Source: Zhongshania sp. (GTDB lineage Bacteria > Pseudomonadota > Gammaproteobacteria > Pseudomonadales > Spongiibacteraceae). From it: 64,000 nucleotides of DNA. The number at the start of each line of letters is the position of its first letter. The stretch's first letter is position 1. The notes below the pieces were generated by a model. The model ran no database searches. It was not told the origin of the DNA and saw only the letters and a program-made list of their open reading frames with translations. The DNA lies in NCBI RefSeq assembly GCF_029212375.1, contig NZ_JARGNU010000017.1:1-64000 (forward strand), given 5' to 3'. Positions 1-64,000 of the stretch are shown here, piece after piece. A program made the translations under genes and the position numbers.

Positions 1-1029
1 TTTTGTGGTGAGGAATTTTTACGTGAAAAACTTAATTTTTCTACAGCCTGGTTAGAAACCTCTAACGAAGAAATGCAGGCCATGAACGAAGAATTGCAAA
101 GCTCTAACGAAGAGCTACAAAGCTCCAACGAAGAGCTAGAGACCACCAACGAAGAACTGCAATCTACCAACGAAGAGCTGCAAACTGCCTACGCCGAACT
201 GCGTATGGCATATGAGGAAAAAGAGCAACAGCAGAGCGAGCTACAAGTTCTGCGTTCAGACTTAATGCAGTCCAATAATCTATTGCAAGAGGCCGAGAAA
301 ATTGGGCTTAGCGGCTCATGGATGTGGGATATTGAAAATCGACGGCTAACGTGGAGTAAAGGCTGCTTCACCTTATTTAATCTGGACGCAAATGAATACC
401 AGCCCTCCTTCGAAGCGTTTATCGGACTAGCTCACCCCGATGATCGCAATCGCCTAGAAACCCAGATGAAAGAAATGCTGGTTAAGCAGGTAAAACTGCC
501 CATCACCTTTAAAGTTGGCGGTGCAGACCAAGCGGTACGGGTAATTTCTCTCGACGCCGTGGTGTCTTTTAATGAATTGAAGCAGGCAACCAAGGTGATG
601 GGCACCATGACCGACATCACCGAAAAAACTCATTACGAAAAGAACACCAGCGCCTACAAAGACAAGATTAATTACATTCTCACCAGCAGTCTAAATTGCG
701 CCTATATTTACAATTTCATCGACCAGCATATTGAATATGTAAATCCAACCCTAACCCAGCAGTTTGGCTTTTCCCTCGCAGACTTGGAAGACTTCAGCGG
801 CGAAGCCTTCTTCAAACTTTTTGCCAGCGAAGAGCTAGAAAAAATTAAGCAGCATTTTGATCGTGTTAGAACTGGATCACCCGGCGCCACTTATCCCAGC
901 AAGTACGCTTTCAAGAAAAGGGATCCAAATGGCTTCACCCCAGTTTACGCCAACCATACCGTTTACGATCTAGACGAAACCACCGGCTATGCCAGCAAAA
1001 TGCTGGTGACTTTTTTTGCGGCGGAATAG
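1..1029 (+). CDS. CheB/CheR-PAS type sensory protein, C-terminal part (5' end outside window)
   Basis: The frame is open from base 1, so the gene starts upstream of the window. The visible part begins with a coiled coil made of near-perfect heptads ([21 protein letters not shown]; about residues 20-65). This coiled coil is typical of large chemotaxis-like proteins that fuse CheB methylesterase, CheR methyltransferase and PAS domains. Two PAS-like domains follow, at about residues 90-205 (with a PAC-type end, [10 protein letters not shown]) and 210-340. No histidine kinase or GGDEF domain follows before the stop, so output may lie in the unseen N-terminus or in a partner. It ends 8 bases before the next gene, a PAS-GGDEF-EAL protein, which suggests one operon for c-di-GMP or two-component signalling. 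The assignment to the CheB/CheR family rests on the heptad signature only. Confidence 0.7.
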
Positions 1030-1037
1030 GCAATACA

Positions 1038-3122
1038 ATGCAGCAGAATCCTGTATTTAATAGACGAGCGGGGGACCGCAAAGGGCTTAGCTTGGCAGGC
1101 TCTGCGAGCGGTCGCGACGAAAGCCATAATCACTACCCCACGCCCTATCTCATCATTGATGAAAAGTATTGGATACTCTACGCCAACACCGCCGCATTGC
1201 GCGAAATAGATCCAAATCTTCTTACTGGCAAGCAAGGTATTAACCGCACAAATCTGCTTCGTTATATTAAACGCGGCACCACCGAGTTTTTAGATTGGAT
1301 TGACTCAGATTTATATGCGCCACTGGAGCTGCGCGTGCTATGCCAGAACCAAGCTCGCCGCTGCCTGCTCTATAAAGAAATTGTCGAGGAGAACGGCTCT
1401 CGAAAAACTCACCTCTCTTTACTCATTGTCGACGCTCAAAATTTTGCTGACGCGGAGTTCAACACCCATCGTTTGGTGTTTACCAATACCCAGCAAGCAA
1501 TCTATGTGTCGAACAGCGACGGCAAAATTACCGCAGTAAATCCTGCTTTTTGCCGTATGTTTAAATACCAAGAACAAAAGATTATTGGCTGTGATGAAGA
1601 GTCGCTCTATGACGATGCAACAAAATTTTTGCGCCAAGACGAAATTAAACTTAATTTGGAACAATTAGGGTCGTGGACGGGTCGCGTCGTTAACATCGGT
1701 CAAGACGGCAAGCTATTCCATACATCCTTGCACGCCAGTACGGTGCCCAAAGATAATAGCGACGATTACTATATAGTCAATATTATCCAAGACATCAGTA
1801 ATCAGCTGCAATTGGAAAAGCAACTCAAAGAGAGTGCAGAGATCGACGCTCTAACGCGGCTTCACAATCGACTGGCTTTCAATGGCTATTTCAACGAGGC
1901 CTTTAAGCAAGCCCAACGCGACGACGAGAAACTTAACCTACTGTTTATCGATCTCGATAAATTCAAGGAGCTTAACGACCAATTTGGCCACGATTACGGT
2001 GATGAATTGCTGATTAATGTGAGTCGGCGGCTAAAAAACACCTTAAAAGACACCGACTTTATCGCGCGACTTGGCGGCGACGAATTTGTCATCCTGTTAC
2101 GTGGTGAAATGAAAAAGGAAACACTCGTCACACTAAGTAATAAATTAATTAAAACCCTTGCTGAACCCTTTAAACTAAAAGACCTCACTTACCAGTGCAC
2201 TTCTAGCATCGGTATTGCCCGCTACCCCTTTGATGCCATCACCGCCGAACAGCTGTTACAAGCAGCAGACAGCGCGATGTACCTGTCGAAAAAGGCGGGG
2301 CGCAATTGCTGCTGCTTTTATAATGAGGAAGCGCAAAAACAGGCGCACTCACTGGTAGAACAGCGCCACGAAATTGGCAACGCAATTGCCAACGGCGAGA
2401 TAAAAACCTATTTCCAGCCTGTTCACAATCTACTTACCGGCAAAATTGTCGCCTTTGAAGCGCTGGCCAGGTGGGTTCGCAGTGAAGACGATATCCGGCT
2501 ACCAGCAGATTTTATGCCTATCATTGAAAACGATCCGCTTATGGTAAAGCTGGGTTTACAGGTGGCGAATCAGGTTTATCAGCTTTCTGGAATTCTCGAC
2601 CGTATGAATTTAGCGACGGAGGTTGCCATGAATTTATCGGCAATCCAGCTTCGCTCCGAAGAATTAATTAGCTATATTGAAACCTTATTTGCCAAAAAAG
2701 GCCGCGATTACTGCAATAAGGTTCATATCGAAATTGCAGAGCCGCTGGTTTTTGATCGCGATCCGGTGATACTAGAAAATTTAAACCGCCTAACCAGTAT
2801 TGGCTTTCAATTGACCTTAGATAATTTTGGCAAGGGCAATTCGTCAATATACACCCTTAAGCGAATCGAGTTTTCAACAGTCAAAATTGACCGTATTTTT
2901 CTGGAGGCATTTAATCAGGAAGACTCTCAAGACGCACAGATTCTTACCGGCCTCATTCAGCTCCTACACAATTTGAATGTGCGTATTATTTGCGAGGGGG
3001 TAGAGTCACAGGAGTATGTTCACTTTTTACTCGACCGCGGCTGTGTACTTGCCCAAGGGTGGCTTTTTGCCGAGGCAATGCCCAAAAGCGAGATTTTGCA
3101 ATATCAACGCAGGTTTGCGTAA
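1038..3122 (+). CDS. PAS-GGDEF-EAL protein (diguanylate cyclase with probably degenerate EAL)
   Basis: Likely makes, and may bind or degrade, cyclic di-GMP. PAS-like regions occupy about residues 30-265. The GGDEF domain (about 265-425) has an intact GGDEF motif near residue 346 and the usual DLDKFK substrate segment, so cyclase activity is plausible. The EAL domain (about 435-690) keeps EAL near residue 474, but other catalytic segments drift: the normal DDFGTG loop reads DNFGKG near residue 594, losing the second metal-binding aspartate, and the usual ELTES segment reads EIAEP. I infer weak or no phosphodiesterase activity. No membrane segment is seen, so it is likely cytoplasmic. It follows the CheB/CheR-like gene by 8 bases and precedes a response regulator. 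Confidence 0.88.
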   Translation: MQQNPVFNRRAGDRKGLSLAGSASGRDESHNHYPTPYLIIDEKYWILYANTAALREIDPNLLTGKQGINRTNLLRYIKRGTTEFLDWIDSDLYAPLELRVLCQNQARRCLLYKEIVEENGSRKTHLSLLIVDAQNFADAEFNTHRLVFTNTQQAIYVSNSDGKITAVNPAFCRMFKYQEQKIIGCDEESLYDDATKFLRQDEIKLNLEQLGSWTGRVVNIGQDGKLFHTSLHASTVPKDNSDDYYIVNIIQDISNQLQLEKQLKESAEIDALTRLHNRLAFNGYFNEAFKQAQRDDEKLNLLFIDLDKFKELNDQFGHDYGDELLINVSRRLKNTLKDTDFIARLGGDEFVILLRGEMKKETLVTLSNKLIKTLAEPFKLKDLTYQCTSSIGIARYPFDAITAEQLLQAADSAMYLSKKAGRNCCCFYNEEAQKQAHSLVEQRHEIGNAIANGEIKTYFQPVHNLLTGKIVAFEALARWVRSEDDIRLPADFMPIIENDPLMVKLGLQVANQVYQLSGILDRMNLATEVAMNLSAIQLRSEELISYIETLFAKKGRDYCNKVHIEIAEPLVFDRDPVILENLNRLTSIGFQLTLDNFGKGNSSIYTLKRIEFSTVKIDRIFLEAFNQEDSQDAQILTGLIQLLHNLNVRIICEGVESQEYVHFLLDRGCVLAQGWLFAEAMPKSEILQYQRRFA

Positions 3123-3210
3123 GTATCTTCGGTTGCTAGCATATCAGCTATACTTGCAGTCTTAATATTATTAAAGCCTAAAGACTAGCCCTAATTTAGA
3201 TGAGATTTCA

Positions 3211-3621
3211 GTGACAAAACAAGGCGCAAAAATTCTTATTGTCGATGACGAACCCGCGTCACTAGAGTCACTCTGTGTGATTTTGGAACACGGCTGTGAA
3301 TTGTTTATGGCGGAGACCGCCCAAGCTGGGCTGGATTGTCTCAGCCAAAACAAAATCGATTTAATACTGCTAGATGTCGATTTACCGGATCAATCTGGCT
3401 TCGATGTGTGCAAGAAAATAAAAGCGGGCGCGGAGACCAAACATATCCCCGTCATTTTCTTAACGGGCTTTGAGGGACTGGTGTTTGAAGCCCAAGCCTT
3501 TCAGGCCGGCGCCGTCGATTTTATCACCAAGCCCGCCAGCCCCTATCGCGTATTGATGCGAGTCAATGCCCATATTAAAGCCGAGCACCACGTCAAGCTC
3601 CGCAGCGACGTAAAACCGTAA
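3211..3621 (+). CDS. Single-domain response regulator (CheY-like)
   Basis: A 136-residue stand-alone receiver domain. The acidic pocket (VDDE, residues 10-13), the phospho-acceptor aspartate in LLDVDLP (about residue 52), the switch threonine in FLTG and the conserved lysine in TKPASP are all present, so it should be phosphorylated. There is no output domain, so it probably acts by protein-protein contact. The chosen start is GTG. It lies 88 bases after the PAS-GGDEF-EAL gene and runs convergently into a hybrid histidine kinase, 23 bases stop to stop, which could be its phosphodonor. That pairing is inference from position. Confidence 0.88.
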   Translation: MTKQGAKILIVDDEPASLESLCVILEHGCELFMAETAQAGLDCLSQNKIDLILLDVDLPDQSGFDVCKKIKAGAETKHIPVIFLTGFEGLVFEAQAFQAGAVDFITKPASPYRVLMRVNAHIKAEHHVKLRSDVKP

Positions 3622-3644
3622 GCCTGTCCCCAGACAGAGCTTGC

Positions 3645-6600
3645 TTAAGCTTTATCGCTGGGTATGTCTAAATAGCGCCTCAGTATTGTTACAGTCTCCT
3701 TAATTGCCTCGAAAAGCGGTGCTAATGACGCGCTGGGGTCGTCAGCAATACGCTGTTTCATCTCACTATTGCGTTCAGCCAATATCATTGCCCCCACCGA
3801 AGGCGCGGCGCCGGTCAAACGGTGAAAAAGCCGCTGCTGCTCATTAGCACTCAAATCAGGCTGGCTCAAATAGAGGGCTAATTCATTTTCCATGTCTTTC
3901 ACAAACGCCGCGGCCACGCGCCGATACCCTACTTCACCAATTTGTTGGTAAATGGCATTATCTGGTGTGAATTCCGCTAAGGCGAATAAGCCCGCTAGCG
4001 AACCGTCGTTAGAGTCATTGTCGATAGCAAGCCCTGGATTTTCCGCAACGGGTATCCAGTATTGCAAAATTATATTAATTAATTTTTCAACATTAATCGG
4101 TTTGGCTATATAGGCATTAAACCCCGCTGCCATTGCCGCTTTTATGTCACTGTCAAAGCTAGCTGCAGACAGGGCGATTATCGGTAGCTCTACATCAGAA
4201 TACTGTAAACGTATTGCACTTGCCGCGCTCAGACCATCCATAACCGGCATTTGGATGTCCAAGAAAAGCAAGTCAAACTGCCCGCTCTGCACTCGTTCTA
4301 GCGCCTGCTTACCGTCGTCAACCACTGTAACGCGCAAGCCAAAGCTGCCAAATAATTCTTTTAACAAAATGCGATTATAGGCGTTGTCGTCGGCCAGTAA
4401 TATTTTGGGTGGCCGCGCCCACTGCAGGCGCTGCTTCAAGCTTGCTACGAGTATTTCCACCAAGTCTGGCTCCGCCTCGCTGCCGACCATGGAAATAATA
4501 TTCTTTTTCCCTAGGGCCTCTAGCAGCCGCGACATTGTTACAGGCTTTTGCAAAATCGTAATGTCGGCAAACGCCGGCGAGCTGGCAATCTCGGCGCGGT
4601 CGGCCTCCAGTGCCAAGAGAATTTCTGAAGGACGCGGGTAATATTTTGAATCGAGGTATCCATTTACGCGTTGAATTAGGCCCAACCCTTCGGCCCCCGA
4701 CAAATGCTTGTCCACTATTAGCAAGCCAAAGGCATCGCCCGCATCAGCGCGCTCTACCACTGCGAAATAAGCTTCATCACTGCTGTACAAGGCGCTTGTT
4801 TGGCAACCCCAGTAGGAAAACATTTTGTCGAGAACCTCGCAGACTCGCGGATTTTCATCAACAATCAATACATTTTTGGGCAACTCCTCTCGCAATCTGC
4901 CAAGCTCTTTACCGTGTTCGGCCGCCACCGGTAATGTAAGTGCAAAAGAAAAGTCTGAACCTACTCCTATCGAACTTTGAACTTGGAGTCGACTGCCCAT
5001 TAAGACGAGTAAATGCTGTGTAATAGATAAGCCAAGACCACTGCCGCCATACTGCCTGGTCACGGACGGGTCTGCTTGCACAAAGGGTTCGCAAAGCTTT
5101 TCGAGCTCGGCCTCATCAATTCCAACTCCCGTGTCACTAACGCAAAACTGGATTGTGGCATCGCCGTCATTTCGGTCGGCCAAATCTACGCGTACCCTCA
5201 CTCGACCTTTGGTGGTAAATTTAACAGCGTTGCCGATCAAATTATTGAGTAGTTGTTGGATACGCAGGGTGTCACCGTTAAAACTTAAACTGGACAGTTC
5301 GGGATCTACTTCAGAAAGTAATTCGATGCCTTTGGCTTCGGCCTCGGTGGCAAATAATGCCAACGAATGATCCACCAACGGATCAATTGACAGCTCGCCG
5401 CTCTCTAACTGCAAGCGACCCGATTCGACTCTGCTTAAATCTAGAATGTCGTTAATGAGTCGCAGTAAATTGCGCGCCGCTGCACTCACCAAATCTAAAT
5501 TGCGATTTAAACTGTCACCATCGGGGTTACGGCGAATAATTTCAAGCAGGCCCATTATCGAGGTTAAAGGAGTGCGAATTTCATGGCTCATATTCGCTAA
5601 AAACGTCGATTTATAGAAATTGACTTTTTCAACTTCCTCGACCTCACGTTGAAGTTGGCTGTTAAGAATAATTAGTTTGCGACCTGAGACATACACATAC
5701 GCCGCCACACCAAAGGAAAACAACAATAGCAAAATCAAAATTGGCAGCCGCCACAGCACTGCCTCACGGCGTATCTGGCTCAGGTAGTCGTCGCTCAAAT
5801 AGGCATGTACATAGTAGGTTTTTTTGCCCGCACTAAGCAGACCATTTAAGCGTTCAAGGGTCTCGCTGGCGCCAGCGTATCGTCCGGAGGCATTGGCATC
5901 TGAGCGCGCAATTAAATTTTTGGTATGCACTTCTCTATTGCGCTCGGCTTCCGCCGTTACTAAACCCAATAGCGACGACCATCCCTCGTTGGGGTTGTCG
6001 GTGTCGATTAGTAACTTGGCATCTGAATCCACCAAGCGAAACACCATACCGCTTCGCGTGGACTGGTAAATTTTTTCAAATATTGACGTAAGATCAATAT
6101 TCAAAACAATAAGCCCCCTCCTCAGTCCCTCTTCATTTCGAGTGGGAATAGCCATCCGCAAGGTTGGCTGAAAGGGTTTTACTACCCGATTTAATTCAAC
6201 GTTCAAATCAATCGGCGATATATAGATGGCCTCTGCCGCCCCGCCGATTGCCTCTGCGTAATAATAACGCGAGGATTTGTCCTGCAAGGTTTCTGCTGGG
6301 GTAAATTCAGCGCCAGCTCGAGTCACTCGGTCTAGCCGTGCGCGCTCCATGCCGGTATCGTCTATCCAGCGAATCTGCGAAATAAGCTTGTTCGCAGTAT
6401 AATCTAGCAAAAAGTTTTCTAAGGCTTCGCGGTTAAACGTCGCGCTTGGCGCTAATAGCTGTTTGCGAATAAAACCCAGTTTTATATCAAACAGCACAAA
6501 GCCGAGCAGGTCAATTTCATGGGCGAGTACACTGATATTCCGGTCTCGAATGGCCTCCAATTCATTTAAACTTTGGGAATACAAATTGCTTTTGTAATGA

Positions 6601-6689
6601 CTGTATAAAATGCCCGTCACTAGCACTGAAAACAGTGACAGTGCTACACAAAGGAAGATAGCGCGTAACTTAAGCTTTTGGGGGGTCAC
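3645..6689 (-). CDS. Membrane hybrid sensor histidine kinase (sensor-HisKA-HATPase-REC-REC-Hpt)
   Basis: A full phosphorelay in one 1014-residue protein. There is an N-terminal membrane segment (about 10-30), a large periplasmic sensor region of dCache/CHASE character (about 35-310) and a second membrane segment (about 312-335). HisKA follows with the phospho-histidine in the MSHEIRTPL box (about H369), then HATPase with the GVGIDE and GSGLGLSI boxes (about 480-590). The first receiver (about 608-720) is reduced: VDEN pocket and VDKHL acceptor. The second (about 760-880) is canonical (ADDN, LDIQMP, AKP). A C-terminal Hpt domain has its histidine in FHRLTGAA. The architecture resembles BarA-like kinases. 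The start is GTG, with an AAGGA ribosome site about 8 bases upstream. The stimulus is unknown. Confidence 0.92.
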   Translation of the reverse strand: MTPQKLKLRAIFLCVALSLFSVLVTGILYSHYKSNLYSQSLNELEAIRDRNISVLAHEIDLLGFVLFDIKLGFIRKQLLAPSATFNREALENFLLDYTANKLISQIRWIDDTGMERARLDRVTRAGAEFTPAETLQDKSSRYYYAEAIGGAAEAIYISPIDLNVELNRVVKPFQPTLRMAIPTRNEEGLRRGLIVLNIDLTSIFEKIYQSTRSGMVFRLVDSDAKLLIDTDNPNEGWSSLLGLVTAEAERNREVHTKNLIARSDANASGRYAGASETLERLNGLLSAGKKTYYVHAYLSDDYLSQIRREAVLWRLPILILLLLFSFGVAAYVYVSGRKLIILNSQLQREVEEVEKVNFYKSTFLANMSHEIRTPLTSIMGLLEIIRRNPDGDSLNRNLDLVSAAARNLLRLINDILDLSRVESGRLQLESGELSIDPLVDHSLALFATEAEAKGIELLSEVDPELSSLSFNGDTLRIQQLLNNLIGNAVKFTTKGRVRVRVDLADRNDGDATIQFCVSDTGVGIDEAELEKLCEPFVQADPSVTRQYGGSGLGLSITQHLLVLMGSRLQVQSSIGVGSDFSFALTLPVAAEHGKELGRLREELPKNVLIVDENPRVCEVLDKMFSYWGCQTSALYSSDEAYFAVVERADAGDAFGLLIVDKHLSGAEGLGLIQRVNGYLDSKYYPRPSEILLALEADRAEIASSPAFADITILQKPVTMSRLLEALGKKNIISMVGSEAEPDLVEILVASLKQRLQWARPPKILLADDNAYNRILLKELFGSFGLRVTVVDDGKQALERVQSGQFDLLFLDIQMPVMDGLSAASAIRLQYSDVELPIIALSAASFDSDIKAAMAAGFNAYIAKPINVEKLINIILQYWIPVAENPGLAIDNDSNDGSLAGLFALAEFTPDNAIYQQIGEVGYRRVAAAFVKDMENELALYLSQPDLSANEQQRLFHRLTGAAPSVGAMILAERNSEMKQRIADDPSASLAPLFEAIKETVTILRRYLDIPSDKA

Positions 6690-7026
6690 CGCTACGTCCT
6701 TTTTTGGGGCTTATGGTTGTTGCGGGTGGGCTAATCGAAGCCCGCTAGAATAGTGAACAGTTTGCCGTCTTATCATTACATGTTTCTGCGGCCAGCTCTA
6801 ACACTAATACTCTGACGCGATAATTAATTTAAATATGCAGATTTTATATGCAGCGTCGATCACATAGCGATTTGCATCATTTTCTATAGGGAATCCACCT
6901 AATGATGAGTCGGCCGATACCGTCGCCGAAGTAACATAGAGTGGCTAATTATGTTTGAGTATAGCTGAAGAATAAAAGGCTGCCATGACAGCAGCCTTTG
7001 TTAGATTTACGTTTTAAACGCGGTTA
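6690..7026. other. Intergenic spacer between hybrid kinase and lpoB
   Basis: About 340 bases with no supportable gene. It contains the leader and promoter region of the hybrid kinase (reading leftwards), an AT-rich stretch around 6815-6850, and at its right end the hairpin terminator of the lpoB operon. No other structure is evident. Confidence 0.6.
6975..6999 (-). terminator. Intrinsic terminator of the COG3014-ycfL-lpoB operon
   Basis: A perfect 9-bp hairpin (arms AAAGGCTGC and GCAGCCTTT, 7-base loop) lies 28 bases beyond the lpoB stop. Read on the minus strand it is followed by TTTTATT, as in a Rho-independent terminator. Confidence 0.8.
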
Positions 7027-7629
7027 TTACCAGCTAACCGACTTGGCCGAACCGCGCTTCACAATCGGGGTTTCCCCTTCCCAAATCGCTAAGCCCGATT
7101 TAATTTCAGTCAGACTTAGCTGAAAGAAGTATTCCACCTGTTGTTTATTGCGGCCCATGCTGTGGTTGCGCTGTAAAATTTTGCCGGTTAATGACAAGTC
7201 TGGCGCTTGCAGCTGACCTTTCGCGGCGATGCCACTCTGATCAAATTCACTATTGCCGCGCAGCTCGCGGGCAACATAGCTCATTTCATCTTCAGGGCCA
7301 TTAAAGGCCACCGCTGTAGTCACCATTACTTTGCCAGAGTTAAGCAATTCAATGCGGATTTTTTTAACCAGCTGATCGGTATCAATACGCTGCATGGTGT
7401 CGTTAATCATGCGGCCAATCGCCAGAATATAACGACCGCCGCCTGGCTTGCTTACCGTGCCGCTGGCGATCATTGACTGTACCGCTTCGCCGGCCGCTTT
7501 TTCAAAATCGCGGTACTCTAAACCCATCACCGAATCGGCGGTGTCGTTATTGGTGTCTACAATTTGTACCCCGCTAGCGCAGCCAGTTAGTGCCAGCGCC
7601 ATAGCGCAGGCTGTAAATATTTTTTTCAT
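7027..7629 (-). CDS. lpoB: Penicillin-binding protein activator LpoB (outer-membrane lipoprotein)
   Basis: A 200-residue lipoprotein expected to span from the outer membrane to the periplasm and stimulate the peptidoglycan synthase PBP1B. The lipobox is in ALALTGC (Cys about 17). The body carries LpoB-family features: the RDFEKAAGEAVQSMI segment, a YILAIGRMINDT strand and a C-terminal EYFFQLSLTEIKSGL..WEGE segment. A ribosome site (AGGGG) precedes the ATG. It is the last gene of a three-gene minus-strand operon with a YcfL-like protein and a COG3014 protein, an arrangement shared with Vibrio and Shewanella relatives as I know them. The PBP1B partner gene is not in the window. Confidence 0.93.
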   Translation of the reverse strand: MKKIFTACAMALALTGCASGVQIVDTNNDTADSVMGLEYRDFEKAAGEAVQSMIASGTVSKPGGGRYILAIGRMINDTMQRIDTDQLVKKIRIELLNSGKVMVTTAVAFNGPEDEMSYVARELRGNSEFDQSGIAAKGQLQAPDLSLTGKILQRNHSMGRNKQQVEYFFQLSLTEIKSGLAIWEGETPIVKRGSAKSVSW

Positions 7630-7641
7630 GCTCTTACCCCT

Positions 7642-8025
7642 TTATTTTTCGGTAATTTCAAAACGATAATCAACAGCTTCTGGTCCCGGCGCACTCTGTA
7701 CAATTTCTACGGTTTGCCCAGATTCAATAGTACGTTCCTGCCATTTACCCAGTACCGTGCTCACCGGTTGACCGTCGGCCCGATACCACAACACCCGAAA
7801 GGAAATACGCACGGTGGTCATGGCCTTAGACTCGGCGCGCAACATTAGCTTGGTGCCGGTTTCCGGATCAGACCACTCCCTAAGTTCCAAAATATCTAAA
7901 TAGCGGCCGTCATAACTTACGTGGGCTGTCCACGCTGGCGCATTGCTGCCTTGGTGCAAGCCGCCCGCGCAAGCCACCAGCAGCGCAAGTCCAAAAACCA
8001 CCATAATCCGCTTTAAATTTGTCAT
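7642..8025 (-). CDS. YcfL family (DUF1425) lipoprotein
   Basis: A 127-residue small lipoprotein. The signal peptide ends in the lipobox LLVACAGG (Cys about 19). The rest is a beta-rich domain of the YcfL/DUF1425 type, with the segments LRAESKAMTTVRISFRVLWYRADG and a GKWQERTIESGQT strand. YcfL homologues sit next to lpoB in E. coli and related bacteria, which agrees with the order here. Function is not established. An AAGGGATC ribosome site precedes the ATG, and it starts 12 bases after the upstream COG3014 gene, so the genes are likely cotranscribed. Confidence 0.85.
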   Translation of the reverse strand: MTNLKRIMVVFGLALLVACAGGLHQGSNAPAWTAHVSYDGRYLDILELREWSDPETGTKLMLRAESKAMTTVRISFRVLWYRADGQPVSTVLGKWQERTIESGQTVEIVQSAPGPEAVDYRFEITEK

Positions 8026-8037
8026 AGATGATCCCTT

Positions 8038-9462
8038 TTATAAGTAAAACAACTGTACATAAGGCGCAGCATTTGGGCTTGGCTGCTTAATATAGATCAA
8101 TACATCTTTATCTGCAGGTAAGCTCAAGGTCGTCGCCAAACCGCTACCATAAGGTATTCGTAAATCTTCCGCCTGCTTGGCCGGTATTTTCGCCAGCGAC
8201 CACTGCTCAGGCATGGCATGCCAAGCGCGGGTATCTGCCGAGGCGCTGGCATTGGCGTAGAGCATACCCGCCAAATTGCCTAACGGCCCCAACTCCTTGC
8301 CCATGCGGTCTTGTAACACTGCCTTGCTAGCCGCAGACACCACCGCCCGTGTCACGGTTGCAGACCAGCGCTTTTGAAACTCGGTCTGCATTACTCTGTC
8401 CATGCGTGCAAAGGGCTGCAACGCAATCGCCTGCTCACCCACCGACAATCCGTTTACACTGCTGCGACTCGGGCGATTCACCAATTCGGGCAACGCCACC
8501 GTCACTTGAATGAACGCATTTACCGTAAACCAAGGTATGGAAAAGCGCTTTTCGCCATACACGGGGCTTAAACCACTTTCATAGACAATCCAACGCTGGG
8601 CCACGCCATTATGCAAGCGCCCCTGTTTACGTAAATTTAAGAGATCTTGGGCAATAACTGGGTTGCCGCCGATCATCCCATTAACCCGCTCCAATAAGGT
8701 TTCGGCCTGCGCAATATCGCTGCCGCTACCGCCAGCCAAAAACATGGCGTTCATATACGCCACCGCGGGGTTAACGAAACTGTCGTAAACCTGCCACTGA
8801 TCCATATTGGGAAAATTCTGGCGCAGCGCGCTTTGCACCCCAGACGACTGCAAATTGCGATTGGCGTCGCGGCCTTCCTGTTGGGCTTCGACAATCATTG
8901 CTTCATAGCGTTCTACCGCGATGCGCGCCCGCTCATTAGCACGATTAAATTCAACGCGGGCATTGTCTTTTTCACCAAGCGACCAAAATGCCAAGGCCTT
9001 ATAAAAGTTGGTTAAAATGCGCTCGGCGGGCGGCGGCTCATAAGAGCGAACCGCATCGTTCACCAGTGCCGCGCCAATATTCTCGCCGAGCTTTCTAGCG
9101 CCGCTCTGCACATCTTTGTCTTTAAATAAGTCTTCCAGCGCGTCGTAATGGGCAATTGCGCGGCGGGGATTGCCCGCCAAACGCCAATTCTCGGCGGCCT
9201 CAAGATGCAATAGCACTTCACCCGAACGAGCCTCTACCGGCAGCAACGCCCGCGTTTTCACATCCATCAAACCCAACTGCTGCTCAATGGCCTCGGCGGC
9301 GGCAAGGTATTGCCCCGCTTGGTAGCGCTGGTCAATGTTTTGAACAAAGTCGCTGCTTTGGTAACTCACGCACCCGCTCAGCAATATCGACAACAGCAAT
9401 AAGCCGCAGGCGCGAACCCAGCTTCGCCAGTGTCGATTAAGGCTTGTGACTCGATCTAGCAC
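8038..9462 (-). CDS. COG3014 family lipoprotein (envelope, function unknown)
   Basis: A 474-residue lipoprotein with an N-terminal hydrophobic segment ending in the lipobox LLSGC (Cys about 31). Residues about 40-200 are rich in alpha-helical TPR-like repeats (YQAGQYLAAAEAIEQQLG, RRAIAHYDALEDLF, EKDNARVEFNRANERA). The C-terminal half is beta-rich. This is the usual first gene of the COG3014-YcfL-LpoB cluster, so a role beside LpoB in envelope assembly is suspected. I know of no demonstrated function. The start codon is uncertain because the N-terminus before the hydrophobic core is long. Confidence 0.82.
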   Translation of the reverse strand: MLDRVTSLNRHWRSWVRACGLLLLSILLSGCVSYQSSDFVQNIDQRYQAGQYLAAAEAIEQQLGLMDVKTRALLPVEARSGEVLLHLEAAENWRLAGNPRRAIAHYDALEDLFKDKDVQSGARKLGENIGAALVNDAVRSYEPPPAERILTNFYKALAFWSLGEKDNARVEFNRANERARIAVERYEAMIVEAQQEGRDANRNLQSSGVQSALRQNFPNMDQWQVYDSFVNPAVAYMNAMFLAGGSGSDIAQAETLLERVNGMIGGNPVIAQDLLNLRKQGRLHNGVAQRWIVYESGLSPVYGEKRFSIPWFTVNAFIQVTVALPELVNRPSRSSVNGLSVGEQAIALQPFARMDRVMQTEFQKRWSATVTRAVVSAASKAVLQDRMGKELGPLGNLAGMLYANASASADTRAWHAMPEQWSLAKIPAKQAEDLRIPYGSGLATTLSLPADKDVLIYIKQPSPNAAPYVQLFYL

Positions 9463-9510
9463 TTAATAGCCTACTCCCATGAGAAACCGCTAACTAGCTG
9501 CAACGCCGCA

Positions 9511-10374
9511 CTATAGACCACTATTATTCGAATCCGTGCGCAGCGCCTGTAGGCCTTTTTCGATGGTATTCAAATGCTCTCTAACGCCAGCCTTGCTGCG
9601 GGAAATACCCACCGCCAAAATGTCCAGCACTGCCATGTGAGCGAGGCGCGAGGGCAGCGGCGTGTAGTCGCCGTCGTCTTTGTCGACATCGATGGCGATA
9701 GCCAAGTCAGCAAGGCTTGCCACCGGTGAGCCCGAGGGCGCCAAGGCAATTACCGGTGCGCCATTTTGCTGGGCGAGTTTGATGGCGTCGAGCAATGCGC
9801 GGGTGCGACCAGACTGGGAGATGGCCACCACCACATCATTTTTTTGCAACGACATGGCCGACATCGCTTGCACATGAGGGTCGGAATACACGCTGGCAGA
9901 AATTTGCAGACGAAACAGATTGTGCTGGGCGTCGGTGGCAACCGCTGCCGAAGCGCCAAAACCGTAAAACTCCACTCGTCGCGCTTCGCTGAGCAGGGCC
10001 ACCGCCTGCTCAATGGCGCTAACTTCGATGTTATCGCGAACCTTTTTTAGCGTCTCCATCGTGGAGTCAAACACCTTAAACGTGTATTGGCGGGCGGAAT
10101 CCTCGTCGCCAAAGCTAAATTCTTCGTAATCGGGACTGTGGGCAATATGCTGTGCCAACACAACTTTAAAGTTTTGAAAGCCGTCGCAACCCACCGCTCG
10201 GCAAAAGCGCACCACCGTCGGCTCGCTAACATGCGCCTCTTGCGCTAAATCGACAATCCGCATATGAATCACTTCTTTGCAGTTTGCCAAAATGTAGTCG
10301 GCAACCTTGCGCTCGGAACGCCGCATTTGCTCACGACCGGCGTCCATGGCACGGATGATGTTTCTGGGTCTCAA
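9511..10374 (-). CDS. hexR: HexR, RpiR-family transcriptional regulator of central carbon metabolism
   Basis: A 287-residue protein with an N-terminal RpiR helix-turn-helix (about 1-77; VADYILANCKEV, HVSEPTVVRFCRAVGC) and a C-terminal SIS sugar-phosphate binding domain (about 125-265; FYGFGASAAVATDAQHNLFR, AISQSGRTRALLDAI). HexR senses KDPG and controls glycolysis, Entner-Doudoroff and gluconeogenic genes in Pseudomonas and Shewanella. Here none of its usual neighbours (zwf, pgl, edd) is adjacent. The intergenic region upstream carries a 53-bp dispersed repeat. I did not find a clear HexR operator in that region. Confidence 0.9.
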   Translation of the reverse strand: MRPRNIIRAMDAGREQMRRSERKVADYILANCKEVIHMRIVDLAQEAHVSEPTVVRFCRAVGCDGFQNFKVVLAQHIAHSPDYEEFSFGDEDSARQYTFKVFDSTMETLKKVRDNIEVSAIEQAVALLSEARRVEFYGFGASAAVATDAQHNLFRLQISASVYSDPHVQAMSAMSLQKNDVVVAISQSGRTRALLDAIKLAQQNGAPVIALAPSGSPVASLADLAIAIDVDKDDGDYTPLPSRLAHMAVLDILAVGISRSKAGVREHLNTIEKGLQALRTDSNNSGL

Positions 10375-10430
10375 ATTTCGCTCCAGCGGCTCAGTTTTAT
10401 TCGTTTAGGCCTCTTTATTGTAACTCAGCC

Positions 10431-10483
10431 TAGCCATATTGGCGCTCACTGTACGCTTATCTGCATTTTAGCGGTGATAGCAG
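10431..10483 (+). repeat. 53-bp dispersed repeat, copy 1
   Basis: Matches 14021-14073 in 49 of 53 positions by eye (the shared core includes GGCGCTCACTG and ACGCTTATCTGCATTTTAGC). This copy lies in the spacer between hexR and the LuxR-type gene, in the same orientation as the following gene. No inverted repeat is obvious within it. Its nature is unknown. Confidence 0.8.
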
Positions 10484-10549
10484 CCGTTATTGCCTGTAAA
10501 CTTTCTGAAAACCCATGCGCCCTATAAGGATATAGGAGGCACTTATTCT

Positions 10550-11668
10550 ATGGATATAAAGCAATTTTCGACCTTGCTTGGTGACTTGTATCGAGAAGCC
10601 CTAGAAATTAATGGCTGGGAACATTTTTTTACCGAGTTAGGGCAAATCTTAGATTTTCAATCAACGAGTATCATGATCGACGACAACGTTGGTCGTGTAG
10701 GAAAATCGTGGGGAATTAACATCCCGCAAGAACGTGAACAGCTTTATTTAGACTACTATGTCGACCAAGACCCTTGGGCACCAGCCCTCATCTATAAGCC
10801 CGCCTTAAAATTCCATTCCAGTAATGATCTCTTTCCCGACCGAGAATTTGTAAAAACAGAAATCTACTATGATTTTCTGCGCCTAGACGATGTTCGCTGG
10901 GCTTGTGGCAGCTATTTTGACGACCCCATGTCTGGGCAAGGCGTTGTAATTGCCCTGCATCGCGGCCATAGTCGCCAGCCTTTTAATAGAACAGATTTAG
11001 ACACCCTTGACCGAATTTCACCCCACATTAAAAATGCGCTTTCTATTGTTCGCCGTGTAAATAGTGGCGAATCACTCCACAAGAGCTTTTCCAATATTGC
11101 AGGCATCAGTGATAGTGCTGCCTTTGTGCTTAATACGTCGCGACACTTAGTTGCCAAAAATCAATTAGCTGAGCAGATGTTTAGCGAAGGCTTTGCAAAA
11201 TTCGACGGGCACCGCCTGCAATTCAAATCTCGGGAGCTTTCAAATATCGCCTGCCAGCTCGTCGAAGGAATGATCCAATTCACTCAAGGTAACTCGATCA
11301 CTGTCCGCCGCTTTGCTCGGCTTGGCGATAACAACAGCGGTTATCAGCTAAAAGTAGAGGCGTTTCCCTTGCCTGCTGACATACTCGGCCAACAACAGCT
11401 CGGCGTATTACTGCTGGTCAAAAACACTGCTCAGCAGCCCACAATTAGCCATGCAGGCTTGCGCGATTTATTCGGATTAACTGGCATGGAGAGTGAAGTT
11501 GTTAGTTTGCTGTGTTTTGGCAAAGCCAGTGCCACCATTGCAGGGCAGTTAAACATTAAAGAAAGCACCGTGCGCAGCCACACTAAAGCCGCCTACGCCA
11601 AAATAGGGGTAACAAAGCAAACTGAATTAGTGACCGTAATCATGTCTTCTCTCGCCGTCAGGGTATGA
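10550..11668 (+). CDS. LuxR-type transcriptional regulator
   Basis: A 372-residue protein with a C-terminal LuxR/FixJ helix-turn-helix (about 310-365; LTGMESEVVSLLCFGKASA, IAGQLNIKESTVRSHTKAAY). The N-terminal part is a GAF/PAS-like sensor without an obvious acyl-homoserine lactone signature, so the ligand is unknown. The start is set at ATG 10550 because a good AGGAGG site stands 10 bases before it; a longer frame reaches back to 10490 but overlaps the dispersed repeat. No luxI-type synthase is present. The next gene, 165 bases downstream, encodes a large lipoprotein that could be its target, which is only a guess from position. Confidence 0.85.
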   Translation: MDIKQFSTLLGDLYREALEINGWEHFFTELGQILDFQSTSIMIDDNVGRVGKSWGINIPQEREQLYLDYYVDQDPWAPALIYKPALKFHSSNDLFPDREFVKTEIYYDFLRLDDVRWACGSYFDDPMSGQGVVIALHRGHSRQPFNRTDLDTLDRISPHIKNALSIVRRVNSGESLHKSFSNIAGISDSAAFVLNTSRHLVAKNQLAEQMFSEGFAKFDGHRLQFKSRELSNIACQLVEGMIQFTQGNSITVRRFARLGDNNSGYQLKVEAFPLPADILGQQQLGVLLLVKNTAQQPTISHAGLRDLFGLTGMESEVVSLLCFGKASATIAGQLNIKESTVRSHTKAAYAKIGVTKQTELVTVIMSSLAVRV

Positions 11669-11833
11669 AAACCTGACTTACACTCGCCATTGCACCCCAT
11701 CATTAAGATCAAAATTTCTCCCCATTTTTGGGGAGGCCCCACTTATAAATAGCCTTTAATCTCACATTCTTAACAGAATGTGTATTTGAATTTCGGCCAT
11801 TTTTAAAAATTCTTAGACTGTGGGGTAGCAGCA

Positions 11834-13822
11834 ATGAAATTGAAACTATTAGGGTTAAATTGTATTTTTCTTATTAGCGCATGTGGCAGCGACGGCTCTA
11901 ACCACGACGGCGGCACTACCACCACGCCCAGCAATAGTCTTACAGGTGTTTTTACAGACAGCCCAGTATACGGTGTTAAATACCAAACTGAGAGCCTGCA
12001 GGGTCTCACCAATACCCTTGGTGAATTCAACTACCTAGAGGGGGAATCAGTCGTATTTTCGATTGGCGACTTCAAACTTCCAAGTACCAGCGCCGCGCCG
12101 CAAATCACCCCAGTTGATCTCGCCCAGGGCAGCAGTGAAATTCGGAATAATATTTTGCAGGTAATTCAGTCCTTAGACGACGATGGCAATCCGGAAAACG
12201 GTATAGAAATCCCCATAGAAGCAGAAAATGCCTTTAAAGGCAGTAACTTAGACATTAGCAGTGCCAATTTCGACAGCGAGGTTCAAGCAATACTCGATAC
12301 GATCAAAGGCGGCATTCAGCTAATCAGTGAAGAACAGGCCAACGCGCATTTCCAAGGGGCACAGAAATCTCAACTTCTTGGCAGCTGGGTATTCAGCGAA
12401 GGCGCCGGCAAGCGGAATGTCCTAAGTTTTATCGACGATACCCGCTATATCATCATTCACGAACACAGCGACGATGGCGACCAAACAGCCGGATCAGTTG
12501 AATTCGGCAACTATGCATGGAATGTTGATAGCGGCGCATTTAGCACATCGCTCATTGCCCAGTCAGACAATTCGGGAGGTCTTTACGATGAGGGGAGCTC
12601 AATTACTCAGGCGAGTATAAGCGGCGACACCCTTAATTTAACTGGTACTGATAACAACACCGTAAGCTTTACCCGAGTGAAAAATATACCCAACGCGTTG
12701 CAAGGCGCGTGGTCACTTGATGAGCCAAGCAACGATGGCTTCAATGTGCTGACTTTCTTGTCTGCCACCGAATACGCCCTCGCCCACACCAATAATACCG
12801 AAAGCTACGGCGGCGCCCCACAAGCGCTGTCTGGGGAATTTGGCAGCTTTGCCATACAAGGGGACAACTACATTCCCACCGCGAGTGTCGACACTGACGG
12901 CGATGGCGGCTTGTATAACGCAGAGGAGTCAGCGGTTAACGACCTGAAATTTACGGTGCAGCGCTGGGGTGATTTAAGAGTCGTTGAGGTTGATGGCACC
13001 AGTACTGACATCCCTAGACTAGGGCAATTTACAACGACACTCGTCGCTAATGGCGAAAATTTAGTCGAAATTCTGGCGCGCCGCACAAATGGCTTTGACG
13101 AATCGACACTTTTGGGTGACTGGAGAATCCTTTCTACCTCACCGTCCTACCACGACAAAACAGGTGACGTGATCAATATCAGCATCCAGCTTCAGCAGAG
13201 CGGCACCGGCACCGTGACCTTCTCTGCCGAGGACATTAACCCCATCGTTTGGGGCGTCAACTCGGCGGGAACGTTGTACTACACCGAAACCGACTCCTTC
13301 GGAGGCAAATGGTTTGTTAACATTGCACCCGTGCATGGCGCAGCTGGCAGCGTTTTGGTGAGTGCAAGGACTCCAAGTGGCCAAGAAGATTTCGCCAACG
13401 AGTTCGTTGAAGCGAGCTTTACCCCCAACACTGCTGAACCGCAAACAAGTGGCGGCAACACCGTATCGCTGGCTGGCAATTGGAAAGTGACTGAGGCCTA
13501 CGATATCTGCTCGCCACAGATAACGGTTCACTACCAGACTACCGAAATTACTTTTAGCAACGGTGTTTATTCCTACGAAACCGATTTTATAGAAGATATA
13601 GAGGGAGGTTCTAACTGTTTTGCTACAGACAATGAGCAGAGCAACGAGTTTGGCAGTTTTGCTGGGACGCTGAGTATGTCGGCCAGCGATATTAAAGCGG
13701 CTTTCGATGATAGTGAAATTCAACATGTCGTGGTTAATAATGCTAACCAATTTACCATTACGCTGGAGTTTGCCTCAGGAAACGGGCCAATAACAGTGAC
13801 GCAAATTTGGAGCCGACAATAG
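11834..13822 (+). CDS. Large surface lipoprotein with repeated beta domains, function unknown
   Basis: A 662-residue protein with a lipoprotein signal (LISACGSDGS, Cys about 17). It opens with a domain (about 35-130) that recurs in marine gammaproteobacterial lipoproteins: TDSPVYGVKYQTESLQG, FSIGDFKL, TPVDLA, IQSLDDDGNPENGI. After that come beta-rich domains beginning with similar strands (LLGSWVFSEG near 184, LQGAWSLDEP near 290, LLGDWRI near 425, LAGNWKV near 555). The first two align well with each other (VLSFIDDTRYIIIHE and VLTFLSATEYALAHT; EFGNYAW and EFGSFAI), suggesting internal duplication. I recognise no enzyme motif. It is probably exposed at the cell surface. The gene stands alone, 165 bases downstream of a LuxR-type regulator. 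Confidence 0.75.
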   Translation: MKLKLLGLNCIFLISACGSDGSNHDGGTTTTPSNSLTGVFTDSPVYGVKYQTESLQGLTNTLGEFNYLEGESVVFSIGDFKLPSTSAAPQITPVDLAQGSSEIRNNILQVIQSLDDDGNPENGIEIPIEAENAFKGSNLDISSANFDSEVQAILDTIKGGIQLISEEQANAHFQGAQKSQLLGSWVFSEGAGKRNVLSFIDDTRYIIIHEHSDDGDQTAGSVEFGNYAWNVDSGAFSTSLIAQSDNSGGLYDEGSSITQASISGDTLNLTGTDNNTVSFTRVKNIPNALQGAWSLDEPSNDGFNVLTFLSATEYALAHTNNTESYGGAPQALSGEFGSFAIQGDNYIPTASVDTDGDGGLYNAEESAVNDLKFTVQRWGDLRVVEVDGTSTDIPRLGQFTTTLVANGENLVEILARRTNGFDESTLLGDWRILSTSPSYHDKTGDVINISIQLQQSGTGTVTFSAEDINPIVWGVNSAGTLYYTETDSFGGKWFVNIAPVHGAAGSVLVSARTPSGQEDFANEFVEASFTPNTAEPQTSGGNTVSLAGNWKVTEAYDICSPQITVHYQTTEITFSNGVYSYETDFIEDIEGGSNCFATDNEQSNEFGSFAGTLSMSASDIKAAFDDSEIQHVVVNNANQFTITLEFASGNGPITVTQIWSRQ

Positions 13823-13850
13823 CATTTTAGCGATTAGCTAACCCACTTCA

Positions 13851-13890
13851 CCGCTAGGCATCATGCATCCCACGTTATAGTGCCTAGCGG
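13851..13890. terminator. Inverted repeat after the lipoprotein gene, possible terminator
   Basis: Perfect 10-bp arms (CCGCTAGGCA and TGCCTAGCGG) separated by 20 bases, 29 bases past the lipoprotein stop. There is no strong T tract, so termination is only a possibility. Confidence 0.4.
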
Positions 13891-14020
13891 CCTCAAGTTT
13901 CCATTCAAATCCGCTAATTTGCCGAATGTTGCGCTGCACCAATGGCGCAGCTCATGGCGCCTCAAATCCCGCCATCGCCCAGCAATGTTATCGATTCGCC
14001 CTCGTCGCAGTAACGCGATC

Positions 14021-14073
14021 TAGCAATATTGGCGCTCACTGCACGCTTATCTGCATTTTAGCGGTGCCAGCAG
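14021..14073 (+). repeat. 53-bp dispersed repeat, copy 2
   Basis: Second copy of the element at 10431-10483, ending 27 bases before the uvrD start codon. It has the same orientation relative to the downstream gene as copy 1. It could act in the uvrD leader, but no promoter or fold is evident by eye. Confidence 0.8.
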
Positions 14074-14100
14074 AGCGCATTCCCAGTAGAATACGGCGCC

Positions 14101-16275
14101 ATGGACGTATCTTATATTCTCGATGAACTCAATGACGCGCAGCGCGACGCGGTAACCGCCGACAGCCCTGGCACCTTAGTACTTGCCGGTGCTGGCAGCG
14201 GCAAAACCCGAGTGCTAGTGCACCGTATTGCCTGGAAGATCAAGGTAGAGGGACTGTCGACCCACAGCATTATGGCGGTGACCTTTACCAATAAGGCTGC
14301 CAAGGAGATGCGCGGGCGCATCGAAAGCCTGCTGGGTGGCAATTTAAATCACGGTATGTGGGTGGGCACCTTTCACGGTTTGGCCCATCGCCTGCTCAAG
14401 GCCCACGCCCGCGACGCGGGACTACCCGACAACTTCCAAATTTTAGACAGCGACGACCAACTCAGGCAGATCAAGCGCATTCACCGCGAGCTGGTGCTAG
14501 ACGACAGCCGCTGGCCGCCCCGCCAGTCTCAGTACTTTATTAATGGCCACAAAGACGAGGGCCGCCGCGCCGCCCACATCGACGATTTCGGCGGCGATCT
14601 CTACCTAACAACCATGCTCAAAGTGTATCGCCGCTACGAGGAGATTTGCCGCCAGCAAGGCGTGATCGACTTTGCCGAGCTACTACTGCGCGCGCTGGAG
14701 CTATGGCGCGACAATCCCGCCATTCTCGACCATTACCAACAGCGCTTTAAGCACGTTTTGGTTGACGAGTTTCAAGACACCAACGCCGTGCAGTACGCAT
14801 GGCTGCGCCTACTCGCCAGCAAAGGCATGGCGATGACCGCGGTGGGTGACGACGACCAGTCGATTTACGGCTGGCGCGGCGCCCGCATTGAGAATATTCA
14901 ACAGTTCTCCAAAGACATTGAAAACACCCATGTGGTGCGGCTGGAACAAAACTACCGCTCTACTGGCACCATCCTCAAGGCCGCGAATGCGCTAATCGCC
15001 AATAATAGCCAACGCCTCGGTAAAGAGCTGTGGACCGACGGTGACGATGGCGACAAGATCTCGCTGTTTGCCGCCTTTAATGAGCAAGATGAAGCGCGCT
15101 TCCTCACCGACCGCATTGCCGAGCTAGTGCGCGACGACTATCGCCGCAGCGATATTGGTGTGTTGTATCGCAGCAACGCCCAGTCGCGAATATTGGAAGA
15201 ATATCTAATTCGCGCTGGCCTGCCCTATCGCATTTATGGCGGCCAGCGCTTCTACGACCGCCTAGAAATTAAAAACGCGCTGGCTTATATGCGCATTGTT
15301 GCCCTGCGCGACGACGACACCGCCATCGAACGGGTAATCAACACCCCCACCCGTGGCATTGGCACCCGCACCGTAGAAATTCTGCGCGAATACGCTCGCG
15401 AGCATCAAACCTCGCTGTGGCGCGCATCGCTGGCCATTATTGAAAACGGCCTGCTACCCGCCCGCGCTGGCAATGCTCTGCGCGGCTTTTTAGCGCTAGT
15501 TGAAGATTTGGCCGAACAGTGCCGCGACAAGCCCCTCGACGAACAAATTAATATCGCCATCGACCGCTCCGGATTAATAGCCTTTCACGAAAAAGAGAAA
15601 GGCGAAAAAGGCCAAGCCCGCGTCGAGAACTTGCAAGAGTTAATCACCGCCGCCGCAGCCTTTGAACCCGAAGACGAAGACATAGAACCGCTGCGCGCCT
15701 TTCTCGACCGCGCGGCACTGGACGCCGGCGACCAACAGGCCGACGAACACGAAGACAGCGTGCAGTTAATGACCTTGCACTCAGCCAAAGGCTTGGAGTT
15801 TCCAGCGGTGTTTATTGTTGGCGTGGAAGAAAACCTCTTTCCCCACAAAATGTCGATGGAAGACCCAGAGCGGCTTGAAGAAGAACGTCGCCTCGCCTAT
15901 GTCGGTATAACTCGCGCCGAGCAAAAACTTTTTTTAAGTTACGCCGAATCACGACGCTTACACGGCCAAGAAAGCTTTAATAGCCTGTCGCGCTTTGTGC
16001 GCGAAATTCCCAACGAGCTAATTGACGAAGTGCGTATTAATAACACCGTTAGTCGGCCAAGTAGCTATGCCCAAAGTGGCGCCACCACGTCTCAGCAAGC
16101 CTCAGCGGCGGCGATGGGCATCGCCCTTGGTCAGCGGGTACTGCACAGTATCTTTGGCGCTGGCGTTGTACTCAGCTTTGAGGGCCAAGGTGCCAGCGCC
16201 CGCGTACAGGTTAATTTTGAAGACGAAGGCAGTAAGTGGCTGGTGCTGCAATACGCTAATTTACAGCTTTTATAA
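14101..16275 (+). CDS. uvrD: DNA helicase II UvrD
   Basis: A 724-residue superfamily 1A 3'-5' helicase acting in nucleotide excision and mismatch repair. It has the Walker A motif AGAGSGKT (about 29-36), motif Ia TFTNKAAKEM, motif II VDEFQDTN, motif III GDDDQSIYGWRGA, motif IV QNYRSTGTIL, motif V LMTLHSAKGLEFP and motif VI RLAYVGITRAEQ. The C-terminal tail (GQRVLHSIFGAGVVLSFEG) is the UvrD/PcrA Tudor-like RNA polymerase-binding module. Length fits UvrD (about 720). It is preceded by copy 2 of the dispersed repeat and followed after 50 bases by a TRAP binding-protein gene. Confidence 0.96.
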   Translation: MDVSYILDELNDAQRDAVTADSPGTLVLAGAGSGKTRVLVHRIAWKIKVEGLSTHSIMAVTFTNKAAKEMRGRIESLLGGNLNHGMWVGTFHGLAHRLLKAHARDAGLPDNFQILDSDDQLRQIKRIHRELVLDDSRWPPRQSQYFINGHKDEGRRAAHIDDFGGDLYLTTMLKVYRRYEEICRQQGVIDFAELLLRALELWRDNPAILDHYQQRFKHVLVDEFQDTNAVQYAWLRLLASKGMAMTAVGDDDQSIYGWRGARIENIQQFSKDIENTHVVRLEQNYRSTGTILKAANALIANNSQRLGKELWTDGDDGDKISLFAAFNEQDEARFLTDRIAELVRDDYRRSDIGVLYRSNAQSRILEEYLIRAGLPYRIYGGQRFYDRLEIKNALAYMRIVALRDDDTAIERVINTPTRGIGTRTVEILREYAREHQTSLWRASLAIIENGLLPARAGNALRGFLALVEDLAEQCRDKPLDEQINIAIDRSGLIAFHEKEKGEKGQARVENLQELITAAAAFEPEDEDIEPLRAFLDRAALDAGDQQADEHEDSVQLMTLHSAKGLEFPAVFIVGVEENLFPHKMSMEDPERLEEERRLAYVGITRAEQKLFLSYAESRRLHGQESFNSLSRFVREIPNELIDEVRINNTVSRPSSYAQSGATTSQQASAAAMGIALGQRVLHSIFGAGVVLSFEGQGASARVQVNFEDEGSKWLVLQYANLQLL

Positions 16276-16325
16276 AACTGCTTTTATTAAGAAGCGAGTA
16301 AGGCCGTTTTTGTAATAGGAAGACC

Positions 16326-17459
16326 ATGAAGCCCAGTAAAAATAATTATACGCCGCTCATTATTCTCGCCCTGCTCGGCGCGCTAGTCAGCATGAGCTGG
16401 CTATATGTGGGTGAACGCAGCCGCGACCACAGCCGCAGCGAACAGCAAAAAAGCAGCAGCGGTCAGCAGGTTTTCCACTGGAAATTGGTCACCACTTGGC
16501 CAAAGAATTTTCCCGGCTTAGGCACCGCACCCGAGAAATTTGCCAATATTGTTAATGTGATGAGTCAGGGCCGGCTACAGATAAAAGTCTACGGCGCTGG
16601 CGAGTTAGTACCTGCGATGGGTGTGTTCGACGCCGTCTCAGCAGGCAGCGCCCAAGCTGGCCACGGCGCGGCGTATTACTGGAAGGGCAAACTGGCCTCA
16701 TCAATATTTTTTACCGCCGTACCCTTTGGCATGACCGCTCAAGAAATGAATGGCTGGCTCTATCACGGCGGCGGTATGCAGCTGTGGCGCGAAGCCTACG
16801 CACCCTTTAACTTAGTTCCCTTCGCTGGCGGCAATACCGGCGTACAAATGGCGGGTTGGTTTAATAAAGAAATCAACTCCATTGACGACGTTAAAGGCCT
16901 AAAAATGCGTATTCCCGGTTCCGGTGGCGAAGTCTGGAATCGCTTAGGCGGCAGCGCCGTTACCCTGCCCGGCGGCGAGCTATACACCTCGCTGCAAACC
17001 GGCGTAATTGATGCAACCGAATGGGTGGCGCCCTACAACGACTTAGCCTTTGGCTTTCACGAAGTAGCCAAATATTACTACTACCCAGGCTGGCACGAGC
17101 CAGGCTCAACCCTAGAATTAATTATTAACAAAGACGCCTTTGCCGCGCTACCCAAAGATTTGCAAGCCATTGTAGAAGCCGCTGCTCGCTACGCCAATGC
17201 CGATATGCTCGACGAATACACCGCGCGCAATAACGCCGCGCTAAAAGAGCTAGTAGGCGAACACCGTGTACAACTGCGAAAGCTACCAGATGACGTACTG
17301 CGCGAACTACACCGCGTATCAGATGAATACTTACTGGAATTATCAAAAACCGACGAGCTAACCGGTCGAGTTTACCAAAGCTGGAAGCAATTTTTGGAAG
17401 GCGCCAAAGAGTATCACCACATCTCTGAGCAGTCGTATATTAATTCGCGGGATCTTTAA
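16326..17459 (+). CDS. TRAP transporter solute-binding protein (DctP family)
   Basis: A 377-residue periplasmic binding protein. An N-terminal hydrophobic segment (about 11-27) serves as signal or anchor, followed by a low-complexity linker and the DctP fold starting FHWKLVTTWPKNFPG. The motifs GAGELVPAMGVFDAVSAGSAQAG, GLKMRIPGSGGEVWNRLGG and LQTGVIDATEWVAPYND match the subfamily that binds keto acids and related carboxylates (TakP-like). The substrate is not deducible. The cognate membrane subunits are probably the dctQM genes on the opposite strand at 18.1-20 kb; the yciA gene lies between, which is unusual because TRAP genes are normally one operon. Confidence 0.9.
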   Translation: MKPSKNNYTPLIILALLGALVSMSWLYVGERSRDHSRSEQQKSSSGQQVFHWKLVTTWPKNFPGLGTAPEKFANIVNVMSQGRLQIKVYGAGELVPAMGVFDAVSAGSAQAGHGAAYYWKGKLASSIFFTAVPFGMTAQEMNGWLYHGGGMQLWREAYAPFNLVPFAGGNTGVQMAGWFNKEINSIDDVKGLKMRIPGSGGEVWNRLGGSAVTLPGGELYTSLQTGVIDATEWVAPYNDLAFGFHEVAKYYYYPGWHEPGSTLELIINKDAFAALPKDLQAIVEAAARYANADMLDEYTARNNAALKELVGEHRVQLRKLPDDVLRELHRVSDEYLLELSKTDELTGRVYQSWKQFLEGAKEYHHISEQSYINSRDL

Positions 17460-17516
17460 ATTTTGCAGATAAGATTTATTCTCGCGGGTCTTACATCAGC
17501 AAGAAAATACGGCGAG

Positions 17517-17559
17517 CACGCGTAACACCATTATTTTTAAATAATATTTTTTACGCGTG
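17517..17559. terminator. Hairpin between convergent dctP and yciA
   Basis: Perfect 9-bp arms CACGCGTAA and TTACGCGTG enclose an AT-rich loop that has its own inverted repeat (ATTATT and AATAAT). It lies between two convergent stops, as expected for a shared terminator. Confidence 0.5.
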
Positions 17560-17581
17560 ATTTACTTGCCCAAGGGTAACC

Positions 17582-17971
17582 TTAATCAACAACCCGAGTA
17601 CGGCCATTGCCATCAATTGCCACAAACACAAATTCGCCCTCGGTTACTTTGGCGGGTTCGTATTGGTGTTTATTGGTCACCCAAACCTCAACACGAACAC
17701 GTATTGAGCTGCGACCAACATCAACAATATCGGTATAACAACTTACTGCGGCACCCACGTTCACCGGTGTCATAAACGCCATTGAATCTACGGCCACAGT
17801 GGCTACTCTGCCGCCAGCGCGCCGCGCCGCGGTTTGACTGCCAGCAAGATCCATTTGCGACATAAGCCAGCCACCAAAAATATCACCGCTGGCATTGGTA
17901 TCTGCCGGCATGGCGATAGTGAGCAAAGCGAGCTCACCTGCTGGTTTTGGCGTGTCGTCGATGTCACGCAT
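17582..17971 (-). CDS. yciA: Acyl-CoA thioesterase YciA
   Basis: A 129-residue hot-dog fold thioesterase hydrolysing short and medium acyl-CoAs. The family motif NASGDIFGGWLMSQMDLAG (about 26-44) contains the catalytic aspartate, and VAVDSMAFMTPVNVGAAVSCY forms the next strand. Length fits YciA (about 130). It lies between the two halves of a TRAP transporter and reads in the same direction as dctQM. That position could be chance, or could link acyl-CoA balance to carboxylate uptake. Confidence 0.92.
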   Translation of the reverse strand: MRDIDDTPKPAGELALLTIAMPADTNASGDIFGGWLMSQMDLAGSQTAARRAGGRVATVAVDSMAFMTPVNVGAAVSCYTDIVDVGRSSIRVRVEVWVTNKHQYEPAKVTEGEFVFVAIDGNGRTRVVD

Positions 17972-18085
17972 AAAATAGTCTCTCTACATAAAAATATTAA
18001 TTGCCGCGTAGTTAACTTGCACTACGGTGCATTGTCAATGACGTATATAGCATTATTAAAGCCGCGGGTATAGCAGGCTAATCCC

Positions 18086-19459
18086 TTATTGCCCACGAAC
18101 GAAAGCGGGCAGCCAAGTTGCCAAGGCCGGCCACCAAGCCAATAGAAATAACATTAGTAATTGCAACCCAATATACGGTGCTACGCCACGATAAATATCT
18201 GCGGTAGACACCGACGGCGGCGCCACACCGCGTAGATAAAATAGTGCGAAGCCAAACGGTGGAGTTAGGAATGAGGTTTGTAAATTTAGGGCAATCATAA
18301 TGCCCAGCCAAATCGGATCAACACCCATGGCCAATAAAATGGGGCCTACAATGGGCACCACTACAAAGGTAATTTCAATAAAATCGAGAATAAATCCGAG
18401 TAAAAAAATAACCACCATAACGATCAAGGTTGCAGTAATAACACCGCCAGGTAATTTAGCAAAAAAGTGTTGGATAAGATCATCGCCACCAAAACCGCGG
18501 AATACTAATGAAAACACCGCCGCGCCAATCAAAATCATAAATACCATGCAGGTAACTTTTAGGGTTTCTCTCGCTACTTCGCCCAAACGCGACCAGCTAA
18601 GCTGACCTTTTGCAGCAGCCATTAAGGCTGCGCCCAACGCCCCCACTCCGGCGGCTTCGGTGGGCGTGGCTGCACCGGCCAGTATCGATCCCAAAACCGT
18701 CATAATTAGCCCAATAGGGGGCAGCAAACCCTTTAGCAAGGCGCTCAGCGACGGTGGATTTAAATCTTTGGCGGCGGGCGCGCGCGCCGGCTGGCGAATG
18801 GCAATAAAGCCCATATAGAGCAAATACAAACACACTAACATTAGGCCGGGCACTAAGGCGCCAATAAATAAATCACCTACCGATAGGGTCTTGGGGCTGT
18901 ACACGCCCATGTCCAATTGCGCCTGCTGATACGCGCTAGATAAGGTGTCGCCGAGTAGCACGAGGGCAATAGAGGGCGGAATAATCTGCCCCAAAGTGCC
19001 GGTCGCGCAAATGGTGCCGGTCGCCAATTTTGGATCGTAGCCGCGATTGAGCATAGTGGGTAATGACATCAAGCCCATGGTGACCACGGTGGCGCCAACA
19101 ATACCGGTGCTGGCCGCCAACAACATGCCGACCAGAATCACCGAGAAGCCCAGGCCGCCGCGGCTGCGACCAAACAGCGCCGCCATATTGTCGAGCAATT
19201 CCTCGGCCAAGCGGCTTTTTTCAAGTAGGACGCCCATCAGCACAAACAGTGGCACTGCAATTAGGGTGACATTACTAATGGTGCCGTACAGCCGGTTTGG
19301 CAGAGCCGATAAAAATGAGGCGTCAAAATAACCTAAAATAATACCAATACCGGCAAATATCATCGCGGTGCCGGCCAAACTAAAGGCCACTGGATAACCC
19401 AGCATCAGCACCAAGCAAATGGCGACGAACATCAATATAGGCAGAAGCTCAATCAACAT
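18086..19459 (-). CDS. dctM: TRAP transporter large permease subunit (DctM family)
   Basis: A 457-residue membrane protein with about 12 hydrophobic segments and DctM signatures: IPLFVLMGVLLEKS, GIVGATVVTMGLMSLPTML, ATGTICATGTLGQIIPPSIALVLLGD and a C-terminal LQTSFLTPPFGFALFYLRG. It drives sodium-coupled uptake with DctQ and the binding protein. The start is placed at ATG 19459, where the hydrophobic protein begins and a GAGG site lies upstream; a longer frame to 19516 only overlaps dctQ. It overlaps dctQ by 11 bases, so the two are translationally coupled. Confidence 0.93.
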   Translation of the reverse strand: MLIELLPILMFVAICLVLMLGYPVAFSLAGTAMIFAGIGIILGYFDASFLSALPNRLYGTISNVTLIAVPLFVLMGVLLEKSRLAEELLDNMAALFGRSRGGLGFSVILVGMLLAASTGIVGATVVTMGLMSLPTMLNRGYDPKLATGTICATGTLGQIIPPSIALVLLGDTLSSAYQQAQLDMGVYSPKTLSVGDLFIGALVPGLMLVCLYLLYMGFIAIRQPARAPAAKDLNPPSLSALLKGLLPPIGLIMTVLGSILAGAATPTEAAGVGALGAALMAAAKGQLSWSRLGEVARETLKVTCMVFMILIGAAVFSLVFRGFGGDDLIQHFFAKLPGGVITATLIVMVVIFLLGFILDFIEITFVVVPIVGPILLAMGVDPIWLGIMIALNLQTSFLTPPFGFALFYLRGVAPPSVSTADIYRGVAPYIGLQLLMLFLLAWWPALATWLPAFVRGQ

Positions 19460-19967
19460 AGCTGGCCGCCTCTGGGCTGACGAGTACGATTGTATTGCGC
19501 AGGAGTTCGGCAACACCTTGTAAGGCGAGGTTTATGGCCATTAGCGGCAGTAGCGATTTCAATAAATACACAAATGGCAGGCCGCCAGGCTCTACCGAGG
19601 TTTCGTGAATCGCCCAAGCGTTGCCGGCAAATTCCCAGCTAGTGAATAAAATGAGTCCGCAGAGGGGTAACAAAAACACAATACAACCAATACTATCAAT
19701 CCATGCTTTAGTGCGCGGCGAGTAGCGCTGATAAAAAATATCGACCCGCACGTGGCCACCATGCTTGAGCGTATAAGCAGCGCCCAGCATAAAGACGATG
19801 CCGTGCAGATACGTTACAGATTCCTGCAATGCGGTCATGCCCTGACCAAAACCGTAGCGCATAATGACCACCGCGGCGGTTCCTAGCATCATCAAGGGAA
19901 TTAAGTACGCCAAAAGGCGTCCAAAGCGCTCGGTAAACGAATCGATTAAAATTACACACTGTTTCAC
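19449..19967 (-). CDS. dctQ: TRAP transporter small permease subunit (DctQ family)
   Basis: About 172 residues with four membrane segments. DctQ-type features are FTERFGRLLAYLIPLMMLGT, the LHGIVFMLGAAYTLKHGGHVRVDIFYQ segment and the WAIHETSVEPGGLPFVYLLK loop. It partners DctM, which it overlaps by 11 bases. The start is uncertain: GTG 19967 has a CAGGGA site at suitable distance, while another GTG at 19994 would add nine residues. Confidence 0.88.
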   Translation of the reverse strand: MKQCVILIDSFTERFGRLLAYLIPLMMLGTAAVVIMRYGFGQGMTALQESVTYLHGIVFMLGAAYTLKHGGHVRVDIFYQRYSPRTKAWIDSIGCIVFLLPLCGLILFTSWEFAGNAWAIHETSVEPGGLPFVYLLKSLLPLMAINLALQGVAELLRNTIVLVSPEAASYVD

Positions 19968-20043
19968 TGATCGGCATCCCTGAATTAGCTGCACATTATA
20001 GCCATTCTATTGCCGCTCCCGCGAGCCTAGCTCAGGAGAAGCC

Positions 20044-20691
20044 ATGCGCAGGATTTTACTTAGCACTCTAGTCGCTCTATGCAGCGCTATTAGCCACGCC
20101 GATATTATTGCTCGCTACGCCATGGGCTCAGAAACCATTGTGCTCAGCTACCGCGATGACCAGCATATTCGCGTCGATCGCGGGCAAATGGGCTATTCCA
20201 TTATTAATGGCGAGCAGGCAACGGCCATTATTAGCCAAGGCGGCGCCCAAGTAGTGATGAACGTAGACGAGATGGGCGAGGTGATTGCCAACGCACAACA
20301 GGGCCAAGCCATAACCGTTCCCGACACTCAGGCGGTTAGTCTTAGCCCCACCAAGGAGTTTAGTAATATCGCGGGCTTTAAGGGCCGCGTGTATAACGTG
20401 AACACGGGCACGGCGAATTACCGCACGGTACTCACCGACAGTCCGGTGGTTATTCAAGCCAGCGATGCCCTACGGCAATTTTTCCGGCGCTTTGCCGGTG
20501 CCATGAAAAATGACCGCGGCAATAAGCTGCTCGCCCTAGAGAACAGTTTCAAAGATCAGCCTGATCGCGGGGTTTTATACGTTGAAGGCGGTTTTAAGCT
20601 GGTCAGTATTGGCCAAGGCGATCGCCCCAACAGTCATTACACGCCGCCACCAATCGGAATTCAGTTTAATATGCCCGCTGCCAGCCGTTAA
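20044..20691 (+). CDS. Secreted protein of unknown function
   Basis: A 215-residue protein with a clear signal peptide (LLSTLVALCSAISHA, cleavage near residue 19). The mature part is beta-rich (IIARYAMGSETIVLSYRDDQHIRVD, GQMGYSIINGEQATAIISQGG) and resembles small periplasmic proteins with DUF4412-like strands, but I do not recognise the family firmly. A short GAGAAGCC ribosome site precedes the ATG. It is divergent from dctQ and precedes an unrelated cytoplasmic gene by 73 bases. Confidence 0.7.
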   Translation: MRRILLSTLVALCSAISHADIIARYAMGSETIVLSYRDDQHIRVDRGQMGYSIINGEQATAIISQGGAQVVMNVDEMGEVIANAQQGQAITVPDTQAVSLSPTKEFSNIAGFKGRVYNVNTGTANYRTVLTDSPVVIQASDALRQFFRRFAGAMKNDRGNKLLALENSFKDQPDRGVLYVEGGFKLVSIGQGDRPNSHYTPPPIGIQFNMPAASR

Positions 20692-20764
20692 ATCTGTGGC
20701 TTAGACGACAGGCTGTAGCGTACACCGTGAATTGAGCGCGTAAAATCGGTATCATTGGCCGCCC

Positions 20765-21292
20765 ATGCCAAGTGAATTTATACGCGCTATGACCGAACAA
20801 GCTCCCTTTGCCGACCAAGAAACCTTGCTGGAATTATTTGCGGGTATTCACCCGAGCAATAATCAGCCCATTTTCGAGAAAGTCTTGGCCACCCCCTTAG
20901 AAGGCGTAAGCGAGTACCGACTGCTGAAGTCGCCGCTGTTTGTGCGCGGCCTCGCCGCATTAGACACCGTAAAAATTAACGAAGATGCCCGCGGCCGATT
21001 TAACTTAATTGAGCACAGCGGCAACCTCTGTGTGCGAGTGTTTTTGCGACAGCCCAATGAAGATCTAGAAGTTCAGCTCACCGCAGAAATTGAAAAGCTC
21101 GGCGGCAGCCTCGATATTAAAACCGATCGCGCCATCGCCTACAGTATTCACTTTGGCGTGGGATTTAGCAGTATCGAAGAATTGCTAAACAAATGGGCTA
21201 ATAGCGATCAGGCTAAGTGGGTCTATGGCAATGTTTACGACCCCGAGACTGGCGACCCACTGAATTGGTGGCAGGCACTGCTCCAAGCTTGA
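20765..21292 (+). CDS. DUF4265-like protein, function unknown
   Basis: A 175-residue cytoplasmic protein. The segments [30 protein letters not shown] and GNLCVRVFL resemble DUF4265 proteins, where a GxYRLxNIPFFxxGLAxGDVV core is typical. That match is from memory and moderate. The end has an acidic, tryptophan-rich stretch ([17 protein letters not shown]). No catalytic motif is seen. It lies 22 bases before yaaA, suggesting cotranscription. An internal ATG eight codons in is an alternative start. Confidence 0.65.
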
Positions 21293-21314
21293 ACCAACTG
21301 TCACAGGACTCCCT

Positions 21315-22091
21315 ATGCTACTGCTTATCTCGCCAGCCAAAACCTTGGATTTTGACAGCCCAGCGCACACCAAGAAATTTAGCCAAGCCGATTTTTTGCC
21401 GCGCTCCCAAGCGCTGATTGATCAACTGCAAGCGCTCAGTCCAAACGACATCTCCGGCCTGATGAAAATCAGTCCCAAGCTCGGCGAACTCAACCACCAG
21501 CGCTTTATGAACTGGCAGCTGCCCTTTAGCCCAGATAATGCCAAAGCGGCGGTGCTGGCCTTTCGCGGTGATGTATATACGGGCCTAGATGCCGACAGCT
21601 TTAACGCTAGCGATTTCACCTTTGCCCAGCAGCATCTGCGTATATTGTCTGGGCTATATGGTCTACTGCGCCCCCTCGACTTGATCCAGCCTTACCGGCT
21701 AGAAATGGGCACCAAATTTGAAAATAAAGCGGGCAAAAATCTTTATCAATTTTGGGATACCGAGATTACCGAGGCGGTGAATAAACAACTTGCCAACATT
21801 AAATCTCAGGTGCTGGTCAATCTCGCGTCGAATGAATACTTTAGCGCCATCAAACCCAAGGCCCTCGCCGCTGATATTATTACCCCAGTATTCAAAGATT
21901 ATAAAAACGGCAAATACAAAATCATCAGTTTTTACGCCAAAAAAGCTCGCGGTTTAATGGCCAGCTACGTGATTAAACATCGGATTAAAAACGTGGACGA
22001 GCTAAAGCAGTTCGACACCGACGGCTATTATTATTGCCCCGAACAATCCACTGCACGAGAGTGGATCTTCTTACGCGACGGCGCAGAATAA
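21315..22091 (+). CDS. yaaA: Peroxide stress protein YaaA
   Basis: A 258-residue protein, the family's usual length. YaaA limits free iron and DNA damage during hydrogen peroxide stress in E. coli and binds DNA. Family motifs are the N-terminal [11 protein letters not shown], the central RFMNWQLPF and [40 protein letters not shown], and the C-terminal [19 protein letters not shown]. It converges with the EVE-domain gene, whose stop is two bases away. Confidence 0.96.
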
Positions 22092-22093
22092 TT

Positions 22094-22555
22094 CTACTGC
22101 GCCATTGTCATAATCTGCCGCCACTCCTCTGGAGTGACCGGCATAATCGACAGACGACTGCCCTTTTGTACTAGCAGCATTTCACCCAGTGCCGGCTCTG
22201 CTTTTAGCGCGGCCAGCGGCAGCAAACGTTCAAACTTACGTTCAAAGCGCACATCGACCATAAACCAGCGCGGGTTTTCTGGGCTGGCTTTGGGGTCAAA
22301 ATAGCGCGACTCTGGATTCTGAGCGCTGCTGTCTGGGTAGGCCTCGCGCACCACTTCGGCAATACCGGCAATCCCCGGTTGAGGGCAGGAGGAGTGGTAG
22401 AAAAACACCTTGTCACCCAGCTTCATTTGGTCGCGCATCATATTGCGGGCCTGATAATTTCTCACCCCGTCCCAGTGCTCGGTGCTATTAGGCCGGTCGC
22501 GCAGATCGTCGAGGCTAAAGGTGTCGGGCTCTGATTTCATCAACCAGTAAGCCAT
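22094..22555 (-). CDS. EVE domain protein
   Basis: A 153-residue protein that is an EVE domain from end to end (YWLMKSEPDTFSLDDL, GVRNYQARNMMRDQMKLGDKVFFYHS, GIAGIAEVVREAYPD, RWFMVDVRFERKFERLL). EVE is a PUA-like fold that binds modified bases in DNA or RNA; the aromatic cage residues W3 and the WDGVRNYQAR loop are present. The start is set at ATG 22555. A longer open frame to 22882 runs back across the start of the divergent methyltransferase gene and has no family similarity. It shares its upstream region with that DUF938 methyltransferase. Confidence 0.93.
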   Translation of the reverse strand: MAYWLMKSEPDTFSLDDLRDRPNSTEHWDGVRNYQARNMMRDQMKLGDKVFFYHSSCPQPGIAGIAEVVREAYPDSSAQNPESRYFDPKASPENPRWFMVDVRFERKFERLLPLAALKAEPALGEMLLVQKGSRLSIMPVTPEEWRQIMTMAQ

Positions 22556-22656
22556 TGTTGTACTCCTGAAAAAGCCGTTACACTTGGCGCCAGCCGAGGA
22601 GCGGCTGGCCGTATTCGCCAAGGGATGATTTAAGCATAGTTCAAAGGGATTTAACC

Positions 22657-23262
22657 ATGATTCAAGCCAAGCCCTTTTCACAGGCCTGTGAAAACAACCA
22701 ACATTATATTTTTGAGAAATTAGCGCCCTTATTGGCCGCCAGCCAACGCGTGTTAGAAATTGGCAGCGGCACGGGTCAGCACGCCGTGTATTTTGCCGCC
22801 AATATGCCCCATATTCACTGGCAGTGCAGTGATCGCAGAGAAAATTTAACGGGAATTCAAGCGTGGATCGACGAGTCGGCACTTGCTAATTTAGCACCGC
22901 CCGTCGCCCTTGATGTGCGCGAAATTGACTGGCCGGAGCCAAAATTTGACGCAATTTACTCGGCAAATACCCTACATATTATGAGCTGGCACGAAGTGGA
23001 ATTGTTTTTTAGCCACTTGCGCAAAAGCCTTAAAGATGACGGCTTACTCTGTATTTACGGGCCATTTAATTATAACGGTGACTACACCTCGGCCAGTAAT
23101 GCCGGCTTTGACAGCTGGCTAAAGCAGCGCGACGGCCAAAGCGGTATTCGCGATTTTGAGGCCATTAACGCCCTCGCCGAAAAAATCGGTCTGCGCTTAT
23201 TAGCCGACCACGCCATGCCCGCTAATAATCGCCTGTTAATTTGGCAATCTCCAGCTCAATAA
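22657..23262 (+). CDS. DUF938 family SAM-dependent methyltransferase
   Basis: A 201-residue class I methyltransferase. Motif I is VLEIGSGTGQHAVYFA (about 31-46). The acidic residue closing motif II is in CSDRRENL, and IYSANTLHIMSWHEVELFF and GLLCIYGPFNYNGDYTS are typical of DUF938 (related to human METTL26). The substrate is unknown. It is divergent from the EVE gene and ends just before a bidirectional terminator. Confidence 0.9.
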   Translation: MIQAKPFSQACENNQHYIFEKLAPLLAASQRVLEIGSGTGQHAVYFAANMPHIHWQCSDRRENLTGIQAWIDESALANLAPPVALDVREIDWPEPKFDAIYSANTLHIMSWHEVELFFSHLRKSLKDDGLLCIYGPFNYNGDYTSASNAGFDSWLKQRDGQSGIRDFEAINALAEKIGLRLLADHAMPANNRLLIWQSPAQ

Positions 23263-23272
23263 ATCTGCCCAT

Positions 23273-23303
23273 AAAAAAACCCAGCACGGTGGCTGGGTTT
23301 TTT
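23273..23303. terminator. Bidirectional intrinsic terminator
   Basis: AAAACCCAGC and GCTGGGTTTT form a hairpin with a 6-base loop, bounded by A and T runs, so it can end transcription from the DUF938 gene on the plus strand and from the OmpA gene on the minus strand. Confidence 0.92.
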
Positions 23304-23330
23304 AACAAACTAACTAATCACATCATGTGC

Positions 23331-24986
23331 TTAGTAGTCGATTTCCTCATCTGAAGATTCGTACTCGTACTCTTCTTCAGCAGCTGGTTCTTCGCTCATG
23401 TAATCGTCTTCAGCGGCAGGCGTTTCAACCGCCTCTTCCGCCATGGGCTCAACCATAGGCTCGTCCATCATTGGCTCGTCGTCCATCATTGGCTCGTCCA
23501 TCATTGGCTCGTCCATCATTGGCTCGTCGTCCATCATTGGCGCTACCGATGCACCGCCATCGCCAAGTACTTTCAACTCAACCCGACGGTTTAGTGCACG
23601 GCCGTCTTTGGTTTCGTTGCCGGCAATAGGTTGCTCTTCGCCGTAGCCGCGAGCAGTCAAACGATTTGCCTCAACACCGCCGCTAACCAAGTAGTTCTTC
23701 ACTGATTTAGCGCGATTCTGTGACAGGTTCATATTGTAGCTATCGCTACCAGTGCTGTCGGTGTGGCCCTGCAGTTCAACTTCAAAACTAGGTGAGCTCA
23801 CCAGTGTTTCAGCAACGCCATTCAGAATGGTTTCTGCATTTACGGTCAGTTGCGCACTGTTCAGCTCAAAGTTTACGCCACGCAGAATTACTGCCTGATC
23901 CTTCGCACAACCATTAGACATAACCGCTTGGCCAGCTGGGGTATCTGGGCAGGCATCGTCGGCATCAACTACGCCGTCGTTGTCGCTGTCTAAAGGGCAA
24001 CCGCTAGCATTTACTTTAGCGCCAGCTGGGGTATCTGGGCAGGCATCGTCGGCATCAACTACGCCGTCGTTGTCGCTGTCTAAAGGGCAACCGCTAGCAT
24101 TTACTTTAGCGCCAGCTGGTGTATTTGGGCACTGGTCGAGGTAATCGGCTACACCGTCGTTATCGCCGTCAAGTGGGCAGCCAACGCTGTCTACCTGAAC
24201 GCCGCGAGGTGTCGCTGGGCACTCATCCATTTCATCGGAAACGCCGTCGCCGTCAGCATCTTGTACGCCGTATTTAGCGTCAAAGAAGTTATAGCGTAAA
24301 CCAACTAACAGGCTTTGTGCGCTGTATTCAATTTCGGTTTCGGTGGTGCCCGATTTAAAGCTGGCATCGTCGCCAACGCTGTAACGGTAACCAGCATCTA
24401 AAGCCAAACGAGGCGTCATGTGGAAGGTAATACCGGCACCGAGTTGAGCGATAGTCACGTCATCATCGGCATCACCAAAATCAAGATTTGCCTGACCTAG
24501 ACCAAAACCAATATAAGGACGTAGACGCTCTGTAGCAGAGAAGTCGTACCACAAGTTACCCATCATTGAGGTGACTTCTAGCGAACCGTCGCTCGACACA
24601 GATACACCGCCACTAGAAAGGCTGTCTACATCGTTTTCACCTTGACGGTATTCAAATTCAAGTCGAATGGGGCTTTCAAACTTATAACCAACGGTGAAGC
24701 CATAGCTAATTGCTTTGTCGTAGCTTGTTTCGAAGTTGCCGCTCGCAGCACCGCCGCCCAACAATCCACCTACTAAATCACCAACAACAGGGATTCCACC
24801 CAGGATTCCGCCAAGGCCACCTGGAGACGTTGTTGTTACCGTACCGTCGGCATCAAATACGTCGTTATAAAAAGCATTACCACCGATGTAGACGCCCGTC
24901 TCCTTTTCAGGTTCGGCCAAAGCGCCACCCGCCGCCGAGGCTAAAATCACACCCGCCGCAAGAGTCGTTTTCCATTGCTTACTCAT
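23331..24986 (-). CDS. OmpA-family outer membrane protein with TSP3 repeats and acidic Met-rich tail
   Basis: About 551 residues. A signal peptide (ending near GGALA) is followed by an eight-stranded OmpA-like barrel (about 30-245). A calcium-binding thrombospondin type 3 region (about 250-370) has repeats such as DSDNDGVVDADDACPDTP. An OmpA C-terminal peptidoglycan-binding domain (about 385-480; LQGHTDSTGSDSYNMNLSQNRA) is followed by a tail of about 65 residues built of MMDEP and MMDDEP units and Glu/Asp/Tyr. Two TSP3 units are encoded by a perfect 90-bp tandem duplication. The start is ATG 24986, since an AGGGG site sits 7 bases before it but abuts the ATG at 24992. It is probably an abundant structural protein linking outer membrane and murein. 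Confidence 0.93.
   Translation of the reverse strand: MSKQWKTTLAAGVILASAAGGALAEPEKETGVYIGGNAFYNDVFDADGTVTTTSPGGLGGILGGIPVVGDLVGGLLGGGAASGNFETSYDKAISYGFTVGYKFESPIRLEFEYRQGENDVDSLSSGGVSVSSDGSLEVTSMMGNLWYDFSATERLRPYIGFGLGQANLDFGDADDDVTIAQLGAGITFHMTPRLALDAGYRYSVGDDASFKSGTTETEIEYSAQSLLVGLRYNFFDAKYGVQDADGDGVSDEMDECPATPRGVQVDSVGCPLDGDNDGVADYLDQCPNTPAGAKVNASGCPLDSDNDGVVDADDACPDTPAGAKVNASGCPLDSDNDGVVDADDACPDTPAGQAVMSNGCAKDQAVILRGVNFELNSAQLTVNAETILNGVAETLVSSPSFEVELQGHTDSTGSDSYNMNLSQNRAKSVKNYLVSGGVEANRLTARGYGEEQPIAGNETKDGRALNRRVELKVLGDGGASVAPMMDDEPMMDEPMMDEPMMDDEPMMDEPMVEPMAEEAVETPAAEDDYMSEEPAAEEEYEYESSDEEIDY
23466..23545 (-). repeat. Short in-frame repeats encoding MMDEP units
   Basis: Five units of 15 or 18 bases with the shared core CATCATTGGCTCGTC encode MMDEP or MMDDEP in the C-terminal tail of the OmpA protein. 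The two unit lengths suggest slippage-type variation. Confidence 0.85.
23931..24110 (-). repeat. Perfect 90-bp tandem duplication in the TSP3 region
   Basis: 23931-24020 and 24021-24110 read identically by eye, giving two identical 30-residue TSP3 units (AGAKVNASGCPLDSDNDGVV and the following DADDACPDTP). Nucleotide identity implies a recent duplication. Confidence 0.9.
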
Positions 24987-25207
24987 AAACATCCCCTAAT
25001 CATTAAAGTTATACCCCGCTCAGATACCTTATCAGATACAAAAGTCGGGGGTAATTCTCACTTGCGCAATACTAGCCCATAGTAGTGCAAAATATAATCA
25101 AAAATACGTGCACAATTAACGAATACGCAGTGACGCATGCTAAACCGGCAAATCTCTGCGGTAAAGCTTTGCTTGCGTGCTATATTTCGCAAAAATTAGC
25201 TATTTTA

Positions 25208-26491
25208 CTACTTGGCGCGAATCACTTTTAAAGAAACTCGGCGGTTGCGCGCTCGCCCTTCACTACTATTATTGTCGGCAATAGGCATGCTAGCGCCAAA
25301 AGCCTGAACATCCATGCGCTGCGCCGCGACACCTAGGGCAATCAATTCCGCCCGCACCGCCCGCGCCCGCGCTCGTGACACGCGGTAATTCAATTCTTCA
25401 CTGCCACTATTGTCACTGTGGCCCTGCACCGCCAGCCGGAACTGCGGCGACGCCAGCATTACCTCGGCCACACGACTAAGGTGCTCGCGGGCCTGGTCGC
25501 TAACAAGGGTTTCACCAAGGCCAAACGCTATCCCTTCCAAGCGCACGGCCTGCCGTGCGGCGCAGCCATTGCGCAATACTCGCTCTCCCTGGGCGCTATT
25601 GGGGCATTGATCGGCACTATTTTTGACCCCATCATTATCGCTGTCCATGCAGCCATTACTATCAACTTCATTGCCCGCTGGTGTGTTTGGGCAGCGATCA
25701 ATTGGATCTATTACGCTGTCGCCATCACTGTCGGCACAACCGTAATGGTCGGTTATTGCCGCACGCAAGGTATTGGGACAGCGGTCATTGTTGTCACTTA
25801 TGCCGTCGCCGTCGCTGTCCAGGTCCGCGGACCGCCCAGCAGAAAACAATTGATAACGCAGCCCCAGCTGCCAGCGCTGCCCCCGCGAGGCGCTGCTAAA
25901 ATCGTAGTCCGGTGCCTGAAAATGAAGATCTTCGCCCACAAAGTACTGGTACGACACGTCTACAAGCCAACGCGGCGTCAGCACCACACCCAGCGCAACG
26001 CCGCCGTGCAGTTCCCACAGCAGCTGCGTGTCGCCAGCCAACACCGCCCTAATACCGCTTACGCCGCCACCAATGGCAAGATTAACGCGCGAATTTCCCA
26101 GCGGAGTATCCCGCCACACACTGGCACTCGCACTTTGCTTGCGCAACGAGGAATAAGCCTGCGGCGCGCCCCGCGAATCTGTATTATCAAGGCCTAGGCG
26201 CTCGCCAAAGTAGCCCACTTCGGCACGCCAGTCCTCGGCAAAACCAAGCCCCACCCCAATACCCATGCGATTGCCGCCATCGTAGCCAAGCTGAGGGTTC
26301 GCTGTGCTGTCTGCCGAGGGGAATAATGGCGATAAATCGCGGCCTCTGTCACTGAGCGCGGCCTCACTAGCAGGCCACACCAGGGCCATCCCTGTGCTTA
26401 AATAATAAGTTACCGGCCCCTCTGCAGCGCCACTTAGCAAGGGAAAAAAGCCTATTAACACTGCAAGGCTTCGCCAATCATTATTATTCAA
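25208..26491 (-). CDS. OmpA-family outer membrane protein with TSP3 repeats (paralogue)
   Basis: A 427-residue protein with a signal peptide (VLIGFFPLLSGAA), a beta-barrel part (about 28-215; GGNRMGIGVGLGFAEDWRAEVGYFGE, YQYFVGEDLHF), three TSP3 calcium-binding units (DLDSDGDGISDNNDRCPNT and two more) and an OmpA C-terminal domain (about 310-425; FGLGETLVSDQAREHLSRV, VQGHSDNSGSEELNYRVSRA). It lacks the acidic tail of its neighbour. The start is probably TTG, with an AGGA site about 8 bases upstream. It lies 215 bases upstream of the first OmpA gene in the same direction, so the pair probably arose by an old duplication. Confidence 0.9.
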   Translation of the reverse strand: MNNNDWRSLAVLIGFFPLLSGAAEGPVTYYLSTGMALVWPASEAALSDRGRDLSPLFPSADSTANPQLGYDGGNRMGIGVGLGFAEDWRAEVGYFGERLGLDNTDSRGAPQAYSSLRKQSASASVWRDTPLGNSRVNLAIGGGVSGIRAVLAGDTQLLWELHGGVALGVVLTPRWLVDVSYQYFVGEDLHFQAPDYDFSSASRGQRWQLGLRYQLFSAGRSADLDSDGDGISDNNDRCPNTLRAAITDHYGCADSDGDSVIDPIDRCPNTPAGNEVDSNGCMDSDNDGVKNSADQCPNSAQGERVLRNGCAARQAVRLEGIAFGLGETLVSDQAREHLSRVAEVMLASPQFRLAVQGHSDNSGSEELNYRVSRARARAVRAELIALGVAAQRMDVQAFGASMPIADNNSSEGRARNRRVSLKVIRAK

Positions 26492-26638
26492 TCGTGTTTC
26501 CTATCGCTGTTGCTTACACCTGCATTTCACCAGAGCCGAGTGTAGCGCTCAGCAAGCGATTGACCAATAGCGCAGAACCAAGCGCTTTGCGCTACCATAC
26601 GCACCTGATTCCATTCTCCACCGCAAGGCTTCAATACC

Positions 26639-27976
26639 ATGATCCCTGAACTCCTGTCCCCCGCCGGCAGCCTCCGCAATATGCGCTACGCCTTTGCCTA
26701 TGGCGCCGACGCCGTCTACGCCGGACAACCCCGCTACAGTTTGCGGGTGCGCAACAATGAGTTTAAGGATGTAGAAACCCTGCGCACCGGCATGGATGAG
26801 GCCCACGCGCTGGGCAAGAAATTTTATCTCGCCTCTAATATTTCACCCCATAACGACAAGATTCGCAGTTATTTACGCGACTTGGAGCCAGTTATTGAAA
26901 TGGGGCCAGACGCATTGATTATGGCCGATCCCGGCCTAATGATGCTGGTGCGCGAGAAATGGCCCGAGCAGGTCATCCACTTATCGGTGCAGGCCAATGC
27001 CGTCAACTGGGCCGCAGTTAAATTCTGGCATCAAAACGGCATACAGCGGGTTATTCTGTCGCGGGAGCTGGCACTGGACGAAATTGAGGAAATTCGCCAG
27101 CGAGTGCCCGAGATGGAGATCGAGGTCTTTGTTCACGGCGCGCTGTGTATTGCCTACTCGGGCCGCTGCCTGTTGTCGGGCTATATGAATCATCGCGACC
27201 CCAACCAAGGCGCCTGCACCAACGCCTGTCGCTGGAAATACCAAGCCCACGAGGCCAAAGAAGACGAAACCGGCGACATCGTGCCGGTCCAAAACAACAT
27301 TGCCGTACAAACCTTTACCCCCGAACCGCAGCCGGCCATTGTCACCGAGCCAGTGCTATTGCAGCAGGCCCAGCGGCCAGGCGAGTTTATGCCCGCTTAC
27401 GAAGACGAGCACGGCACTTATATTATGAACTCCAAGGATTTGCGCGCAGTGCAACACGTAGAGCGCTTGGCCGCGATGGGCGTGCACTCGCTAAAAATAG
27501 AGGGTCGCACCAAGTCTCACTACTATGTGGCCCGCACCGCTCAGGTGTATCGCCAAGCCATCGACGACGCCGCTCACGGCAAGCCCTTTGATATGCATCT
27601 TATGGATGAATTAGAGACCTTGGCCAATCGTGGCTATACCGAAGGTTTCTACCGCCGCCATCCCCCCAAGGAATACCAGAACTACGAAATGGGTTTAAAC
27701 AACGCCCAGCAACAGCAGTTTGTTGGCGAAATTATCGATGCCAAAGACAGCGTTATTACCGTTGATGTTAAAAACCGCTTTGCCGTTGGCGATACCCTAG
27801 AGCTCATGCTACCTGGCGGTAATACCCGCTTTCAGCTGCAAACCCTGAGCAATAAGCACGGTAAAAGTATTGATGTTGCACCGGGCTCAGGTCATCAGGT
27901 GCGCATACCGCTAAACCAAGCGCTGCCTGAGTCGGCACTAAAATACGGACTGTTGGTCAAAGACATCCACGCCTAA
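26639..27976 (+). CDS. trhP: Prephenate-dependent tRNA uridine(34) hydroxylase TrhP (YegQ)
   Basis: A 445-residue peptidase U32-family protein. TrhP hydroxylates uridine 34 of certain tRNAs on the way to cmo5U, using prephenate. Family features are the N-terminal PELLSPAGSLRNMRYAFAYGADAVYAG, HLSVQANAVNWAAVKFW, VFVHGALCIAYSGRCLLSGY and the cysteine cluster C..C....C...C in CIAYSGRCLLSGY and GACTNACRW, thought to hold an iron-sulfur cluster. IEGRTKSHYYVARTAQVYRQ is also typical. Length fits YegQ (about 450). It is monocistronic. Confidence 0.95.
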   Translation: MIPELLSPAGSLRNMRYAFAYGADAVYAGQPRYSLRVRNNEFKDVETLRTGMDEAHALGKKFYLASNISPHNDKIRSYLRDLEPVIEMGPDALIMADPGLMMLVREKWPEQVIHLSVQANAVNWAAVKFWHQNGIQRVILSRELALDEIEEIRQRVPEMEIEVFVHGALCIAYSGRCLLSGYMNHRDPNQGACTNACRWKYQAHEAKEDETGDIVPVQNNIAVQTFTPEPQPAIVTEPVLLQQAQRPGEFMPAYEDEHGTYIMNSKDLRAVQHVERLAAMGVHSLKIEGRTKSHYYVARTAQVYRQAIDDAAHGKPFDMHLMDELETLANRGYTEGFYRRHPPKEYQNYEMGLNNAQQQQFVGEIIDAKDSVITVDVKNRFAVGDTLELMLPGGNTRFQLQTLSNKHGKSIDVAPGSGHQVRIPLNQALPESALKYGLLVKDIHA

Positions 27977-28034
27977 TTTGGCAAGCTACACTCAATTAAA
28001 CCAGAGAACACTACAGGGCAGATGAGGAGCCAAT

Positions 28035-28418
28035 ATGGAGCGGAAAAAACTTCGCAATTTAAGGGGGCTGGTCAACATCAGTCTATTAAGCATGGTATTT
28101 GGCGCCATTCTCAATTTACTAGGCGACATCCTCGGCAATAACTATGTATTGATTATTGGCTTCTTAGTGGTGCTGATTACCTTTTATTGCTATCGGCGCG
28201 CCGACAGCGAAACGGCATCAAGCCTGCCCTATTATTTGTGGCGCTACTTGCCCACCCTGATTTTTGTCGCCATGCCTATTTTGGTGTATTGGCTCAGCAG
28301 CGATGCCCAGTGGTCATTATCTGAGATTGTATTACTCACCCAAATAGGCACCAGCTATATTCTGCCTATTCTCTGCCTGCTCTATGTTGAGCGGGTACTA
28401 AAAAACGCCCAGCAATAA
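28035..28418 (+). CDS. Small integral membrane protein, unknown function
   Basis: A 127-residue protein with a basic start (MERKKLRNLRG) and four predicted membrane helices (about 12-32, 37-55, 68-88, 95-118). I recognise no family. A GATGAGGAGCC ribosome site lies just before the ATG. It converges with the transglutaminase gene, with a 28-bp perfect palindrome between their ends. Confidence 0.72.
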   Translation: MERKKLRNLRGLVNISLLSMVFGAILNLLGDILGNNYVLIIGFLVVLITFYCYRRADSETASSLPYYLWRYLPTLIFVAMPILVYWLSSDAQWSLSEIVLLTQIGTSYILPILCLLYVERVLKNAQQ

Positions 28419-28422
28419 GTCT

Positions 28423-28450
28423 GAGCAGCCGAGCTTAAGCTCGGCTGCTC
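28423..28450. terminator. Perfect 28-bp palindrome between convergent genes
   Basis: Arms GAGCAGCCGAGCTT and AAGCTCGGCTGCTC join with no loop. It sits 4 bases after one stop and 3 bases before the other, and probably works as a shared transcription stop although it lacks T tracts. Confidence 0.55.
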
Positions 28451-28453
28451 GCT

Positions 28454-29248
28454 TCAAACATCACCCACAATCTGTTCAACCGAAACCATCTGGGTGGTGG
28501 GAAATACCGCTGGACCAAACTGGTTATACAACGCCACATCCGCAGCGTCGCGGCCATAACCTATGGCCACATAGCCACCTTGCAAAATATTTACGGTGGC
28601 ATCAAAGGTATACCAACGCCCGCCAACATAAGCCTCGAACCACGCGTGTAAATCCATCGGCTGGAGCTGGTGTAAATAGCCCACCACCATCCGCGCAGGA
28701 ATGCTCAAGCTGCGACACAGGGCAATACACAAATGCGATAAATCACGGCACACCCCCCAGCCGCGCTCATTTACTTCCGCCGCCGACACTGGCTCAATAC
28801 TATCGCCGGGCCGGTAGTGAATATTGTTGTGAACCCACGCGCTAATTGCTGCGACTTGATCGTAGCCAAGGGTGTATCCGGCAACAATATCGGTAGCCAT
28901 ATCGCAAAAGCGGTCAGACTCGCTATAGCGGCTGGGCAACAGGTAATTCAACGCTGAATCGGGTAAATACTGAATTTCTACAAAGGGCGCGCCAGGACTT
29001 TGATCGACATAATCCGCGGTTCTTACTTCCGCCGCGGTCGTCACCTGAAAATGCGGCGGCAGAGCGATCAGCCGCTGACAAAGGTTGCCGTAGATATCGG
29101 TGAACTCCGTTGCGGGCACGCTCGGCGTTAATTTGTATTCTTCACGGGCAACCCACTGCTGCGCGCCACTGCGCGGGCGCAGCATTAGAACAAAAGGCGT
29201 GGGCTCAATAATATTAAAGGAAAAATCACAGCTGGTACGTAACCACAT
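28454..29248 (-). CDS. Transglutaminase-like cysteine protease family protein
   Basis: A 264-residue protein. The N-terminal beta domain (about 1-120) precedes a transglutaminase core with the Cys-His-Asp triad visible: [23 protein letters not shown] and YTFDAT. Other conserved pieces are [15 protein letters not shown] and [12 protein letters not shown]. Members of this family with the same length are often cytoplasmic and of unknown substrate; a few are peptidases. No signal peptide is seen. The gene stands alone. Confidence 0.9.
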
Positions 29249-29431
29249 GGTGTAGATCCTCTATTTGACCAACAAAGCTGGTGAACACGGCAAGCCCCAG
29301 CATAACAAGATCTAAGCACAAGCGTGTGGCTCTTTCAGTTAATTGAACAAGCGACTGTCACCCGAATGCGGTAGTATTTTGACTTTAGTAAATACATTGC
29401 GACCACAATAAATAACACCAAGGAGAGGAAG

Positions 29432-29905
29432 ATGGCCATCTCGGTTACTATTAATGGCGAACAGCGCGACCTCAACGTTGATCCAGATACCCCGCTGTTA
29501 TGGGTGATTCGCGATCATCTACAGTTAACCGGCACCAAATTTGGCTGTGGTATCGCCCAGTGCGGCGCCTGTACCGTGCACATGAATGGCACACCGATTC
29601 GCTCCTGCTCGATGCCGGTTAGCGCAGTGGCGGGCCAGCAAATCACCACTATCGAGGCCGTCAGCGGTCCAGAAGCCGAAGCTTTACAAGCAGCGTGGGA
29701 AGAGCTCGCCGTTTACCAGTGCGGCTATTGCCAATCTGGCCAGCTAATGTCTGCGGTTAATCTCTTAAAGTCCAAGCCTACACCCAGCGACACCGATATT
29801 GATCAATTTATGTCGGGCAATATTTGCCGCTGCGCGACCTATGTGCGCATCCGCGCTGGTATTAAGCACGCCGCGGCGCAATTGGCAACGGAGGTGACCC
29901 TATGA
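29432..29905 (+). CDS. Molybdenum hydroxylase small subunit, [2Fe-2S] protein (IorA/aldehyde oxidase type)
   Basis: A 157-residue electron-transfer subunit with two [2Fe-2S] sites. The plant-ferredoxin type site is in FGCGIAQCGACTVHMNG with the fourth cysteine in RSCSMP; the second is in YQCGYCQSGQLM and GNICRCATYVRI. This matches the small subunit of isoquinoline 1-oxidoreductase-like and aldehyde dehydrogenase-like enzymes. An AAGGAGAGG ribosome site precedes the ATG. Its stop overlaps the start of the large-subunit reading frame (ATGA), showing translational coupling, but that large subunit is frameshifted, so this subunit may lack a partner. Confidence 0.93.
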   Translation: MAISVTINGEQRDLNVDPDTPLLWVIRDHLQLTGTKFGCGIAQCGACTVHMNGTPIRSCSMPVSAVAGQQITTIEAVSGPEAEALQAAWEELAVYQCGYCQSGQLMSAVNLLKSKPTPSDTDIDQFMSGNICRCATYVRIRAGIKHAAAQLATEVTL

Positions 29906-32022
29906 AAACCCAAACAATTAGCGTATCTCGCCGCCTGTTTTAATTCGCGGCGCCCAAGCCGGTGCCGGTCTCAGCCTCGGCTTGCAATTCAGTAGTGGCG
30001 CCCACGCCGCCAATAAGGCTGACCCAAGCAAGGGCTTAGAGGCCAATGCCTTTGTTAATATTCACCCCGACAACCGCGTTATTCTCACCATCAAGCACTT
30101 AGAAATGGGCCAAGGCACCTACACCGGTTTAGCTACCTTGATTGCCGAAGAGCTAGACGCCGACTGGGCGCAAATAGAAACCGTTGGCGCCCCCGCCAAT
30201 CCCGAAAAATTCAAAAACTTGTTATTTGGCGCTCAGCTCACCGGCGGCAGCAGCGCTATTGCCAACTCCTATTCGCAAATGCGCGAAGCCGGCGCCGCCG
30301 CCGAACAGTGGCAGGTCAAAGCAGCCAGCATTACGGTGAAACAAGGCGTAATCAGTCACGCCGCCAGCAAGCGCAGCGCCAGCTTTGGCGACATGGCCAT
30401 AGCCGCCGCCAAACAAGCCTTACCCAGCACGGTAAGCTTGAAAGACCCTAAGGATTTTGTGCTTATTGGCAAAGCCAATTTGGCCCGCAAAGACACCGGC
30501 AAAACCAACGGCAAGGCAATTTTTACTCAAGACGTGCAATTCCCCAATATGTTGACCGCCGTGGTTGCCCACCCGCCGGCCTTCGGCGCCAGCCTTAAAC
30601 ATGTGGACGCCAGCAAAGCCGAGAAGCTACCTGGAGTAAAAGCGGTGGTCACCATACCCAGCGGCGTTGCGGTATTGGCCGACACCTTCTGGCAGGCTAA
30701 AAAGGGCCGCGATGCCCTAAGCTTGGAGTGGAACAGCCCCACAGCCGACATATCAAGCCCTGCGCAGATGGCCGAGTATAAGAAACTCGCCCAAACCCCT
30801 GGCCTGCAAGCCCGCAACGACGGCGATGTCGCTGCCGTGCTTGGCGCAGATAAAAATCACCTTATTGCCGAATACGAATTTCCCTATTTGGCTCACGCGG
30901 CAATGGAGCCAATGAACTGCGTGCTGCAAAAGACCGCTGCGGGTGTCGAAATGTGGTACGGCTGCCAAGGCCAAAGCTGGGATCAAGCCGCCGTGGCCAA
31001 GGTGTTTGGCTTGGCCCCAGAACGCATCAAAATTAATACTCTGCTCGCTGGCGGCAGTTTTGGTCGCCGCGCCGGTTTCACCAGCGACTACCCCGTTGAA
31101 CTGGCCAATATCGTCAAAGCTTGGGGCAAATCTGCACCCGTAAAACTAGTATGGACTCGCGAAGACGACACCCAAGCGGGCTATTATCGCCCCGCCTATG
31201 TGCATCGCCTCGCTGCCAGCCTCAATAGCAAAGGCGACATTACCGCGTGGCAGCAGTGCATAGTTGGCCAAGCCATCACTGGTGCCGACGCCAAAACCGT
31301 CGACCGCCTAAGTGTTGAAGGCGCCGCCAACCTGCCCTATGCCATTCCCAACATATTGGTAGAGGCACACAACACCTATAACGCCGTGCCGGTGTCCTTT
31401 TGGCGCAGCGTGGGCTCAACTCACACCGCCTATGCCGTAAACCTTTATAGACGAGCTAGCCCACCGCGCCAAACAAGATCCGCTTAACTACCGCTTGGCG
31501 ATGCTCAAAGACCACCCCCGCCACCGCGGGGTACTTAAATTAGTTGCCGAGCGCGCTGGCTGGGGTAAAAAATTGCCGGCTGGGCATTTTCACGGTTTAG
31601 CAGTGCACGAGTCGTTTAACTCGTATGTGGCGCAGGTTGCCGAGATTGCCAAACTCGACAACGGCAAATTTCGCGTCCACAAAATAACCTGCGCAGTGGA
31701 TTGCGGCGTGGCGGTAAATCCAGACGTGATTCGCGCGCAAATGGAGGGCGGTATTGGCTTTGGCTTATCGCCGCTGATGTTAAGTGAAATCAGCCTAGAG
31801 AAAAGCCAGCCCCAGCAGAAGAATTTCGACACCTACCAAGTGATTAGGATGCAGCATATGCCAGAAATTGAAGTGCATATTGTGCCTTCGGCAGAAGCGC
31901 CCACCGGCGTCGGTGAACCCGGCACCCCGGTAGTCGCACCCGCGGTAGCTAACGCCCTGTTTGCCGCTACCGGCAAACGCTTGCGTAAACTCCCCGCTGG
32001 CGCTGAATTCTTTCAATTATAG
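29902..32022 (+). pseudogene. Molybdopterin-binding large subunit of an IorB/aldehyde dehydrogenase-type hydroxylase, broken by two frameshifts
   Basis: The ATG overlaps the small-subunit stop and opens a Tat signal (SVSRRLF), but the frame meets TAA at 29941. One extra base there would give SRRLFLIRGAQAGAGLSLGL and join the long frame running to 31487. A second break lies near 31440, where the frame gains one base (or loses two); restoring two bases gives AVETFIDELAHRAKQDPLNY and joins the last frame to 32022. The pieces carry the expected motifs: MGQGTYTGLATLIAEELDADW in halves, GGSFGRRAGF and the catalytic glutamate region GVGEPGTPVVAPAVANAL. The reconstructed length of about 707 residues fits the family. 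It is either a recent pseudogene or the product of read errors; the conserved flanks argue for recency. Confidence 0.85.
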
Positions 32023-32035
32023 CCAGTAGCAAAAA

Positions 32036-32075
32036 CCAGAGAATATTGCCTATTAGCTACGGCACTATTCTCTGG
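32036..32075. terminator. Hairpin between convergent hydroxylase and symporter genes
   Basis: Perfect 10-bp arms CCAGAGAATA and TATTCTCTGG, 20 bases apart, between two convergent stops. Possible shared terminator; no strong T run. Confidence 0.5.
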
Positions 32076-32093
32076 GCTTGATCGCGCAAGCGA

Positions 32094-33368
32094 TTAAGCG
32101 TCAATAGCTACCTTGGTCGTTTCACCTTCGCTGCGGGCAATAATCACCGCTGCACAAGAATCGCTAAACACATTCACGGCGGTGCGCACCATATCCAGCA
32201 CGCGGTCAGTGACCAGCAGCAAGCCGATGCCTTCTAAGGGCAGGCCAATAGCCCCCAAAATAACCGAGATCGCCACTAGGCTCGCGGCGGGTATGCCGGC
32301 AACACCAATGGAGGTCAGTAGCGCGATCACCACTACCGTAAATTGCTGTACCCAGCTTAATTCCAAGCCGTAAACCTGAGCAATAAACATAGCGGCAACA
32401 CATTCATAAAGTGCCGTGCCATCCATGTTCACCGTCGCCCCCAACGGCAGAACAAAGCCGCTAACTCGCTTTGATACGCCGGACTGCTCTTGAATACTTT
32501 CTAAGGTAAGCGGCAACGTCGCCGAGCTCGAGGCGGTAGAAAATGCCGTAAGCAATGCCGGCGTCATGGCCGCGTAATGCGCTTTTGGATTGACCTTACC
32601 CACGTAACGCAGCAGCAAAGGCAGCGCCACAAAAGCGTGAATCATCAATGCCAGCAAGGCGGTAAAGAAGAATAGCAGCATCGGTTTAAAGGCCGCAAAA
32701 CCGGTTACCGCGACGGTTTTGGCCACTAAACCAAATACCCCAAGCGGCGCAAATTTCATTACCCACATGGTGATTTCGGTCATGATATCCATTACACCCT
32801 GCCAAAAGTGCATTAAGGTAGCGGCGTGCTCTGACTTACTTGAAGCTAAGAAAAAACCAAATAATAAGCTAAAAAATATCAGGCCCAGCATTTGACCATC
32901 GGCGGCCGCAGCCACCACATTGGTGGGCACCATGCGCACAAATACTTGCACCACATCGGCCATGCCGCGGCCTTCAACCTTGGCAAGGGTATTGGTAAGT
33001 TCAGCATCACTGCTGCTAATAGTGGCGGCCAAGGCCTGATTATCGCCGCCGCCTGGCGCGATGATATTCACCACCAGTAAACCGATAAGAATCGCAATCA
33101 AACTGCTGCAGGCGTAAAAAAGAAGGGTTTTGCCGCCAAGCTTTTCAAGCTTGTCGCCTCCCACCCCCGCCATACCGCTAATAATCGACGCCATTACTAA
33201 GGGCACAATTAGCATTTTTAAGGCATTGAGAAAGATTGTGCCTAAAAAGTCATACACCGCAATAAATGAAAGCCCACCAACACCCCCGTCGGGGCCACCG
33301 ATAATGCCCGCGAGAACCGCAAAAACGATGGCGATGGCAATTTGCCAGTGCAGGGGAATAGTGCGCAT
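32094..33368 (-). CDS. Dicarboxylate/amino acid:cation symporter (DAACS family)
   Basis: A 424-residue inner-membrane transporter of the GltP/DctA type, taking up dicarboxylates or acidic amino acids with sodium or protons. It has the serine-rich loop FSTASSSATLPLTLE (about 280), the motif GFVLPLGATVNMDGTALYECVAAMFIAQ (about 305-330), GIPAASLVAISVILGAIGLP and the C-terminal DRVLDMVRTAVNVFSDSCAAV. The substrate cannot be told from sequence alone. It is monocistronic. Confidence 0.92.
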   Translation of the reverse strand: MRTIPLHWQIAIAIVFAVLAGIIGGPDGGVGGLSFIAVYDFLGTIFLNALKMLIVPLVMASIISGMAGVGGDKLEKLGGKTLLFYACSSLIAILIGLLVVNIIAPGGGDNQALAATISSSDAELTNTLAKVEGRGMADVVQVFVRMVPTNVVAAAADGQMLGLIFFSLLFGFFLASSKSEHAATLMHFWQGVMDIMTEITMWVMKFAPLGVFGLVAKTVAVTGFAAFKPMLLFFFTALLALMIHAFVALPLLLRYVGKVNPKAHYAAMTPALLTAFSTASSSATLPLTLESIQEQSGVSKRVSGFVLPLGATVNMDGTALYECVAAMFIAQVYGLELSWVQQFTVVVIALLTSIGVAGIPAASLVAISVILGAIGLPLEGIGLLLVTDRVLDMVRTAVNVFSDSCAAVIIARSEGETTKVAIDA

Positions 33369-33444
33369 AGTGCTATTTGCTCTTGGCTGTTTAAGCGGAA
33401 GACATAGCGCTTTACTCTAGCGTGAAGGCTGGGTAATGGCTATA

Positions 33445-33545
33445 GGCGTGTGTCGGACGTCGGACGGGCTAACACTTGATGGGAGATGGAAAACGCGGAG
33501 ATAGGTTCCCGCACCTCGTCAGACGTCAGACGTCAGACCGCCGAC
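33445..33545. repeat. GTC(A/G)GAC repeat cluster, locus 1
   Basis: An intergenic patch with GTCGGACGTCGGAC near its left end and three perfect tandem GTCAGAC units at 33518-33538. Related sequence occurs at 52630-52726. Function unknown. Confidence 0.6.
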
Positions 33546-33560
33546 GCCTGTTCAGTAAGC

Positions 33561-34181
33561 TTAGGCCTTAACCGCTGAACCGTAGTACATATATCCCGCA
33601 ATCCGCGGCATATCGGCAACATAGCATTGGGCCAACTGCTCTATTTTAAAGCCGCAGCTCACTATCAGCTTGTCGATTGGGCGGTTGAGGTGGCAGCCGC
33701 CAGCCAGCCTTTTCCACACGGGGGTAACGCGGTTCTGCCAGTTATTCACCTTGTGATCTGGCGCGGCGCCGTGTTCACAAAACAACAGGCGGCCACCAGG
33801 CTTTAATACCCGCCGCATCTGCTGCAAAGCCTGTCGCCAGTCGGGGATGGTGCAGAGTGTATAGGTGAGCAACACGGTGTCGACGCTATTGTCTTCCAGC
33901 GAGATTTCTTCGCCGGTTAAATCCAACCACTTCACCTTTACTGCGGCCTTATCAACATTGGCGCGGGCCTTTTTGCGCATTCCCGCTGATGGTTCTAAAC
34001 CCCAAATAAAATCAATGTTTTCAGCATTGTATAGCGCCAAATTAATCCCGCTACCCATACCTACTTCCAGCACAACACCAGTGGCCAAGGGCACAACCTG
34101 CTCGCGCAGCGCCATAATCGGCTGCATTGAACACGCTTTGTCGATCACCATGGGCAGAATCTTATTCTCGTAAAAACCCAT
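33561..34181 (-). CDS. Class I SAM-dependent methyltransferase
   Basis: A 206-residue methyltransferase with motif I VLEVGMGSGINLALYN (about 36-51), an acidic motif II region (WGLEPSAGMRKKA) and post-motifs VDTVLLTYTLCTIPDW, QALQQMRRVLKPGGRLLFCEHGA. The NRVTPVWKRLAGGCHLNRPIDKLI ending resembles the METTL7/phospholipid N-methyltransferase-like group. Substrate unknown. There is a weak ribosome site before the ATG; the long AT-rich spacer upstream separates it from a divergent lipoprotein gene. Confidence 0.88.
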   Translation of the reverse strand: MGFYENKILPMVIDKACSMQPIMALREQVVPLATGVVLEVGMGSGINLALYNAENIDFIWGLEPSAGMRKKARANVDKAAVKVKWLDLTGEEISLEDNSVDTVLLTYTLCTIPDWRQALQQMRRVLKPGGRLLFCEHGAAPDHKVNNWQNRVTPVWKRLAGGCHLNRPIDKLIVSCGFKIEQLAQCYVADMPRIAGYMYYGSAVKA

Positions 34182-34718
34182 ATTAAATTTCCTTACTTAG
34201 TATTTTTATTGATTTTGCTGGCAAATACGGTTTTTACATACGCAAAACCTAGGCACCCATACAGATTCTAGACGTAATTGCGATATGAGCAGAAGAAAAA
34301 CCGCAAATTCTCGAAATATTTTTATCTTATTGAAAATCATAGTAAATACTGGCTTTCTCGGCGCCAGTAAAGATCCGTGTTCAGTTTACAATACACTAGC
34401 CGCCACACACATTAACGCCAATATTACACACATTGCAGTCTGTGAGTATTTAATATAAACGGTAATTGACAAGAAATGTTTTCGGGTCAAACATACACAC
34501 AAGCAATAAATGGCATTAGCACAAGCCTATATTGTGCTCTCTGATAAAACAAAAAATGCACAGAGTGCGGCTGTTTATAGCTGATAAACCACCGATTACA
34601 CCCATTTTTCCGCCAGAGAGCACCGTAGCAAAATCGCGAGTCTTCAATAAACGCCTTGTTCTAAAGCCCCAAACCCTTGGGCGAATTTTTAGACCGGCTC
34701 TTTTTTGGTGGTGTCATT
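34182..34718. other. Long AT-rich intergenic region
   Basis: About 540 bases between divergent genes, clearly more AT-rich than its surroundings. It includes ACACAC-type short runs (34410-34430 and 34495). It must hold promoters for both flanking genes. A 57-codon frame at 34285-34458 has no recognisable features. I see no RNA gene or transposon end. Confidence 0.5.
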
Positions 34719-35885
34719 ATGAAATATTCCCAACTCCTCGCGGCCGGTATTGTCGCCTCGCTGTGTGCTTGTGGCGGCACAAGTCACTCAACCACAGGTA
34801 ATTCAAACTCAAGTAACTCGTCAGCGAGTAGCTACGTTACCGAAACCTTTACAACCGATGCGGCCACCGATCTCGCCGCCTTTAATATTGCTGGCCCCAG
34901 CGATATTAATCCGCTGTGTATACCCGACACCGCCTCAAACACCCCCCTGCCAGAAGGTTTACTGGTATTCAAAAAAGACGAAGCGCCCACTCGCTTGGTG
35001 GTGTTTAGCCACGGCATCGGCCACAACGTGCGCAGCAGCTGGCTACCCCATATGCTGCGTGAAATTCGGCTGGCTAAAAGCCTTGCCAATCACCCTAGCG
35101 ACGTTGCCTTTGTCACCACAGATTACCGCGACAATTTAGGCTTTCCGGCCTTGCGCGGCGCCCACGACACCATTGCCGCCACCCTGCATGCCATGGCGCG
35201 ATTTCCATCAATAAAAACGGTGTATTTATTTGGCGTATCAATGGGCGGCGCGGTGTCTGGTACGGCTATCGTAGAATCAACAGCGGTAACAGCCGACGGC
35301 AGCTCGCTCTACGATTACTGGCTGGATCTTGAAGGCGTGAGCCAATTGGCTGAGACCTATGCAGAGGCAGCCGCAGTCGCCTCTATGTCAGAAACTGCCG
35401 CCCAAGCCCAAGCGGGCCTAGAGCGCGATACCGGCGGCAATCCGCTTGTTTGCCCGCTGGCCTATGCCCGTCGCTCACCCGCTTACCACGGCGCCGAAAT
35501 GAAGCTGGCTGGGCTGCGCGCGGCAACGGTGGTTCACGCCATTAACGACGGCTTAGTGCCCCATAACCAAGGCCGAGTGATGGCCGCCGCCTTAACCACC
35601 GCCGGAATTGCCACCCAATTTTTTACGATTGCCGAGGTTTATCCAGGCCAAGACCCTGGCACCACCGGCACGGGTACCGTGGGCGCGGGTGATCTCGACC
35701 CGTATCTTAATCTTGCAGGCCACGGCTCCGAGGCCCAAGCCAGCCACCCAGTAATGCGGGTGGGATTTGAAAATATGCGCAAGATGCTCGACGGCACTTA
35801 CAATGAAACCGTGCCCTATTTTGAATGCGTGATCGATCCCAACATCCCTAATGACAGCTGCCCAGTAGACCAATTGCAGCCCTAG
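34719..35885 (+). CDS. Alpha/beta-hydrolase lipoprotein
   Basis: A 388-residue secreted protein with a lipoprotein-type signal (GIVASLCACGG) and a serine-rich low-complexity linker to about residue 38. The alpha/beta-hydrolase fold shows strands RLVVFSHGIGHNVRSSW (oxyanion HG), the nucleophile elbow FGVSMGGAV (GxSxG), a DGL segment after VVHAIN and a late histidine in LAGHGSEAQAS. Cysteines near the end may form a disulfide. Substrate unknown; an esterase or lipase is likely. The start is ATG 34719, because the upstream TTG at 34677 would put 14 residues before the signal peptide. Confidence 0.85.
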   Translation: MKYSQLLAAGIVASLCACGGTSHSTTGNSNSSNSSASSYVTETFTTDAATDLAAFNIAGPSDINPLCIPDTASNTPLPEGLLVFKKDEAPTRLVVFSHGIGHNVRSSWLPHMLREIRLAKSLANHPSDVAFVTTDYRDNLGFPALRGAHDTIAATLHAMARFPSIKTVYLFGVSMGGAVSGTAIVESTAVTADGSSLYDYWLDLEGVSQLAETYAEAAAVASMSETAAQAQAGLERDTGGNPLVCPLAYARRSPAYHGAEMKLAGLRAATVVHAINDGLVPHNQGRVMAAALTTAGIATQFFTIAEVYPGQDPGTTGTGTVGAGDLDPYLNLAGHGSEAQASHPVMRVGFENMRKMLDGTYNETVPYFECVIDPNIPNDSCPVDQLQP

Positions 35886-35902
35886 AGAGACCCTACTAAG
35901 CC

Positions 35903-35933
35903 ACCGCACCAAAGCCAAACGGCTTGGTGCGGT
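35903..35933 (+). terminator. Intrinsic terminator after the hydrolase gene
   Basis: Arms ACCGCACCAA(A)GCC and GGCTTGGTGCGGT with an AAAC loop, followed by ATTCGATTTT, 17 bases past the hydrolase stop. Confidence 0.8.
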
Positions 35934-36015
35934 ATTCGATTTTCTGCATTGACCCCGCTAAAAGCCGCTGTCTATACTCAGTCATTAATAACTACTTCAA
36001 ATTTGGCGCGGTTTC

Positions 36016-36828
36016 ATGGATGAGAATATCGAATTTAGGGTCTTTGGGGTCACCCACATAGGCCAAGTGCGCGAGCACAATGAAGACGCTATCGGCATTG
36101 CTGCCGACCATGGGTATATGGTGGTTGCCGATGGCATGGGCGGCCACAATGCCGGCGAAGTGGCGAGCAGTATTGCCGTTGCCGAAGTATCCCGCCACCT
36201 TAACATTGCCAGTGCGCCCAACCACGAAGACTCAATCTATTCCCCGCAAACCCTCGCCCTGCGCGACGCCGTGCTGGCGGCCAACCGCGAAATACTGGCG
36301 GCCGCCGAGCACGACGCGAGTCGCAAGGGCATGGGCACTACCGTGGTAGCTATGCGTTTTATAGGCCAGCGCCTGGCGGTAGCCCATGTTGGCGACTCCC
36401 GCCTGTATCGATTCCGCGAGGGATTTTTAGATCAGCTCACCACCGACCACACCCTTGTACAGGAATGGGTGGCGCGCAAGCTGTATACCGAAGAAGAAGC
36501 CCGCACCGCAAAAAACAAAAATGTAATCACCAGAGCGCTTGGCTTGTTAAGCGAGCTTGAGGTAGATTTACTGGAAGAACTGGTTCGCAGTGGCGATATT
36601 TATCTGCTGTGCTCCGACGGCCTGACCGGTATGCTTAATGATGCCGAGATCACCGAGATTTTGAGCGAACAGGGACACGATCCCGAAGCAGCAACCATGC
36701 GCTTGCTGACAATGGCCAATGACGCCGGCGGTAAAGACAATATTTCTATTATTGTAGTGTGTGTAGATGAGGTGGTCGCCGGTCAAGACGATGCGCTAGA
36801 TGATGAGTCGCTTGAATGGTTCGACTAA
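36016..36828 (+). CDS. PP2C-type Ser/Thr protein phosphatase (Stp1/PppA-like)
   Basis: A 270-residue metal-dependent phosphatase. All PP2C motifs are visible: HIGQVREHNEDA, VVADGMGGHNAGEVAS (metal-binding DG), GMGTTVVAMRF, VAHVGDSRLYRFREG, TDHTLVQEWV, NVITRALG, IYLLCSDGLTGML and GGKDNISIIVV. The C-terminal acidic tail (QDDALDDESLEWFD) is extra. It is followed after 29 bases by an FHA-domain gene, a pairing also seen in phospho-signalling and type VI secretion loci, but no Ser/Thr kinase or secretion gene is present here. Confidence 0.93.
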   Translation: MDENIEFRVFGVTHIGQVREHNEDAIGIAADHGYMVVADGMGGHNAGEVASSIAVAEVSRHLNIASAPNHEDSIYSPQTLALRDAVLAANREILAAAEHDASRKGMGTTVVAMRFIGQRLAVAHVGDSRLYRFREGFLDQLTTDHTLVQEWVARKLYTEEEARTAKNKNVITRALGLLSELEVDLLEELVRSGDIYLLCSDGLTGMLNDAEITEILSEQGHDPEAATMRLLTMANDAGGKDNISIIVVCVDEVVAGQDDALDDESLEWFD

Positions 36829-36857
36829 GGGAAATAGCTCGGTAACGGACAAGAATT

Positions 36858-37502
36858 ATGGCAAAGCTGGTTCTCAGTTTTCAGGGTAGAGTGATTGAGG
36901 ATTTCCCTCTTGATAAAGAGCGGGTGACGATTGGCCGCGCAGCAGACAATGATATCTGCATTGAAAATTTAGCGGTTAGTGGCCGTCACGCCGCGGTAGA
37001 AACCTTTCTAAATGACAGTTTTCTGGTCGATCTCGACAGCACCAATGGCACCATGGTTAATGGCAACCCAGTGACTCGCCACGCCTTGCGCAGCGGCGAC
37101 TACATTACCATTGGCAAGCACTCACTAACCTACCACGGTCTAGCTCGCGCGGCTGCAGCCGAAGAAGAGGTAGAAAAAACCATTGCCATTCGGCCCAGTA
37201 TGCAACGCAGCACGCCAGCACCCGCGCCCATGATGGGCTATTTGCAGGTGCAAAATGGCGGCGCTGCAGGCCGCGAAATGGAGTTGAGCAAACCCATGAC
37301 CAAATTAGGTAAGGCCGGTTTTCAGGTCGCTGCCATTAGTCGCCGCCAGCAAGACTATTACCTAGAGCACATCGAGGGCCAAGACGGCCGCACCCCCAAA
37401 ATCAATGGCGAAGCCATTGGCCTGCAAGCCCGCAAGCTCAATCACGGCGACACCATAGAGATTGCCAATACCCGCCTAGGCTTTGAATTGCGGCCCGCTT
37501 AA
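36858..37502 (+). CDS. FHA-domain protein
   Basis: A 214-residue protein. The N-terminal FHA domain (about 5-95) has the phosphothreonine-binding residues: GRAADNDICIENLAVSGRHAAV and DLDSTNGTMVNG. A linker with TIAIRPSMQRSTPAPAP follows, then a second, degenerate FHA-like domain (about 125-212; RRQQDYYLEHIEGQ, PKINGEAIG, LNHGDTIEIANTRLGFEL) that lacks the GR and SxxH residues. It would read threonine phosphorylation controlled by the adjacent phosphatase. The kinase is elsewhere. Confidence 0.92.
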   Translation: MAKLVLSFQGRVIEDFPLDKERVTIGRAADNDICIENLAVSGRHAAVETFLNDSFLVDLDSTNGTMVNGNPVTRHALRSGDYITIGKHSLTYHGLARAAAAEEEVEKTIAIRPSMQRSTPAPAPMMGYLQVQNGGAAGREMELSKPMTKLGKAGFQVAAISRRQQDYYLEHIEGQDGRTPKINGEAIGLQARKLNHGDTIEIANTRLGFELRPA

Positions 37503-37521
37503 AGGCAAGTATAAAAGACAT

Positions 37522-37563
37522 AAAAAAGCCCCGCTTTGGAATACCAAAAGCAGGGCTTTTTTT
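37522..37563. terminator. Intrinsic terminator after the FHA gene
   Basis: A-rich arm AAAAAGCCCCGCTTTGG pairs with CCAAAAGCAGGGCTTTTT around a short loop and ends in a T run. It lies 19 bases past the FHA stop and could also act for the opposite strand. Confidence 0.9.
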
Positions 37564-37637
37564 ATAGCTGAGCGTTTACAAACCAGATCAGAGCATCAAT
37601 TCACAAGCCCGACTATGCCGAGCTTGTAAATACCTCC

Positions 37638-39008
37638 TCAGGGCATAATCGCCGGCAGCAGTTTTTGCAGTGCCATTTTCTGCTTAGTGCCGTCACCGGT
37701 CAGGGCAAAGCCCAACAAATCACCGTTGCGGTCAATAAAGCGGGCAACCACGTTGATGCCATCTTGCTCAATTTCCCAGCTGCCTTCCGCGTCACGGGGT
37801 GCGGGGCTAACCGTAACTGGGCAAGCGGGAACCTTAATGGTAACCGGCATTGCTGGGTAGCTAACTTCCGTCGCCTCACCCGTCAAGGTCTTGGCCAACG
37901 CGCGGGCCTGAGCCATCAGTGGCGCCACGTATACCAGCACGTGGCCGGCGACTTCGGCGCAATCACCCATGGCGTAAACATTGGGCGCATTGGTTTCTAG
38001 CAGGCGGTTAGTCACAATACCGCGATTAGTGCTAATACCCGCTTCCTGCGCCAAGGCGATTTGCGGACGCACGCCAACTGCAGACAACACCAAGTCGCAG
38101 CTAATGGTTTCGCCATTGTTCAGGCTAACCGTCAGCGCATCACCGGTTTTGTTTACTTCGGTAACCAGCGGGCCAAAGTGGAATTTAGCGCCCTGGGCTT
38201 CTAAGCCAGCCTGCACTGCCTTACCCGCCGCTTCGGGCAGCAAAGTAGGAATGCAATAACCCAGCGGATCAACCGTTTCAGTAGCAATACCGCCGTTGAG
38301 CAGGTCGTTGGTGAACTCGCAACCAATAAGGCCACCACCAATAATGCAGACCTTCTTAACATTGTTTTTAGCGACTGCGGTGCGGAAGTCATCGTAGTCC
38401 AGCAGGTCGTTCACCGAATACACGTATTCCAGCGCATTGCCTTTAATCGGTGGGCGAATAACGTCGGCGCCCAACGCCAGTACCAGTTTTTTGTAGTGAA
38501 CTTGGGTGGCCTTGTCACCAATAGTAATGGTCTGCGCGGCGGTGTTTATGGCCGTGACCTTGGTTGAGGTCCACACGCTGGCGTTAAGGTCTTCACCCAT
38601 AGTGCCGGCGTCTTTTTGGGTAAGTGCATCGGCATCCATATTCTTGGTAAAGCCAGTGGACAACATCGGCTTAGAGTAAGCGCGGCCATCGTCGGCGCTA
38701 ATCATAATAATTGGGCTGTCTTTGTCGTATTTGCGAAGCTCGCGCACCAGACCGTAACCGGCGAGGCCAGTGCCGATTACCACAATCGCGGCTTCGGCGC
38801 TGGCCGAGGCGGGCTCGTCGTGATGGGGCAGGTCACTCTCTTCCGACTTTTCAATCATTTCAAAGTCTTCTTTACCCACGCCGCAGTCGGGGCATAACCA
38901 ATCATCGGGAACATCTTCCCAGCGGGTGCCTGCGGCAATACCAGAATCGGGGTCGCCAACGGCCTCATCATAGACCCAACCGCAAACAATACATTCCCAT
39001 TTACTCAT
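37638..39008 (-). CDS. Rubredoxin-rubredoxin reductase fusion
   Basis: A 456-residue electron-transfer protein. Residues 1-52 are a complete rubredoxin with both iron knuckles (CIVCGWVYD and CPDCGVGK). After an acidic linker, residues about 72-456 form a FAD/NAD(P)H reductase ([48 protein letters not shown]). This class passes electrons from NAD(P)H to rubredoxin for alkane hydroxylases or oxygen and peroxide defence; the fusion would make it self-sufficient. The start is ATG 39008, immediately before the rubredoxin fold. No alkane hydroxylase is nearby. It is divergent from ubiC, an adjacency seen in other oil-degrading gammaproteobacteria. Confidence 0.93.
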
Positions 39009-39212
39009 TAGCCAAAATCCTCTGCACACGGAGCTTCTATCAGTGAAGCGTAAAAAAATAAGGGTATCAGATCTCTGGGCTTACTCAGCCTATTCTGACA
39101 CTTGCAAGTCGAGGGTGAATCGCGCATTCTGCCGCCACGCTTTTTTCAATATAGCAGATTTCTTTAACGGCAAGGCTCTTATTGACGCCCCCCTCAATAC
39201 CGAAGGCCGCCA

Positions 39213-39773
39213 TTGTACGCTTTTCAAACGACACGATTCCAGACCGCTGAGCCAAAGTGGCGGGATTATCGCCAGTTTGCCACCGGCAAACCCCCAGCGG
39301 CGACCGCCCACTGGCTCCTAGACACCGGTTCGCTGACCGCCCATTTGCGAAGGGCGTCGGGCGGACATTTCCACGTAGAGGTACTATCGCAGCGCTGGCA
39401 GCTGCCGCGCTTGTCTGAGCGGCGCCTGCTCGGCATGGGCGACCGCGACTGGGGGCTAGTGCGCGAAGTCCTGCTCTGCTGCCACAATCAACCTTGGGTT
39501 TTCGCCCGCAGTGTAATGCCCGCCAGCTCCTTAGTTGGCCGTTTGGCGCGCCTGCGCCATCTCGACAACCGGCCCTTGGGGCATTTGCTGTTTACCGACC
39601 ACAGCATGGCCCGCGATCCCTACGAGATCTGCCAAATTCCCAGCAGCGGCCTACAGCTAGGTATAAGTCCTGATTCCGAGAAAATGCTGTGGGGACGGCG
39701 GTCACGGTTTCTACTCAGCGATCGGCCTATTATGGTTAGCGAGATTTTTCTCCCAGCCTTTACGCCTTGGTAG
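39213..39773 (+). CDS. ubiC: Chorismate lyase UbiC
   Basis: About 186 residues. UbiC removes pyruvate from chorismate to give 4-hydroxybenzoate, the first step of ubiquinone synthesis. Conserved parts are [65 protein letters not shown] and the ending [18 protein letters not shown]. The start appears to be TTG 39213 with a GAAGG site before it; no ATG or GTG is in frame near the expected N-terminus. ubiA follows after 61 bases, the usual ubiCA order. Confidence 0.9.
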
Positions 39774-39834
39774 CGCGTCGTTCTCGATTGGCGCTACTGC
39801 TATACTTTTGCCACACAGTTCTGAAGAGCGCCTT

Positions 39835-40716
39835 ATGACACGGATTCTTGAGCATATCCAAAAGCAGCGGCCCCACTATTTAGCCCTGATGCGCACCGAT
39901 CGGCCCATAGGCACTTATCTTGTGCTGTGGCCGACCTTATGGGCGCTGTGGCTGGCGGCCGAGGGCCTGCCGCGCTGGGATTTACTGCTTATATTTATTA
40001 TCGGCACCTTTCTAATGCGCTCTGCTGGCTGTGTGATTAACGACTATGCCGACCGCAAAATAGACGCCCACGTTGGGCGCACCAAAAACCGGCCCTTTGC
40101 CCAGGGCGTAGTCAGTGAAAAAGAGGCGCTGATTCTATTTTCCTGCCTGTGCTTGCTCGCCTTTGTGTTGGTGCTGTTCACCAATACCTTAACGATTCTG
40201 CTGTCGTTCGGCGCGGTATTGCTCGCCGCCAGCTACCCCTTTATGAAACGCTACACCCATTTGCCGCAGCTGGTCTTAGGGGCCGCCTTTGCCTGGGGCA
40301 TACCCATGGCATTTGCCGCGCAAAGTGGCACCCTGCCACCCGCGCTGTGGTTAATTTATATTGGCGTATTGATTTGGACAGTCTGCTACGACACTTTTTA
40401 CGCCATGGTCGACCGCGAAGACGACCTCAAAATTGGCGTTAAATCCACCGCCATTTTATTTGGCGACGACGACATCACCATCACCGCCATGCTCCAAGTT
40501 TGCGTGATTATTGTCATGCTCATGGTCGGCGTGCGCTTTGGCATGAGCTTTATTTACTACGCCAGCTTAATCGCCGCCAGCGGCCTGTTTATCTACCAGC
40601 AACGGCTAATTCAATACCGCCAACCAGAAAATTGTTTTAAAGCCTTTTTAAACAATAACTGGGTGGGCGCGGTGATTTTTGCCGGCATTGCCCTGCACTA
40701 CCTAATCGCGACATGA
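39835..40716 (+). CDS. ubiA: 4-hydroxybenzoate octaprenyltransferase UbiA
   Basis: A 293-residue inner-membrane prenyltransferase that joins the polyprenyl tail to 4-hydroxybenzoate. It has about eight membrane helices and both Asp-rich motifs, [19 protein letters not shown] (about 72-90) and [21 protein letters not shown]. The start is ATG 39835; a longer frame to TTG 39808 lacks family residues. It forms a ubiquinone pair with ubiC just upstream. Confidence 0.96.
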
Positions 40717-40726
40717 GAATTTTTTA

Positions 40727-41869
40727 ATGGTGGAATTGGAGTTTATTAACGCCATCTCGGCAATTGATGCGGCTACATGGAACGCCATCGCCGGCCAAGA
40801 TTACCCCTTTACCCGCCACGAATTTTTACAGGCATTAGAGTCTAGCGGCGCGGTTGCCGCCGACAAAGGCTGGCAGCCCCACCACCTTGTGGCGCGCCGC
40901 GACGGGCAAATTGTCGCGCTCATGCCGTTGTATATTAAAACCCATAGCTACGGCGAATACGTCTTTGACTGGTCTTGGGCCGATGCCTACCAGCGCCACG
41001 GCCGCTCCTACTACCCCAAATTACTCGCCGCCATTCCCTTTACCCCAGCAACGGGGCCAAGGCTATGCCTGGCCAACGACGCTGAGCGCGAGGACGTAAT
41101 GCAGGCCATCGCTAGCAGCCTACCCGCGCATGCGCGGCAAATGGGCGCATCGTCGGTGCACATTTTATTCTCCAAGCCTGAGGTTTCCAGCGCGTGGCAG
41201 CCGCTGGGCTTTATGCAGCGCAGCGGCCCCCAATACCACTGGTTTGATCGCGATTACGGCGATTTCGACGGCTTTTTAGCCAGTTTTAGCTCGCGCAAAC
41301 GCAAAACCCTGCGCAAAGAGCGCAAAGCGGTGGCCGAACAAGGTTTGGATTTACAGATATTATGTGGCAGCGAGATTAGCCCCGCCCAGTGGCGATTTTT
41401 CTTTCACTGTTATCAGCTCACCTACGCCAAGCGCAGCGGTCACGGCGGCTATTTGCCCGAGGCCTTTTTTACGCAATTGGCCGCCACCATGCCCGAACAT
41501 TTGGTGCTGGTGATTGCCAGCCATGGCGACGAGCCCGTCGCGGTGGCGCTTAATTTTCGTGATCAGCACACCTTATACGGACGCTACTGGGGTTGCGTGC
41601 GCGAGTACGAATTTCTGCACTTTGAAACCTGTTACTACCAAGGTATTGAATACTGCCTGCGCGAAGGTTTGCGCCATTTCGACCCCGGCGCTCAGGGCGA
41701 GCACAAAATTCAACGCGGCTTCATGCCCATCGCAACCTACTCCAATCACTGGCTGGCCGATGCCGATTTCTCAGCAGCCGTCGCGCAGTTTTTAGATGAC
41801 GAAAAACTGCATATCGCTAAGTATCTGCGTGATGCCAGTGCCATGCTGCCGTTTAAACAAGACAATTAA
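40727..41869 (+). CDS. FemAB/GNAT-like acyltransferase (DUF482 family)
   Basis: A 380-residue protein of the COG3146 family, predicted N-acyltransferases with a doubled GNAT fold related to FemAB peptidyltransferases. Family segments are DYPFTRHEFLQALESSGAV, GWQPHHLVARRDGQIVALMPLY, EYVFDWSWADAY, FMQRSGPQYHWFDRDYGDFDGFLASFSSRKRKTLRKER in pieces, and a late ALNFRDQHTLYGRYWGC and FDPGAQGEHKIQRGF. The biological substrate is not established. It starts 10 bases after ubiA and is probably in the same operon. Confidence 0.9.
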   Translation: MVELEFINAISAIDAATWNAIAGQDYPFTRHEFLQALESSGAVAADKGWQPHHLVARRDGQIVALMPLYIKTHSYGEYVFDWSWADAYQRHGRSYYPKLLAAIPFTPATGPRLCLANDAEREDVMQAIASSLPAHARQMGASSVHILFSKPEVSSAWQPLGFMQRSGPQYHWFDRDYGDFDGFLASFSSRKRKTLRKERKAVAEQGLDLQILCGSEISPAQWRFFFHCYQLTYAKRSGHGGYLPEAFFTQLAATMPEHLVLVIASHGDEPVAVALNFRDQHTLYGRYWGCVREYEFLHFETCYYQGIEYCLREGLRHFDPGAQGEHKIQRGFMPIATYSNHWLADADFSAAVAQFLDDEKLHIAKYLRDASAMLPFKQDN

Positions 41870-41883
41870 ACCCCAAGCCCAGG

Positions 41884-42243
41884 TTAAACCAACACAATAT
41901 CTGAGCGCATACTGTACAAAATAAAGAGCACCTCCTCCTGCTCACGCTGGCCAATTTTGGATTGGTCCAGCGCCACTAAGGCGTCGTCGAGCACCGCCAT
42001 AAATTCAAGCGCCGAGATATTCATGCCCCTGTGCGCGGCCAGCATATCTTTGCCCTTGTAGTTATTTTCGCCGCCCGTGCCAGCGATCATAAACATTGCG
42101 GCGGCATTTTTTACGGTGGCAACATCGCTGTTCATAAAGCGGTTAGCAATGGCGGGGTTTGCCAAGTGATTGTCGACTAAATCGCTGGTTAACGCGGTAA
42201 TGCCCTTATTGCCACCCAGTCGCTCAAATAGTGATTGGCTCAT
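41884..42243 (-). CDS. Group 1 truncated haemoglobin
   Basis: A 119-residue 2/2 haemoglobin. It has the N-terminal LFERLGGNKGI, the distal region of helices B and E, FMIAGTGGENNYKGKDM, and the proximal histidine in AAHRGMNIS (about residue 73). Roles known for the family include oxygen or NO handling. It converges with the acyltransferase gene and is divergent from the HxlR-type regulator, which may control it. Confidence 0.9.
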   Translation of the reverse strand: MSQSLFERLGGNKGITALTSDLVDNHLANPAIANRFMNSDVATVKNAAAMFMIAGTGGENNYKGKDMLAAHRGMNISALEFMAVLDDALVALDQSKIGQREQEEVLFILYSMRSDIVLV

Positions 42244-42382
42244 GTTATTACATCCTCAATTAGCTTGCGGCGTAGTTGACGACAATACGCGCCGTCGGGA
42301 TTTCACCCTAACATTGATAATCTGCGCGCTTAAGTACAGTATCTGTAGTAACTATAGCCCGTTCTGGCAATGGAGCTGCGCA

Positions 42383-43087
42383 ATGAAAACCTATGGTCAA
42401 TTCTGCCCCCTAGCGCAGGCTAGCCAATTATTGTGTGAACGCTGGACCTTAATTGTCATTCGCGAATTTATGGCGGGTAGCACCCGCTTCAGCGACTTAC
42501 AAAGAGGCGTGCCCTTGATGTCGCCCAGCTTACTGTCATCACGGCTTAAGTTACTTATTAAATCTGGGGTAATTGAACACACGGGCGAAAGCGGCCACCA
42601 AAATTACCAATTGACCGAAGCCGGTAAGGAGTTGCGGCCGGTCATAGAATTACTCGGCATTTGGGGTCACCGCTGGGCCCAATCTAATTTAAACGAAGGT
42701 GACTTAGACGCCGGTTTACTGATGTGGGATATGCGCAGAAGCGTCGATCCCAGTCAGTTTCCCAAGCGCAGAATAGTGGCGCAATTTGAATACCCCGACG
42801 CCCAACTCGGCAATCGAGATTGGTGGCTGGTATCCGAACAAGGCGAGCTGGATTTGTGCTTAAAAGATCCCGGCTTCGAGATCGATCTGTTGATTAAGTG
42901 CTCATTAAAAACCATGACTGAAATTTGGATTTGCCAAAAACACTTTAACGACGCCGTAAGCGCTGGCGATGTAATTGTGCTCGGCGACCCCAAGCTGAGC
43001 GCTAAACTACAGAGCTGGCTCAGATCAAGCGGCCTATCGCGGCTCGGCAGCCTCACGCCGCCTGCAAACCCCGCACGCGCAAGCTGA
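42383..43087 (+). CDS. HxlR-family transcriptional regulator with C-terminal SCP2-like domain
   Basis: A 234-residue protein. The HxlR winged helix (about 1-100) shows CPLAQASQLLCERWTLIVIREFM with its conserved N-terminal cysteine (C8), GVPLMSPSLLSSRLKLLIKSGVI and YQLTEAGKELRPVIELLGIWGHRW. The C-terminal half (about 105-215) resembles an SCP2-type lipid or hydrophobe-binding domain (DLCLKDPGFEIDLLIKCSLKTMTEIW), making it twice the usual HxlR length. The start is ATG 42383, where homology begins; a longer frame enters the divergent haemoglobin gene. Confidence 0.9.
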   Translation: MKTYGQFCPLAQASQLLCERWTLIVIREFMAGSTRFSDLQRGVPLMSPSLLSSRLKLLIKSGVIEHTGESGHQNYQLTEAGKELRPVIELLGIWGHRWAQSNLNEGDLDAGLLMWDMRRSVDPSQFPKRRIVAQFEYPDAQLGNRDWWLVSEQGELDLCLKDPGFEIDLLIKCSLKTMTEIWICQKHFNDAVSAGDVIVLGDPKLSAKLQSWLRSSGLSRLGSLTPPANPARAS

Positions 43088-43107
43088 GCAAACTGCTAAG
43101 CGGCAAC

Positions 43108-43479
43108 TTAAGCCGCTGCTTCTAGCCACATTTCTGCCTCTTCAATATCGTTAAAATCAAAGGCCTTTATTTCTAAATACGGAAACAGCTTACCTTCAAG
43201 TTCACTCGCTTTTTTAAGCCATTTCTTATCGGTTAACACCGCAATATGGGTAAACTTCTTCATTACCCTAAGCAACTTAGGCATGCGCGAAAACTCAACC
43301 GCCATTGCCGCCAGCGACGGAAATTTAAAATCGACGATGCGGTATACCATCACCCCATTTTCGATATTTTCAGATTCCTCAATTAGCGTATCCAAGGCCA
43401 ATTTCATATCGTGAGAATGCACCTTACCATTGATTAAGATATCAATGCGGTTGCCGGTATTATGAATAACTTCAATCAT
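43108..43479 (-). CDS. STAS/SpoIIAA-like (SEC14-like fold) protein
   Basis: About 123 residues, a SpoIIAA-like fold (IEVIHNTGNRIDILINGKV at the start, DFKFPSLAAMAVEFSRMPKLLR in the middle, AVLTDKKWLKKASELEG later). Proteins like this are common singletons in marine proteobacteria, of unknown role, and are thought to bind small lipophilic ligands or partner proteins. The start at ATG 43479 follows a GGAAAAG site; two more upstream starts exist. It is the last of three small genes downstream of fisR on the minus strand. Confidence 0.8.
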   Translation of the reverse strand: MIEVIHNTGNRIDILINGKVHSHDMKLALDTLIEESENIENGVMVYRIVDFKFPSLAAMAVEFSRMPKLLRVMKKFTHIAVLTDKKWLKKASELEGKLFPYLEIKAFDFNDIEEAEMWLEAAA

Positions 43480-43536
43480 GTCTTTTCCAAAGTGCATATT
43501 TATAATTATCAGAACAGTCACGCAAACACGCGTCAC

Positions 43537-43746
43537 TCACCAGTTAAAAAACCGTGGTAAACACATCAGCAGTACACCAACACCAATCACCGCCAAAACA
43601 CTACTAAACACATAGGGGTAGAGCATTAAGGCTACACCGCTGTACAACACTACTTTATTGCCTTGCTTGCGGCCATAAACAAAGTAACCCAAACCAATAG
43701 AGTTGAATAATAAACTCCATAACAGCATTGCTTCACTGTTCATCAA
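43537..43746 (-). CDS. Small membrane protein, unknown function
   Basis: A 69-residue protein with two hydrophobic helices (about 6-22 and 30-62) joined by YGRKQGNK. I do not recognise a named family with certainty. It lies 57 bases upstream of the SpoIIAA-like gene in the same direction. The second codon is also ATG, so either may start. Confidence 0.6.
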   Translation of the reverse strand: MMNSEAMLLWSLLFNSIGLGYFVYGRKQGNKVVLYSGVALMLYPYVFSSVLAVIGVGVLLMCLPRFFNW

Positions 43747-43784
43747 TATTGGCCTCTATGGCGCTTTAGTTAGCACTTTTCATT

Positions 43785-44219
43785 CTAGGGTAGAAAAGAC
43801 GGCTTATCATAGTTATACCACGTTAAAGTGGTGTGCCGTATTTCCTTGCAAACATGCAGCTCTAAACGGTCAAAATTAAGCCCAGCCTCCATCCCCGCAG
43901 ATGCGCTTAAACGCAACAGTTTCTGGCCGTTAATCCATCGGCCCTCGGTGTGGTTTAAGAACACCGACACGCCAAATTTAGAGTGTAGCATGGCGCTAAT
44001 ACAGTCTTCGGGAAAAGCCCGCGGAAACTCGGTAGCGGCGTCTTTTTCATTATCGGCGCTAATGTACTGACTCACGTCAATAGTCAGCGACGCATTCTCA
44101 GTAATCGCCGAAATAGGTTCGGCAAGCCTAATAATAGTTGTGTTATCAACGAGGTCGATGGCTTGTGGCGTTAATAAACTTGCCCCACCAAAGAACAATA
44201 TTTTTAGTAAGCTCAACAT
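43785..44219 (-). CDS. Secreted protein of unknown function
   Basis: About 144 residues with a hydrophobic N-terminus (LSLLKILFFGGASLLTP) that looks like a signal peptide. The mature part has two cysteines (in EDCISAM and HVCKEIR) and a beta-rich character (GRWINGQKLLRLSASAG). Not recognised. The start is set at the ATG just before the hydrophobic segment. It lies 100 bases downstream of fisR in the same direction and may be cotranscribed with it. Confidence 0.6.
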   Translation of the reverse strand: MLSLLKILFFGGASLLTPQAIDLVDNTTIIRLAEPISAITENASLTIDVSQYISADNEKDAATEFPRAFPEDCISAMLHSKFGVSVFLNHTEGRWINGQKLLRLSASAGMEAGLNFDRLELHVCKEIRHTTLTWYNYDKPSFLP

Positions 44220-44319
44220 GCCACTGTAATCCCCGTGAACTGTGCACACACTTTGAAATGCCCCCTGCTCAGCAATACAAGGGAATCTCCCATGAGACTA
44301 GCAACACCCTGCAATGAAC

Positions 44320-45630
44320 TTAAAAAATGCTGCCCTGTTTGCGGTAAAAGGACCGCAAGCTAATACCGGCGATTTTTGCCGCCTGCGCCTTGTCACCCTG
44401 ACAATAACTAAGCAAATCATTAAGATAACGCACTTCGCGGGTTTTTAAATCTTCCCACAAAAATGTTTCAGGTATTTTCTGCCGAGGCGCCGCGTCTAAC
44501 AAGCAGCGCTCAAGAATTTTAAGGTCAATAATATTAGAATGCGCAAAAATCGTGGCGCGCTCCAGTATATTGCGCAATTCTCGAACATTGCCGGCAAAGT
44601 GACACTCACTGAGCATTTTAATGCCCGAGTCGGTAAGGCGGTAATTCTCATCGGGGCTGAGCTTGCTAAGGATAGATTTAGCAATTAAACCCACGTCTTC
44701 GCGGCGCTCGCGCAGCGGCGGCAACACAATAGGAAAAGCATTAATACGGTAATAAAGGTCTTCGCGGAACGCACCGCTGACCACCTGTTCCATCAAGTTT
44801 TTATGGGTGGCGCAAATCAGACGAAATTGGGCACGCTTAAGCTGGGTGCTGCCCACCGCGCGATAGCTGCCGGTTTCGATTAAGCGCAGCAATTTAACCT
44901 GCATGCCCAGCGGTACATCGCCAATCTCGTCTAGAAACAAGGTGCCACCCTCGGCGTTTTCCAACAAGCCCGGTTTATTGCTCACCGCGCCGGTAAACGC
45001 GCCTTTAACATGTCCGAATAACTCGCTCTCAAACAGAGTTTCAGTAAGCCCTGCACACTCCACCGTCACCATAGTGTGCTTGTGCCTAGGGCTGGCATCG
45101 TGAATGGCCTTGGCCGCCAACTCCTTGCCGGTGCCCGACTCCCCCATCAACAACACCGAGGTATCGCGAGCGGCGACAAGGTTAATCATGTCTACTAAGC
45201 GATTAAAGGCAGGGCTGCGGCCCACCATTTGCTGGGTGCTAAATTCGGCGCTGGCAATAGTGACCGGCTTTAAAATCTCAACAAAATACTTTAGCTCGCC
45301 ATCGTCGCCACGAATGGGCAGCATTTCAACATCCACATGCTCTTTGCCGCGCGGCGTGCTGTGAATATGCAGTACCCGCTCTTTGCTACCAGAGCTTTTA
45401 CAGGCCAGCAGCGGGCAGCTTTCACCCGCCTGATCGCAGGGCACCCGATAGCCGTGTGAGATCTCATAACACCGAGAGCCACGATCGCGGGGTATCTCAC
45501 CAAAGGTCGCGGTATAAAGCTCATTGGTTGCTAAAATTTCGTAATCTGCCGACACCAAGATGGCGGGGTAGTCAAAGCCATCAAGCATGCGGGCAACATT
45601 GCGGTCTGAGTCCTTCGCGATTAGCTGCAT
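44320..45630 (-). CDS. fisR: FisR-type sigma-54-dependent activator, sulfane-sulfur sensor
   Basis: About 436 residues. An N-terminal PAS-like sensor (about 1-125) carries three cysteines at C54, C65 and C72 ([21 protein letters not shown]), the +11/+7 spacing known from the sulfane-sulfur sensor FisR of Cupriavidus. The AAA+ domain (about 140-370) has Walker A GESGTGKE, the sigma-54 contact loop GAFTGA and Walker [13 protein letters not shown] Fis-type helix-turn-helix ends the protein ([16 protein letters not shown]). The start at ATG 45630 is chosen because it puts the cysteines at family positions; GTG 45717 is possible. It is divergent from cydA-cydB-pdo-sqr-sulP, which begins at a sigma-54 promoter. 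The function as FisR is inferred from motif and context together. Confidence 0.85.
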
Positions 45631-45778
45631 AGTTTTGTCATTTTTGTCTAAGCATTTTGCCAATAATGACAATTTAACGCGCTTAATACTAGTCCAGTCA
45701 TTGCTTACTAGCTTCACCTAATTATTTAATTTATATAAAACAAATACTTAGAAAACATCACCGCCCTCAACGCTGATC

Positions 45779-45794
45779 TGGCACTGGCCTTGCT
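45779..45794 (+). promoter_or_regulatory. Sigma-54 (-24/-12) promoter of the sulfide oxidation genes
   Basis: TGGCAC-N5-TTGCT, a full match to the sigma-54 consensus, with GG and GC 12 bases apart. It lies 88 bases upstream of the cydA ATG and divergent from fisR, a sigma-54 activator. Transcription would start near 45805. The enhancer site for FisR should be upstream, about 45640-45760; no unambiguous dyad was found there. Confidence 0.85.
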
Positions 45795-45882
45795 CTCTAC
45801 TAGCTAATTGTCAACATTTGGGCTGCGCTCGCCTACACAAGCGAACTCACCCTGGGCGACCACCCATTCCAGGAGGATGAAT

Positions 45883-47235
45883 ATGGATTTCGATCCCTTT
45901 GTGCTGGCGCGCATTCAGTTTGCCACCAATATCAGTTTTCATATTCTATTCCCCGCCATCTCCATTGGCCTAGGGTGGATTCTGCTGTTCTTTCGGCTGC
46001 GCTTCACCCAAACCGGCGACAAAGCGTGGGAATACGCCTACCTTTTTTGGGTAAAGATTTTCGCCCTCACCTTCGCCATGGGCGTGGTATCGGGTATTAC
46101 CATGAGTTTTCAATTTGGCACCAACTGGCCGGGCTTTATGGAAAAAGCCGGCAATGTGGCGGGACCACTGCTGGGTTACGAAGTGCTCAGCGCATTTTTT
46201 CTAGAAGCCTCGTTTCTCGGCATTATGTTATTCGGCAAAGACCGTGTCTCTAACCGCATGCATTTAATCAGCTCGTTTCTGGTGGCCTTTGGCACCACCC
46301 TCTCGGCGTTCTGGATCTTGAGTCTCAACTCGTGGATGCAAACCCCCACCGGCTACCATCTTGAAAATGGCGTGGTAATGGTCGACAGCTGGATGGAGGT
46401 GATCTTCAACCCTTCCTTCCCCTATCGCTTTTTCCATATGCTCATTGCCTGCATGTTGACCTCGGCCTTTGTGGTTGCGGGTGTTAGCGCCTGGCGGGCG
46501 CTGCGCAATGTCGACGGCCCCGCTACCTGGAAGGTAATGAAAACCGGCGTAGTCATCGCCGCGGTACTCGCCCCCATTCAAATACTGGTTGGCGACTTTC
46601 ACGGCTTGAATACCCTAGAGCATCAACCCGCGAAAGTCGCAGCTATGGAAGCCGTGTGGGAAACCGAAAACGGCGCGCCGTTTACCATTTTCGCGTTACC
46701 TGACGAAAAAACTAAAACTAATCGCTACGCTCTAGAAGTACCTTACGCGGCAAGCTTAATACTTACCCATGACGCTAACGGTGAAGTCAAAGGCTTAAAC
46801 GAATTCGAAGGCGAGCACCCACCCGTCGCCATCGTGTTTTGGTCCTTCCGCATAATGCTGGCGATCGGCGGTTTAATGGTCTTAGTTGCATGGTGGGCAG
46901 CATGGCAAATGCGAGACAAAAAGCCCCCTACTAAACCACTGCTCTACGCGCTGTCGGCCATGACCTTCTCGGGCTGGGTCGCCGTGTTAGCGGGTTGGTA
47001 TGTTACCGAGATTGGCCGCCAGCCTTGGATTGTAAGCGGCGTGCTCAAAGTGCAAGACGTGGTTGCCGACCACAGCAGCGCCACCGTGGGCGGCACCTTA
47101 TTTGGCTATATATTGCTCTACGGTTTTTTGCTGGCCTCGTATATTGGCGCGCTGCTCAATTTGTCGCGCAAACCCGCAGCGTCATTGAGCCTCACGGCAA
47201 TCAGCGCTCCCCAAGCCACTAACAAGGAGGCCTAA
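45883..47235 (+). CDS. cydA: Cytochrome bd-type (cyanide-insensitive) quinol oxidase subunit I
   Basis: A 450-residue membrane subunit carrying the haems of a terminal oxidase that reduces oxygen with quinol. Haem ligands fit the family: His20 in NISFHILFP, the glutamate pair eight apart in YEVLSAFFLEASF, and the later His in RFFHMLIAC. The periplasmic Q loop is short, as in cyanide-insensitive CioA rather than long-loop E. coli CydA. The start is ATG 45883, six bases after AGGAGG; the ATG at 45877 abuts that site. It is followed three bases later by cydB. Its place in a FisR/sigma-54 sulfide operon suggests use as a sulfide-resistant oxidase. Confidence 0.95.
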   Translation: MDFDPFVLARIQFATNISFHILFPAISIGLGWILLFFRLRFTQTGDKAWEYAYLFWVKIFALTFAMGVVSGITMSFQFGTNWPGFMEKAGNVAGPLLGYEVLSAFFLEASFLGIMLFGKDRVSNRMHLISSFLVAFGTTLSAFWILSLNSWMQTPTGYHLENGVVMVDSWMEVIFNPSFPYRFFHMLIACMLTSAFVVAGVSAWRALRNVDGPATWKVMKTGVVIAAVLAPIQILVGDFHGLNTLEHQPAKVAAMEAVWETENGAPFTIFALPDEKTKTNRYALEVPYAASLILTHDANGEVKGLNEFEGEHPPVAIVFWSFRIMLAIGGLMVLVAWWAAWQMRDKKPPTKPLLYALSAMTFSGWVAVLAGWYVTEIGRQPWIVSGVLKVQDVVADHSSATVGGTLFGYILLYGFLLASYIGALLNLSRKPAASLSLTAISAPQATNKEA

Positions 47236-47238
47236 GCA

Positions 47239-48231
47239 ATGGAATATTGGCTACCAATAATTTACATGGGCATCATGGGCCTAGCCTTGTTGATCTACGT
47301 TATTCTCGACGGCTACGACTTGGGCGTTGGCATGTTAGTGCCGCTGGCTAACGAAGCCGAAAAAGACATGATGATCGCCTCAATTGGGCCGTTCTGGGAT
47401 GCCAATGAAACCTGGATTGTGCTGGGCGTGGGCGTGTTGCTAATTGCCTTTCCTATCGCCCACGGCATTATTCTCACCAGCTTGTATGTGCCCGTCACCA
47501 TTATGCTAATGGGCTTAATACTGCGCGGCGTGGCCTTTGATTTGCGCGTAAAAGCCGGCGACCACCGTCGCGGCCTGTGGAATAAGGCCTTCTTTGCCGG
47601 CTCCTTAATTTCCTCGGTAGCCCAGGGCTGGATGCTCGGCGCCTATATCACCGGCTTGCAACACAGCACCACCAGCTTATTGTTCTCTGCCCTCATCGCC
47701 ATGACCCTACCCGCGCTCTACCTAATTTTGGGCTGTGGCTGGCTGCTCATGAAAACCGACGGCGAGCTGCGTAATAAAGCCATTGAATGGGCGCGAATGG
47801 CCATCTGGCCCATGGGCTTGGGCCTGTTTATGGTGTCTATCGCCACCCCACTGGTGAGCAGCAGCATTGCCGAAAAATGGTTTACCCTGCCCAATGCTCT
47901 GTATTTAATGCCGATCCCCATGGTTTGCCTTTTTTGCTACGGCCTTATTGTGGTGGCGTTAAACAAACCCGAAATGTTCAGCAAGGGCTATAGTTGGCTT
48001 ATCTATGCCTGCACCGTGGCGATCTGCTTTATGGCGAGTTTAGGTTTGGCCTACAGTATTTTCCCCGACATTATTATTGGCGGCCTCACCATTTGGGAAT
48101 CTGCCGCCTCGGTGAAATCGCTGCAATTTACCCTGGTGGGCGTAGTCATTACCCTGCCCGTCATTTTGTTTTACACATTTTTTGTTTACCGAATATTCCA
48201 CGGCAAAGCCACTGCTTTGTCTTACGAATAA
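47239..48231 (+). CDS. cydB: Cytochrome bd-type quinol oxidase subunit II
   Basis: A 330-residue membrane subunit with about eight helices. It has the CydB start YWLPIIYMGIMGLALLIYVILDGYDLGVGML, FWDANETWIVLGVGVLLIAFPIAH and LRGVAFDLRVKAGDH. The length suits the CioB branch. Its start lies three bases after cydA, so the two are coupled. No cydX-like small gene is apparent in the 21 bases before the dioxygenase gene. Confidence 0.95.
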   Translation: MEYWLPIIYMGIMGLALLIYVILDGYDLGVGMLVPLANEAEKDMMIASIGPFWDANETWIVLGVGVLLIAFPIAHGIILTSLYVPVTIMLMGLILRGVAFDLRVKAGDHRRGLWNKAFFAGSLISSVAQGWMLGAYITGLQHSTTSLLFSALIAMTLPALYLILGCGWLLMKTDGELRNKAIEWARMAIWPMGLGLFMVSIATPLVSSSIAEKWFTLPNALYLMPIPMVCLFCYGLIVVALNKPEMFSKGYSWLIYACTVAICFMASLGLAYSIFPDIIIGGLTIWESAASVKSLQFTLVGVVITLPVILFYTFFVYRIFHGKATALSYE

Positions 48232-48252
48232 ACCGAGAAAGGAGATTTAATA

Positions 48253-49146
48253 ATGACTACGCTACCCTTTAAAGCAGACCTGTCTGTAAAACCTGTGGTA
48301 CTGGCGTTTTTTGACGAACCCACCAATACCTTCTCTTACATAGTTAAAGACCCGGCAAGCAACGCCTGTGCGGTGGTCGATTCGGTAATGGAAATCGACT
48401 ATGCGGCGGGGCGACTAAGCTTGATAGGCGCAGATAAAATCATTGACTATATCCGCAGCCACAATTTGGAACTGCAATGGATTATTGAAACCCACGTCCA
48501 CGCCGACCACCTCTCGGCCGCGCCCTATATTCAAGAAAAGCTGGGCGGCAAAATTGGCATTGGCGCCGAGATCACCACGGTGCAAACCACCTTTGGCACA
48601 ATCTTTAACGAAGGCAGCGACTTCTGCCGCGACGGCTCCCAGTTCGACCAACTATTTAACGACGGCGACGAATATCTGGTTGGCGAAATGCGCTGCCACG
48701 CCCTGCACACCCCCGGCCACACACCCGCCTGCATGACCCACATCATGGGCGACGCCTGCTTTGTTGGCGACACCCTGTTTATGCCCGACGGCGGCAGCGC
48801 ACGGGCCGATTTCCCCGGTGGCGACGCAAAAACACTGTACCAATCCATTCAACGTATATTGTCTTTCCCCGACGAACTGCGCCTATTCATGTGCCACGAC
48901 TACATGCCCAATGGCCGCGACGTTGAATACCAGACCACCGTAAAACAAGAGCGCGAAAACAATATTCACGTTCATCAAGGCGTTAGCGAAAGTGATTTTG
49001 TGAGCATGCGCGAAAAGCGCGATGCAACGCTGGGCATGCCCAGGCTGATCTTACCGTCACTGCAAGTGAATATGCGCGCAGGGCATTTACCTAAAGCCGA
49101 CACCAACGATGTGGTCTATCTTAAATTACCGCTAAACCTGCTTTAA
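48253..49146 (+). CDS. pdo: Persulfide dioxygenase, metallo-beta-lactamase fold (ETHE1-like)
   Basis: A 297-residue MBL-fold iron enzyme that oxidises glutathione persulfide to sulfite. Metal ligands are seen in THVHADH (H81, H83, D85, H86), the HTPGHTPAC segment, VGDTLFMPDGGSARADFPGG and MCHDYMPNGRD. The DTLF..GSARADFPGG and late QTTVKQERENN segments match the bacterial PDO/Blh branch. An AAAGGAG site precedes the ATG. It sits between cydB (21-base gap) and the SQR fusion (35-base gap) in the FisR-linked operon, which supports a sulfur role over other MBL activities. Confidence 0.9.
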   Translation: MTTLPFKADLSVKPVVLAFFDEPTNTFSYIVKDPASNACAVVDSVMEIDYAAGRLSLIGADKIIDYIRSHNLELQWIIETHVHADHLSAAPYIQEKLGGKIGIGAEITTVQTTFGTIFNEGSDFCRDGSQFDQLFNDGDEYLVGEMRCHALHTPGHTPACMTHIMGDACFVGDTLFMPDGGSARADFPGGDAKTLYQSIQRILSFPDELRLFMCHDYMPNGRDVEYQTTVKQERENNIHVHQGVSESDFVSMREKRDATLGMPRLILPSLQVNMRAGHLPKADTNDVVYLKLPLNLL

Positions 49147-49181
49147 GCCACCAACACAACCGGCCAAATTAGGGAGTTACG

Positions 49182-50849
49182 ATGAACATTAAAGAATTGA
49201 ATTCCAACTTAAGTGTCTCTGAGCAATTACTGGCCAGCGATATTGGCGAGCTGGCCAAGCGCGGCGTGCGCACCCTAATTTGCAACCGGCCCGACGGCGA
49301 AGGCGCAGACCAACCGCTATTTACTGAAATAGAAAAGGCTGCCACTGAGCACGGCATACAATGCCATTATCTGCCGGTTATCACCGGCAAAGTTGGCGAT
49401 GCAGAAGCCGCCGCCTTTGGCGAGTTACTACTCAAACAGAACGGCCCCTTTCACGCCTACTGCCGCAGCGGCATGCGCTCTACCACCCTGTGGGCACTGA
49501 GCCAGGCCAAGCAACTTCCGCTCGCAGAGATTGTTGCCGCCGCAAAAGCCGCGGGCTACGACATGAGCGGCGTGGCTGCCCGTATTGCCGGCAAGAGTGG
49601 CGAAATGGACGCGCTGCGAAGCTACGACGTGGTTATTGTTGGTGGTGGCGCCGCGGGCATCTCGACCGCAGCCAGCCTGCTGGCCAGAAACAACGCGCTG
49701 TCTATTGCCATTATTGACCCCGCCGACAAACACTATTACCAGCCCGGCTGGACCTTAGTTGGCGCAGGCATTTTTACCCCTGAGCAAACCATGCGCGAAA
49801 TGGCTTCGCTTATTCCCAAAGGCGCCGACTGGATCAAGGCCGCTGTTGCCGCCTTCGACCCCGCCAGCAACACCGTTACCCTCGAAGGCTGTCGACTTAT
49901 TAAATACACCCGCCTAGTGGTGGCCGCCGGTATAAAGCTGAACTGGGACGGCATTGAAGGCCTAAGTGAAACCATTGGCCGCAATGGCGTAACCTCTAAC
50001 TACCGCTATGATCTGGCGCCCTACACCTGGGAATTAGTTCGCAATTTAAAAGGTGGCCGCGCTCTGTTTACCCAACCGCCCATGCCCATTAAATGCGCGG
50101 GCGCGCCGCAAAAAGCCATGTATTTGTCTGGCGACCACTGGTATAAAAATCAGGGCATAAACAATATTAATATTGAGTTTTACAATGCTGGCGCGGTGCT
50201 GTTTGGCGTGGCCGACTACGTGCCCGCCTTAATGGAATACGTTAAAAAATACAAAGCAGACTTAAAGTTTAACCACAAACTGGTGCGCATCGATGGCGAC
50301 AACAAAACCGCCTACTTTGAAACCACCACCGCCGACGGCGGCACCGAAATTGTGAGCCGCGAATTTGATATGATCCACGTTTGCCCACCGCAAACCGCCC
50401 CCGACTTTATTCGCAGTAGCCCGCTGGTAGACGCCGCTGGCTGGGTAGATGTAGATCAATACACGCTCCGCCATAAGCGCTTCAACAATATTTGGTCGCT
50501 GGGCGACGTGGCCAATGCACCCAATGCCAAAACCGCCGCCGCTGCGCGGGTGCAAGCGCCCATTGTGGCCGCCAATATTATTGCCGACATCAAGGGCACT
50601 CACCAAGTTGCCCACTACAATGGCTACGGCTCCTGCCCGTTAACGGTAGAGCGCGGAAAAATTGTATTAGCCGAATTTGGTTACGGCGGCATGCTGCTGC
50701 CGAGCTTTCCAAAATGGCTTATCGACGGCACCAAACCCACTCGTGCGGCGTGGTTCTTAAAAGAGAAATTACTGCCGCCCATCTACTGGCGCGCTATGCT
50801 CAAGGGCAAAGAGTGGCTGGTAAACCCCGTGATGAGCGATGAAGCTTAG
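49182..50849 (+). CDS. sqr: DUF442-sulfide:quinone oxidoreductase fusion
   Basis: A 555-residue two-domain enzyme. Residues about 1-110 are a DUF442 (Blh-like, PTP/rhodanese-related) domain with the active-site loop YCRSGMRS (C94). Residues about 147-555 are a type II sulfide:quinone oxidoreductase like human SQOR: FAD-binding VVIVGGGAAGIS, HYYQPGWTLVGAG, the redox cysteines in PIKCAGAP (C305) and YGSCPLTVE (C485), and a third in HVCPPQTAP (C401). SQR oxidises sulfide to persulfide and reduces quinone; the DUF442 domain could relay sulfane sulfur to an acceptor such as glutathione for the dioxygenase encoded just upstream. Electrons would go to CydAB. An AGGGAG site precedes the ATG. Confidence 0.93.
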   Translation: MNIKELNSNLSVSEQLLASDIGELAKRGVRTLICNRPDGEGADQPLFTEIEKAATEHGIQCHYLPVITGKVGDAEAAAFGELLLKQNGPFHAYCRSGMRSTTLWALSQAKQLPLAEIVAAAKAAGYDMSGVAARIAGKSGEMDALRSYDVVIVGGGAAGISTAASLLARNNALSIAIIDPADKHYYQPGWTLVGAGIFTPEQTMREMASLIPKGADWIKAAVAAFDPASNTVTLEGCRLIKYTRLVVAAGIKLNWDGIEGLSETIGRNGVTSNYRYDLAPYTWELVRNLKGGRALFTQPPMPIKCAGAPQKAMYLSGDHWYKNQGINNINIEFYNAGAVLFGVADYVPALMEYVKKYKADLKFNHKLVRIDGDNKTAYFETTTADGGTEIVSREFDMIHVCPPQTAPDFIRSSPLVDAAGWVDVDQYTLRHKRFNNIWSLGDVANAPNAKTAAAARVQAPIVAANIIADIKGTHQVAHYNGYGSCPLTVERGKIVLAEFGYGGMLLPSFPKWLIDGTKPTRAAWFLKEKLLPPIYWRAMLKGKEWLVNPVMSDEA

Positions 50850-50860
50850 GAAATAAAATT

Positions 50861-52621
50861 TTGAAAATAACAGCGATAAAAAATTACTTTCCCATTATCA
50901 CATGGGCTGGCGAATACAATCGCGACGTACTGCTCAGTGATTTACTGGCGGCGCTTATCGTCACCATAATGCTAATTCCCCAGTCTCTCGCCTACGCCCT
51001 GCTCGCTGGGCTACCGCCGCAAATGGGCTTGTACGCCAGTATGTTGCCGCTGGTCGCCTACGGCATTTTTGGCACCAGCCGCACCTTGTCGGTGGGGCCG
51101 GTAGCGGTGGTGTCGCTCATGACCGCCTCGGCCATTGGCCATATTGCCAGTGCGGGCAGTGTGGGCTATATCGAAGCTGCCTTATTGCTGGCGTTTTTAT
51201 CTGGGGTATTCCTGCTCGGCATGGGCTTGCTGCGCATGGGCTTTTTGGCCAATTTTCTATCCCATCCGGTAATAGCCGGATTCATCACCGCCTCGGGTAT
51301 TATCATTGCCTGTAGCCAGCTCAAATATATTTTGGGCATCAAAGCCCACGGCGAAAACCTGTTTTCTCTGCTGCACTCGCTCTACGCCTCGGTAGCCAGT
51401 ACCAACGTCTATACCGTGGCGGTGGGCCTACCCACACTGATCTTTTTATTCTGGGTGCGCAGCGGCCTTAAACCGCTGCTGGTGCGCGCAGGCCTTGGCG
51501 ACAAAGCCGCTGGCATGCTGGCCAAAACCGGCCCCGTACTGGGCATTATCGCCACCAGCTACGCTGCTTTCTATTTCGACCTCGGCAGCAAAGGCGTAAT
51601 TTTAGTTGGCGAAGTGCCCACCGGCCTACCCAGTTTTCAAATGCCCAAACTCGGCCACGACGCGTGGCGCGAGCTAATGCTGTCGGCGGTGTTTATTTCA
51701 ATCATTGGTTTTGTCGAATCGGTTTCGGTTGGCCACACTTTGGCAGCAAAACGCCGCCAGCGCATAGTGCCAAACCAAGAACTAATCGGCCTTGGCGCCG
51801 CCAATATTGCCGCTTCATTCTCTGGCGGCTATCCAGTCACTGGCGGCTTTGCACGCTCGGTGGTTAACTTTGACGCCGGCGCAGTTACCCCCGCTGCGGG
51901 TATGTTTACCGCGGTGGGCATTGCCGCTGCCGCCATGTATTTCACGCCTTATTTGGCGTACTTACCCAAGGCCACCTTAGCGGCCACCATTATCGTTGCG
52001 GTCTTATCGCTGGTGGATTTCTCCATCATCAAAAAATCGTGGGGCTATGCGCGCAGCGATTTTATAGCGGTGGTCACCACCCTAGTTGTGACTCTGATCA
52101 TGGGCGTAGAAACCGGCGTCGCCTGCGGTGTGTTTGCCTCCCTGGGTTTGCACTTATACAAAACCTCGGTACCCCATATGGCCGTGGTTGGCGAAGTGCC
52201 CGGCACCGAGCACTACCGCAACATTAATCGTCACAAAGTTATCACCCACAGCAATATCCTGTCGCTGCGCATTGACGAAAGCCTGTACTTTGCCAATGCC
52301 GGATTTATCGAAGACAAGGTCTACGAACTCGTCGACGGCAATCCCGATATTCAGCACGTTATTTTGATGTGTACCGCAGTAAATGAAATCGATTTAAGCG
52401 CATTAGAAGTACTAGAATCCATCAACCTGCGCTTAAAAGACAGCAGCATTACCCTGCATTTATCAGAAGTGAAAGGCCCTGTGATGGACGTACTCGCCCA
52501 CACCGAGTTTATGAAACACCTAAGCGGGCAAGTGTTTTTGTCTCACCACCTTGGGGTGCAGAATATAGTTGCGGCGAGTGCTGAGCAAAAGCCAAGTACT
52601 ACGCCAAGTTGGGATATCTGA
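50861..52621 (+). CDS. SulP family anion transporter with STAS domain
   Basis: A 586-residue transporter with about 12 membrane segments (about 25-430; signature MLIPQSLAYALLAGLPPQMGLYASMLP) and a C-terminal STAS domain (about 450-565; ILSLRIDESLYFANAGFIED, VILMCTAVNEIDLSALEVLE). SulP proteins carry sulfate, bicarbonate or other anions. As the last gene of the sulfide oxidation operon (11 bases after sqr) it may export sulfite or sulfate produced by the pathway, which is inference. The start is TTG with AGGA upstream. A terminator follows. Confidence 0.92.
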   Translation: MKITAIKNYFPIITWAGEYNRDVLLSDLLAALIVTIMLIPQSLAYALLAGLPPQMGLYASMLPLVAYGIFGTSRTLSVGPVAVVSLMTASAIGHIASAGSVGYIEAALLLAFLSGVFLLGMGLLRMGFLANFLSHPVIAGFITASGIIIACSQLKYILGIKAHGENLFSLLHSLYASVASTNVYTVAVGLPTLIFLFWVRSGLKPLLVRAGLGDKAAGMLAKTGPVLGIIATSYAAFYFDLGSKGVILVGEVPTGLPSFQMPKLGHDAWRELMLSAVFISIIGFVESVSVGHTLAAKRRQRIVPNQELIGLGAANIAASFSGGYPVTGGFARSVVNFDAGAVTPAAGMFTAVGIAAAAMYFTPYLAYLPKATLAATIIVAVLSLVDFSIIKKSWGYARSDFIAVVTTLVVTLIMGVETGVACGVFASLGLHLYKTSVPHMAVVGEVPGTEHYRNINRHKVITHSNILSLRIDESLYFANAGFIEDKVYELVDGNPDIQHVILMCTAVNEIDLSALEVLESINLRLKDSSITLHLSEVKGPVMDVLAHTEFMKHLSGQVFLSHHLGVQNIVAASAEQKPSTTPSWDI

Positions 52622-52629
52622 ACGGCAAG

Positions 52630-52726
52630 TCGGACGTCGGGGGTCTGACGCTTGCGGCGTTCGCGTCTAGAGTCCAGTCAAAAGCGGCTTTTGATTTTTC
52701 GTCAGACGTCTGACCTCAGACGTCTG
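52630..52726. repeat. GTC(A/G)GAC repeat cluster, locus 2
   Basis: Intergenic patch related to 33445-33545. It has GTCGGACGTCGG at the left and the palindromes GTCAGACGTCTGAC (52701-52714) and CAGACGTCTG (52717-52726) at the right, flanking the sulP terminator hairpin. Confidence 0.6.
52678..52699 (+). terminator. Intrinsic terminator of the sulfide oxidation operon
   Basis: Hairpin TCAAAAG-CGG-CTTTTGA followed by TTTTT, 57 bases past the sulP stop. It separates the operon from the convergent MAPEG gene. Confidence 0.75.
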
Positions 52727-52733
52727 TCTCTCC

Positions 52734-53129
52734 CTATACCGCGGCCAACTGCAAAACCGCCACACACAGCGCCAAGCCAAAAACATACGTGCCACCCGCG
52801 CCAATCTGCCGCAACGGGTTTGGCCGCGCCATGGTTCTTGGCAAAATTAAGCCCGCCACCAATATTATGCGACACACCGTTACCAGTATGACCGACCACA
52901 GCACCCAAGCCGCCATTTGCGACTGGCTTAAGATGTAGATCAACACCATCAACGCCGGTGCAAATTCCACGGTATTAGCGTGGGCGCGAATCACTTTATG
53001 CAATTGGCTTTTAGGGTCGTCTGGGCAGCCCGTGCCCTTTTTCTCTTTTATCCGCTGCAGGCTCACCATTATTCCTAAGCCAATACTTAAGGCGCCAAGT
53101 ATGGCGATACACATAAGCGCGATATTCAT
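52734..53129 (-). CDS. MAPEG family membrane protein
   Basis: A 131-residue protein with four hydrophobic helices and MAPEG signatures: LQRIKEKKGTGCPDDPKSQLHKVIRAHANTVEFAP in pieces and GRxxY-region RMILVAG-type helices. The RAHANTVEFAP segment is the conserved glutathione-binding helix. Bacterial MAPEG proteins of this type are poorly characterised; some have glutathione transferase activity. It is probably monocistronic. Confidence 0.9.
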   Translation of the reverse strand: MNIALMCIAILGALSIGLGIMVSLQRIKEKKGTGCPDDPKSQLHKVIRAHANTVEFAPALMVLIYILSQSQMAAWVLWSVILVTVCRIILVAGLILPRTMARPNPLRQIGAGGTYVFGLALCVAVLQLAAV

Positions 53130-53173
53130 CGTAACGTCTCCAAATAGAAATTTACCATCAACGCAAAACCCAC

Positions 53174-54622
53174 TTAGTTGGCTATAAACACCGCGAGCAC
53201 AATGTAATAACCCAACACACTCACCAAGCCTATGCCGAACAGATTCAACAACAAACCGGCGTGCATCATGTCTTTAATGCGCAGTTCGCCGCTGCCAAAT
53301 ACCACCGCATTGGGCGGCGTTGCCACCGGCATCATAAACGCACAAGACGCGGCAATCGCGGCGGGAATCACAAACAGCATCGGCGATACCGACTGCGCCA
53401 CCGCCAGCGCGCCAAGCAGGGGTAAGAAAGTCGCCGTGGTCGCGGTGTTACTGGTGATCTCGGTTAAGAAAATAATCACCGCCACAATTACCAGCACCAC
53501 CGCAAACAGTGGCCACGCATTTAACAAAGCAACGTTTTGCGCCAGCCACTCCGCTAAGCCAGAGTCTTTAATCATCACTGCCAAAGCCAAGCCGCCACCG
53601 AATAATAGCAACACACCCCAGGGCAATTTTTCGGCGCTCTCCCAGTCGAGCAAGGCTTGCGAGTCTGGACCGCCGGAGCGCACCGTAAACAACAACACCC
53701 CCGCGGCCATCGCAATCACCGTGTCGCTAACACCCGGCACATAATCGTTTAATAGGGGCCGAAAAATCCACGCCGCTGCCGTGCCCACAAAAATCAGCAA
53801 TACCCGCGCCTCGGCGCCGCTGAGCGGTCCCAATTTGTGCAACTCTGCACGCAGCAAATCGCGACTGCCCGCCGTTTCTAAACCCGCAAAACCCTCGCGA
53901 CACAGCCACCACCAAGTAAACACCAACATGCCCACCGCCACCGGCAGGCCAATCATCATCCACTGGGCAAAGCCGATGCTAACCTCGTGGGTCTCTTTTA
54001 AATACGCCGCCAACATCGCATTGGGCGGCGTGCCGATTAACGTCGCAATACCACCAATGCTCGCGCTGTAAGCAATTGCCAGCAACAAAGCCACCGCAAA
54101 GCGGCGGCGCTCAGTCTCGTTGCCCGCAGGTAAAAAACTAATTACCGACAAACCAATTGGCAGCATCATAATACTGGTCGCGGTATTGCTCACCCACATA
54201 CTCAAAAATGCGGTGGCAATCATAAAGCCCGCAATTTGCCGATTAGCCTGTTGCCCCACTGCCAACAAAATATTCAAAGCAATTCGGCGGTGCAGATTCC
54301 AGCGCTGCATCGCCAAACCTAAAAGAAAACCGCCCAAAAACAAAAAGATAATGCCGTTGGCATAGGCATCCGCCAAATCCCCCACCTTGGCAACGCCCAA
54401 CACCGGCACCAGAATTAAAGGCAACAACGCCGTCGCCGGAATCGGCACCGCCTCTGTTGCCCACCATGTCGCCATCCACAATGCTGCGCCTAAAGCCAAC
54501 CATGCTTCGGCGCTCATCCCGGCTGGGGCAGGGATTAACAGGGTTATTGCCAGCATAGCTGGGCCGATGATTAAGGCTAGCAAGGAGGGCTTGGTGGTTT
54601 GGTGGGATTGATTAGTCGTCAT
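53174..54622 (-). CDS. DASS/SLC13 family sodium-coupled anion symporter
   Basis: A 482-residue inner-membrane transporter with about 12 helices. DASS features are the SNT motif in WVSNTATSIMMLPIG and in ITSNTATTATFLPLLG, and GGIATLIGTPPNAMLAAYL. The family carries C4-dicarboxylates, citrate or sulfate with sodium. The substrate is not deducible. It lies 44 bases upstream of the MAPEG gene in the same direction. Confidence 0.92.
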   Translation of the reverse strand: MTTNQSHQTTKPSLLALIIGPAMLAITLLIPAPAGMSAEAWLALGAALWMATWWATEAVPIPATALLPLILVPVLGVAKVGDLADAYANGIIFLFLGGFLLGLAMQRWNLHRRIALNILLAVGQQANRQIAGFMIATAFLSMWVSNTATSIMMLPIGLSVISFLPAGNETERRRFAVALLLAIAYSASIGGIATLIGTPPNAMLAAYLKETHEVSIGFAQWMMIGLPVAVGMLVFTWWWLCREGFAGLETAGSRDLLRAELHKLGPLSGAEARVLLIFVGTAAAWIFRPLLNDYVPGVSDTVIAMAAGVLLFTVRSGGPDSQALLDWESAEKLPWGVLLLFGGGLALAVMIKDSGLAEWLAQNVALLNAWPLFAVVLVIVAVIIFLTEITSNTATTATFLPLLGALAVAQSVSPMLFVIPAAIAASCAFMMPVATPPNAVVFGSGELRIKDMMHAGLLLNLFGIGLVSVLGYYIVLAVFIAN

Positions 54623-54872
54623 TGAGATTTTTGGTCTTTAGATTAATCGCGAAGATAGGCTTGCAGTATAGACCAGATGCCAGTGGACGAAATAAAGCTA
54701 GCAGAAACATAGAGATTCTAAAATCGGCCACCATCGCCGCACAGCATCACCTTTTCCCCAAAACCACCCCAAAAAGTGCCATCATTACGCCTGTCGCTAA
54801 GACACCCCCATAAACAAGGCACTACACTGCCTTATATTGGCTACATTATTTTAGTATGACTGTGTAAACCCT

Positions 54873-55355
54873 ATGAAAAACAACTACGCCTGCATTGGCT
54901 TATTCAATCCAAAATCTGTTGAGAATGTTGGCTCGGTGATGCGCGCCGCGGGCTGCTACGGGGTTAACTCGGTGTTCTATACCGGCGTGCGTTACGACCG
55001 CGCCAAGCCCTTTTACACCGACACCAAAAAAGTACATGAAAAAATTCCGCTGATTAATGTTAAAGACCTCATGGACACCATTCCCCTAGGTTGTGTGCCA
55101 GTGGCGGTGGAGCTGGTCAAAGACGCTAAACCGCTAACCACCTACAAACACCCCGCCCAAGCGTTTTATATATTTGGCCCAGAAGACGGCACGTTAAAGA
55201 AAGAGATCACCGATTTATGCCAAGACGTTGTTTACATTCCCACTGAAGGCTGCATGAATTTAGCCGCCACGGTGAATGTGGTGCTTTACGACCGCCTCGC
55301 CAAGGGCGATGATTTCTCTCATCATCAAGTTGCTCTGCGCAAAAAGCCCAAATAA
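54873..55355 (+). CDS. SpoU/TrmH family RNA 2'-O-methyltransferase
   Basis: A 160-residue SPOUT methyltransferase. Motif 1 NVGSVMRAAGCYGVN (about 17-31), motif 2 YIFGPEDGTLKKEI (about 98-111) and motif 3 VYIPTEGCMNLAATVNVVLYD (about 117-137) form the trefoil knot. The short length without an extra RNA-binding domain resembles TrmL-like tRNA methyltransferases, but the target is not certain. It is monocistronic, with 145 empty bases after it. Confidence 0.92.
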   Translation: MKNNYACIGLFNPKSVENVGSVMRAAGCYGVNSVFYTGVRYDRAKPFYTDTKKVHEKIPLINVKDLMDTIPLGCVPVAVELVKDAKPLTTYKHPAQAFYIFGPEDGTLKKEITDLCQDVVYIPTEGCMNLAATVNVVLYDRLAKGDDFSHHQVALRKKPK

Positions 55356-55501
55356 AAAAACCTACGCGTAATAGAAGTGTGCACGCTGCCGCAAATTTCT
55401 ATTTAACTACAGCGGTATTACCCACTGTCATTGCTTAGCAACACAACTGTCATTTGCCCTTCGTAATATGCGCCCTTTGTGCAATGTGAAGGGACGGATT
55501 T

Positions 55502-57091
55502 ATGTTGAAAAAATTAGCGACGCTGATATGCCTCTGTTCGGCGCAGCTTGGCTTTGCTCAGGTTGGCAATGGCGACTTTGAACAATGGGCCGCAGGCGCG
55601 CCTGAGCAGTGGACCACCATCGACAGTGGGATTAGCCTTAGCTCCTCGGCAACAGCCAAAACCGGTGCACTGTCTGCGGCGGTAACGGTAAACACCACAA
55701 GCCAAGGTTCTACCGATTTCCGGCAAAGCGTGGCGGTTGTTAGCGGCACTAGCTATACCTTTAGCGCGTGGGTTTATCACACCGAGGGCGGCGTAAAAGC
55801 GCGTTTATACGTGGATGGCTATCAAGGCTATTCTAGTGAGTTGCTGCTAAATCAGTGGCAGCAAATTAGCTACGCCTATACGGCCACCGCCAACACCACC
55901 ATTGAAATTGGCCTGCGCTTTTATGATGTAAGCGGTTTTGACGGCTCGGAGGTGGTTTATGTAGACGATTTTCAACCGAGCACCGCTGGCGGCGCATGCG
56001 CTGATACCGTTGGGCTAGTGAATCTAACTACCGATAACTACGGCGCCGAAACCAGCTGGGAGCTGGCTAAAGGCGGCACGGTGGTCGTCAACGGCAGCGG
56101 CTATGGGAGTAATCAAAGCTACAGCGACGATCTTTGTTTGAGTGATGGCGACTACAATTTTACCATTCTCGATTCCTACGGCGATGGTATTTGTTGCAGC
56201 AATGGCAACGGTTCTTATAGTGTGTCGGTGGCTGGCACAACAGTGGCCAGCGGCGGTCAATTTAGCAGCCAAGAAACCACCAGTTTTACGGTTGGCAGTG
56301 GTGGCGGTACTGGCAGTGGGTTGAGTGGCTATTACGCCAGTGCCGACGGCATGAGTGGCTACGCCTTAAAAACTGAGCTGTATAATATTATTAAAAATCA
56401 TAGTTCGCAGGGCTATGGCGCACTGTGGACGTTTTACAATAGTAATGAGCGCGACAACTACTACGAGAACGACGGCTCCTTACTGGATATTTATTCAGAA
56501 AATCCCAGCGGCAACGATGCTTATGTTTACAGCAATAGCAGCTCCCAATGCGGTAGCTACAATAGCGAAGCCGACTGCTATAACCGCGAACACAGTTTTC
56601 CGCGCAGTTGGTTTGGCGGCGCGGTTGAGCCAATGAACTCGGATGTTCACCATATATTTGCCAGCGACGGCTATGTAAATTCCCAGCGCGGCAACTACCC
56701 CTATGGCGAAGTTGGCAGTGCCACGTTTACTTCACAAAACAATTCTAAATTAGGCTCGCCGATCAGCGGCTTGGGGTACAGCGGTACGGTATTTGAGCCG
56801 ATAGACGAATTTAAGGGCGATCTTGCGCGGGCCTATTTTTATATGGCGACCCGCTACCAAAATGTAATTGCCAACTGGGAAAACAACAGCAGCACGAGCG
56901 ATGCGGTTTTGAATGGCACCGCCAATCAGGTGTTTGAAAGCTGGGCGCTAAACTTATTAAAAAGCTGGCACCAACAAGACCCAGTTAGCCAAAAGGAAAT
57001 AGATCGCAATGAGGCGGCCTATTCTTATCAGGGCAATCGCAACCCCTTTGTAGATCACCCTGAGCTGGTAACAGAAATTTGGGGCAATTAA
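55502..57091 (+). CDS. Secreted endonuclease I family nuclease with N-terminal binding domain
   Basis: A 529-residue exported protein. A signal peptide (MLKKLATLICLCSAQLGFA) precedes a carbohydrate-binding-like beta-sandwich (about 20-160; GNGDFEQWAAGAPEQWTTID, DDFQPSTAGG). A glycine- and serine-rich region with ILDSYGDGICCSNGNGSYSV follows (about 170-265). The endonuclease I domain (about 275-525) has the ER-type motif NREHSFPRSWFGG, MNSDVHHIFASDGYVNSQRGNYPYGEV and DEFKGDLARAYFYMATRYQ. It probably degrades extracellular DNA for nutrients. Its own terminator follows. Confidence 0.93.
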   Translation: MLKKLATLICLCSAQLGFAQVGNGDFEQWAAGAPEQWTTIDSGISLSSSATAKTGALSAAVTVNTTSQGSTDFRQSVAVVSGTSYTFSAWVYHTEGGVKARLYVDGYQGYSSELLLNQWQQISYAYTATANTTIEIGLRFYDVSGFDGSEVVYVDDFQPSTAGGACADTVGLVNLTTDNYGAETSWELAKGGTVVVNGSGYGSNQSYSDDLCLSDGDYNFTILDSYGDGICCSNGNGSYSVSVAGTTVASGGQFSSQETTSFTVGSGGGTGSGLSGYYASADGMSGYALKTELYNIIKNHSSQGYGALWTFYNSNERDNYYENDGSLLDIYSENPSGNDAYVYSNSSSQCGSYNSEADCYNREHSFPRSWFGGAVEPMNSDVHHIFASDGYVNSQRGNYPYGEVGSATFTSQNNSKLGSPISGLGYSGTVFEPIDEFKGDLARAYFYMATRYQNVIANWENNSSTSDAVLNGTANQVFESWALNLLKSWHQQDPVSQKEIDRNEAAYSYQGNRNPFVDHPELVTEIWGN

Positions 57092-57429
57092 GCCTTAAAG
57101 ACCTTAGGCGCAGCGTGGCTGCGCCTTTCCTCGCATTATTCAAGCGCACTCGGCCCATGGCTTACGCAGGTTTTGTCTGCTTAATTCACATTAGGCGGTT
57201 TAATCATTGCGGTCATTCCCTATTATGGGCAAGATGTAAGTACATTATTATTACTTAGCAAGTAAAGCCCTTTGGCAGGAATTACCTTGGCTGGGCCATC
57301 CTAACGCTCGCAAAGAGCGCAATCATATAAAGCGTGCAGTAGCAGTTTTTCTACATATCGCATCTCAATCTATCGTAACAAACTAATTTATAAGGATATT
57401 AAAAGTATCTGTAGCGGCGACACCACTGG
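57092..57429. other. Intergenic region between nuclease and c-di-GMP gene
   Basis: About 340 bases without a supportable gene. The left end holds the nuclease terminator; the right end (57340-57429) should hold the leader of the GGDEF-EAL gene. Nothing else was recognised. Confidence 0.5.
57106..57126 (+). terminator. Intrinsic terminator after the endonuclease gene
   Basis: Arms AGGCGCAG and CTGCGCCT with a 5-base loop, followed by TTCCTCG. Stable stem, short T run. Confidence 0.65.
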
Positions 57430-59325
57430 GTGACGACGCGGAGTATGTCCGTGCATAAAAAGAGTAGTAAGACCAGTTCAGCAAAGCTCGCTTCTGCCAA
57501 CGCGGCCTTGGCCACTGCCAACTCCGAATTGGCTTTTCAAAACAAAGAAAAGGATAAGCGCGCCGCCGAACTGGATATTGCCAACTCTGAACTGGCTTTT
57601 CAAAACAAAGAGAAAGGTAAACGCGCCGCGGAACTCGCCACCGCCAATGCCGAGCTGGCTTTTCAAAACAAAGAAAAAGATAAACGCGCCGTGGAGCTAG
57701 CCACGGCCAATACTGAGCTGGCTTTTCAAAACGCTGAAAAAGGTAAGCGCTCTGCCGAGCTGGCCATTGCCAATGCGGAGTTAGCTTTTCAAAACGCCGA
57801 GAAAGGCAAGCGCGCCGCAGAACTGGCCATTGCCAACGCCGAATTGGCCTTTCAAAATGCCGAGAAAGGCAAGCGAGCTGCAGAGCTGGCCACAGCTAAT
57901 ACTGAGCTAGCCTTTCAGAACGAAGAAAAAGGTAAACGCGCCGCCGAGCTTGCCATCGCCAACACCGAACTGGCATTTCAGAACGAAGAGAAAGGTAAAC
58001 GCGCCGCGGAACTGACTATTGCCAACGCCGAGCTGGCTTTTCAAAACGAAGAAAAAGATAAGCGCGCCGCCGAGTTCAACACCTTGGCCTTTTATGACCC
58101 GCTCACCGGCTTACCCAATCGCCGCTTATTGGTAGACCGGCTCCAACACGCACTCGCGGCCAGCCTGCGCAAAGGTTCGCAGAGTGCGGTAATTTTTATT
58201 AATTTAGATAATTTTAAAGATATCAACGACACCTTGGGCTATGGCCACGGTGATTTATTGCTAGAAAAAACGGGGCAACGTTTAAATTCGTGTTTAAGTG
58301 ACGGCGATACCTTAGCGCGGGTGCGGGATGACGAGTTTGTGGTTATTCTAGAAGACCTAGACCAAGAACCCATTGAAGCGGCGGCAATGGCGAAGGCCAT
58401 GAGCGATACCATTTTTGCCGCGCTCAACAAGCCCTACCAACTTTATCTTCATAAATATCGTGGCACCGCGAGTATGGGTGCGGTATTTTTTGGGGATGAT
58501 GGTAAATCTGCAGAAGAGCTACTTAAGCAAGCAGGCATTGCCATTCATCACGCCAAGCAGGCAGGCCGCAATACCCTGCGCTTCTTTAACCAAGAAATGC
58601 AGGACATTATTAATGTTCGCGCCAGCCTCGAACATGAATTGCGCATTGCTGTTGATAAATCGCATTTTCAATTGCATTACCAAATTCAAATGAACGCGGC
58701 CAACCAAGCTATTGGCGCAGAGGCGCTAATCCGCTGGCCCCACCGCAAGCGCGGTTTGGTGCCGCCGAGCACCTTTATTCCACTGGCAGAAGTTACCGGA
58801 TTAATTGTACCGATTGGTCGCTGGGTTGTTGAAACCGCCTGCGCGCAACTTGGTGAGTGGCAGAAAGACGCACTGACACGGGACTTAAGTCTTGCTGTTA
58901 ACGTGAGTGCCCTGCAATTTAGGCAGAGCGATTTTGTGACGCAAGTGCAAGCGGCGGTGCAACGCCATGCTATTCCCGCAAACTTGCTCAAACTGGAATT
59001 AACAGAAAGCCTATTACAGGAAGACATCGACGTTACCGTTGCCACAATGAACGCGCTAAAAGAAGTTGGCGTTCAATTCTCTTTAGACGACTTTGGCACC
59101 GGCTATTCCTCGCTGCAATACCTCAAGCAGCTACCTCTCAATCAATTTAAGATCGACCAATCCTTTGTATGCGATATTGCGACAAACAGCAGTGACGAAG
59201 CGATTGTAAAAACCATTATATCCATGGCACAAACTCTCCATATAGAAGTGATTGCCGAAGGGGTAGAAACCGAAGAGCAGCGCCAATTACTTTTAGCCTG
59301 CGGATGCACCGCCTTTCAAGGCTAG
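57430..59325 (+). CDS. Degenerate GGDEF-EAL c-di-GMP protein with nine-unit coiled coil, truncated by an amber stop
   Basis: 631 residues. Residues 27-215 are nine tandem 21-residue units (consensus LATANAELAFQNEEKGKRAAE split over three heptads), a long coiled coil. The GGDEF domain (about 220-385) starts DPLTGLPNRRLLVDRL, but its signature reads RDDEF in place of GGDEF, so cyclase activity is probably lost. The EAL domain (about 400-631) keeps EALIRW, the NVSALQF strand, ELTESLL, DDFGTGYSSL and IAEGVETEEQ, so phosphodiesterase activity is likely in principle. The frame stops at TAG 59323 right after CTAFQG; the same frame then continues LFSKPVPIAEFEALLR to TAA at 59401, the normal EAL ending. 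The start is uncertain (GTG 57430 or ATG 57445). Confidence 0.88.
   Translation: MTTRSMSVHKKSSKTSSAKLASANAALATANSELAFQNKEKDKRAAELDIANSELAFQNKEKGKRAAELATANAELAFQNKEKDKRAVELATANTELAFQNAEKGKRSAELAIANAELAFQNAEKGKRAAELAIANAELAFQNAEKGKRAAELATANTELAFQNEEKGKRAAELAIANTELAFQNEEKGKRAAELTIANAELAFQNEEKDKRAAEFNTLAFYDPLTGLPNRRLLVDRLQHALAASLRKGSQSAVIFINLDNFKDINDTLGYGHGDLLLEKTGQRLNSCLSDGDTLARVRDDEFVVILEDLDQEPIEAAAMAKAMSDTIFAALNKPYQLYLHKYRGTASMGAVFFGDDGKSAEELLKQAGIAIHHAKQAGRNTLRFFNQEMQDIINVRASLEHELRIAVDKSHFQLHYQIQMNAANQAIGAEALIRWPHRKRGLVPPSTFIPLAEVTGLIVPIGRWVVETACAQLGEWQKDALTRDLSLAVNVSALQFRQSDFVTQVQAAVQRHAIPANLLKLELTESLLQEDIDVTVATMNALKEVGVQFSLDDFGTGYSSLQYLKQLPLNQFKIDQSFVCDIATNSSDEAIVKTIISMAQTLHIEVIAEGVETEEQRQLLLACGCTAFQG
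57508..58074 (+). repeat. Nine tandem 63-bp repeats encoding 21-residue coiled-coil units
   Basis: Nine consecutive 63-bp units inside the GGDEF-EAL gene. Proteins are nearly identical from unit to unit but codons differ, so the array is not very recent. Each unit is exactly three heptads, which keeps the coiled-coil register. Confidence 0.93.
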
Positions 59326-59403
59326 TTATTCAGCAAGCCAGTACCGATTGCAGAGTTTGAAGCCTTACTCAGAATAGGCCACCTTGCGAATAAAAGTCTG
59401 TAA
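59326..59403 (+). pseudogene. Orphaned C-terminal tail of the EAL domain after the amber stop
   Basis: In frame after TAG 59323-59325 the sequence encodes LFSKPVPIAEFEALLRIGHL and six more residues before TAA. QG-Y-LFSKP is the usual EAL ending, so the TAG stands where a tyrosine codon (TAT or TAC) is expected. Confidence 0.85.
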
Positions 59404-59624
59404 AAAATTCTGCACACCGCCGCTTTTCACGGTATTAGTGAGTTTCAAAAAATCTCGTTAGCGCAATAAAATTGCGCCTTTCGTTATTAGCCATGTCGCT
59501 TGCACGAATTAGCGCTAGCATTGTTCAATGTGAGTAGGCATTGGTGTATAACAATAATAAGCGCCTAAACCAAATCGCTACGGCGGCCTAATATAAAACA
59601 ATGCCAAAATTTACGAGGATAAAA

Positions 59625-60422
59625 ATGGAAATAAATAATAAAACCATTTGGGTGACTGGCGCGAGCTCTGGCATTGGTATGGAGTTGTGTAGGCAACTCG
59701 CCGAACGCGGCGCGCGCATGGTGCTGTCTGCACGCAGTAAAGATACCTTAATTGCTTTGGCCGAATCACTGCCTGGCGGCCTCGACCGCCATTGGGTGGT
59801 GCCCTTAGATTTAGCCGATGCCGATAATCTGCTAGCCGCGGTCGCTGGCCAATTAGCCGAGATAGGCCCCGTGCACGTGTTAATTAACAACGGCGGCATC
59901 TCCCAGCGCTCGCTCTTTGTGGATACCGAGCTGGCGGTGTACCGAAAGTTAATGGAGGTCAATTATCTTGGCACAGTTGCAATGACCAAGGCGCTGTTAC
60001 CGGGCATGATTGCTCAGCAACAAGGAATGATCGTTAGTATTAGCAGCGTTGCCGGCAAAGTCGGCTCTAAACTGCGCACCGGTTATTCTGGATCCAAATA
60101 CGCGGTGGTGGGCTTTATGGATTGCCTGCGCGCAGAAACTGCCCAACAGGGTATTCAATGCCTTACCGTTTGCCCAGGTTCCATTAAAACCAATATCGCG
60201 GTGAATGCCCTAAATGGCAGCGGCGAGGCTCAGAATAAAGACGACGAGTCGATTATTAACGGCATGCCGGTAGCAAAGTGCGCACAAGATATTATTAAAG
60301 CCATGCTTAACGGCCGCGACGAAATTGTGGTTGGCAAAGGTATTAGCGCTCTGGCACCCACTATAAAGCGGTTTTTCCCGCGCTTTTTCAATCGGATGTC
60401 GGCGCGCATGGAGTATCGATAA
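59625..60422 (+). CDS. Short-chain dehydrogenase/reductase (SDR)
   Basis: A 265-residue classical SDR. The cofactor motif is TGASSGIGMELCRQLAERGA (TGxxxGxG), followed by NNGGIS (about 89-94), the catalytic Ser in IVSISSVAG, YSGSKYAVVGF (YxxxK) and a CPGSIKTNI loop. It resembles the DHRS7-like group of gammaproteobacteria, but the substrate is unknown. The start is ATG 59625, 7 bases after GAGGA; the upstream ATG at 59601 lacks a good site. Confidence 0.93.
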   Translation: MEINNKTIWVTGASSGIGMELCRQLAERGARMVLSARSKDTLIALAESLPGGLDRHWVVPLDLADADNLLAAVAGQLAEIGPVHVLINNGGISQRSLFVDTELAVYRKLMEVNYLGTVAMTKALLPGMIAQQQGMIVSISSVAGKVGSKLRTGYSGSKYAVVGFMDCLRAETAQQGIQCLTVCPGSIKTNIAVNALNGSGEAQNKDDESIINGMPVAKCAQDIIKAMLNGRDEIVVGKGISALAPTIKRFFPRFFNRMSARMEYR

Positions 60423-60430
60423 CCAGCAGT

Positions 60431-60542
60431 CTGGCCGCCAATAAGGGGCGGCAGAGCTTATATTCAATCAGCCAATAACACCCAACAGAGGTTTGTCTGC
60501 CCTTGTGTTGGCCTTTATGTTTCACTGGCCGCCAATAAGGGG
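60431..60542. repeat. 19-bp direct repeat flanking the spacer before the UPF0316 gene
   Basis: CTGGCCGCCAATAAGGGGC occurs at 60431-60449 and again at 60525-60543, 94 bases apart. The second copy supplies the AAGGGG ribosome site of the next gene. Nothing else is seen in between. Confidence 0.75.
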
Positions 60543-60550
60543 CTGTCTGT

Positions 60551-61099
60551 ATGGAATTGTTGCTAGATTATCCGTTTTTATTAGTACCGCTAATCTTTTT
60601 TGCTCGGGTTGCGGATGTTTCACTTGGTACGTTTCGCACCATCGTTGTGTTTCGCGGCAATAAACTACTGGCCTCTGTTATCGGCTTTTTCGAAATTATG
60701 ATTTGGTTAATCGCAGCCAGACAGGTGCTAACCAACCTCGACCACTGGTATTTAGCGGTGGCCTACGCCAGCGGATTTGCAGTGGGCAATTACGTTGGTA
60801 TTACAATTGAAAGCCGCTTTGCAATTGGCAAAGAACTTATTCGCTGCATTTCTTTTAACCGCGATGTGCTGGCCGATAAACTGCGTGAAACCGGCTATAA
60901 AGTGGTTTCTGTAGACGGCGATATGGGCGAAGCCCACCCCATTGAAGTGCTGTTTATTATCGAAAAGCGGCGCAATATCGGCGAGCTAATTAGCTTAATT
61001 ACCACCCTGGACCCGAGTGCAGTCTATTCAGTGTCTGATATTAAAAGCGTGTACGACGGCCCCGATCTTTTACCGCGACATCGGTTTTTAAGGAAATAG
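60551..61099 (+). CDS. UPF0316/DUF2179 family membrane protein
   Basis: A 182-residue protein with three N-terminal membrane helices (about 5-25, 40-60, 68-88; FFARVADVSLGTFRTIVVFRGNK is characteristic) and a C-terminal cytoplasmic DUF2179 domain (about 95-175; HPIEVLFIIEKRRNIGELISLI). Family function is unknown. The start follows AAGGGG supplied by the second copy of a 19-bp direct repeat. Confidence 0.9.
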   Translation: MELLLDYPFLLVPLIFFARVADVSLGTFRTIVVFRGNKLLASVIGFFEIMIWLIAARQVLTNLDHWYLAVAYASGFAVGNYVGITIESRFAIGKELIRCISFNRDVLADKLRETGYKVVSVDGDMGEAHPIEVLFIIEKRRNIGELISLITTLDPSAVYSVSDIKSVYDGPDLLPRHRFLRK

Positions 61100-61209
61100 C
61101 GGGCTGTGGTTTGGTGATAAGCGCATTCGGTCAGATCTTGGAATTATGGTAGTTTAGGCAATTATAAAAATACACCTGAGCCCGGTGGCTCTTTAGGAAC
61201 ACATCACCC

Positions 61210-61935
61210 ATGCCCCTGTTATTTGAAGAAATTGATAGCCAAGCCTCCGCCCTAGGTGAAATCTCGCTGCGCAGACGGCGTATGCCCGCCTTTGGCGATC
61301 GGGATATTTATGAGGTTAAGCTAGGCGACGAATTTTTAATGTCGAGCATGTTTGTCGATGCCGAAGAGGCCTTGTCTACCCTCGGTTTAGCGGCAACTCA
61401 GGGCGATACGCTGAGTGTGGTTGTGGGCGGTTTGGGGCTAGGCTACACCGCCGTTGCGGCGCTCAAAGACACACGAATTAGCGAGCTACTGGTGGTCGAT
61501 GCCTTAAACACGGTTATTGGCTGGCATAAAGATGAGCTAGTGCCGCTGGGGAAAATACTCAACGCCGACGCCCGCAACCGCTATGTGTTGGGCAGTTTTT
61601 TTGAGCTTGCTACTGCGCCGAGCACGGGCTTTGATCCCCAGTGCGCAGGCAAAAAGTTTGATGCCATCCTACTCGACATCGACCACTCCCCCACCGAATT
61701 CTTAAACCCCGCCAACGCAGGCTTTTACACCACCGAAAATCTCGCACTTATGGCGGCGCAACTTAAACCAAATGGCGTGTTTGCCATGTGGTCGCAAAAC
61801 CTGCCGGAACCAAGCTTTGAGGCTTTGCTGCAAACCGTGTTTAAGAGCGTCACCTCCCACGTGGTATCGTTTTACAATCCCTTTCAAAATGGCGAATCGA
61901 CTAATTCGGTGTATGTTTGCGTAAAGACTGAGTAA
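61210..61935 (+). CDS. Spermidine synthase-like methyltransferase-fold protein
   Basis: A 241-residue Rossmann-fold protein related to spermidine synthases. VVVGGLGLGYTAVAAL (about 71-86) is the nucleotide-binding glycine loop, ELLVVDALNTVIGWHK the acidic strand, and KFDAILLDIDHSPTEFL the active-site strand. The N-terminal beta domain is short and the polyamine-gatekeeper residues are not obvious, so true polyamine synthesis is doubtful. It stands alone before the repeat-filled spacer. Confidence 0.85.
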   Translation: MPLLFEEIDSQASALGEISLRRRRMPAFGDRDIYEVKLGDEFLMSSMFVDAEEALSTLGLAATQGDTLSVVVGGLGLGYTAVAALKDTRISELLVVDALNTVIGWHKDELVPLGKILNADARNRYVLGSFFELATAPSTGFDPQCAGKKFDAILLDIDHSPTEFLNPANAGFYTTENLALMAAQLKPNGVFAMWSQNLPEPSFEALLQTVFKSVTSHVVSFYNPFQNGESTNSVYVCVKTE

Positions 61936-62458
61936 CGGTGACCACCTTGCGCTTGGCAAGCCACTGCCGCTGAACCAATGCACGGTTACCCCACCAGATA
62001 CCGGATCAAGTCCGGTATGACGTATAAGAGCCAGTCATTTTGAACGGCCTGCACTGTCGCTCTGAATCCTCCACACCGTCATTCTGAACTTGATTCAGAA
62101 TCTGTTGCTACGAAGCGGCCAAGCTGCCGCCCGATGAGATACCGGATCAAGTCCGGCATGACGTAAAGAACCAGTCCCTCTAACCGCCCGCATCGTCATT
62201 CTGAACTCCCAACACCGTCATTCTGAACTTGATTCAGAATCTGCTGCTACGAAGTGGCCAAGCTGCCGCCCGATGAGATACCGGATCAAGTCCGGTATGA
62301 CGTATAAGAGCCAGTCATTCTGAACTTGATTCAGAATCTGCCGCTACGAAGCGACTAAGGTGCCGCAGGGATGCAACCAACGCCGAAATATTTCGTCTGA
62401 GCATGCGGTAGACTAACCTTGATCTTTGCCTGTATAAAAAGAGCGGGCAAAACTCACT
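61936..62458. other. Repeat-filled intergenic region
   Basis: About 520 bases without a gene, made mostly of two palindromic repeat families interleaved (annotated separately). The last 110 bases before mtgA are free of them and should hold its promoter. Confidence 0.8.
61996..62345. repeat. Composite palindromic intergenic repeat array (families A and B)
   Basis: Family A (GATACCGGATCAAGTCCGGT, hairpin ACCGGA/TCCGGT) occurs at 61997, 62136 and 62275. Family B (TCATTCTGAACTTGATTCAG and six more bases, hairpin ATTCTGAA/TTCAGAAT) occurs at 62079, 62218 and 62315, with partial copies near 62034 and 62195. A B-linker-A unit of about 100 bases (62075-62176) is repeated at 62214-62316 with few changes. 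Similar hairpin repeats are common in proteobacterial spacers. Confidence 0.9.
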
Positions 62459-63166
62459 ATGGAACTTGGCATGGCGAATAAAAATACAATAGCGCGAATG
62501 CTCTGGCGTGCGGCGCTTATATTGCTGTTACTGAGCGTTGCGCTGGTATTGCCGTTTCGGTGGATCAACCCACCAGTCAGCATGGTAATGCTCGAGCGCA
62601 GCTGGCAGCAGCGCGGTAACGACTACCACTTAAAAAAGCAGTGGCTCAGTTGGGATGAGATACCCCGCCATGCGGCGTTGGCAGCGGTGGTTTCTGAGGA
62701 TCAGAATTTTCCAAAGCATTATGGTTTCGATTTAAAAGCTATTCAAAAAGCCTTTGCTGAGCGTGAGCGCCGAGGCAGCCTGCGCGGCGCGAGCACCATT
62801 AGCCAGCAGGTCGCACGCAATATGTATCTGTGGACGGGTCGCAGTTGGGTACGCAAAGGTTTGGAAGTGTGGTTCACTGGTCTGGTGGAGCTGTGCTGGC
62901 CCAAACAGCGTATTTTAGAAGTCTATTTAAACATCGCGGAATGGGGCGACGGCGTGTTTGGACTAGCCGCGGCCAGTCGCTACCACTTTAGAATTCCCGC
63001 TGCGCAATTGTCTAGCTGGCAGTCAGCACTGCTGGCTTCTAGCCTGCCCAGCCCTCTCAATTACAAACCCGCCGCGCCAGCACCACATTTAGTTGAGCGC
63101 GCCAACTGGAACCTCACTCAGCAGCGCAGATTAGGCGGGCGCGCCTGGTTGGCCAGTTTGGAGTAG
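62459..63166 (+). CDS. mtgA: Monofunctional peptidoglycan glycosyltransferase MtgA
   Basis: A 235-residue inner-membrane GT51 enzyme that polymerises lipid II. One N-terminal membrane helix (about 15-31) precedes the catalytic domain with motif EDQNFPKHYGFD (catalytic Glu), RGASTISQQVARNMYLW, RKGLEVWFTGLVELCWPKQRILEVYLNIAEWGDGVFG in pieces, and ASRYHF. Length fits E. coli MtgA (about 240). An ATG four codons in is an alternative start. It converges with the redoxin gene. Confidence 0.95.
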   Translation: MELGMANKNTIARMLWRAALILLLLSVALVLPFRWINPPVSMVMLERSWQQRGNDYHLKKQWLSWDEIPRHAALAAVVSEDQNFPKHYGFDLKAIQKAFAERERRGSLRGASTISQQVARNMYLWTGRSWVRKGLEVWFTGLVELCWPKQRILEVYLNIAEWGDGVFGLAAASRYHFRIPAAQLSSWQSALLASSLPSPLNYKPAAPAPHLVERANWNLTQQRRLGGRAWLASLE

Positions 63167-63190
63167 TTTAGCGCAGGCGAATGCTCGGCC

Positions 63191-63991
63191 TTATATCCCC
63201 GCTTGGGTAAACACGCGCAAAAATATTTCTGGCTCGGGTCGTACCCGATAATTATCGGTAAGATCGGCAAACAATATCTTGCCCGCGGCATCGGTCATGA
63301 TAACCGTGGGCATGACGGTGTCGCTGTCATAACCTAAAACTTCCATTCCTAATGGCAAGCCATTGGCCGCGGCAATCCCTAGGCGCTTGGCCATTGCGTT
63401 ATCTGTATCTACCAAAAAGCGCATAGGTGCTTCAAAGCGCTGCGCCAAGTCGACGGTGTGGCTTTGCGGTTGAGGACTAACAAGCAAGATCTCTACGCCT
63501 TTTGCAGCTAGCTCTCGATACTGGCCGGCAATCTCTTTAATTTGCGCCATGCACAGTGGGCACCAGTTGCCGCGATAGAAAATCATGAGCAGCGGTTTAT
63601 TCAATTCACGCGTTTTAATCGACGTGCCAGCGGCGTTAATAAATTCTAAGTTGGGCAGTGTTTGGCCAACACCGAGTAATTGATTGTGCCTGCCGCCAAA
63701 GCTGGAGTACCACCATTCGTACACAGCCGTTCCGATCACCCCTGCACCGAGTATCCATGCAAGCGGCTCGATAATAAGTGGCGACAACGCGGCGCCTAGC
63801 AATGTAATTAGCGTAATACCTAACACCGCTTTGGTCGCCATTTGGGTGCGAGCGACATTAAACGTAAACACCCAAGCAAAAAAGGATAATGGCGCAAGCA
63901 TGCACAGCAGAGCCCAATACCAAGCAAGCGCATGGGGATTTTGGTAAATTGCCCAGCCACTGCGCACCGCGCCCACCACGAGCAAGCTCAT
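63191..63991 (-). CDS. Membrane-anchored AhpC/TSA-type redoxin (5' end possibly outside window)
   Basis: At least 266 residues. Three or four N-terminal membrane segments (about 20-40, 52-68, 70-88) precede a periplasmic or cytoplasmic thioredoxin-fold domain (about 100-266) with the motif FYRGNWCPLCMAQIKEI, where CPLC is the redox pair, and VLGYDSDTVMPTVIMTDAAGKI. It resembles AhpC/TSA redoxins of the peroxiredoxin-like group. ATG 63991 could be the start, but the frame stays open through the last nine bases of the window. Confidence 0.85.
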   Translation of the reverse strand: MSLLVVGAVRSGWAIYQNPHALAWYWALLCMLAPLSFFAWVFTFNVARTQMATKAVLGITLITLLGAALSPLIIEPLAWILGAGVIGTAVYEWWYSSFGGRHNQLLGVGQTLPNLEFINAAGTSIKTRELNKPLLMIFYRGNWCPLCMAQIKEIAGQYRELAAKGVEILLVSPQPQSHTVDLAQRFEAPMRFLVDTDNAMAKRLGIAAANGLPLGMEVLGYDSDTVMPTVIMTDAAGKILFADLTDNYRVRPEPEIFLRVFTQAGI

Positions 63992-64000
63992 CCACGCTGA

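Follow-up and report, generated by a model that had tools for sequence, protein, structure and literature searches.

CGTC-tagged REP heterodimers and their half-arm arrays in a Zhongshania genome

The intergenic hairpins of a Zhongshania sp. genome (RefSeq assembly GCF_029212375.1) are CGTC-tagged REPs of a CGTC-2-like kind, forming one dispersed family with covarying stems. They are joined at a fixed distance into head-to-head heterodimers, carry outer arrays of half-copies that decay outward, and have stems that differ between species. We lean towards regarding them as selfish hairpin dimers that are spread by some activity for which there is as yet no candidate gene, and that are multiplied locally by slippage.

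Six hairpins between two genes

The window analysed is a stretch of 64,000 nt (contig NZ_JARGNU010000017.1, positions 1 to 64,000). A scan of it at up to three mismatches gave six 25-nt palindromes, all at 61997–62338 (three of type A on the minus strand and three of type B on the plus strand), and none in 100 shuffled windows. They lie in a spacer (61936–62458) bounded by two genes on the same strand, one with no Pfam family and one with PF00912, which we take to be mtgA. The features are as follows.

61210..61935, plus strand: upstream gene; no Pfam family at E 0.001; ortholog 5′ of the same spacer in 7 relatives
61997..62022, minus strand: type A palindrome, ACCGGA/TCCGGT; CGTC-tagged; B partner lost
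62033..62076, plus strand: two degenerate 22-nt half-arm units (62033 and 62055), leading to the first B; from the sequence
62043..62304, plus strand: tandem duplication, 62043–62165 and 62182–62304; 123 nt, 89% identical, spacing 139
62077..62102, plus strand: type B palindrome, TCTGAA/TTCAGA; CGTC tag outward
62077..62163, unstranded: B-linker-A head-to-head heterodimer, copy 1, 87 bp; from pair analysis
62138..62163, minus strand: type A palindrome, GCCGGA/TCCGGT; 7 of 8 stem pairs Watson-Crick
62173..62215, plus strand: half-arm units leading to the second B; degenerate at 62173, then CGTCATTCTGAAC plus 9 nt at 62194–62215
62216..62241, plus strand: type B palindrome; from the palindrome scan
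62216..62302, unstranded: B-linker-A head-to-head heterodimer, copy 2, 87 bp; from pair analysis
62277..62302, minus strand: type A palindrome; from the palindrome scan
62313..62338, plus strand: type B palindrome, tag AGTC; A partner lost; linker-like sequence to about 62366
62459..63166, plus strand: downstream gene; PF00912 transglycosylase

Starting at the tag, the type B sequence reads CGTCATTCTGAA-CTTGA-TTCAGAATC and the type A sequence CGTCATACCGGA-CTTGA-TCCGGTATC; the two agree in tag, AT foot and loop but not in the six stem positions, which differ in both arms. Because B is oriented rightward and A leftward, each B-linker-A unit forms a head-to-head dimer whose tags face outward. A preliminary description of this DNA had reported alternating A and B hairpins and a B-linker-A unit occurring twice, and both observations were confirmed; the 123-nt direct repeat spans both of the 87-bp dimers. 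Linker-like sequence also runs from about 61958 ahead of the first A palindrome (match at 61958–62022). The unpaired tag at one end is CGTC in five of the six copies and AGTC in the sixth (62313), and the tail 3′ of the B copies in the window is CTG, with CCA or CAA in many other copies of the genome. Folding of the dimer DNA gives z-scores of −3.8 and −3.2. An Rfam scan of 60500–64000 returned no match up to E 1.

One dispersed family and its outer arrays

The repeats are dispersed rather than confined to this spacer, and the REP-like nature proposed for them holds. The source genome (G000; 3.80 Mb in 29 contigs) contains 122 copies at up to two mismatches (62 forward and 60 reverse), and the same pattern read backwards, our control, gave no match. 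This copy number is probably a lower bound, because the assembly is interrupted at the arrays, with REPs no more than about 200 bases from the starts of contigs C7, C10, C13, C15 and C27 and from the ends of C8, C14, C15 and C26, and with runs of N inside several arrays.

Twenty-one extracted loci of this genome hold 123 palindromes at up to three mismatches, 66 of them B, which is defined by the TCTGAA stem, and 57 A, whose stems are chiefly ACCGGA, GCTGGA and GCCGGA and mostly uniform inside one cluster. When palindromes within 70 nt of each other are paired, 92 of the 123 sit in 46 head-to-head pairs, every one an A + B heterodimer, with a start-to-start spacing of exactly 60 nt in 44 pairs and 61 nt in 2; the other pairs in this range are tail-to-tail (12) or head-to-tail (4). 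Two types of linker are found, TG.TGYTACGAAG..., mostly paired with ACCGG, and CA.TACCAC..., mostly paired with GCTGG and GCCGG.

All eight stem pairs are Watson-Crick in 108 of the 123 copies. For covariation we collected 25-mers with exact GTCAT, CTTGA and ATC, pairing not being required, from the REP loci retrieved for eight genomes, which yielded 222 matches, 35 of them distinct and 186 fully paired. Among the 35 distinct sequences, 87% of the variable stem positions pair, compared to 53% with shuffled partners (maximum 65% in 1000 trials). The loop varies as well, being CTTGA in 186 and CTCGA in 34 of 242 fully paired GTCAT...ATC frames from the eight genomes. A and B are one hairpin family differing by compensating stem changes within a shared frame, CGTC-AT-NNNNNN-CTTGA-NNNNNN-AT, and not the two families that had been described.

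Outside the dimers lie repeats absent from the preliminary description, half-arm units of about 22 nt that consist of the outer arm of the adjacent palindrome (12–13 nt) and a filler (9–10 nt), for instance CGTCATTCTGAAC followed by GCCCTACAT. In the window such units start at 62033, 62055 and 62173, which are degenerate, and at 62194. At least two units were found on the outer side of 31 of 100 palindromes in the source genome and on the inner side of 1 of 100 (shuffled, 0), and in the relatives on the outer side of 45 of 181 palindromes and the inner side of 2 (shuffled, 1). Counted over de-duplicated arrays, the 16 non-redundant arrays of the source genome with at least three units favour the first unit over the third as the nearer to the arm in 12 cases and never the reverse, with 4 ties (p 0.0002), and the 29 arrays of the relatives have the first unit nearer in 19, the third nearer in 5 and ties in 5 (p 0.003). 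Similarity to the arm decays outward, and the arrays therefore look youngest beside the hairpin. The half-arm sequence also tracks the species' own stem, with CCTCAAC units in the relative G009. Literature searches listed nothing on half-arm arrays, concerted evolution of REPs or orphan attI.

We class the hairpins as CGTC-2 type because of the CGTC tag, the AT-starting 8-bp stem, the 5-nt loop, the head-to-head heterodimers and the lack, in the PF01797 searches, of a linked transposase gene, all of which match CGTC-2 as given in the sections covered of the survey of CGTC REPs by Di Nocera, De Gregorio and Rocco (2013; PMC3733652). These describe AT-footed stems of 8–9 bp with loops of 4–5 nt, head-to-head dimers among which heterodimers predominate in CGTC-2, and CGTC-2 criteria that include the tag variants TGTC and CCTC and a short unpaired tail, mostly CCA. 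There the CGTC REPs have no dedicated transposase gene, and the manner of their spread was left open in 2013. The same sections propose that heterodimers escape removal by SbcCD, an idea with which the strict heterodimers seen here appear compatible. By contrast, clusters are said there to be rare outside Neisseria and Wolbachia, whereas they are common here, and the sections covered mention neither the half-arm arrays and their polarity nor the fixed 60-nt register, nor stems that vary from species to species where REP-bearing neighbourhoods are shared; the text covered uses none of the words "half", "concerted" and "orthologous".

Other known elements differ further. Neisseria dRS3 and Rickettsia RPE-6 (both CGTC-1) and RPE-4 (CGTC-4) belong to the same superfamily and are, by description in the parts of PMC3733652 covered, other CGTC families by stem and loop; the Neisseria elements build large mosaics. 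The E. coli BIMEs, as that paper describes them in those parts, are likewise alternating REPs clustered between genes, but with another tag, stem and loop, whereas half-arm arrays lie outside the dimers here. REPINs, in the part of PMC3116915 covered, resemble these dimers in that an inverted REP pair is the likely spreading unit, but they are linked to a RAYT and have a GTAG-type tag, whereas the tag here is CGTC, the partners have different stems, and no RAYT gene flanked by the repeats was found.

Relatives and genomic neighbourhoods

At up to two mismatches, 10 of 17 other genomes of the genus have matches and 7 have none, as is also the case for three genomes of another genus. The stems differ between species: CCTCAA occurs in G009 and G017, CCCCAA in G005, G010 and G017, and GCCGGA in G004 and G007, which also have TCTGAA as in the source genome. 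By eye, the dimer partner in G005, G009 and G017 has another loop, and searches with CTTGA miss these partners because of it. Of the 391 genomes of the order, 70 carry one or more exact matches to the constant parts and 21 carry at least seven; the source genome is highest with 101.

An mtgA ortholog was found in 13 genomes, and the spacer comparison covers the 8 that keep the same upstream gene, the 5 with a different one being excluded. Inspection by eye finds REPs of different kinds in five of these spacers (G000, G004, G007, G008 and G017) and none in the other three (G005, G006 and G009); no target duplication was resolved by this comparison, the intergenic DNA aligning too poorly. Among 98 clusters from eight genomes there are 80 cross-genome pairs with a common flanking gene, 51 on the same side and 29 on the other, and 19 pairs have both flanks in common; 35 of the 51 same-side pairs have no stem in common. 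Since 29 of the 80 lie on the other side, part of this is sharing of neighbourhoods and not of exact spacers. Fourteen of the 30 clusters in the source genome have a same-side partner, and 9 of these have a partner with no common stem; the match of L057 comes from the integron leader, and those of L054 and L059 are to a single gene family. Nine same-side pairs fall between G000 and G010, where a rough chance expectation assuming 3,500 genes is below one. The shared neighbourhoods are consistent alike with inheritance and with repeated hits.

Two lone dimers gave no clean junction. The one at L048 (G000:C7:69140) marks a rearrangement junction, its flanking genes being separated by 26–48 kb in G004, G007 and G010 and placed on different contigs in G009, and no clean empty site was found for it; for L047 the left flank alone was found in relatives. 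A scan of genome contigs with the B-A dimer pattern, from which near relatives may be left out, gave two other contigs, in metagenome-assembled genomes (MAGs) labelled Helicobacteraceae and Bdellovibrionales. Each carries a lone head-to-head heterodimer in which a shorter linker joins the same B to a TCCGGA partner (L032:1737–1810; L033:3191–3271).

A leader of about 250 bp beside an integron integrase gene (attI region; G000:C24; L189:4822–5081) recurs nearly full length at five other places in the source genome (L043, L052, L057, L030 and L049), where intI is missing and the cassette-like genes that follow differ. A B-type REP lies upstream in five of these five, in at least four of five in G007 (L159, L160, L161 and L140; one B degenerate) and in at least one of three in G004 (L163); the leaders examined in other genomes are without CTTGA REPs. 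A partial attI leader copy also lies downstream of a lone B repeat at L055 (G000:C18), and the integron region holds a group II intron reverse transcriptase/maturase frame (L189:6121–7452; PF00078, PF08388). We rejected the integron as the driver of this spread: G006, G008, G009, G010, G013, G014, G016 and G017 have leaders with no CTTGA palindrome over the 400 nt ahead of them, and most REP clusters of the source genome have no leader.

Explanations of the spread

If the dimers are selfish, they would enter permissive spacers as one unit, as single-stranded hairpins handled by some activity that has no candidate gene so far. Replication slippage or template switching at the foot of the hairpin would then multiply them locally, giving the 139-bp duplication and the half-arm units of about 22 nt, the newest beside the hairpin, and homogenisation or replacement may alter stems genome-wide. 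Host function would not be needed, effects at transcript ends being side effects. Against this reading stand the lack of a mobiliser in the PF01797 searches and of a clean empty site with target duplication, the shared neighbourhoods, which fit old loci equally, the 5 of 29 arrays in relatives that are reversed in polarity, and the chance that the polarity stems partly from selection on the hairpin-adjacent unit. The Y1 sequences close to REPs also count against it: the source genome has a truncated 35-aa fragment at a distance of 1.9 kb from one REP cluster (L049:6546–6650; tblastn of the G004 Y1 frame against the fetched loci), and G004 has an intact Y1 gene 3.1 kb from one of its clusters.

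The preliminary description suggested spread by an outside transposase, for example a RAYT. That REPIN-like elements are moved, now or until recently, by a RAYT or another Y1 transposase gains from the likeness of head-to-head dimers with outward tags to REPINs, from these neighbouring sequences and from a decayed Y1 gene in the source genome, and we hold it to be quite improbable. The transposase search used the PF01797 (Y1_Tnp) profile alone and the palindrome test the CTTGA loop alone; open reading frames of at least 110 aa in 11 loci of the source genome were inspected by eye only. The only PF01797 match of the source genome is a 27-bit fragment with three internal stop codons (L031:1501–1740), and neither it nor the 35-aa fragment has a CTTGA palindrome within 1.5 kb. 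In the family, 3 of 8 REP-rich genomes (at least seven matches; G017 is 84% complete, and the decayed copy of the source genome is included) have a PF01797 match, compared to 11 of 13 others; G005, G007, G009 and G010, which are REP-rich and 99–100% complete, have none. Across the order, in a hand-picked set from the same families, a match is present in 10 of 14 genomes rich in REPs and in 18 of 27 that have none. No CTTGA palindrome lies within about 1.5 kb at any of 20 Y1 loci in the family or 30 in the 41-genome set (10 of these 30 from REP-rich genomes), and the tag is CGTC, not GTAG. The motif GGGGWSAS, which the sections covered of PMC3733652 place in repeats flanking other Y1 genes, occurs within 700 nt of 9 of the 20 family loci, a count made without a control. 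A RAYT as the spreader is therefore not supported, the source genome having decayed Y1 remnants only and four REP-rich relatives no match; the wider notion of an outside transposase may still hold, the PF01797 search having given no candidate.

The 80 flank-sharing pairs, with 51 on the same side (35 of them without a common stem) and 19 sharing both flanks, are what would be expected of old, immobile ancestral loci whose stems became uniform within a genome as its copies recombined (concerted evolution). We think this unlikely, though not negligibly so, given that the mtgA spacer is REP-free in three of eight genomes, that 7 of 17 other genomes of the genus lack a match at up to two mismatches, and that MAGs from other phyla contain lone dimers. 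Short repeats are also poor substrates for recombination. A host function under selection, with hairpins at transcript ends protecting mRNA, stopping transcription or binding gyrase, could draw on the placement of the 30 clusters of the source genome (11 in tandem, 6 in convergent and 4 in divergent gene spacers and 9 at locus edges; heuristic gene calls, by which four clusters overlap open frames). We judge it very improbable: promoter and terminator scans of the spacer found none, with no intrinsic-terminator match, the RNA fold of the whole cluster has a z-score of only −2.2, and presence is patchy, 21 of the order's 391 genomes having at least seven copies.

A bolder reading is that CGTC REPs spread and evolve without a transposase of their own, that replication writes half-copies in one direction, so that an outer array would be a dated record of the earlier arms of its locus, and that dimers would jump by single-stranded DNA template switching during replication. 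This we offer as a long shot.

The genus provides a tractable set for these questions: copy numbers run from 0 to more than 100 among related species, stems vary from one species to another, four near-complete genomes are REP-rich and lack a Y1_Tnp match, and the half-arm arrays show which way growth runs. The evidence speaks against a RAYT, and models of slippage and of concerted evolution become testable.
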